Assembly (NCBI RefSeq): GCF_037975245.1
Contig: NC_092564.1
Span: 9,151,984-9,215,983, forward strand
Direction of reading: 5' to 3'
Length of the DNA: 64,000 nucleotides
From: Apostichopus japonicus
Taxonomy: Eukaryota; Echinodermata; Holothuroidea; Aspidochirotida; Stichopodidae
The notes below the pieces were generated by a model that was not told the origin of the DNA, searched no databases, and worked only from the letters and a program-made list of their open reading frames with translations. How positions within the stretch are numbered: position 1 is the stretch's first letter; the number at the start of each line of letters is the position of its first letter. Position numbers and translations under genes: made by a program. Positions 1 through 64,000 of this stretch are shown piece by piece.

Positions 1-549
1 CCTAATGAAAGAGAATTGAGCACGGTGAACATACATGTAATGACAAATAATGACGTAATGTTACATTTATCATGTATATAGTTTTAATTGTTACCTTCAG
101 GAAGGATGAATACTCATACACATTAAAGGGATGTCTTGTTTGCTTGACGGTAACGTTGGCCAACATAACTTCGATGATATTACTTAGGGGCGGACCTAAT
201 CGTGTAACGATAATTAATGCATACCATACTCACAATAGCGGCCTCTACCCGTAAAACCGTTGTTGTATTTCCCTACCATTGGGCAATGCCCTCCTCCTCC
301 CCCCCCCCCTCCCCAACTTCATCGTCATTCATGGGATTTTTCACTTTCTGTTGGGGATGAATTAGATCACCCCTCTGTGCCCAGGACGCGTTTTCATAAG
401 GTTCATATCCCTACCTTAATCAGCCCGAGGATATAAATGACTAAGAACATATTGATACTCTGACAAAATGATTGACAATAGTTAGAGTTGACTCATTCAA
501 ATCACTAATGTCTTAAACATATGATATTTGATTACGTAATCGTTTTCAG
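1..549. other. Sequence upstream of the first visible NOX5-like exon
   Basis: No convincing exon is seen here. It is probably intron of the NOX5-like gene, because the exon starting at 550 opens inside the membrane domain and is preceded by a good acceptor (TTTTCAG). A C-run lies at about 299-309. The short open frame at 72-254 has no recognisable content. Confidence 0.5.
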
Positions 550-3500
550 ATATTTAAGAGCACTCATCTTCTGTTCGTACCATTCCTGCTTATCTTACTG
601 TTCCATGGAAGAAATGCCTGGAAGTGGCTCCTGATACCCGGACTACTCTTTATCTTTGAGAAAATCATCTCAAGTCGAATTGTAAAGAGACATCGTTACG
701 GAGATACCTTCATACAAAGAGCAAATATTCTGCCGAATGGGGTAAGGAAGATTTTTGTTCTTCGCTAAAAAAAAGTATACAAATATCAACAAAAAATCTT
801 TGAAGAGAAGCTACGGCTATCAAATGTACAAATAAGTTTACCATTTAAAGAAATTATGCATCATTGATAATATGCTCAATACTATGTGAAAATTTAAATT
901 AATGGTATAAAATGGTCAACCATAAACCATTCTTTTCCGTTTGTGAAGATATCCTGCTCGTCTTGTAAATATCCCCACCCCCACCCCACCCCAGCGCTGA
1001 AGCTTGGATTTATGTATGTACTTTGTACGATTTATAATGGAGGTAAAATTAAAAAAAAATTATACTATCGTTCTACTCCATTTCATTAATTAACTTTCAA
1101 ATATCCATCGTGACACTTCTCCCCTCCGTTGCCCCTCGCCTACCCCCTTTCCTCATCTCCAAGTTCCGCTCCTACATTGAAGGGGTACTTTATTTTGTTT
1201 GGTCAGGTAGTTCATCTTGTCATCGAGAGACCTTCCAAGTTTAAGTTCCAGCCTGGTGATTACATTTATATGCAGATACCCGAGTTATCTAGTCACGAGT
1301 GGCATCCATTCACTATCTCAAGTGCTCCCGAAAATACCGGTAAGTGTAATGACGTTCTCGTCTGATAAAAGCCTTGTATGACGTATAATGTAAGATTGCA
1401 GCTCATGGTTTTAAAGGTTATCAGTTTAGCCAACATACTGAACATGCTCCAAAGTGCTAAAGGTTTCTTAAAATATAGTATCCATGAAAATAATCCTCCG
1501 AGATTGAGGAATCATCAAGTAGACAATAAGATAGTTCAGACAAGGAAAACGAGTGGCCATTAATGGCCATTAATGGCCATTACTTTGACTTTCTGGCATA
1601 TCGGGGAAGTACCGGTGACATTCAAAGAGTTCAACCAATAACATTAAGATGGGTGTTGTGTAGATTTTTCGTCGGTTGAGCAAACATCATCATCCCTTCG
1701 CTTGTACTTATACCATGAATCTATAAAGAATGTACCAATACTCATTTCCTGTTCTTGAGTTGACGTGAAAATATCTAAATGTTTAAAGCTTCTCAATTCA
1801 GACGGTTATCTGATGTGTCTTTACTCTTATTAAACTATCTGTAAACATGACGTGGGAGGAGGAGATGGAGGGGTCCGACTTCACGGACTATCATGCAAAC
1901 GTCACTTGGCAATGCGAGGATATGTATATATTTGGCATGCCCAGTCGGACGGAAAAATAATATCTGTTAACGGCCCTGTAGGAACATACCGTATAAACTA
2001 TTCATTATGAATATATAGATGCATATATCATGTCCCCTTTCCCTTCAGATAACATTTCCTTACACGTGCGAACACTGGGTGATTGGACTCAACAACTTCT
2101 GGATTATTTTAAAAGAACTCAAAACCGACGACGATCCGTCTGCGAAAGTTTCTCGCCTAAAAAGGGAAAATCTCTCTTCAGTCTTGAAGAAGATTCATCC
2201 GATGACGAGGCAGACACCGACGCCGATGATATCGAGTTGACGACGATAGCCAATACATCACAGAACAGGAAACCGATATCGATGTATGAGAATGAAAACG
2301 ATTCGATGGTTAGTTTTAACGTGGACCCAGAGCCCACATGTGCCCCCACCAAGACGGTTGACGACGATAATCGTGTCGATAACGGAAGTAGTCATCAATC
2401 GTCACTTCGTCCGAAGAAACCATTAAGACGCCGAGTTGAATTCCGGACTCCGGATCAGGACATTCCCGAAATTATCATCGAAACGCCTGGGACGGTAGAA
2501 ACAAGTCTAAGATCTAAGAGAGGTCGGTTAGGGTCACCAAAGAAGAACGTATCGTCAGTGGCATCAGATTCAGAGCTCGTCATGAATGAAAGTACCGACA
2601 TCGAGTTAGATATCGTTCCTGCGGAAATAGTAAGTGTCCAAGAATGGAAAGTGACCATAATGCGATGGCACAATCGGCTACGGCGTATAGGTTGCATGTA
2701 AACAGTACAGACAAGATGTTTCTATACGTTTCCATAGTCGTATAAAAGATCGTATTCTAGATCACCTATAACAAGCGAAAGATTTTATTAACACGTAACA
2801 AAATATCGATATAATAACGAAGTTTTATAGGGAAAAGTGCCACTGTGCGGTTTCCGAGAAAGTGTAAAGTTGTAAAAGAGCAGAGGACATTCGAAGGTAT
2901 AAACATTAATCGAACAATTTTTTTCCAATTAAGTTGTCTTCTCCTTTTCCAAGCATTAATTTTGCACAGGAGTTTTGTATATTGCATAACCACTCACTTT
3001 ACCAAAAATAGGGGTTATGGAAGAATCCCTAAATGTACTGCTCCGCAGGGTATGATTAGTATAAACTTGAAGAAACTGGACATTTGTCTTTCATAATACG
3101 AAATGTGCTTGTTTGACCGCGTACTTTTATTGTAAATAATTATCTTTATAAACTAATTCATCATATAAATAGTTATTATATATCGTTTCGCCACTTGATG
3201 TATTATACCTCTTGTCGATTATTGCTTCAATCCCAATTTTAGAAGAGCCGTCGATCCAGACTGGTACACATGTCTAGCACTCAGACCAGCATAGATCTGA
3301 AAGATGAATGTGTTAATGTGGTATCAACAACAGATAACGACAGCACAGGACTTCAGGTAAAAAATAAACCGCAATTTTGTTTAATTATAACTTTCTTAAC
3401 TCAGAGAGTTGTCCTTATAGGCCTATTAACTTTATACAACAAAAGTGACTAGTGGTTCATTTCTCTCTCGGGGAAGAGAGATAGAGAGGAGGGGCGACCC

Positions 3501-6500
3501 GAAATAACTTAGGAAATCTAGACCCCACTCCCCCCCCACCCCCCCCCCCCAGAACGGATGTCAGCAACATTTTGTGCCCTCTCCTTAAAATTGTAATTTG
3601 TAACAGAGTGAATAACGGCTATATAGTGTAATGAAAAGTCATATATCAAAACAAAGGCATATACCCAAATATATACATACATATATCAATACCAAATTCC
3701 ATGACTCTTTAAAACGGGGGCAAATATTTGGTTTTGCTCCCTCACATCACAATAGCTGGCTAAGCGCCTGCAGCAAGGTGAAGTTTGCGTGTATGGTCAT
3801 AATGATGCTGTTGTACCCCCCCCCCCCCCCCCTTACTACAAGTCTCAAAAGAAGTATACCACGGTCTTTGCGGGTTTCTCGCACATTTGTGGTCGCTTAA
3901 GCGTCGTAAAAATAAATGCTGATTATTATTATTATTATTGTTATTATATACTGGATGGCCATCTAACCTATTTGTCTATTCCTTTCTGCTATAGGTTTAC
4001 GTAGATGGACCATACGGGACGAGTACCAGACGTATATTTGAAGCTGATCACGTGGTCATGATAGCAGGGGGCATCGGAGTGACGCCATTTGCGTCTGTGC
4101 TGCAAAGTATCATGTATAGATTTGAACAGATTCCGTTAAACTGTCCAAACTGTAGCCACTCGTGGACGGTTAACCGACCGAAAGACAGTATGAAATTGAA
4201 AAAGGTAAGTTACGGACTCATTATTATATACGTATATCTCATGCAATCTCTGCTCTTGTGAGTGCCTACTGCATTATTAAACTTAAACTTATACAAAGAG
4301 AATTGACACTCGTTGTAGTATTATGTATGATGGGTGGCTGAAAAAGATATATATATATATATATATATATATGTCACATTTTGATCCCATGTTTTTGACC
4401 AACGTATTCTTGCAACATGGTTCAGATGGTGTCATCAATGTGTTTAAAACACATCAGACTACATTCTCTACCAAATGATATCCAAAACAAAATTCCTTTT
4501 CATCCCTCATGACAGCTTTGCATGCATGCATGCAATGTAGCTTAGACTTTTTGAAAATTATGTTGAGTTTGCGGAATGGAAAGTCATAATGGTCTCAGGG
4601 GCTGTCAAATGTAGAAATCTAAGGGGCGTGTTTCCTTTTCTTGCCCTCCTCCTCCCTTCCCCCTCCCCTGCCCATCATTGTATTCGTGCCTATCTTTTGT
4701 AATAGCCTATCATTTCTATTTTCTGACATCAGCAACCAACCTATGATGGCTTCTTTTGTTGCTTGCAAATGTTATTTTCTGTTGTATTCCTAGACTTGCT
4801 CAAGTCTCTTAGGTATAGATTTATAATCATGCATATTCATCTTCTTCTTATTCACATCTTCGTTCACAAATTTTCTTAAGAAAGGTCTTGTTTGTGAGAT
4901 ACATACGAAGAAAACGTCTTCTTTTGTTCAAAGAAATGTATTTTCTGTCGGATTTACTCCTTTTATTTATGCCTAAATCAGATGATAGGTTGCCTACATT
5001 TGTCACTCGTATCCATGGGCGGCGATCATGGGGGGGGGGACGGGGGACATGTCCCCCCAATATTTTAGGTGGGGGATATAGTATCTAATATCCCCCCCAA
5101 TATTTGGTGGCATAGTTTTTATGAAGCATATGTTTTGTATTTTTTTATGATATCGCTAGTAATTTCAAAATAGAAAATGCTTAGATGCAACTTACAAGGC
5201 CTGGGAAGTGCCATTTCCAGCGATCTGGGAGGCATTTTCGGCCAAAATTTTCTTTTGCGCTTCGCGCCAACTTATGGTGGCGCTACGCTTAGAAAGTCTG
5301 GGTACAAGCTTTGCCCCTCCCTTGGCAAATTCCTCGCAAGGCGCCTGTCTAACCGTGTCACAATTTGTTACTATATATGACCGAAAGTAGTTTTTACTTT
5401 TTTTTTTCGAAATGAATAGCTAGACGGACCGCATCCGTAATGAAATTTGGTTTGCCTCTTGTGTATGAGTATAAGTACGTACAATCATATATATGATCCA
5501 CATCGATATGGGTTCACTGGGTTTCCAATTTGGCCTGTTTCCTACAAGATTTCTAACCGCAGGTGCGTAGCCAAGGGAGGGGGGGCGAAGGATGTAGACC
5601 GCCCCTCCCCCTCGAGCATATTTTTTTGGTATTTTCTATGATATCGAAGTTTTATATATAGTAGCCGTTATAAGAGTTTTTAATATTTGTACACCAATAT
5701 TTAACTGTGTCTGAATTTTCAAAAGTTCCTTGACCAACATTCTTCATCATACTTCCCTCTGCTCGTGCAATTTTGACCGGTCTGTTAGGGGTTGAGGGGG
5801 GGTTTCTATATTGGTTGTCCATAGATGAAATTTTGTGCAACATTATGGGTATGTTTGAAGTGAATTTATTATTCAAATTCTGAACAAATAATGGGCTTAA
5901 AAGTAAAACCTTGAAAAGTGGGGCTGACAGGTATTGTGGGTGGTTACGTAGAATTACCTACAAAAGCAATGATCCACTGGAGATGCAATGAGGTCGAACA
6001 TGATGTGTGACTGGTGACAATCTTGAAAAAAGGTATGAATGGAAAAAAAAATTATTAGGAAAAACTTGATTCTCAGGCAAAAGTGTACATCTGGTTGGTC
6101 ATTTTCAAGCCCGAGAAGTGCCATTTCCGGTGATCTGGGGGCTATCAAAACCAGAAATTTTTCTTGTACGCTGCGCGCCAACCAATGGTGGCGCTCCGCT
6201 TTGTTAGTAATTCGCCTGCATCCAAGCAAATGTCCCCCCCCCCCAATATGTGAAACAGATCGCCGCCCCTGCTCGTATCATATGCTTTCAAAGTTGAATG
6301 ACCGAAGAGGACCTCATATCTCTTCGCAATATTTACAATATTTTATTTTGTTGAATTTGTTTCTATGAAATTAAGACATACCCTTTACTGAGGCCACTGA
6401 CCTCTGTTTTGTATATCTGATACTCAAGGGCACAACGTTTCCATATTTTTCAGAGTAAAAAATAAGATGAGCTTGTATATCTTTCACGATTTCCTGTAGT

Positions 6501-8677
6501 TGTTTTCTTATGTGTTTCAGTTATGCTTATTGACCTTACATATATAGATTACCATCTTACGTGGATGATACACAGTGTATAATAGACCCGTTTAAATCTA
6601 TGTGGTGATAGGATACCGGTATAGGCTTTCTGTTTTTACGTTCATTTCCAAGTATGCATGCCTATTTTATGTGTATAGACCTACTGTGGTATTACTGGCT
6701 AAATTATGGTTTCATATAACTATAAGCTTAGGCATACACGACCGCAATGGCATACTTATCATCTCTCGCTTTTACTGTGTGTTTTCAAAGATCATTCAAA
6801 CATTTTACATTTTATTCAAAGGCAATGAACTATATAATTTGGATTTGTACAACCTTCACGACCACCCCACTTCACGATCACCATCCTTCCCCTCTCTCTT
6901 CATTTAAAAGCCTGTGTTTTATAAACAAAACAAGCTCTGTCGTCGATGTGACGTTAGAGTATAAAAAGATCTGGTAAATATGTATTTCTACCCTTGTTTT
7001 TAGGTCCATTTTATTTGGATCAATCGGGACAGGCGTAACTTTGAGTGGTTTGCTACATTACTGACCGAACTGGACATCGCAGGCCAACATTACATGGGAT
7101 TCGAACAGTTCCTAGACATGCAGCTTTACCTCACGTCAGAGCCCGACAAAAATTTTCTCCAAGATCTCGCCCTCCAGTTAGCTCTAGAAAGAGTCAACAA
7201 CCAAGACTCGGCGGAATTATTGGCAAAGCTGAAAGAAAAAACACGATACGGGCGACCAGACTGGGATGAGGTAAGGCTCCCCATTGGTTTAAAGATCTGA
7301 AAGCGTACATCCTAACGGATGTGACGTAATCATTGTTTCTCTGGAGAGGGGAATTGGCGATAGCATCTATACAAGCACTGTGGGTCTACTTATCATTGCA
7401 GCTTAAGGTTGTCATATAAATCATCAATTTATCCATTGAGTTGAAGTATATTCCCCTGTAGCCCCCTCTTAATCCCCACCCACCTGCTCCAACTGTCATA
7501 TAGTTTGTCATAGTCTGAAAGTTAATCTTAATCTGGTTTCACTTCGCTGTACTTGTGCAACAAGGCCGCAGTGATGACATTTATGATAGACATGAGTGAA
7601 ACTTGTTGAAGTCAGATTGAGACCTTTGCGTGTTTTCACGATTACTTGTTATATAAATATACTTAATCACTCCAGTGCCTTTATTGTTGCAAGCATTCGC
7701 TCGCTAGCACTGTGCATTCATGAAGGGGTATCGGTCATGGGCCAGTCACAATGTGCGGGAACCACGATGTCACATAGTCAACATTCGGTATGTTAGATCA
7801 GGGTCTATCACCACGGGTATACGACGTGTATATGAGGAAACAGGACCTCCAACGCCGACTTGTGCACGAGTAACCAACTTTCTCTGTACAATCACACTCC
7901 GAACTACCTGGGGTGCAACAATTGGTAACATTTTGCAATGCGCCCTCGTTGATCCCTCAATGTCCTCTTCTCTATGGATCTACTATTCCAAACATTACAA
8001 CGTGATTCTTGCTGGATGAGGGGTGGGTGGGTGGGGGGGGGGAGTTGGAAGCAGTTGTGCATACTATGTTTATATATATATATAAGTTATGAAAATGTCA
8101 TGTTCCCCTGCGTTCATCGTTTTATTACATTTGCCTTCAAACCATTATGCCTTCTCACCGCTTCATTTTGTTTTAAAGTGTTCATTGAGACAATTTAATG
8201 TGTCAATGAGGTAATATGCTTTAAGAGTGGCAGTAAAATGTGGTTCTAGCATGTTTGAACTTGAAAGACTATAATTTGACTTTCTAGTTTGTTTCTAGTT
8301 AACATTGATGACCGTTTAACTATGTTAAAGTGCCGATGCCTATACAGTGGTATAGTCACAAAGTACTTCAACCAAAACTTTTCTGCTGTTCCGATTTTGT
8401 TAACTCTTTTTGTTCACTTATTTTCATATTGACACATAACACTATATAAGAGAAGGGATTCTTCACTGTATTTTTGTACCAGCAAGCGATGCTGTTTTGT
8501 TCACCTAATATTCACATTAAATGTCTACATCTCGTCACATTTCAGATATTCCAGCGAATTGCTGAGCAGAGAGTGGGAAAAGTAAAGGTATTCTTCTGTG
8601 GACCTCCAAAAGTCATCAAAACATTAAAACAGAAATGTGAAAAGTATCATTTCCTCTTCAGACGCGAGGTCTTCTAA
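550..8677 (+). CDS. NOX5: NADPH oxidase 5-like, 3' part (seven exons, 5' end outside the window)
   Basis: NOX5-type oxidase: a membrane flavocytochrome that passes electrons from NADPH through FAD and two hemes to O2, making superoxide; in the family it is controlled by Ca2+ through N-terminal EF hands, which are not in this window. Coding exons: 550-741, 1207-1339, 2049-2629, 3243-3356, 3995-4204, 7004-7270, 8546-8677. All borders are AG/GT and phases join, giving 542 codons before TAA. The first exon carries a membrane helix with two His residues 13 apart (residues 6 and 19), as in the heme-binding helix of NOX proteins. The FAD motif HPFTISSAP starts at about residue 97, DGPYG is at 344-348, the NADPH-site motif GGIGVTPFA is at about 365, and FFCGPP lies near the C terminus, which ends in Phe as in the family. 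Exons 3 and 4 encode a long Ser/Asp/Arg-rich stretch (residues 109-340), much longer than in human NOX5. A possible poly(A) signal ATTAAA is at 8927-8932. Family assignment is firm; the longest exon's donor (ATA|GTAAGT) is the least certain border. Confidence 0.93.
4347..4372. repeat. (TA)n microsatellite
   Basis: Thirteen uninterrupted AT dinucleotides lie in the NOX5-like intron between exons 5 and 6. No other role is visible. Confidence 0.9.
5014..6271. mobile_element. Non-autonomous hAT-like composite element with 8-bp TSD
   Basis: The segment is flanked by identical 8-mers CTCGTATC (5006-5013 and 6272-6279). Its ends are inverted repeats: CATGGGCGGCGATC on the left, GATCGCCGCCCCTG on the right. 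An 8-bp duplication with CAGGG-type ends is the hAT superfamily signature. Inside are two divergent copies of a block containing GCGCCAAC and ATGGTGGCGCTCCGCT (about 5205-5300 and 6105-6205), also found at about 36,030-36,140. No transposase frame is present. It sits in the long intron before NOX5 exon 6. The middle (5348-5559) has an unusual internal duplication, described in the findings. Confidence 0.75.
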
Positions 8678-8932
8678 CAGACGAACAGAAATATATTTCA
8701 CAAGACGAACAGAAGAAAAAAAATATGCAATATGGAAAATCATTATCTTTCCTTTCTATTACGATTGTCATTTTCATTTTTTTTCTTCTTTTGGGTTGTA
8801 CAAAGTAGATAATTTGTATCATATCGAGATATGTAAATTAGTATCTCATGCACAAGAAGTACAAGGTCGTATTGGGTGTATTGTCGGCATATCGTTTTAA
8901 AAGATAGAGATTATTTTGTACGGTATATTAAA

Positions 8933-11535
8933 ATATGTATAACTTTCACTTATTTAACGAAAATAACGATCGTAGTTAACTTAATTAAGGCTTCTATTAA
9001 TTATAACGACTGTCAGTTTTCTTAAAGAGCTTTGTCACAGCCTTGATAAGCTTCTATAAGGCGGGGTCTATTGACCGAGATGTAGATAAATAGAACTAGA
9101 GTAGTACTTAACTTCTTTAAAGGTCATCAGTTTGACCTCAGTTATTTACTCCAAAGTTAAACAACTTTTCTAAAGTTTCCAAGCGTACTGTCCTGGAAAC
9201 TCTCAGACATCCTTATCCACTGAGCCCGTTGGATATCCGACGTAAGAGGGGGAGAGGTTGCTTGGGTGACCATTATCAGACCTTCTAGCATACTCTCTTG
9301 GGGTATTATATGGTATGTTGACTTAATAAGATGTACTGGCCAGGCCTGATGAGGGGGTGGGGGGGGGTCAGGAGCTACAACCCTGGTGTCAAATAGGGGA
9401 TCTGGGGAAATAAGGAGTAAAGAATAATGCATTCTAATATTCATAATACACAGAAAGAAAAGTGAAGACTTGGGGGCCTGGTGACATAATTGCCTAAGGG
9501 CTCAACCTGGCTTTCAACACCACCAATGGCAACAGGAATTTAGCCAAGAGTGAAAGGGGTTAGGGGATTACACTCTATCTAAAAAATGAGCCCTGGCATT
9601 TAGTTGTCACCTAGTTATGTGAACTGCTAAGATCGTCATGTAAGGAGAATACTTAAATACTAATTAAAGAGATACATCCATATAATGTTTCTACATCCTT
9701 GTTACAGGATCTTCTCTATTGCTTTCATTACAATAACCGGTTTCTGACAACCATTAGAACAGAAAACTGGGTACAATTACAGTAAAATTTCATTTGACAA
9801 AGAATTTCTTCTTCATAAACCACATTTGCTTTTGAAGCAAAGCTCACCAGTATTATAGGTAAGTAGACCAACATAAGTTTTTTTCTTTCTGAATGATGGC
9901 ATAGCAGAAATAATATCAGAGGCCTTATTTCTACCTTAGGTTCCTTTAGTATACTGGAACAGGAATTCTGAATTATGTCAATATTTGTGCCTGTCAAGAT
10001 ACTGTAAATCAAACAAAATTATTTTGATAAAGTTGTTAAACCAAACAAAGTTATATAGATAAATTTGATAAAGTGTTTATCATTCTCAAAATCTATAATA
10101 TCAATAAGGTGATTTTAGATGCATACTACTTTTCTTATTTGGCATATGAAACCATCCCTTCGTCCATACAACAGCAATATACCCCATTACATAACATAAG
10201 GATGCCTTAGTATATAACACAAATTGATCTTTTCATGTATTTATCTTAAACCATCTTGTTTGATTAGAAACCCTGTGTGCTCTTAAAACATATATCTATC
10301 AAATTTATAGATTGTTTGATTTCTTTCACATTTCAATACATTCATAAAATAGTCAAATGCATGAAAATGTGTTCAATTTCATATTTTAATTTTTATTATG
10401 TTCTTCCTGACAACTTCACAAATTTGATTACCAAGTCTTACCAAAACAACTTTCCTCATTTGGATGACTGACTTGCTCTTTACCTTCGTGGGAGTGTTTT
10501 GCATAGTAATTTTTTTTAGTAAATGAATGAAATTTTGTCTTATAATCTGAGAAAAAAAGTTCAACAAATCATAAATTGTTTCCTGCATCCTACATCCTTT
10601 ATTGAACTGTCAAATATAGAAGGATGTATCTTTTGTTTTTGATATGTTTGGTGTGCTTGGGTGATTTAAGGTGGATTGTGCAGACAAAAACTGTTAAATT
10701 GAAAAGTATGCTCACATTCAAAAAGTGCCAAGAATCGGCAAAAAAAACAATTCTTTTAAAGAAACTCCACAGCTCACCGCAGAAAAAAAGGTGCTTTGCA
10801 CACCTATGCCCTCTTTGAATAGCTAAAACATGTCCAACACATGATCCCAAGCAATGGAACCATCCAATAACGCATTTTGAGCAAATTTACCAAAAAGGAA
10901 AACTTCCTACGGCCCAAGTTTACGACTCCAACTGTCTTTTTTTCATTCAACTGATATTTATTTAATCAATAACGGTAAATATAATCAACTTTTTGCCAAA
11001 AATATCCTAAATGTTATCATATTCAAATCTAGAGAGAAAATCTTGGTAAACTATTTAAAGAAAACACATTTGTTTTCTGTTGTTATTTTTTTCTTCAAAA
11101 TCAAATTCCTGAAGCAGCTACTTATTGAAATAAGAAAGTGAATTATTTCAAGGATAAGTCTACAAACAAGGTGGACACTTCGCCAAGTGTTAGTAAAATC
11201 AGAACCTAGAAACAGAATGATAGTTTGATAACAAACACAAGAAATAATCTCACTATGCTGGTAGCAAAAGGATGTAAAATGGAGCTCCATTCTGAACTCT
11301 GCTAACATCTATAACCTGATGCTGATTGCGAATTGATAACGAACAACAAGTGTGGGATTCTTGCATAGTTACATGGCATAGACACTGGTTCTCATGGGGG
11401 GGGGGGGGGGAATAGGGGAGAGATTGTAGATTCAGCAGAGAAAGGATTATTAATGCAAATACCCACAAATATGAGAAAGAACCAACAAGAATCTTTGGAA
11501 TTCAGTGGCTGTTACAAGAAGGGTACACTGGGTGT
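8933..11535. other. Gene-poor spacer between the 3' ends of NOX5-like and HUS1
   Basis: The flanking genes point towards each other, so this holds their 3' UTRs and spacer. No exon-like block, tRNA or clear transposon is visible. Poly-G/C runs occur near 9,357-9,367 and 11,396-11,410. A GC-rich low-complexity stretch at about 9,340-9,500 may be old repeat. Open frames here (for example 9157-9444 on minus) consist of low-complexity or random sequence. Confidence 0.5.
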
Positions 11536-11779
11536 ATGCATGTATGTATGTATTTACATCCTCCTGGAAGCAGGAACTTGCGAAGAAGCCTCATTGGCTT
11601 ATCAAAGCCGCAAGCTGACCAAAGTCAATCTCTTAGATTCATATTTAATGTCCATGATTATGAATTGTCAACAACTCTGTAACTGGACGACATACAAAAT
11701 TTAATCTTGGAGTGACTTGAACTTGGGACTTTATGATTGAAAGGCACCGGCGTTAACCACTGAGCTAACACTCCTGAGT
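11536..11779 (-). mobile_element. tRNA-derived SINE
   Basis: Read on the minus strand, the element begins with a tRNA-like head. A box A-like TAGCTCAGTGG is at 11767-11757, followed 33 bases later by a box B-like AAGTTCAAGTC (11724-11714). The body ends in a tetranucleotide tail of CATA units at about 11534-11552. The order of head, body and simple-repeat tail is that of a Pol III SINE. It lies downstream of HUS1 in the same orientation and may be inside its 3' UTR. A candidate ATTAAA poly(A) signal for HUS1 on minus is at 11649-11644, within the SINE. Confidence 0.7.
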
Positions 11780-12298
11780 GTTCTTACATATGCAGAACTA
11801 TCTGTATCACTCTCCCCTTCACCCCCCCCCCCCGCCCCCCGGTTAGCCAACAATGACGATGGCTTCAAGAGAATGTTTGATAAGAAAGAACAGCTCTGAA
11901 AGATAAACCGCTGCAACAAGTAAACTATCATCTTGACTCAAAAAACTTACAGAACAGATCAAAGACATGTTACCATAATACACTTACAGGTCCCGCCAAG
12001 ACTACTGGCCTATATACTGTACAATTAATACTTTTAGCCATAGCACTGTCAACCTTCAGACTAAACCAAAGAATTCATCGAACCTCTTGATCTATGTCAC
12101 TGGATGCATTAAAGATCTCACAGCTATCACACAGTATGGTCTAAATTCAAGAAGATACAAATGGCCCGGACCATCCTTGGAATGAATTCTCGCTCGGCGT
12201 TCCATATCCTCTTGCAGCTGTTTGCATCTCTAGAGGCAGTTCGCACCTTGCAGATATGGCTGGTAGTTTCCATCAGCGGAGTATCACCATAGCAACGG

Positions 12299-15200
12299 TC
12301 AGTTGTTGATGACCGGCATACAGTACTGTATCGATACATCCTCTTGAATGAGAAAACAGTGAATGGCTCTGTTTTCCATAATATCTGAAAGAATAGAAAA
12401 GTATCTTCAGTTAAAAAGATGACTAAAATCTTAACATTAATCAAAGAGTAAAAGAATTGATCTATTTAATATTATATACAGCTCATCTACTAGCAAAGCC
12501 TAAGTACCAGGCTGTAGCAGTGGCAAGCACAGAATTTCAAAGGTGGAGGATGGGAGCCAAATTCGAAAAATTTCTGATTAAGGTAGGGAACTGAACTTTA
12601 GTAGATTGGCCAGAGGTGCATGAAGGATTTTATAATATTGAAGCCAACTCCCAGGTATGGAGAGCCTGGGAGTCTCCCTTCCCAGGAATAAAATGAGTAG
12701 TAAAATGGTGCATTGTAATAATTTAGGTTGATAGAAGTAGCCCTAAACGCAAGGTTTTCCTGATAAATATTTTGTGTGAGATTCGACAAGGGTGGGGGGG
12801 GGGGAATGTCTGTAGTAGTGGTTGGTTCATCTCCCCCCACCCACAATGCAAAATCCCTTGGGTGAACCATTTCGCCCTGAATGGTAATCAGAGGTGGCGA
12901 CCATGTGTACCCCCCTCCCCCAACCATTTGTGCACAACAACACACCTTCATGCAGTTAAAACATCTCTCAACTTCTAATGACCTATCAAAGTTACTTACT
13001 GCAAATAATCCTGGATGGGTTCACCAGCTGACCAGATAAAAACATGAGAAGGTTCTTAATGTCCACTTTAGCCCCGTAAAATCGACCCATCATTCGATTT
13101 TGAGGCTGTGATTGGCTGCTTCCATTATCTACAAGAGTAAATATTAAGGTGAATCAAACTTAATTGAAACTGTATCATAAGTGACAAACTTTGGGAAACA
13201 ATATGTATATTTAATTACCATAATTTATCCAACTAATCTACAAGAACAACCTCTGCATCAGCAAATTTTAATATCTAACTTGACCTTTCGAATGTTTGGC
13301 ACAACTTTCAGATTCAGCCTTTGTACATGTTCTTGTTAATGCTTGAAGTATACAAGACGCACCAATAAGAAAAGAGAAGATATCCCCCCCCCCCCAAAGA
13401 AAAAAAACACATGGTACATTATCCTCAAAAGACAAAGGCAATACACTCTACAAACCACTCATCTATATGCATTCTAGAGGTTCTTGAATATGCAGAAAAA
13501 CAAGGCATGAAGAAATATAAACTTTCTGAAAGCAGACTCTAAATACAGGATACTGGTTGACACTAAGCTTCATATCATGGAGAGAGACACAAATAAATGA
13601 AAAAACATTTTTATTATGCTTTCCATTCATCTGTTAAATCAATTATGATTCTTACCAACATGGACAATTTCCAGGTCCTTGAAGTTTACTGATACGGTAG
13701 CTTGTTCTGTCTCCACCCTCATCCGCATATCTCCATTGTGATTGGCTGAAAGTTCCTAAAACAAACCAATTATAAAGTCTCATCAGTGATCTTATGTCAA
13801 TTGAAAGTATGTATTAATAAATATTAAAATGAAAATGAGAGGTTTGAATTGATTGGAGACAAAAGGGTAGACAGTTCAGCAGTTGTGCAGTTTTTTAAGG
13901 TATTTAAACTTTGTCTGCCTCATTGATAAGAATTGATTTAATTGTCAACCAATCATGTAAAGTTGTGTAAAATTGTAGAAATTCAATTCAACTTTTTCAT
14001 GATTTGGATGTCGCTTTGAATTGGTCAAACTAGGCCATCAGACTCTGAACATAAACTCTTACAGTGATGGGGTTCAAATAATGATATGGATTCAGTAATA
14101 CATGCAACAATACAAAAGCAAGAAAGCTTTGTAAGTAAGTGTTAGGTCAAAGGATGCATTTGGAGTCCTGTTTTGAGTCCTGGTTGTAAAGTACATTGCT
14201 TGAGAATTAGTGCATCTACAATAATAATAATCATATAATATTTGCTTTTTATATAGCGCTTTATACCAGCGATATGTCTCAAAGCGCTTTACAGACGTTA
14301 TACTACCCCTGGTCAATAATAACCTGTCCCAGAGACAATCCCTCCAGTCGGCAGCAGTTATATACTGCGCCCAATGACAAGTTACCTCACAGGTACCCAT
14401 TTAACCCCTGGGTGGAGAGAGGCAAGTGAGATAAAGCATCTTGCCCAAGGACACAACGTAATGAACTTAGGCAGGAGTCGAACCAGCAATCCTTGGATCA
14501 CGAGTCCGACGCCTTAGCCAATTGGCCACCACGCTAATGAGAATAAAAAAGAAAGCGTCTGCCTACTACTTTCAGCCCCCTACATTTAAGATCATGGTGA
14601 ACTAACTTCTCAACGTACATCTCATTACCTTGTGTTGCCTATGTCCTATAACAAAACAGCACAAGATTTTCAGTCTCAAATCTGCCAAAGAACTTAAGTT
14701 TGACAGCTAATAAATAAAAAAAGAGACATCTTTAAACATCAGGATAGGCATCAATTTGTGCATGTCTTTAACTTCATGGGGGCAATGTTTATACCACTTA
14801 CCATGTAACTTCCGAGATTCTTTAACCTTTCCGTTACACTTTTCAGTGACTTCAAAGGTGGCATAGCAACACTGATCTGTTGAATATAAAAGTTGAAAAC
14901 GTTAATAAAGAACAGTTTTGGGATGATCAAGTGGAGTTACCAAGTATTAATTTATTGAAAAATCTTTGAAGGAGTAAAAGTTCCAGAACATTTACTCACA
15001 TCAAATTGAGGTACCAAGGGTTCCTTGTAGTCAGACCAAAGCCTCTTTGGAAGTACATTAACTGGAACATCATGTATGAAGGTTTGAATTCTGCCTGACT
15101 GTGATGGCTGTGATAGAGAACATAAATAAATGTACACATTACATTCCATATCAAATGAGATACTGGGGCTACACAGGCAATCCAGCTCCAGCATATAGCA

Positions 15201-18200
15201 TTTACTGCACACTAGTGCACAGGTGGTGAACCCTAGATATTATACTCAAAAGATATACCACATGCTAAATAATTCATTCTGAGCTACAAACGGTGATTAC
15301 AACATGGTCATATATCCATTGGAGATGTAATTAATGTTGAATAAAGAAAAGCATTGTCTTAATTGAATGCAGTGTAGGAGGGGAAAGATTTGTAGCAATT
15401 GAACATCCACGAACAGAAAGAACAGCAAGTTTCCAAATAAATGATTAAATGCTACACCGTCATATAACAAACTTAAACAGTGAAATATTCACATGGGGAT
15501 TATAAGTTACATTTAAAAAGGACACTAATTATTATTATTATTATTATCATTATTATTATCATTATTATTATAACACCGGTGCTTATATAGCGCAAAATCC
15601 CAGGGTTCAATGCGCTTAACAAAACAAATACAAAATACAAAAATGCAATTGAATACTTAATCATAGGATTGTTTGAAATAAACGTCTTTAACGCTGATTT
15701 GAAAGTGCTGATAGAGGTAAGGCTTTGTATTTCTGACTAAGGTCGCAGTATGAAACTTCTGTGTGAGTTAGAGTTAACTCTCCTTTTTCTTCTGGAGGCA
15801 TGAAACCCATCAACTTTCCTTATCATAGATATGAGTTGGAATTGACAGAAAAGATGCAGCAAATATCTGGAATTTGGATAAACATCATAGTCTTGTTTAT
15901 ATGCTTGGAAGGTTCTTCTAAACCATGGATCCTTTTCACAAAATATCATTTTAAGATTTCCATTTTTCTTTGAAGATTTCCTTCCAGTCTGAACACGATG
16001 TCACTGTAGATTGTTATGTTTGGTGGAATGGCCACTGATATTTGGTCACAGCATTCTTACATTTATATTGCTGTTGTGAAATAGACCACACACAAGACAA
16101 GAGTATCTCTTACCATCAAACTTTATAAGTACTTACAAGTTCAATCTCAAATGTCAGGCAAGGGCTGCTCTTCTTTGTAAGCTTGACTTTTAATGTTTTA
16201 GCTGCATATGTTCCTGTTTTCAAGGCTTGTACAATTTCATCCGGGGAGACTTCTAAATAAATTTCATTGGATTCCTCAGAGAGCCCTTCCATTCTGTATT
16301 CCTCAAAGAAGTTATCCTGTTTCAAACAAACGAATCAACATATATACTGTAAATAGACCAAATTTTGCAGTATCATCAACATAAAGCTATTAAAAGGTAA
16401 CTTGAGAACACTGATCATTTTCAGGATAGTACTAGGCAGAGTCCTCTTCGAATCATCTGCTAAACGTTGTCCTCATATGAACTATTTTTGTTTTGTTCTT
16501 CTTCTTTTTTAATTCTTGCAATTTCGCTGACAAATCAACCATGAAACTCCTTTGCCTGTTTATTGTGTTAAAACTTAAAGGGAGTGAAGACTCGCGCACA
16601 AAGAAACGTCTGATGCCGGTAATCTGACTTAGTTTCAAATGAGATGTAAACAGAAGTGTTAGACACCACCATCGATCCAGAAAATACACACACAGCTTGC
16701 TAAGGTCGGTAATTAGACACTGGTGTACAGCCAATACATGCAGATACGGTCAATACCCACAACACAGTGTACATAGCAGCGCTGGACATCTCAGGTCCAG
16801 ATAAAGATAACAAGGTATCAAGTTTCCATTACTGTCTGCAGTTTGTAGCGACAAGAAGAAATCTTCACTTGCAAGCAACGGAAAGTTACAGTAACTTGTT
16901 TCAGAGGGCGACACGCGGTTTGGGGCGAGTCTTCAATACCTTTAAAGGGATATCCAGACATTTTGAAACCTAAATTGAAGGGATTATTGTTCTACATTGT
17001 TCATTCTCCAACTCAACTTGTTCCTAACTCTACATATGGTTGCTTGAATGTTAAGTATTTTTTAGCCCCAAAAAACCTTGCTTATGCTAGGAAATGGATC
17101 ATTGTAGGATCACCACATATGTTCTTCCTAATATACAGTAAATATTGGTATCGATTTATCTTTGGAATGTGCTACACTTGGAATGTTTTCCTTACTGGTC
17201 AATATTTTCCCTTAATTTTGAATTTCATTAATATGCAACTTGTTTGAAGGAATGTTATTTCTTCACTGGAAAACTTTTCTTGATGATATCACTAACTCTG
17301 TAGTTGCCAGATGCATTCATCAAATTTCACCAAATTAAAAAAAAAAGAAAAAAAAGAAAGAAGAAAGATGCTGCTGGACAATGGCTTTCTAGACCACAAG
17401 ATGTAAACAACTTTCAAATATCTTTCAATACAATGAACTTCAGCTTGAGAATATCTCTTTAAATGTCAATTATTATACATATTGGTAAAAAAGTACCTAA
17501 GGCAACATATGGGAGAATGCCAACTTTGGATCCAGTATCTTGTCAATATATCACCAGAGGTATAACTTTCGTTTCGTTTATTTCTGCCATTAAATCCCAA
17601 TGATGTACATTTGTTAATACATAGTTATAGGAATGAGGCAGCGGGACCAGAAGTAAGATAACTTTTCGAGTCTGGTCCCTTACAAAGATATACGAGAAAA
17701 TTAATTTTATATAGAGAAAAGAAAAGAACAAGAAAACACATAGAAAACAAACACATAGGCCTTTAACAACACTGGGAAAGGAAACAGAAATACAATGCTG
17801 CACTCACTGGGTTCATTTGACACCAGACTCCACCGTGAACAACTTTGTCATTCAAAATGAAAAACATGTTCTGCTCTGAGATCCTCAGGACACATAGTTG
17901 GGTCATCTTACCAATGGAACCACATACTCCTGAAACGAATTATATATAAGGTATAAGAGTGACTGTAAGGATTAAATCTGTGAATCGGTAGTCCAAAACT
18001 TGTAAGTATATATTTTCTAACCATATTCTTGCAAAAAGCTAAACCTTGTAAAATACGTGCCAACATGATTTGCAAATGTGACAAAGATTTTTATAAACAT
18101 TATAATGCTACATTATTAATCTATAAAGGAATCTAAAATCATATAATGAAAGGGAAAAAGAGAAATATTGTGAAGTGTTTCCCAAAACATCGACTGTTAA

Positions 18201-19267
18201 ATAACTATTCAAAATATCATTATATTTCAAGGTTGACTTTAAACTGAAGAAAGAAGTAAATTGAAATGTAAGTCTAAATAAAATTTGGTATAATGGCAAA
18301 ATCAAAATTACTATTGAGTGCAATTTATTGTTAGAGCTCAAAACCAGCTTATCTTTAGAAAGCCTTAAAGGCATTGAAGACTCGCCCCAAATTGTGTGCG
18401 GTCATCTGAAAAAGTTAACTTTCTGTTGCTTGCAAGTGACGTTTTGTTCGTGTTGCTACAAAATGCAGACAGTAATGAAACGTGATACCATAATTGTTAT
18501 CTTTTGCTGGACCTGAGATGTCCATCGCTGTATCGTTTGCATACTGTGCTGTGGGTATTGACCGCAGCTGTATGTACTGACTGTACCCTAGTGTCTAATT
18601 ACCGACGGTAGCAGGCTGTGTGTGTATTTTCTGGGATCGATGGTGGTGTTTAACACTTCTGTTACACCTCATTCGAAACTAGGTCGATTTACCGGCATTA
18701 GACGTTCTTTTTGCGCGAGTCTTCACACCCTTACACTTACCCTGGTAGATTTTCCAACTTCTTTAACTAAACATTTGATTTCTTAAGGAGTAATACATGA
18801 TTCCACTTGATTAGAGCAATTTAATGCATAGGCCCTTTATCCTGTTAGTGTGTCATCACCATGCAAACTTGGTTTGTTTTCATCAATATTTCAAAACAAT
18901 CTTGAGCAATCACCATTAACCAATTGCCATTCTTTCTGCATAGATTTTATTATAAAATTTACCTCAATTAACCCCCAAAACCTGCCATAATCTATGACTG
19001 TTACAGTGGCAAAGATGTCCTTGCCTTGACAGTAGGTGAGGAATTTTTCCCTGATCCATGATGACAATTTTTAGTCTTCCCACAATATGAATTTATACTG
19101 ATTCCTTTTTAAGGTCATAGATCTAAAAATAGAATTATCTCAGATGCCACTTGAATACATAGAATATTGAAAAGAAGACTTCACTGACTTCAATTTATAC
19201 TGTGTTTATACTTACTGATAAGTTGTTCAATGTTACTTATTTCTTCAGTCTTGGCTCTGAACTTCAT
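12299..19267 (-). CDS. HUS1: Checkpoint clamp component HUS1 (complete, eight coding exons)
   Basis: HUS1 is one ring subunit of the RAD9-RAD1-HUS1 (9-1-1) clamp, a PCNA-like sliding clamp loaded at damaged DNA to support ATR checkpoint signalling in the nucleus. Coding exons in transcript order on minus: 19267-19216, 17929-17808, 16316-16137, 15107-15000, 14876-14802, 13755-13656, 13128-13000, 12384-12299. All acceptors and donors are AG/GT and phases close exactly, giving 283 residues; human HUS1 has 280 and also eight exons. The start ATG opens MKFRAK, the universal HUS1 N terminus. Other matches are VLRIS (exon 2), NFFEEYRMEG and NEIYLEV (exon 3), VPVNVLPKRLW (exon 4), NFKDLE (exon 6), GQLVNPSR (exon 7) and EDVSIQYCMPV before TGA (exon 8). 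A strong acceptor (TTTTCTCCAACAG) 50 bases before the ATG implies an untranslated first exon. Exon 2 is bracketed by inverted MITE copies. Confidence 0.95.
14225..14534 (-). mobile_element. tRNA-derived SINE in HUS1 intron
   Basis: Minus-strand SINE. Box A-like TGGCCAATTGG is at 14528-14518 and a consensus box B GGTTCGACTCC at 14484-14474. The body follows, then a tail with paired GCGCT motifs (AAAGCGCTTTGAG and AAAGCGCTATAT) ending in ATT trinucleotides near 14,220. It lies between coding exons 5 and 6 of HUS1, in the sense orientation of that gene. Confidence 0.8.
15525..15640 (-). mobile_element. SINE/LINE 3'-tail fragment with ATT repeat
   Basis: An imperfect (ATT)n tract (about 15,528-15,571) is followed by GCTTATATAGCGCAAAATCC and ATGCGCTTAAC. 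On minus this reads as a tail with spaced GCGC arms ending in ATT repeats, like the tail of the SINE at 14,225-14,534. It probably marks a truncated copy of a related retroelement. Confidence 0.55.
16579..16941 (+). mobile_element. 363-bp MITE, copy A (HUS1 intron 2)
   Basis: Terminal inverted repeats AGGGAGTGAAGACTCG (left) and CGAGTCTTCAATACCT (right) bound a 363-bp non-coding body. TTAA lies directly outside both ends (16575-16578 and 16942-16945), consistent with a TTAA target duplication as in piggyBac-type elements; the superfamily is not proven. A second copy of the same length lies inverted at 18369-18731, similar over its length by eye. Confidence 0.75.
18369..18731 (-). mobile_element. 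363-bp MITE, copy B (HUS1 intron 1)
   Basis: Inverted relative to copy A and the same length. The ends read AGGCATTGAAGACTCG (left) and CGAGTCTTCACACCCT (right). TTAA is preserved on the left (18365-18368); the right flank is TACA, a decayed or absent duplication. Shared internal blocks include CACCACCATCGATCC, GGTAATTAGACACT and GACATCTCAGGTCCAG. Confidence 0.75.
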
Positions 19268-20167
19268 TTTCAGTTAGAGTCTCTTGTGCGAGAGATTTTC
19301 AATGAGGTGCAAAGCTTCTGTTGGAGAAAATATGTTAGAACTCTCTTTAAGTGGAATGCAATTATGAACTGTAGAGGTGGGTTAGAAATGAATAAATAAC
19401 ATAAATTCCAACTAGAAGCCATGCCTTATTTTGCTTTCTCTTCATGACTCTTGTGTGAAAATTTCATTCGATCATCCCAACATTTAGGCTACCACATATT
19501 ATAATACAGTATAAGGCCAACTCTCTTCCCTGATCTGCACATCAAACCTAAATACACAACATAATCTCTATGCTGCTAGTGCTAGTTATCATCCATACCA
19601 CTGTATCTTACTGTAATTATACATACTAAAAACAAGTGCAATATTACAGACATTTCTCCTTGCTCCAGTTAGCCTAACGTAAGCAAGTTCAGACACAAGA
19701 CCTTCACAAGTGTTAAGCTAACTCTCATTATGGCATAACCTGATCAAATCATCGAAGAAATCACCAAGGGCCCAGCGCAGTTGAACAAATCATCATATGC
19801 ACTGAGCAATCACAATTAAGCCCTACTTTTAGCCCTACTAGTACCACTATATTGTCTAAGCATCTTTAAGTTCTTAAGTTAGTGCCTAACGTTTGGCTGA
19901 CACTGACAGTAAACACTAACCAGTAACAGTTATCGGCACAAACAAACCTAAACTACACTACAGTAGACTAAGCCTAATAGTAACACTAAGCCAGTTACAA
20001 CATAGTAGAAAAATCCTACTGTATGGTTAGTACACATAGGCAAACTTATCACTGACTGGGTTCACGTTATGCCAAACGTACCAAGTAATTAAAGCTAACT
20101 TACTTAGACTAAGACTATGATTTTACCAATAGTCTAAGTGCTCACGAAAAAATTGTCTACTTCTTAC

Positions 20168-20310
20168 CTTTTAATGATTTATCCCAATCAACGCCGTATT
20201 CTGCTGACGAGGATGAAAATTCAATCGCTTGTTATTTTGTGGACTTGCTTGATGTTTTCTTTTTTAATTTTCGCGGTGAGCTGTGTATAAGTCCACTTCC
20301 GCTATGTCTA
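20168..20310 (-). other. HUS1: Predicted untranslated first exon and 5' region of HUS1
   Basis: On minus, AAAAG|GTAAGA at 20168/20167 is a near-consensus donor. It fits the strong acceptor ending at 19318, 50 bases before the HUS1 ATG. The upper edge is arbitrary because no TATA box or clear start site is visible. The position fits a first exon about 0.4 kb from the divergent tRNA. Transcript data would be needed to fix it. Confidence 0.5.
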
Positions 20311-20558
20311 AAATGTCAACTGCTGAAAGCACCGTTGAATATGTATGTATGTATTTATCGTTACACTGGTAAGTTTACTGTGACCTATCGTTTACCGGGA
20401 CTAGACTGAACCTTGACATCCGATAAAGCAAATAGAAATCGTCAAAAATATACACATGTATTAAATTTGAAATCGAACTGTCGTTTCCACGTAGTATTAC
20501 ACATCAAGAAAAGACGAATTTACAAGTGTTTAGTAAGTTCCTTGTTTCACGGCGGTTC

Positions 20559-20631
20559 GACCCTGTGGCCTAATGGATAAGGCGTCAGCCTCCGGAGCTG
20601 AAGATTGTGGGTTCGAGTCCCATCAGGGTCG
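20559..20631 (+). tRNA. tRNA-Arg (anticodon CCG)
   Basis: A 73-base cloverleaf folds perfectly: acceptor GACCCTG/CAGGGTC, D stem GCCT/AGGC, anticodon stem TCAGC/GCTGA with loop CTCCGGA (anticodon CCG at 20592-20594), and T stem GTGGG/CCCAT with loop TTCGAGT. The discriminator base is G. There is no intron and no encoded CCA, as expected for a nuclear tRNA. It closely resembles animal tRNA-Arg(CCG). Internal boxes A and B are intact, so it is probably a functional Pol III gene. It is divergent from HUS1. Confidence 0.97.
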
Positions 20632-20638
20632 CATGACG

Positions 20639-20642
20639 TTTT
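20639..20642 (+). terminator. Pol III terminator of tRNA-Arg
   Basis: TTTT eight bases after the tRNA 3' end is the minimal Pol III stop signal at the usual distance. Confidence 0.8.
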
Positions 20643-23600
20643 GTATGTCTCCCTATATATGTTCTTTACATGAACTATAGTGGAAAATATGACCATAACT
20701 ATAGCAATACTAACCCGTTTTGTCTTCACCAGTAGGCTGCATTCACTAGTTTCTTTTTCGTCGATCACATCGTAGGATAAGTTTATATGAATAGATTAGT
20801 TGCTAAACTTATCAATAGATGATCAGTTCCCTCCTAATTATTATACAAAAAAAAAAATATATTACACCATGTATAACACCTTTGAAGAAAGTCTACATTC
20901 ATCACAGCAGTGAAACTTTACATACCACTCGTGTGCTAATCTGGGTTCCCAGTTTGGTGCTAAATGACATATAGCCTATGGCATTTTTCAATTTCATTGA
21001 TCCTACGAAATGAAAACAGCATTTTAGCATTCATTTTCTTGATGGCATTATTTAATGGCCTACCAATTGAATAGAACTAGGAGCTGAAAATTGTTAGATT
21101 CTCCCAAAGGACATTGTTTCAACTATTTAATTCAACCGTTGAATTTTTAACCTGGATTCACTCCCTAATGTTCAGCTAAGAGACCTGAATGCAAATAATT
21201 GTCCACCCACACAATTCCTACCCACATACAGGGCAATTGTAATAAAATAACACCAAATTCATATTTGGCATTTTTCAACCAATTTGGCAACCACATTTGC
21301 AGGTTGTGTCACAGCAAAAGTGGCAACTCTAATGTTACTAGCCAAGGTAAATCATTTAGGTTTGAGAGCTCAAGAAATCATGATGGGGTTGGCAATATGG
21401 AAATATTTCAAAAAATTAGCAAACATTGAGAATTGACACTGAATATTAGTGTCTCCCTTAGTAAGCTCATGAACATGGTAACAATGGTAAATGTTGGAAT
21501 TGTATCTACCATACTGCTATACAAATATTTATATTAAATCATAGTGAAGAAGGACAACAATCACCACATGGAATGCTAGAAGGCTAACCTTATATGATGT
21601 TATATTTATGTCCCACATATGCCAGGTGTCATCAAGGGTCCAGGAACAAGCCCAGGAACAATTATGTCGGGGAGTACCTTCCCATACCCACTAGTTGATC
21701 CTAGCCTGTAGGCCATCTGATCCCCCCCTTCCCCCCCCCCTCTCTTTCATATGGCCTGATTTGTGGATGTAGCTTTCTGCTGCAGTAGGATATAAAGTGA
21801 GAAAGAAGAAAATATTCTGACTTTTAATGTTTCACCTAATTTATTTCTGCTGGAAATAAACGAACAAACACATCTTTCTATTACATAGGACTATACCTCA
21901 CAAAGCCATAGTTTCCAATCAAAATCAGCAATGAAAATTTCTCCAGATAAACCAATGTTAAAAATTTCGACAGACTAAAACCAAACTTGTAGATGAAAAA
22001 AAAAAAACCAAAGTGACATTAAACATTGCATCACCACTCTTCTATCTTGGGAGAGAAATTAGGGAGTAGGGCAGGAAGGGGAGGGGGTGGGAATCATGTT
22101 ACTATACCACTTTTATTGGCTAGGATAGAATTGGAGCCAGTAACCTCAGGATTACTGATTTACTTGTACATTTATCAATATTTTTCTTTACAATCTTTGT
22201 ACCTTGTGTTTGTGCATGGTGGTGGGGATGGGGGGGACGGGGAGGGGAAATGAGAGTACCATTTTAAATAACTGCATATATGTGACACTGAGGTCTTCTT
22301 TTAGTTACAGCCTCACTGAGATGGAAGCTCTATGTATTGTACCATATATTGAAAAGTCAGACACATCAAGGGAAAGTTACCATAATAATAATAATCATCC
22401 ACACATATTCAAAGGTAATCACGATGTTTTAATAACTGAACATTTGTTAAGAATTTCTCTGAGGATTTGTGATACTTTGTTCCGTTATATTGAGAGAATA
22501 TGATGTTCTCTTTGTTATCTTGGTAACTTAATCTGAGCAAAACAGTGCATTCATTGAATTTCCATACAATTAAGCAAATGCTTTCCTTTGACAAATGTAT
22601 AATTAGAAATTTAAAATCTACTTTTTCCATGTTTTTACTTACAAACTTTGAGATCTGTAATCTTCCCAGGCAGGAAGCATAAAATCTATACCTTACATAA
22701 AGACCATACTTCCCAGATGACAAAACTATCTTTGTGACCAACAACTCACACATATTAAGTACACATAAATACAGCTTTCTACAAAACCAAATGTACCACA
22801 AATTCAATCACTACAAAAAAGACCAATACTTGGCATACCTTCGTTACTTTCTTCTTTCGAGTAATGAATGTAATGATTAAAGAAAATCATATTCAAATTC
22901 ATAGTAGGATTTTCTCTTGAGACAAAATGACCAAGTTACAGAAAACACAAGCATGATGAACTTGTAAATATGGTTTTCTTTCAAATTCAATGCAAATTAG
23001 CAATGTTTACATCTCCTATCAAACATACATTTTCTATCACTATTTTCCATTTAACTGCTTCTTGAAATATCTACTGCAGTCACACATCTGCAAGTATCTG
23101 GGCAAAGATATACACCAAAATCAAGAATACTGTGACAGTCTAAATTTGTTATGTATGTTAAAGAAAGACTTACAGGCACAAACACGCACTTTAATATGTT
23201 GTAGATTATGTAAACACACATCTAGCAGTCCAGGTTGGATTTATATAACACCTATAAATTTTGAGGAATGGCACTTTAAAAAAGTGATGTTTGTGTGACT
23301 TATTCATTGAGACTTATTCATTGAGACATGAGATTCATGTGACTTAAGTGTTTAGTTCAGTACACAGAACATTAGGTCAGCTCCTTAGATGCAACACAAA
23401 ATCTGAGACATTTTATGACATCAAATGACAGTTTACATTACAAACTTGTCAAGGACAAATAGTGCTGAATGCCATGCAAGGATGACTAGTTGTCGTTATC
23501 CAAGTTGAGAGAACATATTTTGGTTATTAGAATTTCTAAAACAATAGATTAAATGTAACATTTAGACTAGCAATGAAGAGTCTTCATTTCTTTAGCTTTA

Positions 23601-25564
23601 AAGGAGTATTTCAGAGTTCAAGCATACTTTAAAGCTGAATATAAATGAACATCTTAAAAACCTCAATAGCAATAGAAACATTACTTGTACTCATTTGCTT
23701 CTTCTTTCAACAAGACAAAAATTCAGCCTAAAACCACCCTTAAAGTTCCGAAACATAAACTTAATGCATTTTATCTGCATGTGAATACAGTACTATGCTC
23801 ATTTCGTCAGGATTAAAGCTATCTAAAAAAATATTTTCATTAATATTCTTTTACAACTAAACAAACCTCTGCAAAAAGTCTGTTGAATAAATAGCATAGT
23901 TTTTTTAAAGATGGTAGAATTGTACATAAAGACATAAATGTGTTGAAAAGTTGAACAACTAGAAAAACTCAGAGGCTTTGTGATTCCTTGCAACTTTTTC
24001 ACTCTTTTACCTTGTTGACATTGAGCAACTAAATTAAATTTGTTGAAGAATTAATACCAGAACCACAAAATCAAACAGTTCTAGCTGCCCGCACAGTGCA
24101 GACACAGTTTTGTATGACAGACCATTAAGCTACTGATAGGAATTGTTTAATATACAAGTTTTGTACCATACAGTAGTGTTCCAGTGTCCACAAAGAACAG
24201 TATTTCTATGTGCACCTGTGTTCACCAAGGCTTAACTTGTCGAGTTAGCTTGTATACATGATTTTCAGTTTGACTTCATATTGACCACCACAATAGCAAT
24301 CACAAACTCACTTAAAATGTAGCTGAATATTACAAATGAGACTCACCAAGGGCAGACTTGATGAGTTAGCCGAAATATGGTTTTCAGGTTTTTGACCACT
24401 GCTGATCTTTTATATCATGTTACTTCCATGAACAACAGCAGCCAAGAACTCATGAACATACATCTACATACCATGTATGAAGTTATGTATGAAAATGCAG
24501 ATAGGGTTATTGTGTAAACCAGTTAACCTCCTTTTCAGGTTTTGACCATTGCCGACCTCATAGGACATTTGGTTGCCACTTTAACTACTACAAGGCTAGT
24601 ACTCACAAGGCACACAAAGCAGCCAACTTTGAAGGTTGCCAGAGTTGTCATTACTGAGTCAGCTAGTTTACTAACATTTTTTTTTCATTTTGACCACTGG
24701 TGAACCCAAATGACCTTCCTCAATAACAAAAGCAGCAAGGAACTTACTAAGAGGCTCTACAAACTATATTTGAGGTTCATGCAAACTAGTCATGGTGATT
24801 TACCCCTAGCCACATTTAATCACCCTCACTGGGCTCCTCCTACATAATCCCCTCCCCCATCCACCCCCTCCCCCCACACCCCATCTGCCACTGGACGTTT
24901 TGTCTGTTCCATTCAATAAGTAGGTATGACAGATTATGAAATACTTACCCCCCTCCCCCTAATCCCCACTCTCACAGAGAACCAAGTAGGAACCCTAATC
25001 ACTTTGTACCTGGAAACTACAAAATACCATGATTCTTTAGCATATAGATGTTTCAATAGAAAACTTCAAAAGGAAATTAAATACTGGACGACTGCGAACA
25101 ACAAAGGTCCCAGATAAGATTCGTTAAAATAGATAGATTAAATTATCTACCTAGAATATAGAGAGTGAAAGATTGATTACTTCTCGAACACTCAAAGTAA
25201 TAGAAACTTTAATTGGATTTAAAAGAAAAATGTAAAGATTGTCTCTGTAGGCAATTTTTGTTTTGATATATTTTTAAATATCCTATCTAAAATAAAGACA
25301 CTGAAACTTTCAACTATTGCTGTCTCCTCTGCCAGACAAATTCAAAGGTGACTGAAAATGCAAGACTTCCATTTGAAATAACTTAGTAGAAAAAAAAACA
25401 AAAAAACAATGGGCAATCATGGGTTTCTACAAAGTCACCTTCTTTTCACCTCTTTCGTGACTTTTTTAAGGAGTAGTTGGACGTTTTCTGTTTACATGTC
25501 CATCTTCTCGGAAGTTATCCATTCTCCATGTGGAAGTGGCTCTCTCTCAATAGAAGAAGAAACT
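20643..25564. other. Spacer between HUS1 5' end and SLC35B1 3' end
   Basis: No coding exon, RNA gene or classifiable transposon was recognised in about 4.9 kb. The part nearest 25,564 must contain the SLC35B1 3' UTR (minus strand). A minus-strand AATAAA occurs near 21,838-21,844, but it is far away and not compelling. Poly-C/G runs lie at about 21,722-21,740 and 22,228-22,245. The open frame at 22409-22807 (minus) has no recognisable domain and AT-driven composition. Confidence 0.45.
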
Positions 25565-28500
25565 TCATTTTGCTTTGGATTTACTCTTTCCATACAAGCC
25601 ATCCATAATCAACCCTGCAAATACCAGCACAACACCAAGCCATTGTCTCTGACTGAGTGGATTGGCAAAGATGATAACTGAACCAAGTATGGTAAAGAAC
25701 TTCCTGGTCGTGGTCATGATGGAACAGGTGAGTGGACCGAAACTTGTGACCGTCGTAAAAATAAAATTCTGCAAGAGAGAGAGTTACAAGAAGTGCTTCA
25801 AGTATTATCCCTGGTTGCCCCCTTTACGGGAGTAGGGGGTTGGAAGAAAGAGCTTCTTAGTCTCTGATTTGTCATTAATACGCAAGAAACATTCACCGAA
25901 AAAGTAAAACAAAGGTCAGCATATTGTTTCCACTTCACATACAGCCATGGTATCCTGCAGGACAGAACTTCAACTTTCTGTTTGGTAATTTGCAAAATGA
26001 ACTTGTTTTTTTCAAGGTTTTCATGTACCTTGATAGACACAGGATAGTTTCTTGAAAAAATTCCAATGTTATTGATACACTGCAATCAGCACTCACTGCA
26101 ATTCTTTGGGTTGCTCTCTGGTCACAAAATAAAATTTAACTTTTGCTTGAAGTCATGCTTTAGTGAAGGCAAAAGTTATAAAATATAACATTAAACCACG
26201 GCTATAGATAGCACGTAGAAAATCCAAGCTAGGGGTGATCATTGCTCTAAAAGTGGTAGGTTCATTAGCAAAGGTACTGCTAAAAGAACAATCTTTGCAT
26301 GATTAAATGGTATGAAATACTGAATCTAAATGGCAGGCTCCCATAGTTTAGAGCAACAGTTTTATATGAATTGACTTACCTGTCCTAAGGCACTTGTAAT
26401 TCCAAATAGTAATAGATTCCATATTAAATAGGGATATCTTGTAACAAAACTAATAAACCCAAAGACTTCTCCAGTTACCAAAGCCACTGAAAAAAGACAA
26501 AAATACCAAAACAAAAAATAAGTTATATCACTTTGTTTGTTTATTTATTTAACGTATTAACGAATTAGTTCAAGAATTCTGTGTCTCACATATATCCGTG
26601 TTCATTGCTTTTGAAGGGTTCAGGTACCGTTGATTTTCATTACAACAGGAATTAACATTGAGTACTGGTGAGAATTGCCTTCTTTTTTAACAAAATAAAT
26701 TTTGAAAGACAACAGAGAATACAGGTTTGAATTTGGTTCTAGTCGACACTTTCTTTGCTTCTTGAAAACTTGTTTACAACTTCTCAGTTGCTTTACTTCG
26801 TCTACCCCAGGACAGGGAAAGTCATATGAAGGTGGGGGGGGGGGTGTTAATAACAACACCATTTGAGAGCACTTGCTTCATTTCATAGTGGAAACGCTTG
26901 TCAATAATGTTGATCACTTCCAAATTACACAATAATTTCCTTGTCTTTAATGTATGCAGTGTACATGTAGGTCACCTCTTTGACTAGACAGTCATTGTTC
27001 ATATGAACCCCAAATTTTGCAACTTTCATTAGCACAATTTGAAATAGACTAAATATCTATTGCACAGAATTTAGTTAATGATTAAATGACACTTTTTAAC
27101 TCTGTCTCTATTCTGTAGATGATCTTTGACGATGTGATTATAGTATACAACAAACGATTTAAAATCTCAATGGGACTAGGTTGGAAAAAGAACAAATATC
27201 TCTTCTACAGAATTGCTCTCTTTTTTCCACATTTTTCTTTTGTAGAAGCAATTTGATATCACAAAAACGGGTTACGGAATAAGTGACAACTCTTTCTCCT
27301 TTACAATTGTAAACAATTAATATTATATGTGACAGGTTTGTACTATGCTTTTTTCAACATTCGATCTATGCACTGAAACTGCTACCTGTAAAGCAACCCC
27401 TCTACCATTTTTATAATCACACTTACTTGCACTTAAATATAATATAGAGAAAGAGTTGACGCTACTCATCATCTGGTGAGGGTTTGGCTGATATTCACTC
27501 CTCATCTTCTCCTGGAAGACACCTGTCATCCCATCCAAAGCAAGAGACAGACACTGCAAGGATAAGGAGGGAGAAGATGAATCAGTAGCAACAGCTCCTT
27601 TAATTATAGATAAGGGTTGCTGTGTACTCCAGAATGGCAGAATCAGCAGTTGCGAGTCAGTTGTTTAGTACTTTTGCACTGCCTTTTGCACTGTTCTAGT
27701 CAATGTTGCACTGCAGCTACAACAGTTAAACACTACTTTATACAAACACCACAATAGTAAAACACTACTTACAAACACCTCCTAGCTTTGGTCAAGTTTC
27801 CCTTTCCTGATAAATACTTGCATTCAACGATCATAAAAACTAAACACAGAGGTTGCATAAAGATGTATGTTATCTGCTAATTTATGTTAACCTTCAAAGC
27901 AACAGGATTTTTTTTTCCGGCAAAGGTAAAAAAGTGACTAACTGTCTTTTTTACCTAAATGTCATTTCCTAAATGGAATTGAAATTGGTTTGGAATTCGA
28001 AATTTGATATTTTGGTGACAAGCGTAAGTGCCTTTTAAGAAAATCCTTTAGAGTATATGCTCCTCAAGTTAGCCCAAACCAGGACAAGGTCCCTCTTATC
28101 AATTGCCTACTCTACCACCTCTAGACTTACCACAAGCATCTCTCCAATTCCCATCAAATGGTCATCTCCTTCTTTAGCTTTGCTCTTCTCCTTATTGTAC
28201 ATAAATATGGCCACGCCAAAGACAATCAACATCACACTGAGATATTTCATAGCTGGGTAAACCTTTCTGGCCAAGATAACTCCCAAGATCATTACTACAA
28301 AGATAAAAGCAAGAGGAAACCTCTGCTTAAATGTAAACCATAAAATGTGTACCAATGAGGCTTAACTTCTTGATAGAAATGATGACATTTAAAATCAGAA
28401 TTCTTTGTTTCCTTCTCGTAAAAGAAAAACCAGGGACATTTCGCTGAGGACGATGAAACAAAAAAAACTCTTTTTGATCAAACTTTTACCGAAGTATCAC

Positions 28501-31455
28501 CCAGGAGAGAACACGGGACACAAGACTGATGAACTTTCTAAGTCCCTGTGTCCTTACAACAGAATGTGAACATGTTATTGTGAGAGTATTAAGGATCTCC
28601 ATTCTTGTGAATAGAACATATAACACATATGATGACAAATTTCAAGCCTTAAACTTTAACCTTGATCTCTCTGTTTTCCCATCACTGTGCACTTCACTCT
28701 CTCAACTTTGCAGGTTACCACTGCACATAAATCTTTGAAAGCTAGAAATTATTTGAAAATGCAGGTTTATTAGATCACTGTTATCTCCTTAGGCTTGAAT
28801 GTGATATCAAGTACTTCCCCCTCCCCCCCCCCCAAAAAAAAATTAGGAAGATTGTTGGTAGTTTTTCACTTCCATCAATTCCAAGTAAAATTCAATTTAG
28901 AAAAAATTTTAAAATATTTAGACTTTTGCATTGAAATGAAATTTGACTCTAGAGTGAATTGCATGAACTACACAGTTATAAATGGGAGTTCAGTACCAAA
29001 ACAAAAGAAGTTCTCGAAAATCAACTCAAACAGGTGCTATGCACTTATTCAGTACAGAAAAAAAACTATTGTTTGTATTTTGTCTTGACAAAATTGCATT
29101 CATATTTAATTGTAAGGTTTGTCTAAACAATTCAACAAGATTTATCACCCTTCAGAATTATTCAGTATTTACCTGGAATTGGTTTGCATGCTTTACCAAG
29201 CACCTGGAATGGATAGCTGACATACTTGAGGGCGGCATTACTTGCAACCATCGCACCCAGATAAGTAATAGCGCACACTGCATACAGGTAATTGGGTGTC
29301 TTATCAGGCTCTGGCTTTGTGAATGTTAAAACTAAGAGCAGGAGAGAGAGAGAGAAAAAGAAGTAAATTAAGGTGGTGTAAATTTGAACACAAAAGTATT
29401 CCCTGATTATGACACAGTACAAATGTCCATCATTTGGACAAGCAAGGTGCATTGTATCTCAAAGTCTAAACACTGATTAGAGATGTTAAGTACTAATATT
29501 ACCTGCTAATGTCCAGACAGCAATTTCTGTGCTCTTTCTTGTATTCTAGCACAGTTGTATGTAGTCATATTCCACCTGATGAGTTCTCTTTATATTCAGG
29601 GAAGTTTGGATATCTAAATCCAGTAAAGAGTTTAGTGCAAGATTAAGTACTCATGCTAACCCTGAGAGTCTTGAAATCATTGTAGTACTCACACCGTAAT
29701 TCTGCTTTTACTTGTACCAACGCTGTTGTACTGTTGTATTACAAGTCTGCTTGCATCCACTAACTTGTGGATCCAGACAAAATTACACAGATTTATAGCA
29801 AAATATGACCCTTAAAGGAAGTTTTCGCATTTGATCGGCAATTGTCAATTACAAGCAAGCCCACTGAGGTTTATATAAAATTATGATTGCAACTGATAAA
29901 ACTAAAGAAACCTTCTCAGGCAAATGAGGCTAAAAAAGAGAATAATTTAATCAATTCTATTTGGTCAGGACTCAATATTTTATCTCCGATACACGTTTTA
30001 TGTTAGTATTACAGTATTAACCATATGTTAAGGCCAAAGGAAAGTTCAAAATTCTTTTCATTTATTACTTGAAGTGAAATTTGCCAAAGGTTAATTTTAA
30101 TTATCATAATTGGGTTTCAGTATCAAATAGCAAAGATAAATTTCTCAAAAAAACAAAACATATATGGCTGTTTTATGAGAATGGAAATTCAAACAAACAA
30201 AATTGGTACAGCCTCACCTCCCCCCATACACCCATGCCCTCCCCCCTCCCCCCCCCCCTCCTTGTCCCCATTCCATGCTACATGGAAGAAATGGATAAGT
30301 GTGATGCTAAAGATTGCCGATAATTCGCCTCAAAATGCAGTAAAAAAATGTTCTTAACATACCTCCTCTTGCAAAGACTGCATTAAATAGACAAGGTGCT
30401 AGGACAAGACAGTAGAAAAATGAGAATCTCTCTGGGTTCTCTTCATCGCCATAGTTACTCCTTGTTCTAAACAACACAATGATAAGGAAAAAGAAGCAAA
30501 ATGTAAATCCCAACTCTATACTTTTGGCTCTGATCTAAATACAACCTACTGTAAAAACAAAAATAAAAGACAAACTTGAAAAAAATTAAAACTTCACCGA
30601 CAAGCCACTGAGAAGGAATTAGAGAAAGATTAAAATCATTTGCTTGTAAAGGGTTGCCAAACATTTGACTGTTTAATTTATTTATTACTGTAGGTTTACC
30701 AACTGTAGCAGCAATAGCATTGAAAAACCCAGGGCTGTACCTCTCTAGAACTAAGAAGGATTGAATGACTGCCATTTGTTTTGTTTTTTTAACAAGAAAC
30801 AGAAGGATGACTCAAAAACAGTATTCTCCTCATAGGCAGTGCAGATGTTAACAGAGATTTTTCTCTGGTTCTCTCATGTTGAAGCAACTATGTGTGTCTA
30901 AAATTTTTCTTAAAGATTGTTACAATTTGAGGGCTATGACCACTGAGTTGCGCAAGGTACATGTTCAATACTTATAACAGTCATAAGAAACGAATATTGT
31001 TTTTATTTGGTATAAAGCTAAAAGAATATGAATCACTACTATAGTTATTTTGACAAAACTCAAGTGTCATACCACGTAATGCAGAAAAGGCATTAAGTAA
31101 CTTTTTTCAACATCCTCTTCAAGGACCACAGGTTCAACTTGTATCTTGGAATATTAACACATCTAGCAAACACTATTATTATTATTCCTCTAAAATTTGA
31201 ATCATTAAAAAAAGGAATCTTTAACAAAATTTGAAACTTCACCAAATTTTTGCTTAAACACAAACTACAGTACATATGAAATTGAACTTACATTTTCTCT
31301 TGAAGAATTCCAAAGAACAAGTAACAAGTGAAAATTCCAAAGAAACAGTAGAGGAGTTTAGCATACGATGTTTCCTTCTGCTGGTTTGGGTCTTCTTTGG
31401 CTGTGCTACCCATTCCTGATTCCACGTCTTTCTTAGGTATTGATGAATTCTGCAT
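25565..31455 (-). CDS. SLC35B1: Solute carrier family 35 member B1 (complete, seven coding exons)
   Basis: SLC35B1 is a multi-span ER membrane transporter of the nucleotide-sugar transporter family; it was first described as UDP-galactose transporter-related and is now reported as an ER ATP/ADP exchanger. Coding exons on minus: 31455-31292, 30466-30363, 29331-29173, 28294-28131, 27553-27427, 26486-26380, 25768-25565. Phases close, giving 342 residues from the first ATG (31455, preceded by an in-frame TAA) or 328 from the ATG at 31413; human has 322, so either may be used. Signature blocks are [70 protein letters not shown] and [11 protein letters not shown]. The C terminus KSKAK is a KxKxx-type ER retrieval signal. 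A candidate acceptor at 31500-31499 suggests an upstream untranslated exon. Confidence 0.95.
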
Positions 31456-32986
31456 AAAGCTCTGTTACTGGATGGGAAGTACTCAGGGAGTATCTATCCT
31501 GCTTTGGGAAAATAAACAGGGAAACAACAAATTGTGTTTCATTGGTCCACAAAAGGAGAAATGTTCAACTTCCCTAATCCGTTCAAATTTGATTGTTGAT
31601 TTACTTTAAAAAGACTGATATCTCACTGTATTGCATGTTGCATCCTCATAGTCATGAAACAAAGTATGGGTTGGTGCACCAAGACAAGGCATTTAGTACA
31701 ATGCAAAGAAATGTTGGCTAGAACCATTCATTATGGATATATATGGACAATACCATGAGCTAAGAAATTTACTTTCATGGATTTTCTACCAATATAGCCT
31801 ACTGGACAAAGAATTAAGAAACATGTACAGTATATATGTTCAATGTAAAATTTTGATCGAAAGTTATGTACAAGTATAACATTAAGTAAGACTTGCAAGA
31901 GGTACCAGAAGAATATTCTCATGAGCCTAACGAAATTGCAACCAAATTTACTTCACTTTTCCAAGAATGTCTCTCTCTCTCTGACAATATACATACTGCA
32001 TTATATGTTTACATTTTGGGGTTTCTGTCCACTTAAATCACAGAAGTACCATATAAACAAAATTTATAGCCATACCTACTATGAACAAATATTTTGCAAC
32101 ACAAATGTATTCCATTAATAGGCCTACTGTTTCTTTGACTAGGCTAATTAAGTATTTTATAATGCATGAACTCAAAACTACATGGCTTTGCTACATGTTG
32201 TCAGGGATACCCACAACACTTTATACCATCAACCAAAACCTGAAGCAAATGTACCAACAACTGCAGTTCTTCCTTCTGCATTCACATGTGTGATAATACC
32301 GCTAGACTAAATAGACATGCAACAATATATGCATTTAAAAAAATTGTTTGATCTTGAAATGTTGCATGGAAACAAACCTCTGCTAGGCTAGACCTCTTCT
32401 TTGGACAAAATAATATCAACTTCTTGATCAACAATTACATAGACTCAGGTATACCAGGATATGAATATGAATCAATAAAATATTTGACTGTCTGATAAAT
32501 ATTGTCATCAAGGATGTGAGGGAAAACAGGTCCAAATGGACCCTAACCTATGTATAAAATATCTTACAAGAATATCTGAAAAAAATCCTACATTTACTAT
32601 ATTTGTTTATTAAAGTCCATCTAGGAATTATCCAAACCTGTATTGCCATACAAAGGTTACATATAAATAACTTCGAACTAGAGCAGTATTAAAATTATGG
32701 AGCTTGTATGTAACTTATACGAAGCATAACGTAGACTAGTAGTAGTAGTTACCAACAGTTAATAGTGATTGTAGTAGGCCATATATAACAATATGAGTTT
32801 ATGACACAAACACGCACAGATGTTTCGCGTAAATGGTACCAATACATTAAAATACATAGTTATGGCGAAAAACAAGGAATCCCCCTCCACATTCATAGTT
32901 TTTAGTTAGTCAAGAAACAGCATAATACCAATGAACAAACTAAAAATATTCATCTAACCTAAAAGTTACCAATAACCATGACGTAC

Positions 32987-33110
32987 CTCACAAGATGTTG
33001 AAATGTAAGTATGTTGCGTTTGAACCTGGGTTTGGATATGGATGCATGTACTTCAAATTAAACACTGACGTGTCACTAGCACTAATGTTCTCTGTTCGCA
33101 CACGAAGCTA
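32987..33110 (-). other. SLC35B1: Candidate untranslated first exon of SLC35B1
   Basis: On minus, TTGTGAG|GTACGT gives a donor at 32987/32986. It could splice to the acceptor CCAAAGCAG ending at 31499 (exon from 31498), which precedes the coding start. The outer edge is a guess. No TATA box is evident. Confidence 0.3.
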
Positions 33111-34836
33111 ATTTTAGTCAACGTGGAAGAGCTACGAGGTTTTTACAGATCTCAGAGGGTCATGGTGTTAACCGGTTCCAACTATCTGTTTTATTTTGGT
33201 TTTTGGCGCATTGGAATGCCATTCTATCAAGATCGTAGCAAAATATGCCTACAATTGGACTTATGATTATTGTAGGTGAAAAGTCAGCCAACTTGGGAAA
33301 GAACCTGGGCACGAAAACCAACTGCTTAACCGATCCAATCGCAAACCCAGTCACCTTGCATTGAAACAATGGCTGTGTGATCGTCTTCATTATTAAAAGG
33401 TGAACGCAGTTATGAAGTCGCGCCACAGAGCTCCATTCTGGTCAATTGTATACCTCTAGTATACTGCCGGTCCCCCCCCCCTCCCACCTTTCATCCCCAG
33501 TTTCCCACGGTCTTCCATTATCATCATGCATCCCCTCTCTCCGTCATGTGCACTATTCCCGTTCGTATCACTCCGCCAGTTGAAAATGGTATGATAACAT
33601 TATAGAAAGGCCTATACCAAGATTCGATCACTTTAGGAACTTATAGTTACCTTTACGTACTCTACCTTAATTAAAGGTAGTCAGTATAGGCCCAAAATTA
33701 TAGCACGCTATAATTGCTAGAAGTCTTCAAAGAGTACTTTACTGGAGGTCTTTACTCTCCAAATTGTTCTCATTCATGTATAAGGAACACATGTACACAA
33801 GATGACTGCATGTCCCAGTGAGGAAAATTCCTCGAAGGTTGTAATAAAAACAGTTTAAGAATTTTGACCAAAAAGGTGACCATATATGAATATCTAGCAT
33901 ATTTGGGGCCAGTACAGCATACCTTTAATATGCTATTTAATCATTTCACTGTGTTGATGACTCCCGGGTCCACCCCATCCCTCGACACAGTGTTCCAACT
34001 CATGGAACACCTTTTGCATATTGAGCATATAGAATAGTGTATTTGCACAGGTCTGACGAGAGGGGCCGGACCGAGAGGGGGCCCGGGCGCAGATCATGGC
34101 TGGCCTTGGGAAATATGGAATGTAGAATCGTGTCATCTTATGTTCATGATGAGTGCAAATAGTGGCCCCGTTGGCTCAACTGCGCCAAGGGCCCGACCTG
34201 GCCCTCAAAGCAAGTCTTGATTTGGGTGCCACTTCAACTGATGGGATTACTGAATCCCATCATGCTATACTAGTTTTGTTCATCTCTATATGATGTTGCA
34301 ATTGATGTAACACATCAAGCCTTATTGAGTCCACCAAGTGAAGGAAGTTATGCGAATAATTAATGAGTTAGTATTTCGGTGCCCAGACACATTTTCATGT
34401 TAGTATATTATTCCACTGTAGAAACCAAATCTTGAAATTTGAACATTTCGACCCCATCGTTCCTTATGTGGAATGCAGCTACAGTTTTGATATTTTGGTC
34501 AGTGGAATAACGCCGGAGGAATTCTCAAAGCCAACACTTTATCATGCTTTGGATGTCGAATAGCTCAATTTTAAGATACTGATTCATTTAACTTTTGTAG
34601 CCAATCAATGGGAAATAAAATTTCGAATTTTAATCTCGAAATTGTGACCCCCCGGTGGTGATTGTTTCCGATGTTTTGCAAACAACTCATTGAGGTCATT
34701 GCAAACCTGCAAAACTTCATCAAATATCCCGCATTCATATCATGCATGAACGTATAGGTTTCATTAACATATCAAACGTAAAATACTTCATAATTTGCAA
34801 GATGCTGACAGTTATAACGAATCTGTTGCGCTACTA

Positions 34837-35242
34837 CAGGTTTGTCCAACCTACGGCCCGCGGGCCACAGTCCGGCCCGCCGCAGGGTTGCGTCCGGCCC
34901 GCCAGAGATGCTCTACGGTGCGAAATTTTAGTGAGCAGATTTATTGATAACAATTTGAAGCTATATAATCAATCATTCGAACCTTCTGGGTCCAAAAAAC
35001 TGCATACAGGTCAGTTTGTGTGACACTCTCTTAGCGGAGGGGGGGGGGGGCGGCCGAACTTTATTCATCTGTTTTATCAGGAAGGAAAATAAATCAGTGC
35101 GCTCCGCGCGCAGTGCTCACATTTTGTTGCCTTGGGCTTCGGGCAAAAAAAATCGAAAAATCGAGCGTAGGGTTCATGCGGCCCCCTCCTTCATCATAAT
35201 CATTCCATGTGGCCCTCCTCTGCAAAAGGTTGGACAACCCTG
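34837..35242 (+). mobile_element. Short hAT (Charlie-like) non-autonomous element, copy 1
   Basis: A 406-bp element starts CAGGTTTGTCCAACC and ends GGTTGGACAACCCTG, flanked by perfect 8-bp duplications CGCTACTA (34829-34836 and 35243-35250). Internal GGCCCGCGGGCC near the left end is typical of Charlie-type hAT derivatives. It has no transposase. A second copy lies in opposite orientation at 47,297-47,674. Confidence 0.9.
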
Positions 35243-35895
35243 CGCTACTATGATCTCCCGCGCTATTTAAGGCGATTTCATGGTCTCCTAATTTTACGTG
35301 TCGATCTCCCTGCAAAATTTTATTTCTACTTTTGCTTCTAAATTGCTATGAAAATTTGATTGCTGCAGCGTTTGTTTTTACCTGGGTTATACGACTGTAA
35401 CTGTCTACGCAATTGTCTCAATATATATCATCTTCAAATGTCGTTATCTCGAAAACGGCATGTATATGGATAGAACACAAATTGTTTGGAATGTGTTTCT
35501 CTGTTCATTAATCAGAAAATATGTACAACACTAGTCTTTTTTTACGATTACAAAAGTGATCAGAGGGAGTGGTTTTATCGGGCGCCCTCTATTACAAAAC
35601 TGTTGATTCACATCGCTTCTAACGTTATATGTTCACATCTCTTCTAACGTTATAATTCACCTCGGAATTTAAGTGTGGATTCTACATACTTATGTTGGAA
35701 GTTTACTTATCCATAACATGGTTTCGAATTCCTGTAGGTTGTATGAAAAAAAAAAGCCCTTCCAGGGATAGACGTCTAGCACAAGACGATAGGCAAACAT
35801 GCACAGATGGAAGTATATGAAACAACGAAAGTGACGTTGCAACCATCAACATAATAGCATGTATATGAGAGATTTCTATGGCCAAACTCTTGCTC

Positions 35896-36568
35896 CAAGG
35901 GCGGCGGAACCGGGGGGGGGGGGCACAAGGGGCACGTGCCCCCCACTTTTCCTCAGGTTAAAAATGTGCCCTTTTTCTACATAAAAATTGAGGTGTCTCA
36001 AGTTAGCAAGAGGCCAGGGAACCAGAATGAACACTCGGGAAGGGCCGTTTCCGACTTTCCGGCCATCTGAGGGGTTTTGTAAAACCAAAAATTTTCTTGT
36101 ACGCTCCGCGCCAACCGATGGTGGCGCTCCGCTCAGATAGTCGTGCATACAACTATACAAATCCTGGCTATGCGCCCCTGACTTTTAATGAATTTCTGTG
36201 GGTCAAACTCAAAGCTATTTCGAATGGAAAAAAATTGGTTAAGATATTAACAAGAAAAAAACTCTAATTCGGAAGATTCCTACATTAGCAACTAGCATGA
36301 TTTCACCTCATTTTGTCTCAAAAGAAAACTTGTTCCTTGTTTCCCAATTTGCACATTGGATATTGCAGTGCTAGTATGCATATTTTCCTTGAGGGGGGGG
36401 GGGGGGCGGGACGTTGATGGAGTGATGTGTATACGCAAATAAGTTAATACAATGACAGTTATCAAGGGTACTAAATATAAGGCTGTATCAGTCCAATCGA
36501 ATTTCTGCAAAGTGCCCTTTGATGTCGGTGCCCCCCCCCCCAGAATAAAAGTGCTTCCGCCGCCCTTG
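35896..36568. mobile_element. hAT-like non-autonomous element with 8-bp TSD
   Basis: Bounded by TCTTGCTC (35888-35895 and 36569-36576). Ends are CAAGGGCGGCGGAACC (left) and CTTCCGCCGCCCTTG (right), near-perfect inverted repeats. The 673-bp body contains GTACGCTCCGCGCCAACCGA and TGGTGGCGCTCCGCT, relating it to the element at 5014-6271. An internal CTATGCGCCCCTG (about 36,167-36,180) may be the end of a nested element. A run of 14 G lies at 36393-36406. Confidence 0.8.
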
Positions 36569-37510
36569 TCTTGCTCCGCTTTGGAGTTAACAGCCTTGCA
36601 AAAAAATAGTGTCAGGGCTGTCATTTTGTCAAGGTGTGATGTCACAGTGCTAGTAGGTGGTGAAACCTTTAACGTTTTCTCTACATGTTTCTTTCATATT
36701 TTCAAGGTGAAATGTAAGAAAAGCGTTCAATGATCAGGGTGAGCTAAAACTTAACCAACGCTTCATCATTATATCATGTAGAGTAGGTATTGTTGCCTCT
36801 TACAAAACTTATCTCTCTCACAGAAAATATAGAAGCCATATATATTTCAGGCATGCGCGTCTGAATGTTAAAACAATACAACTGTAAAACAGAGGTGAAA
36901 TTTTGAAGTAATATTACGGTGGCACGCCTTTTGAACAGCGTTACATATAGCATGTGCATGTGCATTCATCACTGAAGTTCACTGTCCGTTCTATAAAATA
37001 ACATGACATTATGGACGTTAAGCTACCATAATACTGTAAATTAACATTCACCATGGTCGTAGAATGCGCTTTTGAATTGCATAAAGTTAATCAAGACGAA
37101 CTGTCATTAACGAAGGGTATTGTGCGTGATACCAATTAGCTAAAGTTGTGTGCATGTACAATTGTACAGTTTATTACTGTTTCAAGTGTACCAATTAACA
37201 TTATACCGGGACATTGTTCAATTTACATATTCATAGGGAAGGTGTTACACAAATGTTGTGGGTTTTGTTATCCGGTTATTTAATTTCGGCGTTATAATTA
37301 TGCACACATTTGTCTAATTAATTACCTTTTTTAGGTCAGTGTTAGAAATATCGCGTTTGAGATGAAAGCATGCATACATGTGTCTAATTTGCTTGAAAAC
37401 AGTGTTGTGCTAAAATTTGACTGGCAGTGTTCAGTAGTATTATATCTCAAATACACAAGTCGATATATAAAGTTGAGGTTAGCTCTTACGCAATTATTAC
37501 TTATAAAACT

Positions 37511-37640
37511 GTATCTCCTGCCATTTGGGTAAGATCATGTGTAGTATCTGTTCCCTTTCGAGGGGAATGATGATACACACCCGACGATGATCACACAGTC
37601 ACAGTCCCGATGCAAGGGGACTGGGGTGGAGAGCGGATCA
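37511..37640 (+). repeat. U2 snRNA-like tandem unit 1
   Basis: At 37531-37553, 22 of 23 bases match the U2 snRNA branch-site-recognition region as I recall it, including GTAGTA. Downstream, U2 similarity stops and a unit-specific part follows: a TTCCC...GGGAA hairpin, GATGATCACACAGTCACAG, CGATGCAAGG and GAGAGCGGATCA. No Sm-site-like AATTTTTGG is seen, so it is not a normal U2 gene. Confidence 0.7.
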
Positions 37641-37691
37641 ATCGTTCGGTAGTTTGGTTTTCGTGCTCAGGTTCTTTCCTGGTGACTTTTC

Positions 37692-37815
37692 TTACAAAGT
37701 TGATCATGTGTAGCATAATGTCCCCTTGTAGGGGTATCGTGATACAAACCTGACTATGATCACACAGTCACAGTCTCGATGCAAGGGAACTGGGGTTGAG
37801 AGCGGATCACTCGGT
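37692..37815 (+). repeat. U2 snRNA-like tandem unit 2
   Basis: Shares GATCATGTGTAG, a CCCCT/AGGGG hairpin, ATGATCACACAGTCACAG, CGATGCAAGG and GAGAGCGGATCA with units 1 and 3. The U2 5' stem region is lost here. The distance between matching GATCATGTG motifs is 169 bases from unit 1 and 219 to unit 3. Confidence 0.65.
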
Positions 37816-37897
37816 TCGTTGTTTGGTTTTTCGTGCCCAGCTGGTTCGTAATTAGTTCTCGAGTGATTTTTCGTGAAAAGTATTAGCTATTAAGAGT

Positions 37898-38040
37898 TGG
37901 CTTCTCGGGTTTTTGGCTAAGATCATGTGCATCATTATGTTCCCCTTCTAGGGGAATCGTGATACACACCTTACGATGATCACACAGTCACAGCATCGAT
38001 GCAAGGAGTAGCCTATGTGGTTGAGAGCGGATCAGTTTGG
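37898..38040 (+). repeat. U2 snRNA-like tandem unit 3
   Basis: Begins with CTTCTCGGGTTTTTGGCTAA (37901-37920), matching the 5' end of U2, then GATCATGTG, a perfect 7-bp hairpin TTCCCCT/AGGGGAA, GATGATCACACAGTCACAG, CGATGCAAGG and GAGAGCGGATCA. It keeps the U2 5' stem that unit 1 has lost, and lacks the GTAGTA that unit 1 keeps. Confidence 0.7.
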
Positions 38041-39193
38041 TTGTTCGTGCCTTTTCTTTGCTGGGTGACATTTGTCAAAAAATATTACGAGTTGAACAGT
38101 TGTGGTAACCACGTGCATTATTTACATGAAATAAGATGCCAATTGCAGTAAAAGTGTTGAATTGGCCAAAAAGTAAACATATAACAGTAGGAAACGTTAA
38201 CAAGAGAAGAGCTGCTCTTTAACAGCGGCTGAGAAGCTGTTCGCTAACGTACGCCTAGTCAGTGTTAATTCATTCAATTCATTAAATATTCACGTTTACT
38301 ATATCTCCAAACACGTCCAATTTCCGACTTTTGTCACGAAATTTCGACATAGTGCATGATTGTAAGTCCACGTCGAAACTTTGACCAAGAACTATCGAGA
38401 AAAAATAGTAATTGGTGATAAAACAAAAAGTATATAAAAATAATTATTAACTAAAAAGAAGTTGAAAAAAGACTGACCTAGTCATCTGAAATTGAAAAGA
38501 AAAGAAATGCTGCCTATAGTTATTTCCCGCGTTTTTGTTCTCAGCTGGTTAACCGTGAAATGGAATGTCGAGGGGACATTAACCTCCGGACTTTTACAAA
38601 CTTTGTAAATATAAGTGAGATAGTGTAACTTCCGGTGAAAAGCAATCCAAATTTCCGTTACAATCTTCACATTTTACATAAATTCATTCAAAAATATTTT
38701 TTTATTGTCCTAAAAAGTAATCGAATGGCAAAACTATTGCTCTGTAATAGAAAAACGGGTGTCTTAATCCTTCTATCGTATAAAATCCCCCCTCTTTTTA
38801 ACTATTTGAGCAGCCCGTGGGAACTCAACGGACCTTTACTGATACAGCACACGTATAGTATTACAGAGGATTGTATATCAACGGCGGGAAGAAAGGCAGG
38901 GAAAGGGAAAACTGCACTGTACACTGTGTCTATAGCTAGTTAATATACTGATGATTGTATACGACAACGCAGCAAGTGTATGGCATGAATGGAGACCAAC
39001 ACAAGCCGCGATCGCGAAATAGTGAAGACTTCAGTTTGAATGATCTTTGAAACGGAAACAACAGACCAACCTCCCTGTTTTTTGAGTTTGCATTTTTCTA
39101 CCTTCTTACTAACTATGACTCCACTTTGGTGTCTATTTATCTAACTTAGGGAACTAACTTAAGAATTACATTTATGATTACTTGCCTGAACAG

Positions 39194-42100
39194 ATGTTCG
39201 CCGGCAGCAATATGGATTTTATGAAAACTTCTCACCATTACTTTAGTATTACTTTATTAGATTACCATAACTCGTTAGTAAGACGAAGGTCTCATTTAGG
39301 CAATGTAGCAACTGCTGCGGTATGCCTAGTTCTGTACACTGAACACCTCCAACTTTCAAAGTAAGTTCTACTAGCCTAGGCCCTACTCAATAGTCCCTCA
39401 CTAACCTAACTTACTCAGGCTTAGTTAGATCAAGCACAAGGCCCCAACTTAGCTTATTCATTAGGATTAGGAATTCTAAGAAGGAGGCCCAGTCTATGGT
39501 GTATGTCCTTGTCCGAATGTCTCAACTTAGTTAGGGTAGGCTTAGTGACTAGGTGAGATGCAGTAAGACAAGCCTAGAGTAACTAACAAAAGTTTGACTT
39601 AATTGGAAAGTTAATATAGATTATTGGCATAGCTGTATGTCAATGCCTAACGTTAGGACTGCCTCATAGGGCCAAGTTGATTAAGTGTAGTGTTACTTAA
39701 ACCATGGAGCTAAGTTATAGCTCCATGCTTAAACTGCCTCTATCCTAACTTGAAAAAGACCTGTGATTTATGAGCAAGTCTTACATGCTCTTTCTAGTCC
39801 TAGTTGCACTTGCTTGGCCTAACTAAGGTAATAATAGTGGGCCTAGACTACTTAGTTTAGAAGAGGCCTATTCAAGCTAAGCTCCTAAAATGAGTAACCT
39901 AATTATAAGGCCTATGTTACATAGGTGTATAACTAAGTAATAGGCAGTACAGATGGTGATGGGAACAAGTATCGGGGGGACTATAAATTGCTACCTGGTC
40001 CAAGCCGTTACTACCTGGTCCGGAAATTTGAAAAATCATTTACATCGTTCTTCACTTTCAGTTACATTTTTATTCGAATTAACAATACCTGAAAGAGGAA
40101 AATAATCATGTGTATTCTTGTTACTTGCATCATTTTGGTGATATTCCTTTATATTTTGTTGAGTTCAAATGTAAAACTTGGTGAATTGTTATCACTGTTT
40201 ATTACTAAAAAGTTTTGATCTACTCTGTTTATTTTGACATGTGCACACTGTACTGCATAGCCTAAGCAATCTTTCCGCATTGCATACGTTCAAAGCAACA
40301 AAACTTCACCTTGTTGTACTCTTGAGCGGTTCATAAGTTGTCCAATCCCGTGTTGAGCTTAGTGGAACAGCCCCAAAAAAGTTCAACAGAATTTTTCCAT
40401 AGAATCAAACAACATGTGTCCATAATTACACATCAGACTTCAACATTAAACAAAGAGGGTTGATTGATGTAGTTTCTACAGAATTTCCAACAAATAAAAT
40501 AAATAGCTGGGATCTCCTGGAGCATTAAACTAGTCTTAGTGCACAGCAATGAAAGAACAGGTTTGCAAATATACATTAATCTGTCTCCCATTGCTTACCC
40601 TCTAGCAATCATATGCAAATATACTCGTCAAATGCTTTCAGGATTCTTCAATAACGTAAACCACATTTTGACAAGTAATTTGCTCAGTGGGGCATTGCAC
40701 TGTTAGGCTTAAATAACTGTAGACTTGCACCCTTGCAAGTTACCAAATTTTGGTATAGGTCACTAGAAACATAATTTGGCAGGGGAAAACATTGCATGTG
40801 TTGATCTTACAAAGTGTTTGGATATAGGTAGTAAATATAAATATGCAGTCCTGCCATATAAATCAGTTCATGGGTTAAACTGACTTGAATGAAGGTCTGC
40901 ATAGCCAATATATGTACTTAGCGTTAGGCTTATATGGCCCCTACAGTATAGGCCGAGTTGGGTTTTAGGTTGAATGCATAATAGACATGTACCTGGGGAC
41001 ATACTGAAATTAGCAAACGGGTAACGGAAAGCAAATTTTTGGGCTGTTCCAATCTTTACTACTAGGTTCTATTACCAAGTGTTAGTCTATGGCCTAGCCT
41101 AGGCTACTGGTCGAAGTAACAGCCTAGGCTATGCTCTGCATTCCTGGAGTCAGGTGATCTGCTTTCAAACAATATTCCTGTTATTGCTGACCATTATTCC
41201 AACCAAATATTTTTCATTGTGTCATCTCATGCCAAGTAATAAATACACGTGAAGACTTAGCCTATGTTTACTGTAAGTTTGTTAATGGAATTGTGGTTGA
41301 CCTATGTACAACTATAGGATACACAGTACTCATATCAAGAACAGAAATCTAGGTGTTATATTAAACATTATGTTAACATTACATTTTGTGGTATATACAT
41401 TATACACAAAAGTAATTTTCTAAACAATCACCTCTTAGAAGTAAAAAAACAAATGGCCTTGCCTTCCAGGCAGGGTCTTAGCCAGAAATTTCAAATAGGG
41501 TGTCTCATCTGTTACTGAGTGCTCAGGAGACTATCCATCTGGCGCCGAAGCGCGAAGCCTATAACGGGTGGGGTCCAGGGGCCCGCCTTAGGGCCCCTGG
41601 AAGCCCAGCCCCTATCAATGGTTTATTTGACACAATTGGGGTTAAAAGTATGCTTAGAAAGCTGTGAAAACACCTAAGCTATGATTTTTTGGGGGAATTC
41701 AAACATAAAAAGTGCTATAAAACACTAGGTGCAAAAGTGCACCATGAAAACAGCTTATAGTAATTGATATATTACAATTATATATAGCCTACTGTGTATC
41801 TAATAAGTATGCCTTTATTCTGTTAATGTCATCCATACAGGGATGAGCCTGGGGTAAAAAAAATCACTGAACTTTGTAGGTGATACTATACTAACGCCGT
41901 TGGCGTCAGTCAGCTTGCAGCGCGACACAGTTATAGGTGGGGTCCATGGGCATGCCTTAGGGCCTGTGGTAGGGTCCATGGGCAACGCCCCGGTTGGGGT
42001 ACAGGGGTCCAAGCCCCCAGAAGCTCTGAGAAATTCGGTTTAAAGACAACATTTTGGTGCCTATTTTATAAAGATTTTTAAATTGATTAAAACACTCAAA

Positions 42101-45100
42101 AGCAAAGTTTCACGCCAAAATATGCACACTGAAGCCACATGCCTAGCCTGTCGTTTTCACCCTACTTGATTCTTTCAATCATGGCGACCCATACTTAAAA
42201 TGTTACTGTTCATAAAATGTACACAATAGTCTGCTTTAATCTGGAATAATATACAGCAGCTACAGCACTACACTTCTCCTCAATTGTCACTTTTCTAATG
42301 ATACTAAAAAAATTGAAAATCATGGGAAATTTATGAAAATATCGTTGCAATAATGTTGGGAACGTTATGAAAATCCAGAGAAAAATTTGCGGTATAAGCT
42401 CCAGTTTGCGTGTGCTACAGTGTGTTAGGATAATAGTTTTTATCCCTCTGCAGGTTGGATATGCATCGATTCGGTAATGAAAAACATGCGAATGACGGAT
42501 CAAATGATACAGTAACGCTGTTGTTAGAAATTAACGGAAATTGAGAGATGTAAATTTCGGAGGTAGAAAAGAAATCAAGGAAATCCACGAAAAAAGTTCA
42601 TGTCTTCATATATTACCATGGACGGTAACAATCATACTCAACCCTTTTTCATTCCCCATTGAATGTGGTCACCAGGAGAAATTCTGTGGCGACTATATCT
42701 ATATTTTTTTCCAAATTCTGGTGGCCCAGAATGAAAATGTGATCGCCACTTCGATATGCTAAATATTAGTACAAAAAAAAGGCCTAGGCTCAACATCGAG
42801 TAGCACTACTGTCACGGTACTGACTACTAACGTTGAACTTTGAAGCTAGTAGTTAGTACTGATGTCAGTGGCTCGTAGTACATTTTGATTTTAAAATAAT
42901 AGGCTAATGTATATTATTTTCTAACAAAATGGGTACGGTGAAAAATATCTTACTTTATGTTTACATGTTCAAATACGTAGGTGTAAGATAAGGTATAAAA
43001 CCTGCCTCAATAATTTCTATTTGCTTTTGTTTCTTTCATTAACTTGTTAATTACTGTACTTCATATAATTAACATTACTACTAGCTCACACTGCCGCCGC
43101 TGATTATGCTTGCTCTCCACGTCTATTGGATCAGACCATATAAATATCCAATTTAGCTCTTAAACAGTTACTACTAGTACTACTATCTTATATGCAGGCC
43201 CAGGGTTCGCATTAGCCACTAGATTGCGCGATTCGCGTAATTTGATCGCATTTGGAATAAACGATTAGAAAAAAAGCCACTTGCGCTGATTATTGTTTTG
43301 TTATCCCGTCTATAACCCATAAGCATCTCGTAAAATTCCTTGTCATCCTCTCCTTTTATGAAATAAACGATTGAATCAATCATTTCTTCCACATGGTAGC
43401 CTAACACCACACTAAGTCAATGGAAATCTAGCTAAGCCTAACCATCTGTTTCTTCGCTGAATTTGTGACGCAGTTATAAGATATCCATGGAATACTTTCA
43501 TTATTGCCGTTACGTTCGACAACTTCGACCACATGGTTGCCTAACATCACACTAAGTCAATGGGGGTAATCTAGCCTAGCCGTCTGTTTATTAGCTGAAA
43601 TTGTGACGCAGTTATAAGATATCAATGGAATACTTTCGTTATTGCTGTTATCTTCGACCACATGGTAGCCTTACACCACACTAACGTGGTCAATGGGAAA
43701 TCTGCCTAACCATCGGTTTGCAAAAAAAATCACACTGTGCGTAGGATTCGGGTAATAAATTAGGAACCGGGATGTACCGCGTCGGGCGGGTACCTTCGTT
43801 ATTTTTGTAAAGTATTGGTGAAATTTTCAGTTGCCAAAACCGATCGCCACAGTATTATAGGTCTGGCGACTATCGTTAATTTTGCCAGAAATTATCATCC
43901 CCAGCCCGAGAATGGTCATCGCCAATGCGACCGTAATGAAAAAAGGGTTGATATTCATACTAACTACGAAGCAAGATGGCTTGTGTTGCATACATCCTAT
44001 TGTATTGCCTTGACAAATGATTTCTCGAACCCGCGCAATATCACATTAATATAAATTAATCGGAAATTTCGCGCCATTTTGAAACTAGACAGACTGCATG
44101 GTCGTTACTACGACGCAAAACTTTTCCCTCCTGCCTTTTCAGGTATATAAGGAAAACATCGCAGGAGCTGTCAATATTAGCTCACACCACAGTGTTTTGA
44201 CTCTTTCCACAGTACCGTGATACACAACACCTAGCTTGGAAAGAATAAATACAAATACACGGGTGTGCGAAAATGATCACACGACGAAACGATTTTTTCT
44301 TAGCTAGCTAAGTGGTTGGCTATTGAGTGTAGGTTTTTATATTGTGTTGTTGACTGGACATAGCATAACGAAAGGATCGACTGTCAGGGTTTTTTCAGTG
44401 ATTATTTCACAGTGTTGTGTCATCATTTTAAACGTGCGGCGCCCGTTGACTGAGCAGTACATACAAATAACTAATAGTTACAGAGCCATTTATTGGTGTC
44501 TCAAAAGCTGTCCCACTCAAATTCGGCCGTCTTTCATTTCGATCTAGCCGTCTCAAAGACGGCGAGACGCATTGCTAGCTAAGACCCTGCTTCCAGGGCA
44601 AGATAACGAAGCACGGAAAATGCAAAAGCTATAACTGGCAATAAAGATGGTGGTGGTAAAGCATTTATTACAGTTAACGTACATGAACATATTCCACTTA
44701 ACCACCAATGAACTACATTCCATGTGAATGCTAGTTATATAGTGTTTCTCTCTGGAATAAGTCTGCTGCTGTTAGTGTATATGTATACATGTATGCAAAT
44801 GAATTCCTGGCAAATGTGAAATTAAGATTTTGAGGTCAAGGAGCCACTTTTCAGGTCACAAGCTTTTTGGTAGACCTAGGAGCCTCTTTTCAGAAACCAG
44901 GAGCCTGTTTATAGTTTAAAGGAAAAACGCGACATATATAGGTTATATCATGAATATTTAGGGTCGGGCCGGACTGTCAAGATCTCCCACAAGAAAGGCC
45001 GCTGAAAACCTGTCACGTATGAGAACCCGTGACCGACAACTACTTGGCATGTGGCGAGTGTGACTTAAGTTCTATTTGCCCCAATTACACATAATTCAAT

Positions 45101-48100
45101 CGCCACTCATAATGCTAGTTTTATTCACTGTCATTGTAGTACAAACATTTCTTTACAACTAAACGCTAGGTATAATACATTTACTGTGGCTGCACAATGC
45201 ACACTGAAAAGTGGTATTTCTGTGCAATACGAGATTTATACTTCCATCTCCTAAAAGAAAGTGATGAATGACGTGCATTAAACATGTTACAGAATCATTG
45301 AATTATTCTGTGAGAATAAAGCCCTTGTAGTTGCTGTCAATGTACTTAAACCAGTTCCTGCTTAATAAAAGGTTTTGTCACTTTTTTGTTACATTTCTTA
45401 CTAAAGTTTCGTTTGGTTAAAAATGTAAACTTTTGATTGAATTTGGTATATGGTAACTCAAAATAGCACATGATGGGTTAACTTCATATTAGTATGTGGA
45501 TTTTGTTGAGTGCAAGAACCCTGTTCTTTTCTGTGAAGTTCAAAGGTCATTTGAGGTCAACAGACCAAAGTCTGAAAACATTGTAAACACGGTAACTCAA
45601 GTATACCTTGTCCTGACCTTGTCTTTGTTGAACTTGATACTTTGCATGTAGATCCAATTTGGTGAGTACAAGAACCCTATTGAAATTGATAGAGATCAAA
45701 AGTCATGTGAGGTCAACATTAGTCAAATTCTGAAACCTGGTAAACACACTATCTCTAAAAGTACATCTATCCCTCAATAGCATAGCTTAGATTTACTTCA
45801 TATTTGAAATGTGGATCTACCTTCTTGAGTACAAGAAATCTAGTGTTTTCTGTAGAGGTCAAAGGTCACTTGAAGTCAACATTTTAAAGTCTGATATGTT
45901 TGTAAACTCTCTAACTAAGAAATTGAAGCTTGGATTTACTTCAAACTTTATATGTACATCCACGTTATTGAGTAGAAGAAACTTGTTTTCTACTGGTGTC
46001 ATCTGTCATTTGAGATGAACCAAGGTCTCTAACTCAAAAAGCAAAGCTTGGATTTACTTACACACATGGTATGTGGATCCACCTCATTGAGTACAAGATC
46101 CCCACTAATGTTCTCATGGGAGGTCAAAGGCCATTGGATGTCAAAGTCTGAAAACTTTGTAAGGAAAGTTAAAAGGATTGATGATTTTCACACTTGTTAT
46201 GTGGGATCCACCTTATGAAGTAAGAGAATTGTCTGTTGACAGCTTTCATTAAATGTTCCCATACAAAAAATGTAAAATATGTCAAGCAATCACTAAGCCT
46301 ACTGGCTTTCTGGTTATCGTTAGGTGTGCTAGATCCTTTCAACAACCATGCAAAGTTCCAGTAAATGCAATCACCACATCTTTGTGGCAAGAAACTGCTA
46401 CAAACTAGATGCAGAGCAACTTTTCAATGGTTGTCCAATCATCGGAGACAACCAAATTTCTTTTCGACTTGTTCACATTAAATTCAGATTGCATTCTAAC
46501 TAAATATCCCAAAAAGGTAAATGATAAATTGGTTTAGCCTTCTGTCACTGGAGATACTGAAATAGGAGCAAAATGTAGCCGTAAGAATATGACCCAACCA
46601 AAGAAGTTTACTGGCCGCAAGCTGGGGTTCCTTTAACCAAACCTACATCTCTTCTATTAATGGCTCAAAGTGGGGTGTTCTATTCACCAAACTTGCATAT
46701 CTCTCCTACATTGTACATATTGGTCATTCTTTGCAGTTGCTTTTGTACTTTTTGATCAGATAGCCCAATTAGCAGTTCTGACACATAAAATGTAATAACT
46801 GGTTGTCTGTGGGGGTCCCAGGAATATACGTTAAAAATATGCCCAGAATGGTGGTACATTTTGTTCAGAACATTGCAGATTAATATTTGGACTAGATTTA
46901 AGTATAAAACCATGGTAATTTGTTTAAAACCAAGGTTGACGGGTTTTGAGCACGACAAATAAACATAGTACATTGTGTTGTGTAGATATGTTGGGTATAC
47001 TTACCTGTCTATTAATAGGCCTTTGTCTGCATGTGTTTTCTGATAATCAGCAAAGTTCTCTCACTGTTTAAACTACTAAATTGTGTGAAGTTCAAGGCCT
47101 GGAACCTTGTAGAAAGAAATCTTGAAGAGGTGTAAATGCACAAGCTGTCACCTATAAATTCGGGACACAAAAAGGCATGTGTTTGCTTTTGTGCTCTCGC
47201 AGGATACATCCAGCAGCCGTGAATGCCGGTTTTCAACGATCACTGTATATGGAATCATAGATTGACCCATCCAATTAGCATCTATATGGTATACAACAGG
47301 GTTGTCCAACCTTTTGCAGAGGAGGGCCGCATGGAATGATTATGATGAAGGAGGGGGCCGCATGAACCCTACGCTCGATTTTTCGATTTTCGCCCGAAGC
47401 CCAAGGCAACAAGATATGAGCACTGCGCGCGGAGCGCACTGATTTATTTTCCTTCCTGATAAAACATGAATAAAGTCCAGCCGCCCCCCCCCCCCTCCGC
47501 TGAGAGAGTGTCACACAAACTGACCTGTATGCAGTTTTTGGACCCAGAAGGTTCGAATGATTGATTATATAGCTTAAAATTGTTATCAATAAATCTGCTC
47601 ACTAACATTTCGCACCGTAGAGCATCTCTGGCGGGCCGGACTGTGGCCCGCGGGCCGTAGGTTGGACAACCCTGGTATACAATCTTTATATTTACACTGT
47701 AAAGTGACCAATACGTGGTTCTTTGATGGCATTTGAAGGTAGACATGTTAAGTCATAGAGTTTTTAAGTTAGTGTTGGTTAAACATGTATACTGGAGCAT
47801 GCAGGACTATTTCTCCAAACTGTCATGTCATTTAACTTATCGTATTTATCACTAAAACACAACAATGCACAGTTCAATAAGATCCGAACATTGTTTATCA
47901 CAATAACGATCAGAAACATACTTTCCAGTGATAGTAATTTAAGTGTACTTTGCAAATATGTTTAATTTGCAAGAAAATTTTAAAGGATTTACCAATCATG
48001 TCTCAAATATTCTCAAAAATTTAAAGGGTTACAAGGTAGAGGTACCACAAGCAGAAAATGGTTCTTCAATTCCTTTCTGTTTCTGCATCTCACAGAAAAC

Positions 48101-51100
48101 ACTTTTTCACAAATCCTCAAAAGTTCTGTAAGTCTGGTGTGCATATACTGTGCACAGACGAACATGTTTTATATTTTTGTTATGGGTGTGGTCTTCAGTA
48201 CTGGTTGCAGTGCCACAGAAATGACATTGGTAAATACATACCCTGGTGCATACCCAAGAAAACTAACACAGAGGAATTACCATTCCTGGTGGAGTAATCT
48301 ACTCGACTTTACAATCAGACTTTATGTAGGCAGTCAGTATAACTTAGTGTTACTTTGAAGATAGTTACTGCCATATAGATGCCCTGAATTTAAAGGGATT
48401 TGATTAAATCTCACAAGATAATGGTTTTATGAGTTGTTTCCACACTTTGATTCACCTATTCCTTCACTTCATTATATGAGCATTAAACAATCAAACTTTG
48501 TCCACTACCATCTGAGATTTGAAAATTGCTTGCCTTTTACTACTGTATGTCGGTTTTCATCGTAGCTGACAAGTGTTCGAGCACTGGAAGCAGCAGCTCT
48601 AGTTGAGGCTAAAATACTAGTGCACTTAGCCACTGTAATAAACTAATGAAGGAAATTGTTGACATAGGCTAGCTTTGACAGGAAAGAAACAGTTGTTAGG
48701 CTGTAGACACTTGCATGGGAACACAATTACCTGTACTTGTGGCAATTTATGTCAATTTTCTCGTACAACGGGAAATCCTGTGTTAGGCAGTTTTGTAAGG
48801 TCGATAGGAAATATTATAGATTTTGGTCTGGTGCTGGCAGCCTGCTTTTTGTAGGTGAAATTACCATGGCTCAAAACACATGCCTATGAAAAGCACTCGT
48901 TCAAAGGGTTATAATCTGATAGGCATTAGCTACTGTACCAATCTACCAGATAGAAATACTGCATTGTTTTGGAGCAAATTTCCAAGGAAAGGTTTACTGT
49001 TTGCAATTAGTGCAGATGTAGAACTTGTCGCATCTTGTGCAATACAGTAGGTATTTGCTGAAAAGCATATTAAATGAATAATACTAGATAAAAGATGTAA
49101 AGAGACATATTAATAGATCTGGTGCAAATGGTACATAAAGTGAATGGTGAGGAAAGGGCAGTTTCATCAGTATATTACTTTTGAATGCTCATATTTTGCA
49201 ATTTTCTACTAAAACACAAATTTTGTACCTTATGATATGGCACCTGGAGAACCATACAGCAATCTGCTTTTCCTAGCTGTTGATATTGAAGCTGCATTTT
49301 GACTTTGTCACCCTCCCTCGCACAAATAGTGATTAAAATACAGGTATACCTATGGAAACAAACTTTTACCTTCATTCCCCATAATCCCTGTACAAAGAAT
49401 GAACTGAAGCAAAAACATTTTTGCAACTAGAAGGACTGTTCTGTAGGTTTCCCCAATAGATGGTTGCATTTAAATCTTTGAACTCAAAATGTTCTGCGTT
49501 AGATTTGTAAGCAGTAATTTGCATATTAAAGTTGATCTATATTTCAATGTTTCCAAATGTGTGTGAGGGTTGCATGGCTTGATCAAAGTGACACAAATTT
49601 ACCAAAATTCAAGACTGGCAGCTCTACTTAAAAGTGAATGCTTATGCACTACTTGTGTCCATGTATGTTTGTATGTATGTATCTGACAAGCCTTTAGAGA
49701 ATCAATAGGATTTAACACAGATGTGGCATGTGGATGCCTCATGTTGCTTGCAAGAACAATGTTTTTGGTGTAGGTCAAATTTCAAGTGAGGTCAGCTTAG
49801 GTTAGTTAAGAGTGGAAATGTTCTAAAACCTTTCATCTCTAGAATGAAAGTGTAACACTGGTACAAACTTTCAGTTTTGTTGGAGCTTGCAGGTCAATTG
49901 AGGTCAAGCCCTGGCAAGTTGTTTAGTCAGCATGATTGTTGACATGTATGAGAAATCTGACCCAATTGTGGTAGATCTCCGTTTCTCTTCATTCAGGGAA
50001 TTACATACATGATGGCATGAGCTACTACAGTACAGTAAGTGCATGATAAACTGAAAGTCTCAAAAAGAACTTAATTGTTCCACTTGTTTCAACTCTGTAT
50101 TTTAGTTTCAATTTGATTGCTTTTGTATCAGATAAATAGTTTGCATTTAAAACTAACATGGACAACAATAATTGTATATTTGTTGCTATTCAAGCAAATA
50201 GGTGCAAGTGATGGACAGATGGAATGAAAGTTGAAACTTAAAGAGTAGCTTTTGAATATCATATAACTATATCTTACCAATGCAGAAATCAAATTGGCTT
50301 TTAATTCTTTACATTCCAGAATCAGTGTAAAACTGCTCTGTGAAGCAATGATTAATTGGCGCTATGTTTGTAATGGCAAGATTGGGTCTTGGCAGCAAGA
50401 TCCACCACCAGTGCTAGGCTGCGTCCAAGCTTTGGGAAAACTGTTGCCTTCAGATAATAATGGGAGAAGAGCACACTTAGTTGTGAGATGATAATTGAAG
50501 GGGAGCTGTAACTTGCCATTGTTGATAAGTTGCGTTTTCAATACAGATTTGAGATTGTGAGTGACTACAGTAGCTTATAATTTGGTTTGTTTCTTTGTCT
50601 GGGCATGTCAACACATATTCAGATAAAGGGAGGTGAATAGAGACCTGCCACATGACCTAGATAGTTTAGTTTAGTAGAAAAAAGGATCAGGAGGGATACT
50701 CAAGTCCCCATCAAGGACCCTGTAGGAGAGGAAAAAAAGTAACTGAAGACACAAACACTCAGCCCCGATTACAATGCTTAAAGTGCTTGTCCAAAGCATT
50801 CTTAAACCCATTCACACTACAACTTTCTCAGGCAAACCGTTCCACTCATTCACAACGCTATTAGAAAAAAAGTTATGCCAAATATTAATCCTACTTTGTG
50901 ACTATTGGAGTTTAAGACAATGACCTCTGGTACAACTACTATTAGCAAAAGTCGGTAAAGGATAAATTGTCAAAACCATACACAATCTTGAAAACCTGAA
51001 TCAAGTCCCCAGATGCATCATTGCTAAAACAAATGTTGAACATACATGATGGTTTTGCCTCTAGTAAAGTAGAAACAAGTATAAGTACAACAGTATGCTG

Positions 51101-54100
51101 TAGGCTATGATTGGTTGTTGTTTTGTGGGCCCATTTTGCATAACCAACAGTGCCTTGTCAATGTTAATGGTAGAGAGAGTGCTGCATTGTAAAGGTATTG
51201 TGGATCTATTCAGTCTTTTGACTAGTTGCTATAAAAATTGCTAATATTTGCCTTTTTGGAAGTGAACAGTTCTATAGTAGAACATCAACTCACCAGGATT
51301 GGGCAGTGTGCGGGTTGTTTTTGGGAACCGTTACTTTTTATATTCAAGTCCCTCTAAGACCAGCAAAAACCCAGTCAGCTAATTTTGAAAACCTTTAGTC
51401 GATCAAGTGCTAGAGAGCACTCCAATCATTCTTGTTCATTGATAATTTGATTAACACACATGTCTGTGGCTATTTTTGTTGTAATTTGCCTCCTATGCGC
51501 TAAGAGTGTGGACTAACCAATGTCCAAATGCCCACCAGAAGAAGAGAAAAACATTGCCCATTGCTCTAATCTGGTTGTATATTGTCCATTCATTGTCTGT
51601 GCACTCTAGCCAATACCCCCCACCCAGCTTTCCAAGTCAGTAGTGAACTGATTTGCATTGGATGTGTGTAATTGTGTAAAGTGCTATTGTTACTTGACCT
51701 GTTGGGCTTGGTCCTTATCTCAGTAATACACTACTCTTGTGCATTGAAGCCAGCAGAATAAACCAGTTACAAGTTATTGTGTGGTTGTATTGTGTAAGCA
51801 ACTACTGAGATATGCTATTAACTGACTATAGTAGAACCGGTTTTATCAGCTCAGGAAGTCAGTACAGTTGTTGAAGGATACGTGGTATACATATATAGGT
51901 ATGAACAACAGGCAGATTTTTACAATATAGGTGGAGTATACACGTGAAGTTTACCGTTGTACAGTATGTGTGTGTCTTGGTGAACCAGTAGCTGACAGGA
52001 TAGTACTGACACTTGCTATGATGCATTGTCATAAATTTTATCTTTTGAAATAATGAAATGGACGTAATTTTTTTCCTAACATGTATTTAGTTGGTCATAA
52101 GCGAGTTTACTAAATTTATCATTTGGTAATATTTAAGACATAAAAAAAACCCCAAGACCATTGAAAAAGAAGAGATTCTATTTGCACTAAAAGTTGGGTG
52201 TGGCTTTAATATGGACTTGTATCATTGGATTTTCACATGTATTCTACTGCATTCTTTTGGAATTTACATACAAGTGTCTTCCTTTAAAAGTTGATTAATA
52301 AATAAAGGACTTTGTTAAAAAGTATTCAATGTTGGTTCTGACCATAACAATAACAAAGAAAAAAAAATTGAAATTACCGAGATCATTTAAATCATGATTA
52401 AAACCTACAAAAACCCAGTTTTAGTAACTTTTATTAAATTTATAAAGAAAATCCAAGATATTTCAGCTGAAGGTGCTCTGATGATATCATCCATCCTGCT
52501 GTTGCCAGATACCTTAAAAAAATTTGAGAAATTCATCTTTGCAATAAAAAATGCTGTGAGGATGAGGATTTCCCCTACAGATGCAGTAAATTTTCAGCAA
52601 TTTTGCCAATCATTTTCAGCCACCGGTATTTAAGATTAATAGGAACATGAAGAGTTTGCTTTTAACAACAAAGTTGGTGGTGTTTCTTGCCTTCTGTTGT
52701 TTACTTATTCTCAAAACAAAGTTCTTGAGAGTGTGAAACTGGTATTGGTATGTATATAACACAAGCCAGTGGAGCCTTGCATAAGAGCATCACTTAAGAT
52801 TTGTGTATAATTGAATGGGTTTATGGAATACCTGAAGTGTTATAAATGGACTTTGTCTTCAGTTGGCATTTTTAATCGAGTGTTGTGGTCCTTATCTTCA
52901 ACTCTTATCTGGTTTATTTTAGTTTATTAGTTGGCTCCATGTCTCTAAGTCTAACATTAAGCTCACTGTGGTGAAGAGCAGTTAAGATTTTTACTGGTTG
53001 TTAAGACATGTCATCCCCTTTAAAAAAAAACAATATAATTGTAAACAATTGTAAATAATAGTGGGATCAACAGATCTTAGCTATTTGTACATTTGTGTCT
53101 TGGGTAAGATGCATTTCGCTGAAGCCTGAGGTATATATTCAGCAGGCCTCTACAAATACAGTCGCCAACTTGGCATTGGCCAGTAGAATTTAGCTTTGGC
53201 ACTACACTGGACTTTTTGGCGATTTGACTCGTGGAATAGTCAAACCCAATATTAGCAAGACTATTGTTGGGACAGGGTTAAACAAATTTGTATGACTTTC
53301 AAAAGTAATTTCCTACCAGTTCTATAATTCAAGGGCTTTTAGGTTGTCATTAGGCCTAGAACCGTTTGACCACCTCCTACCCCACACATTCAAATACCAT
53401 TTTGGAACAGTTGCAATCATCAAAAATTCAGTTGTAATAATAATTCAATTGGATGCTTTACGGTTGACTGTTGCCTGTATGCTGCCACCATGTAATGTGT
53501 CTTCGAACACTTGGAAGATCAAGTTTATCGCGTTGTAAAGAAAGTTTGGCAAGCTGCCAAGACAGTGAATGGAACGTGGGACTGGGTAAAGGTAATTCTT
53601 TGTTTTCTAGTGATCTCATTTTCTACAGGAATCACTGTAGACCTGTAAACATAATATTATTATAATGCAAACAGGAAAATCACTATTTAATTCTTCTTCA
53701 CTCCATACCTCCCACTTTCCCTTCACCCCCTGATCTGCCTCCCCCTCCCTCTTTCCTTCCTTCCTCCCTTTCCTCATCTTGCATCCTCTCCATACCTCTT
53801 ATCTTTCCCTCTCCCTCCACCTGTGCCTTTTGTCATTCCTGCCTGGTCATCCTTCAATAACTATTCCTACAGTACCTGGCATGGTTTTTTCTGCTATATC
53901 TGTGTGTACAGTGGGAATACAGAGGGCATCATCTACAAGCCACTTTGAAGATGCTTGGTACATTGCAGACTGTTTCATGTGAAACTGAGACTAGGTTGCC
54001 TGTACAGCTTGTCAGAAGTAAATTTATTTCATCTCCAGGAGTAAACTGTTTATTTCATCCTACCCACATTTTCCAATGTGCAGTACTTTCCCCCAATGGC

Positions 54101-57100
54101 CTTGGTATGATTAGTGCATATTGAAACCAGTACCCATGAACCACCCATCAATTACCTTTAGGCTTGTCTTAGGCAGTACCTTGAGGTCTCTCATGGTATG
54201 CAAGTTCCTCTGACCTCCACCTTTTGTAACCTCAATTACCGTGGCAACAAGGCAAATCTTCTGTGGTATGTCAACTTTTTAATGAGAAAGCCTCTCTTGT
54301 GTTGGGAATTTGGGGTTTAGTGCTGCCCTACAGTGCTGAACATTGGAACCACTGAGTTGTACCTTTTTGCACAGTGTGAGCAACAATACTGTACTGTAAG
54401 TGGTGGTTTCATACAGCTAACCAGTTCATTTATGATAGGTGGGTATAGGAAGGATTAAACTGTACTGGAGTTAGGCAGTAGACATAGAGGTCTCACAAGT
54501 TAAGAGAGGAGCAAGCCAGGTGAAGCAATGTTGTACACTCAGTGGAAATCTTGCAAGGTAGTAGTTATTTCGAGAATGTTTTACCAATTTAGGTGGGCCA
54601 TGTTGTTATAAACAAGTAGTCAGTAATTATTGTGTTAAAAAAGGAGATAACTGTTACTTTCTCTGTTGGTTATCTGTCATCTTTTGCATCTGGAGATCTG
54701 ATGCATCACCAACCCATTTGACAAATCTGCTAGTATGGTCAGATCATTTTAAGTAATTCTGTGAATGGTTACTATGTTGTCTGGCTTGTATAGTCTCTGT
54801 AGGACTTCAACTTTATATGGGTTTTGATGCAGATCTGTTGATCACTAGTTCTGTTGAAGTAATTTATGAATTTAGGTTGATAAAGCATAATGATCAAATT
54901 TGAAATAGCTAGTCTTTTACTAATATAATACTCTACCTGTGTAATACCTTTAGTTATCACAGTTGTCTCTTCATCATTTAACTTGTCAGTTATTATAGTA
55001 TTTGTTGCTTTTTTCTCGTCCTACATGTATGCATGTTACTACTACTGCAAAGTGAAGTTTAAAAATTGTGAAGTTTGGAATGACAGTGGAAGTCTTTAAG
55101 TTGATTAGGTTATTATTTTATTTTTTTAAATAAATATTGAGATCCTTGTAGGTGTTATCAGTATTAGGAATCTAAACACACATTTGAATGCATGCATTGA
55201 GAAATTTGTTATTGGGCTGTGTAACTGTTAGGCAAAATGCTTGCCTTTTCTTTTAAAGAGAAAAAAACTGAATCATTAGAGTATTTACTCTTGTTAAATT
55301 TTCAACCTGCCCTTTTGCTACTTTTGAATTATTCAGGATTCTAATGGTAATGTTTGAAAATTTCAACTGCAGTATTACATTCGCTGAAAGGTTACATTGT
55401 TAGTGTGTGATTGCTTACATTTCGATTCTGAAAAGAGTTGCAAATATCCCTTCTCCTGGGTTTTTTCCACTTGTTATTCTGGAACTAGAGCATCAATGCA
55501 GCAGAATCTCAATACTATGCACATTGAAATAATATTCTGTTGGCTGAAATATTTAACACCCAGAAAGCCAATGTTCTTTAGTGATTCCTTGACAAATTTC
55601 ACACGAGGTTACAATTTATGAAACTGCGGACGGGATTCAAAGTTTGTGGATCCTCAAACAAAGTATGAAGTGTATCCAAGTTGGAGTTATTCTGATAAAA
55701 AGGTTTTTACAAAGAGTTCAATGTTTTGATGTGTGCAGAGTTTTGATTTTTGCAGGATTATTGTGTGATGAAGATGAAAAAGAGAAGTTTAACACACCAA
55801 CTTCTCTTGCTCTGAATCTGATTCATAGGTAAAAAAACCATTGGTTCATCGCTTATGCATTTCTGTCATATCCAAATCAGTAACATCTGAGCTGTACAGA
55901 AAGTTTCATTGAGAAAGTAACTGCAATTGCATTTATTGTGTCTACAGAGAAGGACATCTATTCAGAAAAGCAGTAAAGTTATCTGTTGAACAAAACCTAT
56001 ACTATTGTTTTGCAAATTACAGGCCTATTGATGAGATATAGTTCATCCTTAGATTCTCTCCCTGGTATCTCAAGAATCTACTCTTGTTACTACTTTGTTA
56101 AAGACATGCCTGTTATCAGAGGAAGCAACTTAAAACCACCATTCAATCCTGGGCCTGAACTTTGATTGGCTTGTGTGTTTCAAACAAAAGAAGCCACTGG
56201 GAGATCAATTTTCCCTTTTGGAGACAGGGATGGTATTTATTTAGCTATTCAGCCCCTCTTGCAGTAGAATTTGAAAGGGAGGCAGGCAGTGGCTTTGATT
56301 ACAATAGTCAGTGCCTGATTACCCTCCAGTGAAAGCAGATTAAATGGAAGGGTCCTGTTGTGCAGCAGGATGGCTTATATATGGAGGAGAGTCAGCACAT
56401 GTACACACACACTGCACCAGTGGGAATTCTTACACTGTAGTAGTAGTAGTAGAAGTAAGAGGAAGAAGTCATGGTAGAGGAAGAGGAGGAGATGTCTGCT
56501 ATCTTTGACATGGAAAAGGATGTTACTAATGAAGAGAAAATATGGCACCTTGAGGTAAAGTTGTTAACACTATCATGTGGTTAGTATTAGGTCTTTGAAG
56601 AGACATGAAATTCATTATATTGTATTAAGATTGGTTGGTTGGAATGCAAGTTTTTAAAATTAATTGCAGTTGGGATTCATAAGCCTCTGGGCAAGTCTGA
56701 GCTCTCAATGTTAAACTTTAATTATTGGACTTTCTCAAGGATCCATGATATAACTTTTTTGTTTGAAGAACCAACTATTTTTAGACTTAAATAGTATTTG
56801 TCAGTACATGTTGGATGATCTGTAGGCATGCAACTTGTGAAATCTAATATCGATAGTTAAACTTATCGTAATTTATAGTGTGGGGAAGTTGCTTTTTAAA
56901 GTTTCAATGTTTCTTGATAATGATATTGCCAGTTGAAATAGTTTCCAGGACATTCCCAGGTTGACATCAATTATAATTTGTAGCCATTTTTAAAGGTTTT
57001 TTTCTGTTCTTTTCAGTCAGTATCGCCTACAATGTTTTTAATTTCAATCCGATTCAAAAGAGACTGTCATATGCTGGTTTAAGCTGGAAATTTGCTTTTG

Positions 57101-60100
57101 CTTTTCCTCTTAAAAACTCTCCAATTTTCAAAACTGGATTAAACTGGAATTTTGTATTGATTTGAGAAATGTCCAGTTTTAGTGGAGTAGCTCTTGTTAA
57201 GTCAGTACGATTAATCCATGAGCTTGTAATGAAAATGTTGGTATTTAATTATTTTACATTTAGGAGTCAGTCTGGGCATTTACTCTACTCCCAATTTATT
57301 TTTTTAAATTGAGAACTTGAAGCTGGACAGATACCTAAACTATCACATACTTCTTTCATTCATGCTGAATGTCTCTTGCAGTATCAATCCAGGTGACACT
57401 TTCTAACTTAGCAAATCCCAGTGGTTCTGGTTGCTCAGATTTTTGTCTTGTTGGTCCGGGTGAATTCTGTTATACAGAGCAATATGAGGTAAAAAGAGAC
57501 TAATGGTTCCATCCTAGATTGCAATGTGTAGAGTTAAAGGAGCGGCCATCTTTGGTAGTTTAATGTAGGAGTATTCATTATTGTGACTGACAGTTATACC
57601 AAATCTTTGTGCATTTATGATAGAGAATCATAGTATGCATGCCTTGCGTGGCTATTTTGTCAACACCTAAAATGACCAAAACACATGGGGTGATAAATTA
57701 TGATAACCATAACTGAGGAAGAATCTTTATAGATGTAACCTTCTCCCTCAGTAACCTAATGGCAGTGTTGATTCCTGATAAAATGCAATTTCAGACAAGT
57801 TCTTAATACATTCTGAGGGGTGGGGAGGGGGTTGTTGTTGTCATCAGCCACTCACCGAGAAGGATTTTATGGCCCCTATCGGTCCAATAAAGATAGTCTC
57901 AACTCTGATTAATTATCATAAATAATTGTTGAATGAGGTTCATTGCTTGTAAGGATTGAAGTACAGGATGCTGGGATACCAGGGATAGCTTGCCTCTGAT
58001 GCCATAATTAAAAGGGGGGGGGGGTGGGAGGGAGAAGACCCAAGTCAGAGTTTACCACAAGTTTCCCATCAAAAGTTAGTTATCAGCCAGAGAGAGAAGC
58101 ACAAAACATATATTATATATCATATTTGAAGCTGCTCTGTCCATATCTTGCCTTAAACAAGCCATAGGAAACAATTGTATACATCGTACTCGACGTACTG
58201 TATTCTTAGTCTTTTGAGCTTCATCATTTCAATAAATATCTCTTCTCCACTCCATTATGTCTATATTGACAGCTACTATGAATATTCTTATACATGCTGT
58301 GATAATTAGTGCCCTCCTCTTTCATGCTGTATAAGTTTAATACATTAATTATAACAATGCATTTTTTGCAATGGTAACAATGCATTGTGCTTGGTCAATG
58401 ACTCTTACACACTGAAGCCACATAGGGTGAAAGGTCTCCCCCTGTGAATTGTAAACTAATGTGCAAGAATAAGGAGTAACCTCCATGCCTGTGTTATGTT
58501 GTGATGTTGGATTGGTCTGAACGAGGGGCAATCTTTGTGACTGAGGAAAGTCAAATATTGCACTCGTCCCGGCCTGCCCACCCACAGCAATTGCAACAGT
58601 TTTTCAAGTATCCTGAGATCGGAAGGAATCTGCTGAAGAGGTGCGCAAAGTTAGTCCCGACCATCAGGTTGTGGCAGGTTGCAATGTGTTGTCTTTGTAT
58701 ATTTCATATTGCACTTGTCCCGGCCTGCTGGTCTGGTGGCAATAATCGGTGGATGGCAGATTTCTGGCTGCAATGGCGGCATCATGGCACAGAGAGCACC
58801 GGGGTTCTGACTGGATCGATAAAACCGCTCCGAGGCTGAGAGGAATGAAATGACTGCAAACTTGTTCTGTTGGTGATGTTAATGTTTCTGATTATTCATC
58901 TACATTTACTGAAATTGGCCGCAATACACATTTACGGCCTCCATTGCTTAGACATGACGAACAAGTAATGAGCGGGCTGATTGCAAAAGTACCTAAAATG
59001 ACCGTACTGGTCGAATGCAAAATGTGCCTGCTTCTTGGTCACTGAACATGTTATAAAATGTTCAAATACACTACTCTTTGACTTAAGAAATCATAATGGA
59101 ATCAAGTTAATCCAATTTCCAAGTGCATCAATATTAAAAAAAACAGAATTCATAATTATGATGAATGTGTACAATGGCTATTTTTATGTATTGATATCAT
59201 TTATCACTAACTGGTGTACATGATGCCCTTGTTTAGTATCATTAAGAACTGAGCTAACCCCCTATTCCAAATATCACCATCTCATGCATGGTCTTCTTTG
59301 AGAATCATCATTGTCTATATTGTGTGGGAATTAAAATCATGTTGAAGAACAGGATATGGAAAACCACAAGAAGTAGTTCAAATAAACAATAGTTATAATA
59401 CCTTTTATTGTTAAAATTGCCAATGTCATTGGTTACAAAGTTTACTTCTGGCAGAGTGGCAGGAACTAAATTGCCAGAATTACAGATAAAGAAATCAAGA
59501 TAAAATATGGGTTTTCTACACATCATCCTGTAGCTGCATGAGTATGAGAATTCTTAAAAGTTTCAAGTTTGCCTTATGAGTTTTAAGTCTGTAGTAATGT
59601 TCACCCAGAAATATATATACAAGAAGTGTCTAGCTTCTTTAACACTGCAATTATTATGCAGCAGTATGTTAATCATGGTTTTAACAACTTCAGTACCCCC
59701 CCCCCCATATATTCATACTTGATTGATACTCACAATAACAATTATTTTGCCAAAGTGATCGACTATGATTACTTCGCATTTTGATCAAAAGTAATCATAA
59801 TCGATAACTTCAAAAAATGTTATCGCTTACGATTACTGGACTTGATTCTAAGCCTGATTTGAATCCAATTCCAAGGCTGCAGGGACACGCCCACCCACCT
59901 TAGCCAATTTGCTTTGAACTATTTTAACACGATCACAATACAGACATTATGTTCCATTAACTTCTTTCTTTTTCATTCTCCAGTTTCTTTTCAACTTTCC
60001 TTTGTCATTTGTAGTGGTTGCATAGCAATTCTCTTATGGTGTTGGCAGAGCCTTTATATCTGTGTACATGTAAAAGACTTGATCCTAAGCTGATTTTAGA

Positions 60101-62700
60101 TGTCTGCTGTATTACCTAAACAAAGTTTAAATTTTTGCAGAATGGAATGTCTGTTAGGCAGAGAGAGTGCAGACATAGTGGACTCAAGGGTGGATGTTGC
60201 TTGGCACCTGTTGGACTGGAAGAGAAGGTATGAATATCAGAGCTGGAATACATGAGGGACATAGTGCCATGGGTATCGTTCTTGCTTTAATGCCACCACC
60301 CGAAGAGAGCCAAGTGTATTACAGGTCTGGAATGGATTCATATTTAGATTTGTCATTGTGAAGGTAAGGTTGGTCCTTGCCAAAATGTGTGTTCTTAACT
60401 TCTAGGAATCAATGGAACTCTCGAACTCGACCATAGTCTGTGTTATTTGTTTGCTTTCATTACATATTTTAGGCTATGCTGAAGTTATCATGTGTATGTT
60501 TAGCTGACCACTTAATAGAAATTTACACTGTTTTTTTACCTTCCTAGAATGTTAAAGCTGGTTCTCTGAATTAAGTCGTGTTTCGGAACTTCGCAGCCAA
60601 GCACAACTATATATGACCAAAGCAAAATATAAACTTAAATGTTTGTTTTGTGCTTGCATGATATGCTTGTTATTCTGACCACAGGATTAAGCTTAGCGTA
60701 ATTTAATTGATGTTTAAATATTTCTGTGGATATTTAAAGATGATCAAGAATTCAACAAACATACCTTGTCCATCTAATGAAGGCTTTGTATATTTGAGCA
60801 AAAGTATAAGGAATCTTAGCAATAATGGTAACCTGTATGTGAAGATCTGAAAGTTCCATGTAACTAATACTTCCATTATTAATACTACTTCTATTATTAA
60901 TAATACTATTATTAATACTTTATTACTAATACTTACTTCCATTATTGTTGGATGTCAGAAGGTCATTAGAGGTTACCAATGGCTGAAATATGAAAGTTAA
61001 TAACCCTTACTCTCTATGTAACACAATAAATCTCAGGCTCCAGTGCTAGCTGTCCCCAAGGAGCTCTAGTGCTTCTAGAAGCCAGGAATTTCAATATTGT
61101 AATGCTTGGTATCACTAATCCTCACCTTTTTCTTTTTTCTCTATTTCAGAGAACTAATTTTGAGCCTGCTGACAAACTTGAAGGATATTCATGGCAGGCA
61201 GTAAAATGTACAATGGCTTCAGTGTGTAGGTCAGGACTTGTTCAATACTTGAAATTATTATGCTTGGTATTGCACTTGTCCCGGCCTATTCAATGCAGTC
61301 CACCTTCTCCAGTTGATGGCCAGTATGGAATGACAGCAATCTCTCAATATGGCGGATTTTATATGAAACGTTTCTGAATTTGCCCTACCTTTTCTCCATC
61401 TAGTGTAACCATGGAAATAACATTTTGCCTGTCTCTGCTCCCTGAATGTTCCCTCAGATGTTCTGGATGGATAGATGTAAACAATTTTGTGTAGGCAATA
61501 AATGTTTTGTGGTCAGAATGAAAAACTTACTAAACTATTGTTCGCACTTTCTAGCATTTTATCCTGAAATACCATAGGAAGATAAACTTTTCTGAGCTCT
61601 GTATATTTCGACCAAGATGCAAAGTGCTAGTTTGTGATTCAGACATGACTAGATTGAACATTTGCATAGAAATTTCATCGGCATGATTAGAGGAATAGAG
61701 CAATGCTGTACAGCCGCACCATACGACAGTGTGTAGTGCATGAAAGCAATGTTATATTTGTCAGGGCCAGTTATTAGCACTCACTGCACTGCAAGAGTCT
61801 GGACTCAACTTCACACCATGATTTGATATACTATTTGAACTATCCCTTCATATGGTGGTGCTATATTGTGTGGACCCATGCCTTGCGCGTCTCTTGAAAA
61901 GACAGGCTTGTTTTCTTTATGCCACTGATGTATATAGTCTGTATATAGTGTCTGTATGTGCGTGCTTTGCTGAAGCTGCTCAGTTTGCCCCCAGGAGTGA
62001 TTTCTCTCTATTGTGTCAATGTTTGGCATTTCCATCCATTCTCTGTTTGCTGGAGGTCATAGGTCACCTGTGTGCGTCAGTATAACAGGTGGTCCCTGTC
62101 TTAACTGTGTGTAGGATTTGTTACCATGTAAGTTCCATCTGTGGGTAGAAAGATAGATGAAAATTGGTTGACCTGACATTTTGGGTAGGTAGGTAAGACC
62201 ATGGGTGTAGGTACAAGTTGAAAGCAAGTTTAAACGGGTAGGTAATTTACTCCTTTTGAAACTTTAGATTTGTGGCATTACCCAAAATTTTGTGGCTATT
62301 ATGTTACAAGATTTACTGTGTAGAGGATGTGCAAATATTTAAGGGTTATTTATGGGTTAGACTGGCTGAACAATTGCTGAGAACACATTTTTATCCTTAT
62401 CACAGGGGATCTATAGTGTGGTTGAACCTTCATTTGGTAGGAGTGATACAACTCTTGGGAAAATTCCACTTTATCTGAAATTAAACCAGCTAAGGGTTTG
62501 AGAAGACTCTCATCCAGGTCATGACAAAAGTGTGAAGTTAACCATTTCAACAACAAAAATTAAAATACAATCATATTTCATAGATAAATATCAGTGCTTG
62601 AACTCAACCATTTTGTAGGTATTATCAACATTTCTGATATTTTTTTTTCCCAGTTTTATTTGTAGCAGTTGCAGGCTTCCTTTGCTGAAGATGACATGCT
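39194..62700 (+). CDS. Helical-repeat protein, tentative Lines homolog (LINS1-like); hosts miR-92
   Basis: A long-intron gene assembled from small exons: 39194-39360, 50320-50482, about 53518-53591, 53873-53957, 55756-55828, 60141-60227, 61150-61200, 61995-62079 and probably 62666-62700, continuing to the right. From the fourth exon to the eighth every junction has AG/GT borders, compatible phase and an open frame, which is hard to get by chance. The first exon has ATG after CAG and a strong donor (CAAA|GTAAGT) and joins exon 2 in phase. Exon 3 has a good donor, but its acceptor and phase do not fit exon 2, so an exon is missing or misread. The product looks all-helical (for example VATAAVCLVLYTEHL, GCVQALGKLLPSD, VAWHLLDWKRRELILSLL, FAEDDML). 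The order of these blocks recalls LINS1, a Lines-family protein (Wnt/patterning-linked in flies, intellectual disability gene in humans), but this is memory-level similarity. An upstream coding exon near 38,993 (METNTSRDRE) is possible. Four miR-92 hairpins lie in its introns. Confidence 0.6.
41541..42024. repeat. Two diverged copies of a GC-rich unit about 370 bp apart
   Basis: GGTGGGGTCCAGGGGC...CCTTAGGGCCC (about 41,568) and GGTGGGGTCCATGGGC...CCTTAGGGCC (about 41,936) are each preceded by AGCGCGA and a TATA(AC)GG-type block. They look like a local duplication or two ends of an old unclassified repeat in the first long intron of the Lines-like gene. There is no coding content. Confidence 0.5.
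43384..43727. repeat. Tandem repeat, about 2.5 units of 130-140 bp
   Basis: The block ACATGGTAGCCTAACACCAC followed by CTAAGTCAATGG recurs with starts at 43391, 43531 and 43660. The later half (GTGACGCAGTTATAAGATAT, then GGAATACTTTC) is seen twice. Intronic; no function is visible. Confidence 0.75.
44067..44175 (+). promoter_or_regulatory. Candidate intronic core promoter (E2F/YY1-like site, TATA, Inr)
   Basis: TTTCGCGC (44067-44074) matches an E2F consensus and overlaps GCGCCATTTTG, a YY1-like site. A TATATAA box is at 44144-44150, and TCAATAT gives a plausible start near 44173, 29 bases after the TATA start. It sits in the first long intron of the Lines-like gene, in the same direction as the miR-92 hairpins. 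It is motif-only evidence. Confidence 0.3.
45455..46215 (+). repeat. Diverged minisatellite, about five units of 125-165 bp, with AGGTCA half-sites
   Basis: Units share GGATTTACTTCA, TATGTGGATCCACC, TTGAGTACAAGAACCC and AGGTCAAAGGTCATTTGAGG-type blocks. Corresponding half-sites start at 45544, 45700, 45863, 46003 and 46128. The unit at 45856-45868 holds a perfect AGGTCA-A-AGGTCA direct repeat. A diverged stray unit is near 49,680-49,800. Intronic in the Lines-like gene. Confidence 0.7.
47297..47674 (-). mobile_element. Short hAT (Charlie-like) non-autonomous element, copy 2
   Basis: A 378-bp inverted copy of the element at 34,837. It starts CAGGGTTGTCCAACC and ends GGTTGGACAACCCTG, with perfect 8-bp duplications GTATACAA (47289-47296 and 47675-47682). 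Well-preserved ends and duplications suggest relatively recent movement. It lies in the first long intron of the Lines-like gene. Confidence 0.9.
50690..51030 (-). mobile_element. Degraded non-LTR retrotransposon (LINE) fragment
   Basis: Read on minus, fragments of the C-terminal end of a LINE reverse transcriptase appear: GDLIQVFKIVYGFDN and, in another frame, FFSNSVVNEWNGLPEKVV (about 50,871-50,814). These motifs are typical of CR1/L2/Jockey-type ORF2 ends. Frames are broken by stops, so it is inactive. It lies in the intron after exon 2 of the Lines-like gene. Confidence 0.7.
53700..53872 (+). promoter_or_regulatory. Very long pyrimidine tract before a Lines-like exon
   Basis: About 170 bases of almost pure C and T, including CCTCCCTCTTTCC-type runs, lead to the acceptor CTATTCCTACAG at 53872. 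A tract this long upstream of a small exon is the kind of site bound by polypyrimidine-tract proteins. It could also be only a CT-rich simple repeat. Confidence 0.5.
58507..58584 (+). ncRNA. mir-92: microRNA miR-92 family hairpin 1 (miR-92b-like)
   Basis: The 3p arm at 58556-58577 begins TATTGCACTCGTCCCGGCCT, identical over these 20 bases to vertebrate miR-92b as I recall it; the seed ATTGCAC is intact. The 5' arm (GGTCTGAACGAGGGGCAAT, from 58514) pairs with it with one bulge and wobbles, leaving a loop of about 23 bases. It lies in the 4.3-kb intron between the exons ending at 55828 and starting at 60141, 83 bases before hairpin 2. Confidence 0.93.
58655..58738 (+). ncRNA. mir-92: microRNA miR-92 family hairpin 2
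   Basis: The mature 3p arm at 58707-58728 begins TATTGCACTTGTCCCGGCCT, identical in these 20 bases to miR-92a. The 5' arm AGGTTGTGGCAGGTTGCAAT pairs opposite. The basal stem is strong (ACCATCAGG with CCTGCTGGT, extended by CCGACCA with TGGTCTGG). It shares an intron with hairpin 1. Confidence 0.95.
61222..61293 (+). ncRNA. mir-92: microRNA miR-92 family hairpin 3
   Basis: The mature arm at 61268-61289 begins TATTGCACTTGTCCCGGCCT and ends AT. The 5' arm TAGGTCAGGACTTGTTCAAT pairs with few mismatches around a short AT-rich loop. The hairpin starts only about 20 bases after the predicted 5' splice site at 61200/61201, in a 794-base intron. Confidence 0.93.
62268..62342 (+). other. Possible alternative terminal exon of the Lines-like gene
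   Basis: After a good acceptor (TTACTCCTTTTGAAACTTTAG), a frame in the phase left by the exon ending at 62079 stays open for 24 codons and ends in TAA at 62340-62342. Used, it would make a shorter protein. It competes with the exon at 62666, which also fits the phase. No nearby poly(A) signal was identified. Confidence 0.25.
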
Positions 62701-62765
62701 GTGTGTGCCATGCATGCACACCTTCACTAGTTCTCTCTGTGGAAGGCCATTAAAGACATCTTGTC

Positions 62766-62846
62766 ACACTGGTTGGAACTTTTGCAAAACTGTTGAAACC
62801 TGTTGGTTACTAATTCAGTATTGCACTTGTCCCGGCCGGTTGGGCT
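62766..62846 (+). ncRNA. mir-92: microRNA miR-92 family hairpin 4
   Basis: The mature arm at 62819-62840 begins TATTGCACTTGTCCCGGCC and ends GGT. The 5' arm ACTGGTTGGAACTTTTGCAA pairs opposite it, with a larger loop than hairpin 3. It lies about 65 bases downstream of the possible donor at 62700/62701. Confidence 0.9.
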
Positions 62847-64000
62847 TGAAGTAGTAATCATCACCCTCTTTCGAGCTAGACACAGTGACCAACAGTTTCT
62901 TGATGGTGCTACTTTTTGCTTCATAAATATACTACATGGTTCATAAACTTCAATGCAGTATAATAAATGCTGTTGTGCTTGTGAAAGATTCATGTGAATG
63001 GTGAGGCAACATTAAAACTGGTAAGTGGTCACCGAAAGGTTCATTGATGAAAGTTGAAAAAAAGTTGAAAAAAAAAGTTGAAACTTCAACCTTTCCAGCT
63101 TACTGCACTAAAAGCTCAGTAAAAATGACCCCCCCCCCCCTCCTATGCAATTTTCATATCAATATTCATTATTTTTATTGAGTTATCTGTCTTTAAAATT
63201 TTTGAGCTGAATAAAATTCGCCAGAATTTTTTACGAGTCCGTAGATTCTACAAACTTCTAACAAAATTTACAAACCCTGCCCAACAAATTATGTGCCAAT
63301 CAAATCTCTCCGGTTTGTTCACGACCGTTAGGCCTAATTTCACTTTCGTGGCTAGCCTGTATGTGTTAGGTCCATGTAGGTCGGTTTTATCCATGTAGCT
63401 TACGAAATTGTCATTTCTTTCCATAGCAATGAATAAACAGGTGTCTAAAGACGTTTCCTCCGTAGAATAGTAAAAAGTGGATGATGCGAATATAGGACCA
63501 TTAAAATCTTGATCTTAATCTTAATTTCGTTTTACAGTTGTGTAATGGACATGCGGTTGCAGTGGTTTTACGGTAATTCGTTTGCGCCATAAGCCATAAA
63601 TTTCTTTTGATTGCGACAACTTTTCTCCAATAAACCCACCTGGTCAGAGTGCATTTAGATAAGAAACATCCTGGTACTTTGTGAAACTAGAGGTAACAGT
63701 ATTTTTTCAATAAGAGGTAACAGTAAGTTTGTCATATTCTAGGGTATTTATAATTAGCTGACATGGAACATTCACTCACAAATGCATATATTAAGACTCT
63801 AGCACAGCATATCCATTGCTGCAAGGATAATCTGTGCCCTTTCAACTTTCCCAGTTGAGGGTTTTGTTATTCATTTAACCTATGTAAATTGGAACGAAAG
63901 AATGTGCGGTGGCAATGTGTGCTCCCTTTACTATTAAATGTTTCGGTGGCAGAGGTTGGGATAATTATTTGGAATAGAAAGATATAGCCCACCACAATTT
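62847..64000. other. Right end of the window, no feature recognised
   Basis: Probably intron of the Lines-like gene, which appears unfinished at the last candidate exon. A C-run lies at about 63,130-63,140. No further miR-92 hairpin, tRNA or coding exon was seen. Confidence 0.5.

Follow-up and report, generated by a model that had tools for sequence, protein, structure and literature searches.

A probably free-standing cluster of four miR-92 hairpins, with no coding host found, in the sea cucumber Apostichopus japonicus, and further miR-92 copies within XRCC3 and TOPBP1

The vertebrate miR-25, a member of the miR-106b-25 cluster, is hosted in MCM7. MCM7 is also given as the host of miR-106b-25 in the title of a reference within the available part of PMC3797095. 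In Drosophila, jigr1 is a demonstrated coding host of mir-92a and mir-92b, which are located in an intron and the 3'UTR (PMC4441384, available in part). In Ciona, according to the accessible sections of PMC8001136, there are clusters of miR-92 paralogues without miR-17 or miR-19: three paralogues lie in an intergenic region of C. savignyi, and C. robusta has two clusters, on two chromosomes. For A. japonicus itself, the excerpts of PMC5638244 report 12 miR-92 copies in the 2017 genome, where miR-92 is the most abundant miRNA family, and those of PMC4669494 describe small-RNA libraries whose tags were mapped without mismatches. Neither host genes nor coordinates are given for miR-92 in the available portions of these two papers and of PMC9351827.

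The stretch of DNA analysed here (the window) comprises 64,000 bases of the A. japonicus genome (C4:9151984-9215983, in an assembly of 671,581,487 bases and 35 contigs). In a motif search of the window the miR-92 core was located four times, always on the plus strand, with 3p starts at 58556, 58707, 61268, and 62819 and core-to-core spacings of 151, 2,561, and 1,551 bases. The initial annotation had listed four plus-strand cores, and this is confirmed by the 19-base core TATTGCACTYGTCCCGGCC, which is found with zero mismatches at all four copies and, without mismatch, at one further place in the 671.6-Mb genome. Matches to the 9-mer TATTGCACT number five across the window, against 0.99 expected, and the fifth (19635, minus strand) is unrelated; because two of 100 shuffled sequences also gave five matches, the 9-mer alone is little proof. 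The seed AUUGCAC (positions 2-8 of the 3p mature) is present in all four copies. The four loci form a homotypic cluster, being paralogues on the same plus strand within a few kilobases (58556 to 62840).

Three of the four mature sequences correspond to published forms, as far as the available parts of the source papers allow the comparison. Hairpin 1 (58503..58586, plus strand) contains the 3p mature TATTGCACTCGTCCCGGCCTGC at 58556-58577, a 22-mer identical to the miR-92c row in the table of PMC4669494. Hairpin 2 (58656..58737, plus strand) has the 3p mature TATTGCACTTGTCCCGGCCTGC at 58707-58728, identical to miR-92b-3p in the same table, and the 22-mer of hairpin 3 (61218..61298, plus strand; 3p mature TATTGCACTTGTCCCGGCCTAT at 61268-61289) is the miR-92a-3p qPCR primer of PMC9351827 minus its leading base. 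The fourth (hairpin 62760..62849, plus strand; 3p mature TATTGCACTTGTCCCGGCCGGT at 62819-62840) varies at its 3' end and differs from each of the five published forms with which it was compared; a sixth form, printed in PMC9351827, lies outside that set. The miR-92a form in the available table of PMC4669494 matches none of the genomic stretches searched; the letters in that table may be those of a reference, because its names are sea urchin names. Both the cores (TCGT, TTGT, TTTT) and the 3' ends (GGT, TAT, TGC) differ among the copies.

With suitable flanks, all four copies fold into a hairpin whose 3' arm carries the mature strand. The z values are -2.66 for copy 1 (58496-58592; 2 of 200 shuffles as good), -6.65 for copy 2 (0 of 200), -3.85 for copy 3 (1 of 200), and -3.55 for copy 4 (62756-62849; 0 of 200). 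Under the tighter limits of a first pass, copies 2 and 3 gave z values of -4.49 and -4.19, and copies 1 and 4 were weak, at -0.94 (35 of 200 shuffles as good) and -1.37 (18 of 200), respectively. The Rfam mir-92 model (RF00464) matches copies 2, 3, and 4 with E values of 4.8e-9, 2.9e-8, and 5.9e-8; copy 1 reaches 16.4 bits (E 5.6), less than the 17.4 bits of a match on the antisense strand of copy 3. None of the four attains the gathering score of 47 bits, which is a threshold set by curators and not a biological feature, and for this reason a whole-window scan at gathering scores returned only two tRNAs. Between 55 and 64 kb Rfam yields 23 matches at E ≤ 10; no match to a family other than the miR-92 group was judged credible. 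When the four hairpins are folded from their alignment, the energy is weak (-5.89 kcal/mol), since the aligner, which works on sequence, leaves the 5' arms unmatched; this result was not used as evidence. The seed in all four copies, the Rfam matches of copies 2-4, and the agreement with published mature forms uphold the assignment of these elements to miR-92; they are real miR-92 hairpins and largely already known microRNAs.

The homotypic miR-92 cluster formed by the four hairpins is probably expressed from its own non-coding RNA polymerase II transcript and not from a coding host. The four genes on the plus strand of C4 (miR-92c, miR-92b, miR-92a, and the fourth copy) would share one primary transcript, a long non-coding pri-miRNA that is perhaps spliced, and the Drosha and Dicer steps would release from it four 3p microRNAs with the common seed. 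Because the seed is the same in all four, the main effect of the cluster would be to raise the dose of miR-92.

No protein gene is recognisable in the roughly 37 kb that surround the cluster. Upstream, an SLC35-like (UAA) gene runs on the minus strand to about 33 kb (strong windows up to 33.3 kb). Downstream, from about 70 kb onward, there is an F-box/LRR gene, also on the minus strand, which was named from a PDB match (E 1.5e-21); scores rise in windows extending past 70.3 kb. Near this F-box/LRR gene, on the minus strand of C4:9225984-9235983 (offsets 866-3469), there are six matches to snR76, a C/D snoRNA, all below threshold (28.5-29.8 bits; gathering score 55) and perhaps a tandem repeat; the first four are spaced about 720 bases apart. 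Elsewhere in the window, positions 7004-7270 on the plus strand encode an NADPH oxidase exon, closest in PDB to NADPH oxidase 5 (E 7.9e-19), and two similar open frames (ARDALRCE...LVSRFIDNN...) at 34694-35023 (plus) and 47444-47752 (minus) suggest a dispersed repeat.

In the initial annotation the hairpins were assigned to introns of a protein-coding, possibly Lines-like gene. The Lines identity is rejected: LINES_N and LINES_C have a single match each in the genome, both on another contig (C13:2981396-2981704 and C13:2982014-2982121), and the proposed exon chain has no similarity to the C13 Lines protein (BLASTP E 1.1). A host of the MCM7 type was likewise discarded, as none of the 29 MCM-family exon matches, found in a search by family that did not single out MCM7 itself, is less than 11 Mb from any miR-92 copy. 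The proposed chain can indeed be written as joinable, phase-compatible open frames (55756-55828, 60141-60227, 61150-61200, and 61995 onward; 91 codons), but these do not clearly exceed chance, and non-coding DNA in this region scores alike. A Pfam search with the first 70 residues of the chain assigned them to no family, its PDB hits were not significant (E values of 0.21 and 0.4 against an unrelated enzyme), and in the genome the chain matched only itself (four of four). Pfam searches with stops masked gave nothing above the cut-off in the three plus and three minus frames of 34-64 kb, or in the three plus frames of the next 20 kb downstream. This search recovered its positive controls (the UAA transporter in the window, Lines, and Rad51) and missed the downstream F-box/LRR gene (C4:9225984-9235983) as well as one of two frames over the UAA gene; since a real gene was missed, the masked search is a weak test on its own.

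Coding potential was also estimated with an exon-chain model that combines splice and codon scoring, applied to 7.4-kb windows on both strands. The first model was trained on 1,221 codons and a larger one on 1,989, after removal of four wrong-strand rows and of three MCM pieces interrupted by an in-frame stop. With the larger model, the 7.4 kb around the cluster score 13.6 on the plus strand, a value reached by five of 200 shuffles, and 12.3 on the minus strand; other windows between 33.3 and 70.3 kb score 4.7-15.6. The best windows of five real genes score 47.5 (NADPH-oxidase region), 47.9 (SLC35-like), 35.7 (F-box/LRR), 41.6 (XRCC3), and 42.7 (TOPBP1, in an 8-kb stretch), and the strand opposite a real gene can reach 27.3 (TOPBP1 stretch) or 21.1 (NADPH-oxidase region). 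Under the first model the cluster scored 11.9; seven of 60 shuffles reached its score, or 22 of 60 when introns were penalised more heavily. When 34-72 kb was searched for a single chain, the plus strand scored 23.9, the minus strand 19.4, and the reversed sequence 24.6. Two of the six windows at the XRCC3 locus, which are intron-rich, score only 13.6 and 15.1, so that a genuine gene whose exons are locally sparse would resemble the cluster.

These scores bear most directly on the main rival explanation, namely that some protein-coding gene other than Lines, perhaps a fast-evolving one, carries the hairpins in its introns, and that their output follows its transcription in the manner of jigr1. 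Besides the 91 joinable codons, this reading can draw on the slight excess of the cluster score over shuffles and on a strong acceptor at 61150 (8.6); the best-scoring chain reuses the exon 60141-60227 and an exon 61150-61229, the latter being one of only four plus-strand exons in 34-64 kb that score above 9. Other miR-92 copies of this genome, moreover, do lie in protein genes (see below). Against it, the cluster score falls among those of nearby DNA in which no gene is recognised, the codon score of the proposed chain is only 4.4 bits over 91 codons (7.1 with the first model), the donor at 61200 scores -3.2, and the similarity searches brought no support. The proposed exons are therefore best read as chance open frames, their excess over shuffles being slight but not nil. 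No coding host of any kind was found at the cluster by Pfam, PDB, or exon-chain scoring, and the claim of a protein-coding host is not sustained; a small, fast-evolving, or long-intron gene may escape these tests, and a host of this sort is considered improbable.

A single non-coding transcript for the whole cluster has also to be weighed against division into two or more transcription units, for example with copies 1 and 2 together and copies 3 and 4 apart. The gaps of about 2.6 and 1.6 kb would leave room for this, but all copies are on the same strand with no recognised gene in between, and miRNAs clustered this closely are commonly transcribed together; separate units are thus rather unlikely, though marginally less so than a coding host. 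There is a similarly small chance that copy 1 or copy 4 is a decaying duplicate that no longer yields a miRNA, as could be suspected from their weak first-pass folds and from the Rfam score of copy 1, which is lower than that of an antisense match. Both copies, however, fold well with full flanks, and in the searched stretches, which hold the 12 folded copies, the miR-92c of PMC4669494 (as given in its available table) is matched by copy 1 alone. The preferred explanation remains a non-coding transcript carrying four miR-92 genes.

A search of the whole genome for the 19-base core, in which two mismatches were tolerated, gave 13 matches: the four in the window, six on the minus strand at C8:9577237-9578437, and single ones at C8:8221796, C4:15691973-15691991, and C19:5822320. 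The core is free of mismatches in five of the 13, namely all four window copies and one of the six clustered on C8. A backwards control pattern had four genome matches, and single copies with two mismatches could therefore be due to chance. All matches except that at C19:5822320, which was left out, were folded; these 12 copies equal in number those reported in the available text of PMC5638244. They consist of seven copies in XRCC3 or TOPBP1 introns, the four of the window cluster, and one atypical single copy. The last (C8:8221796, plus strand) has a one-mismatch core, a z of -2.55, and an atypical one-sided bulge of 12 bases, and shows neither an Rfam match at E ≤ 0.05 nor a convincing gene around it. 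On the mitochondrial contig of the assembly (C35, 16,099 bases), the COX1 frame stays open when translated with the echinoderm mitochondrial code, and it is followed by what are presumably ND4L and COX2, as in echinoderms; the ambulacrarian origin implied in the initial annotation is right.

The six C8 hairpins are in sense orientation (minus strand) within one XRCC3 intron of 1,887 bases (C8:9576718-9578604), which separates the helix-hairpin-helix exon from the Walker A exon. The exons flanking this intron join in phase, and the joined peptide aligns unbroken to XRCC3 (PDB 8gja, E 8.3e-29; about 2e-20 for two further XRCC3 sequences), the upstream exon alone giving a weak match (E 0.11). With the Walker A exon and the exon C8:9568119-9568337, XRCC3 is ranked first (E 2.5e-37). 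The z values are -3.77 to -5.06 for five of the six hairpins and only -1.98 for that at C8:9577981, with 10 of 200 shuffles as good. Four of the six match the mir-92 or mir-310 model at E < 0.001, none of them at gathering score.

The copy at C4:15691991 (minus strand; z -5.98; Rfam mir-92 E 1.5e-6) is located, also in sense orientation, between two exons of a BRCT gene, the one before it ending near C4:15694347 and the one after it starting at C4:15690962. The exon pieces match TOPBP1 chains in PDB, with E values of 3.2e-20 upstream (6hm5) and 1e-13 downstream (8ok2). Both the C8 cluster and this copy are thus flanked by coding exons on their own strand. In the same stretch (C4:15689500-15694500, offsets 3579-3707, minus strand) there is a sub-threshold mir-3138 match (37.7 bits; gathering score 90; E 0.011), which lies 5' of the TOPBP1 miR-92 hairpin on the same strand. 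The TOPBP1 copy and one XRCC3 copy have the TTTTCCTGGCC form in common, and one of these two may therefore derive from the other.

Seven of the 12 folded copies are accordingly tied to the DNA-repair genes XRCC3 and TOPBP1, the window cluster being the free-standing part of the family. If this arrangement were conserved, it could reflect a repeated evolutionary coupling of miR-92 to S-phase, repair, and checkpoint genes (MCM7 in vertebrates, XRCC3 and TOPBP1 in this sea cucumber), and the dose of miR-92 would then be set by the proliferation programme. Such a coupling is put forward tentatively, as a possibility that is more doubtful than not; the landing of miR-92 in a second repair gene may be a coincidence. 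The placement of copies in XRCC3 and TOPBP1 is of greater interest than the window cluster itself. By title, no XRCC3 host of miR-92 is described among the literature matches listed, and those naming both xrcc3 and miR-92 are all medical, again judged by title; a miRNA neighbourhood figure in PMC11076791 may already show whether these hosts are conserved in sea urchins.

With the mistaken host gene removed, the sea cucumber miR-92c, miR-92b, and one miR-92a form are assigned to one genomic cluster together with a fourth member, and most of the other copies are placed in XRCC3 and TOPBP1 introns. Published changes in 'miR-92' during heat stress and aestivation may consequently mix the output of free-standing and DNA-repair-linked loci. 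In existing small-RNA data these sources should be separable, since the copies differ both in their cores (TCGT, TTGT, or TTTT) and at their 3' ends.

Compared with the systems described at the outset, and within the available parts of the papers cited, the window cluster is ordinary in kind, since homotypic miR-92 clusters are already known from Ciona (PMC8001136). As in Ciona, it consists of miR-92 paralogues only; it differs in belonging to an echinoderm, in having four copies over 4.3 kb, and in being accompanied by a second cluster of six copies in an XRCC3 intron. Like the Drosophila jigr1 locus (PMC4441384), it contains multiple miR-92 genes, but, unlike jigr1, it is without a detectable coding host. 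It also resembles the vertebrate miR-17-92 (make-up according to PMC8001136) and miR-106b-25 clusters in being a clustered locus with miR-92-family members. In contrast to the vertebrate clusters, it has no credible member of another miRNA family at 55-64 kb by Rfam. The XRCC3 and TOPBP1 hosts, as DNA-repair or checkpoint genes, recall the vertebrate miR-25 in MCM7.
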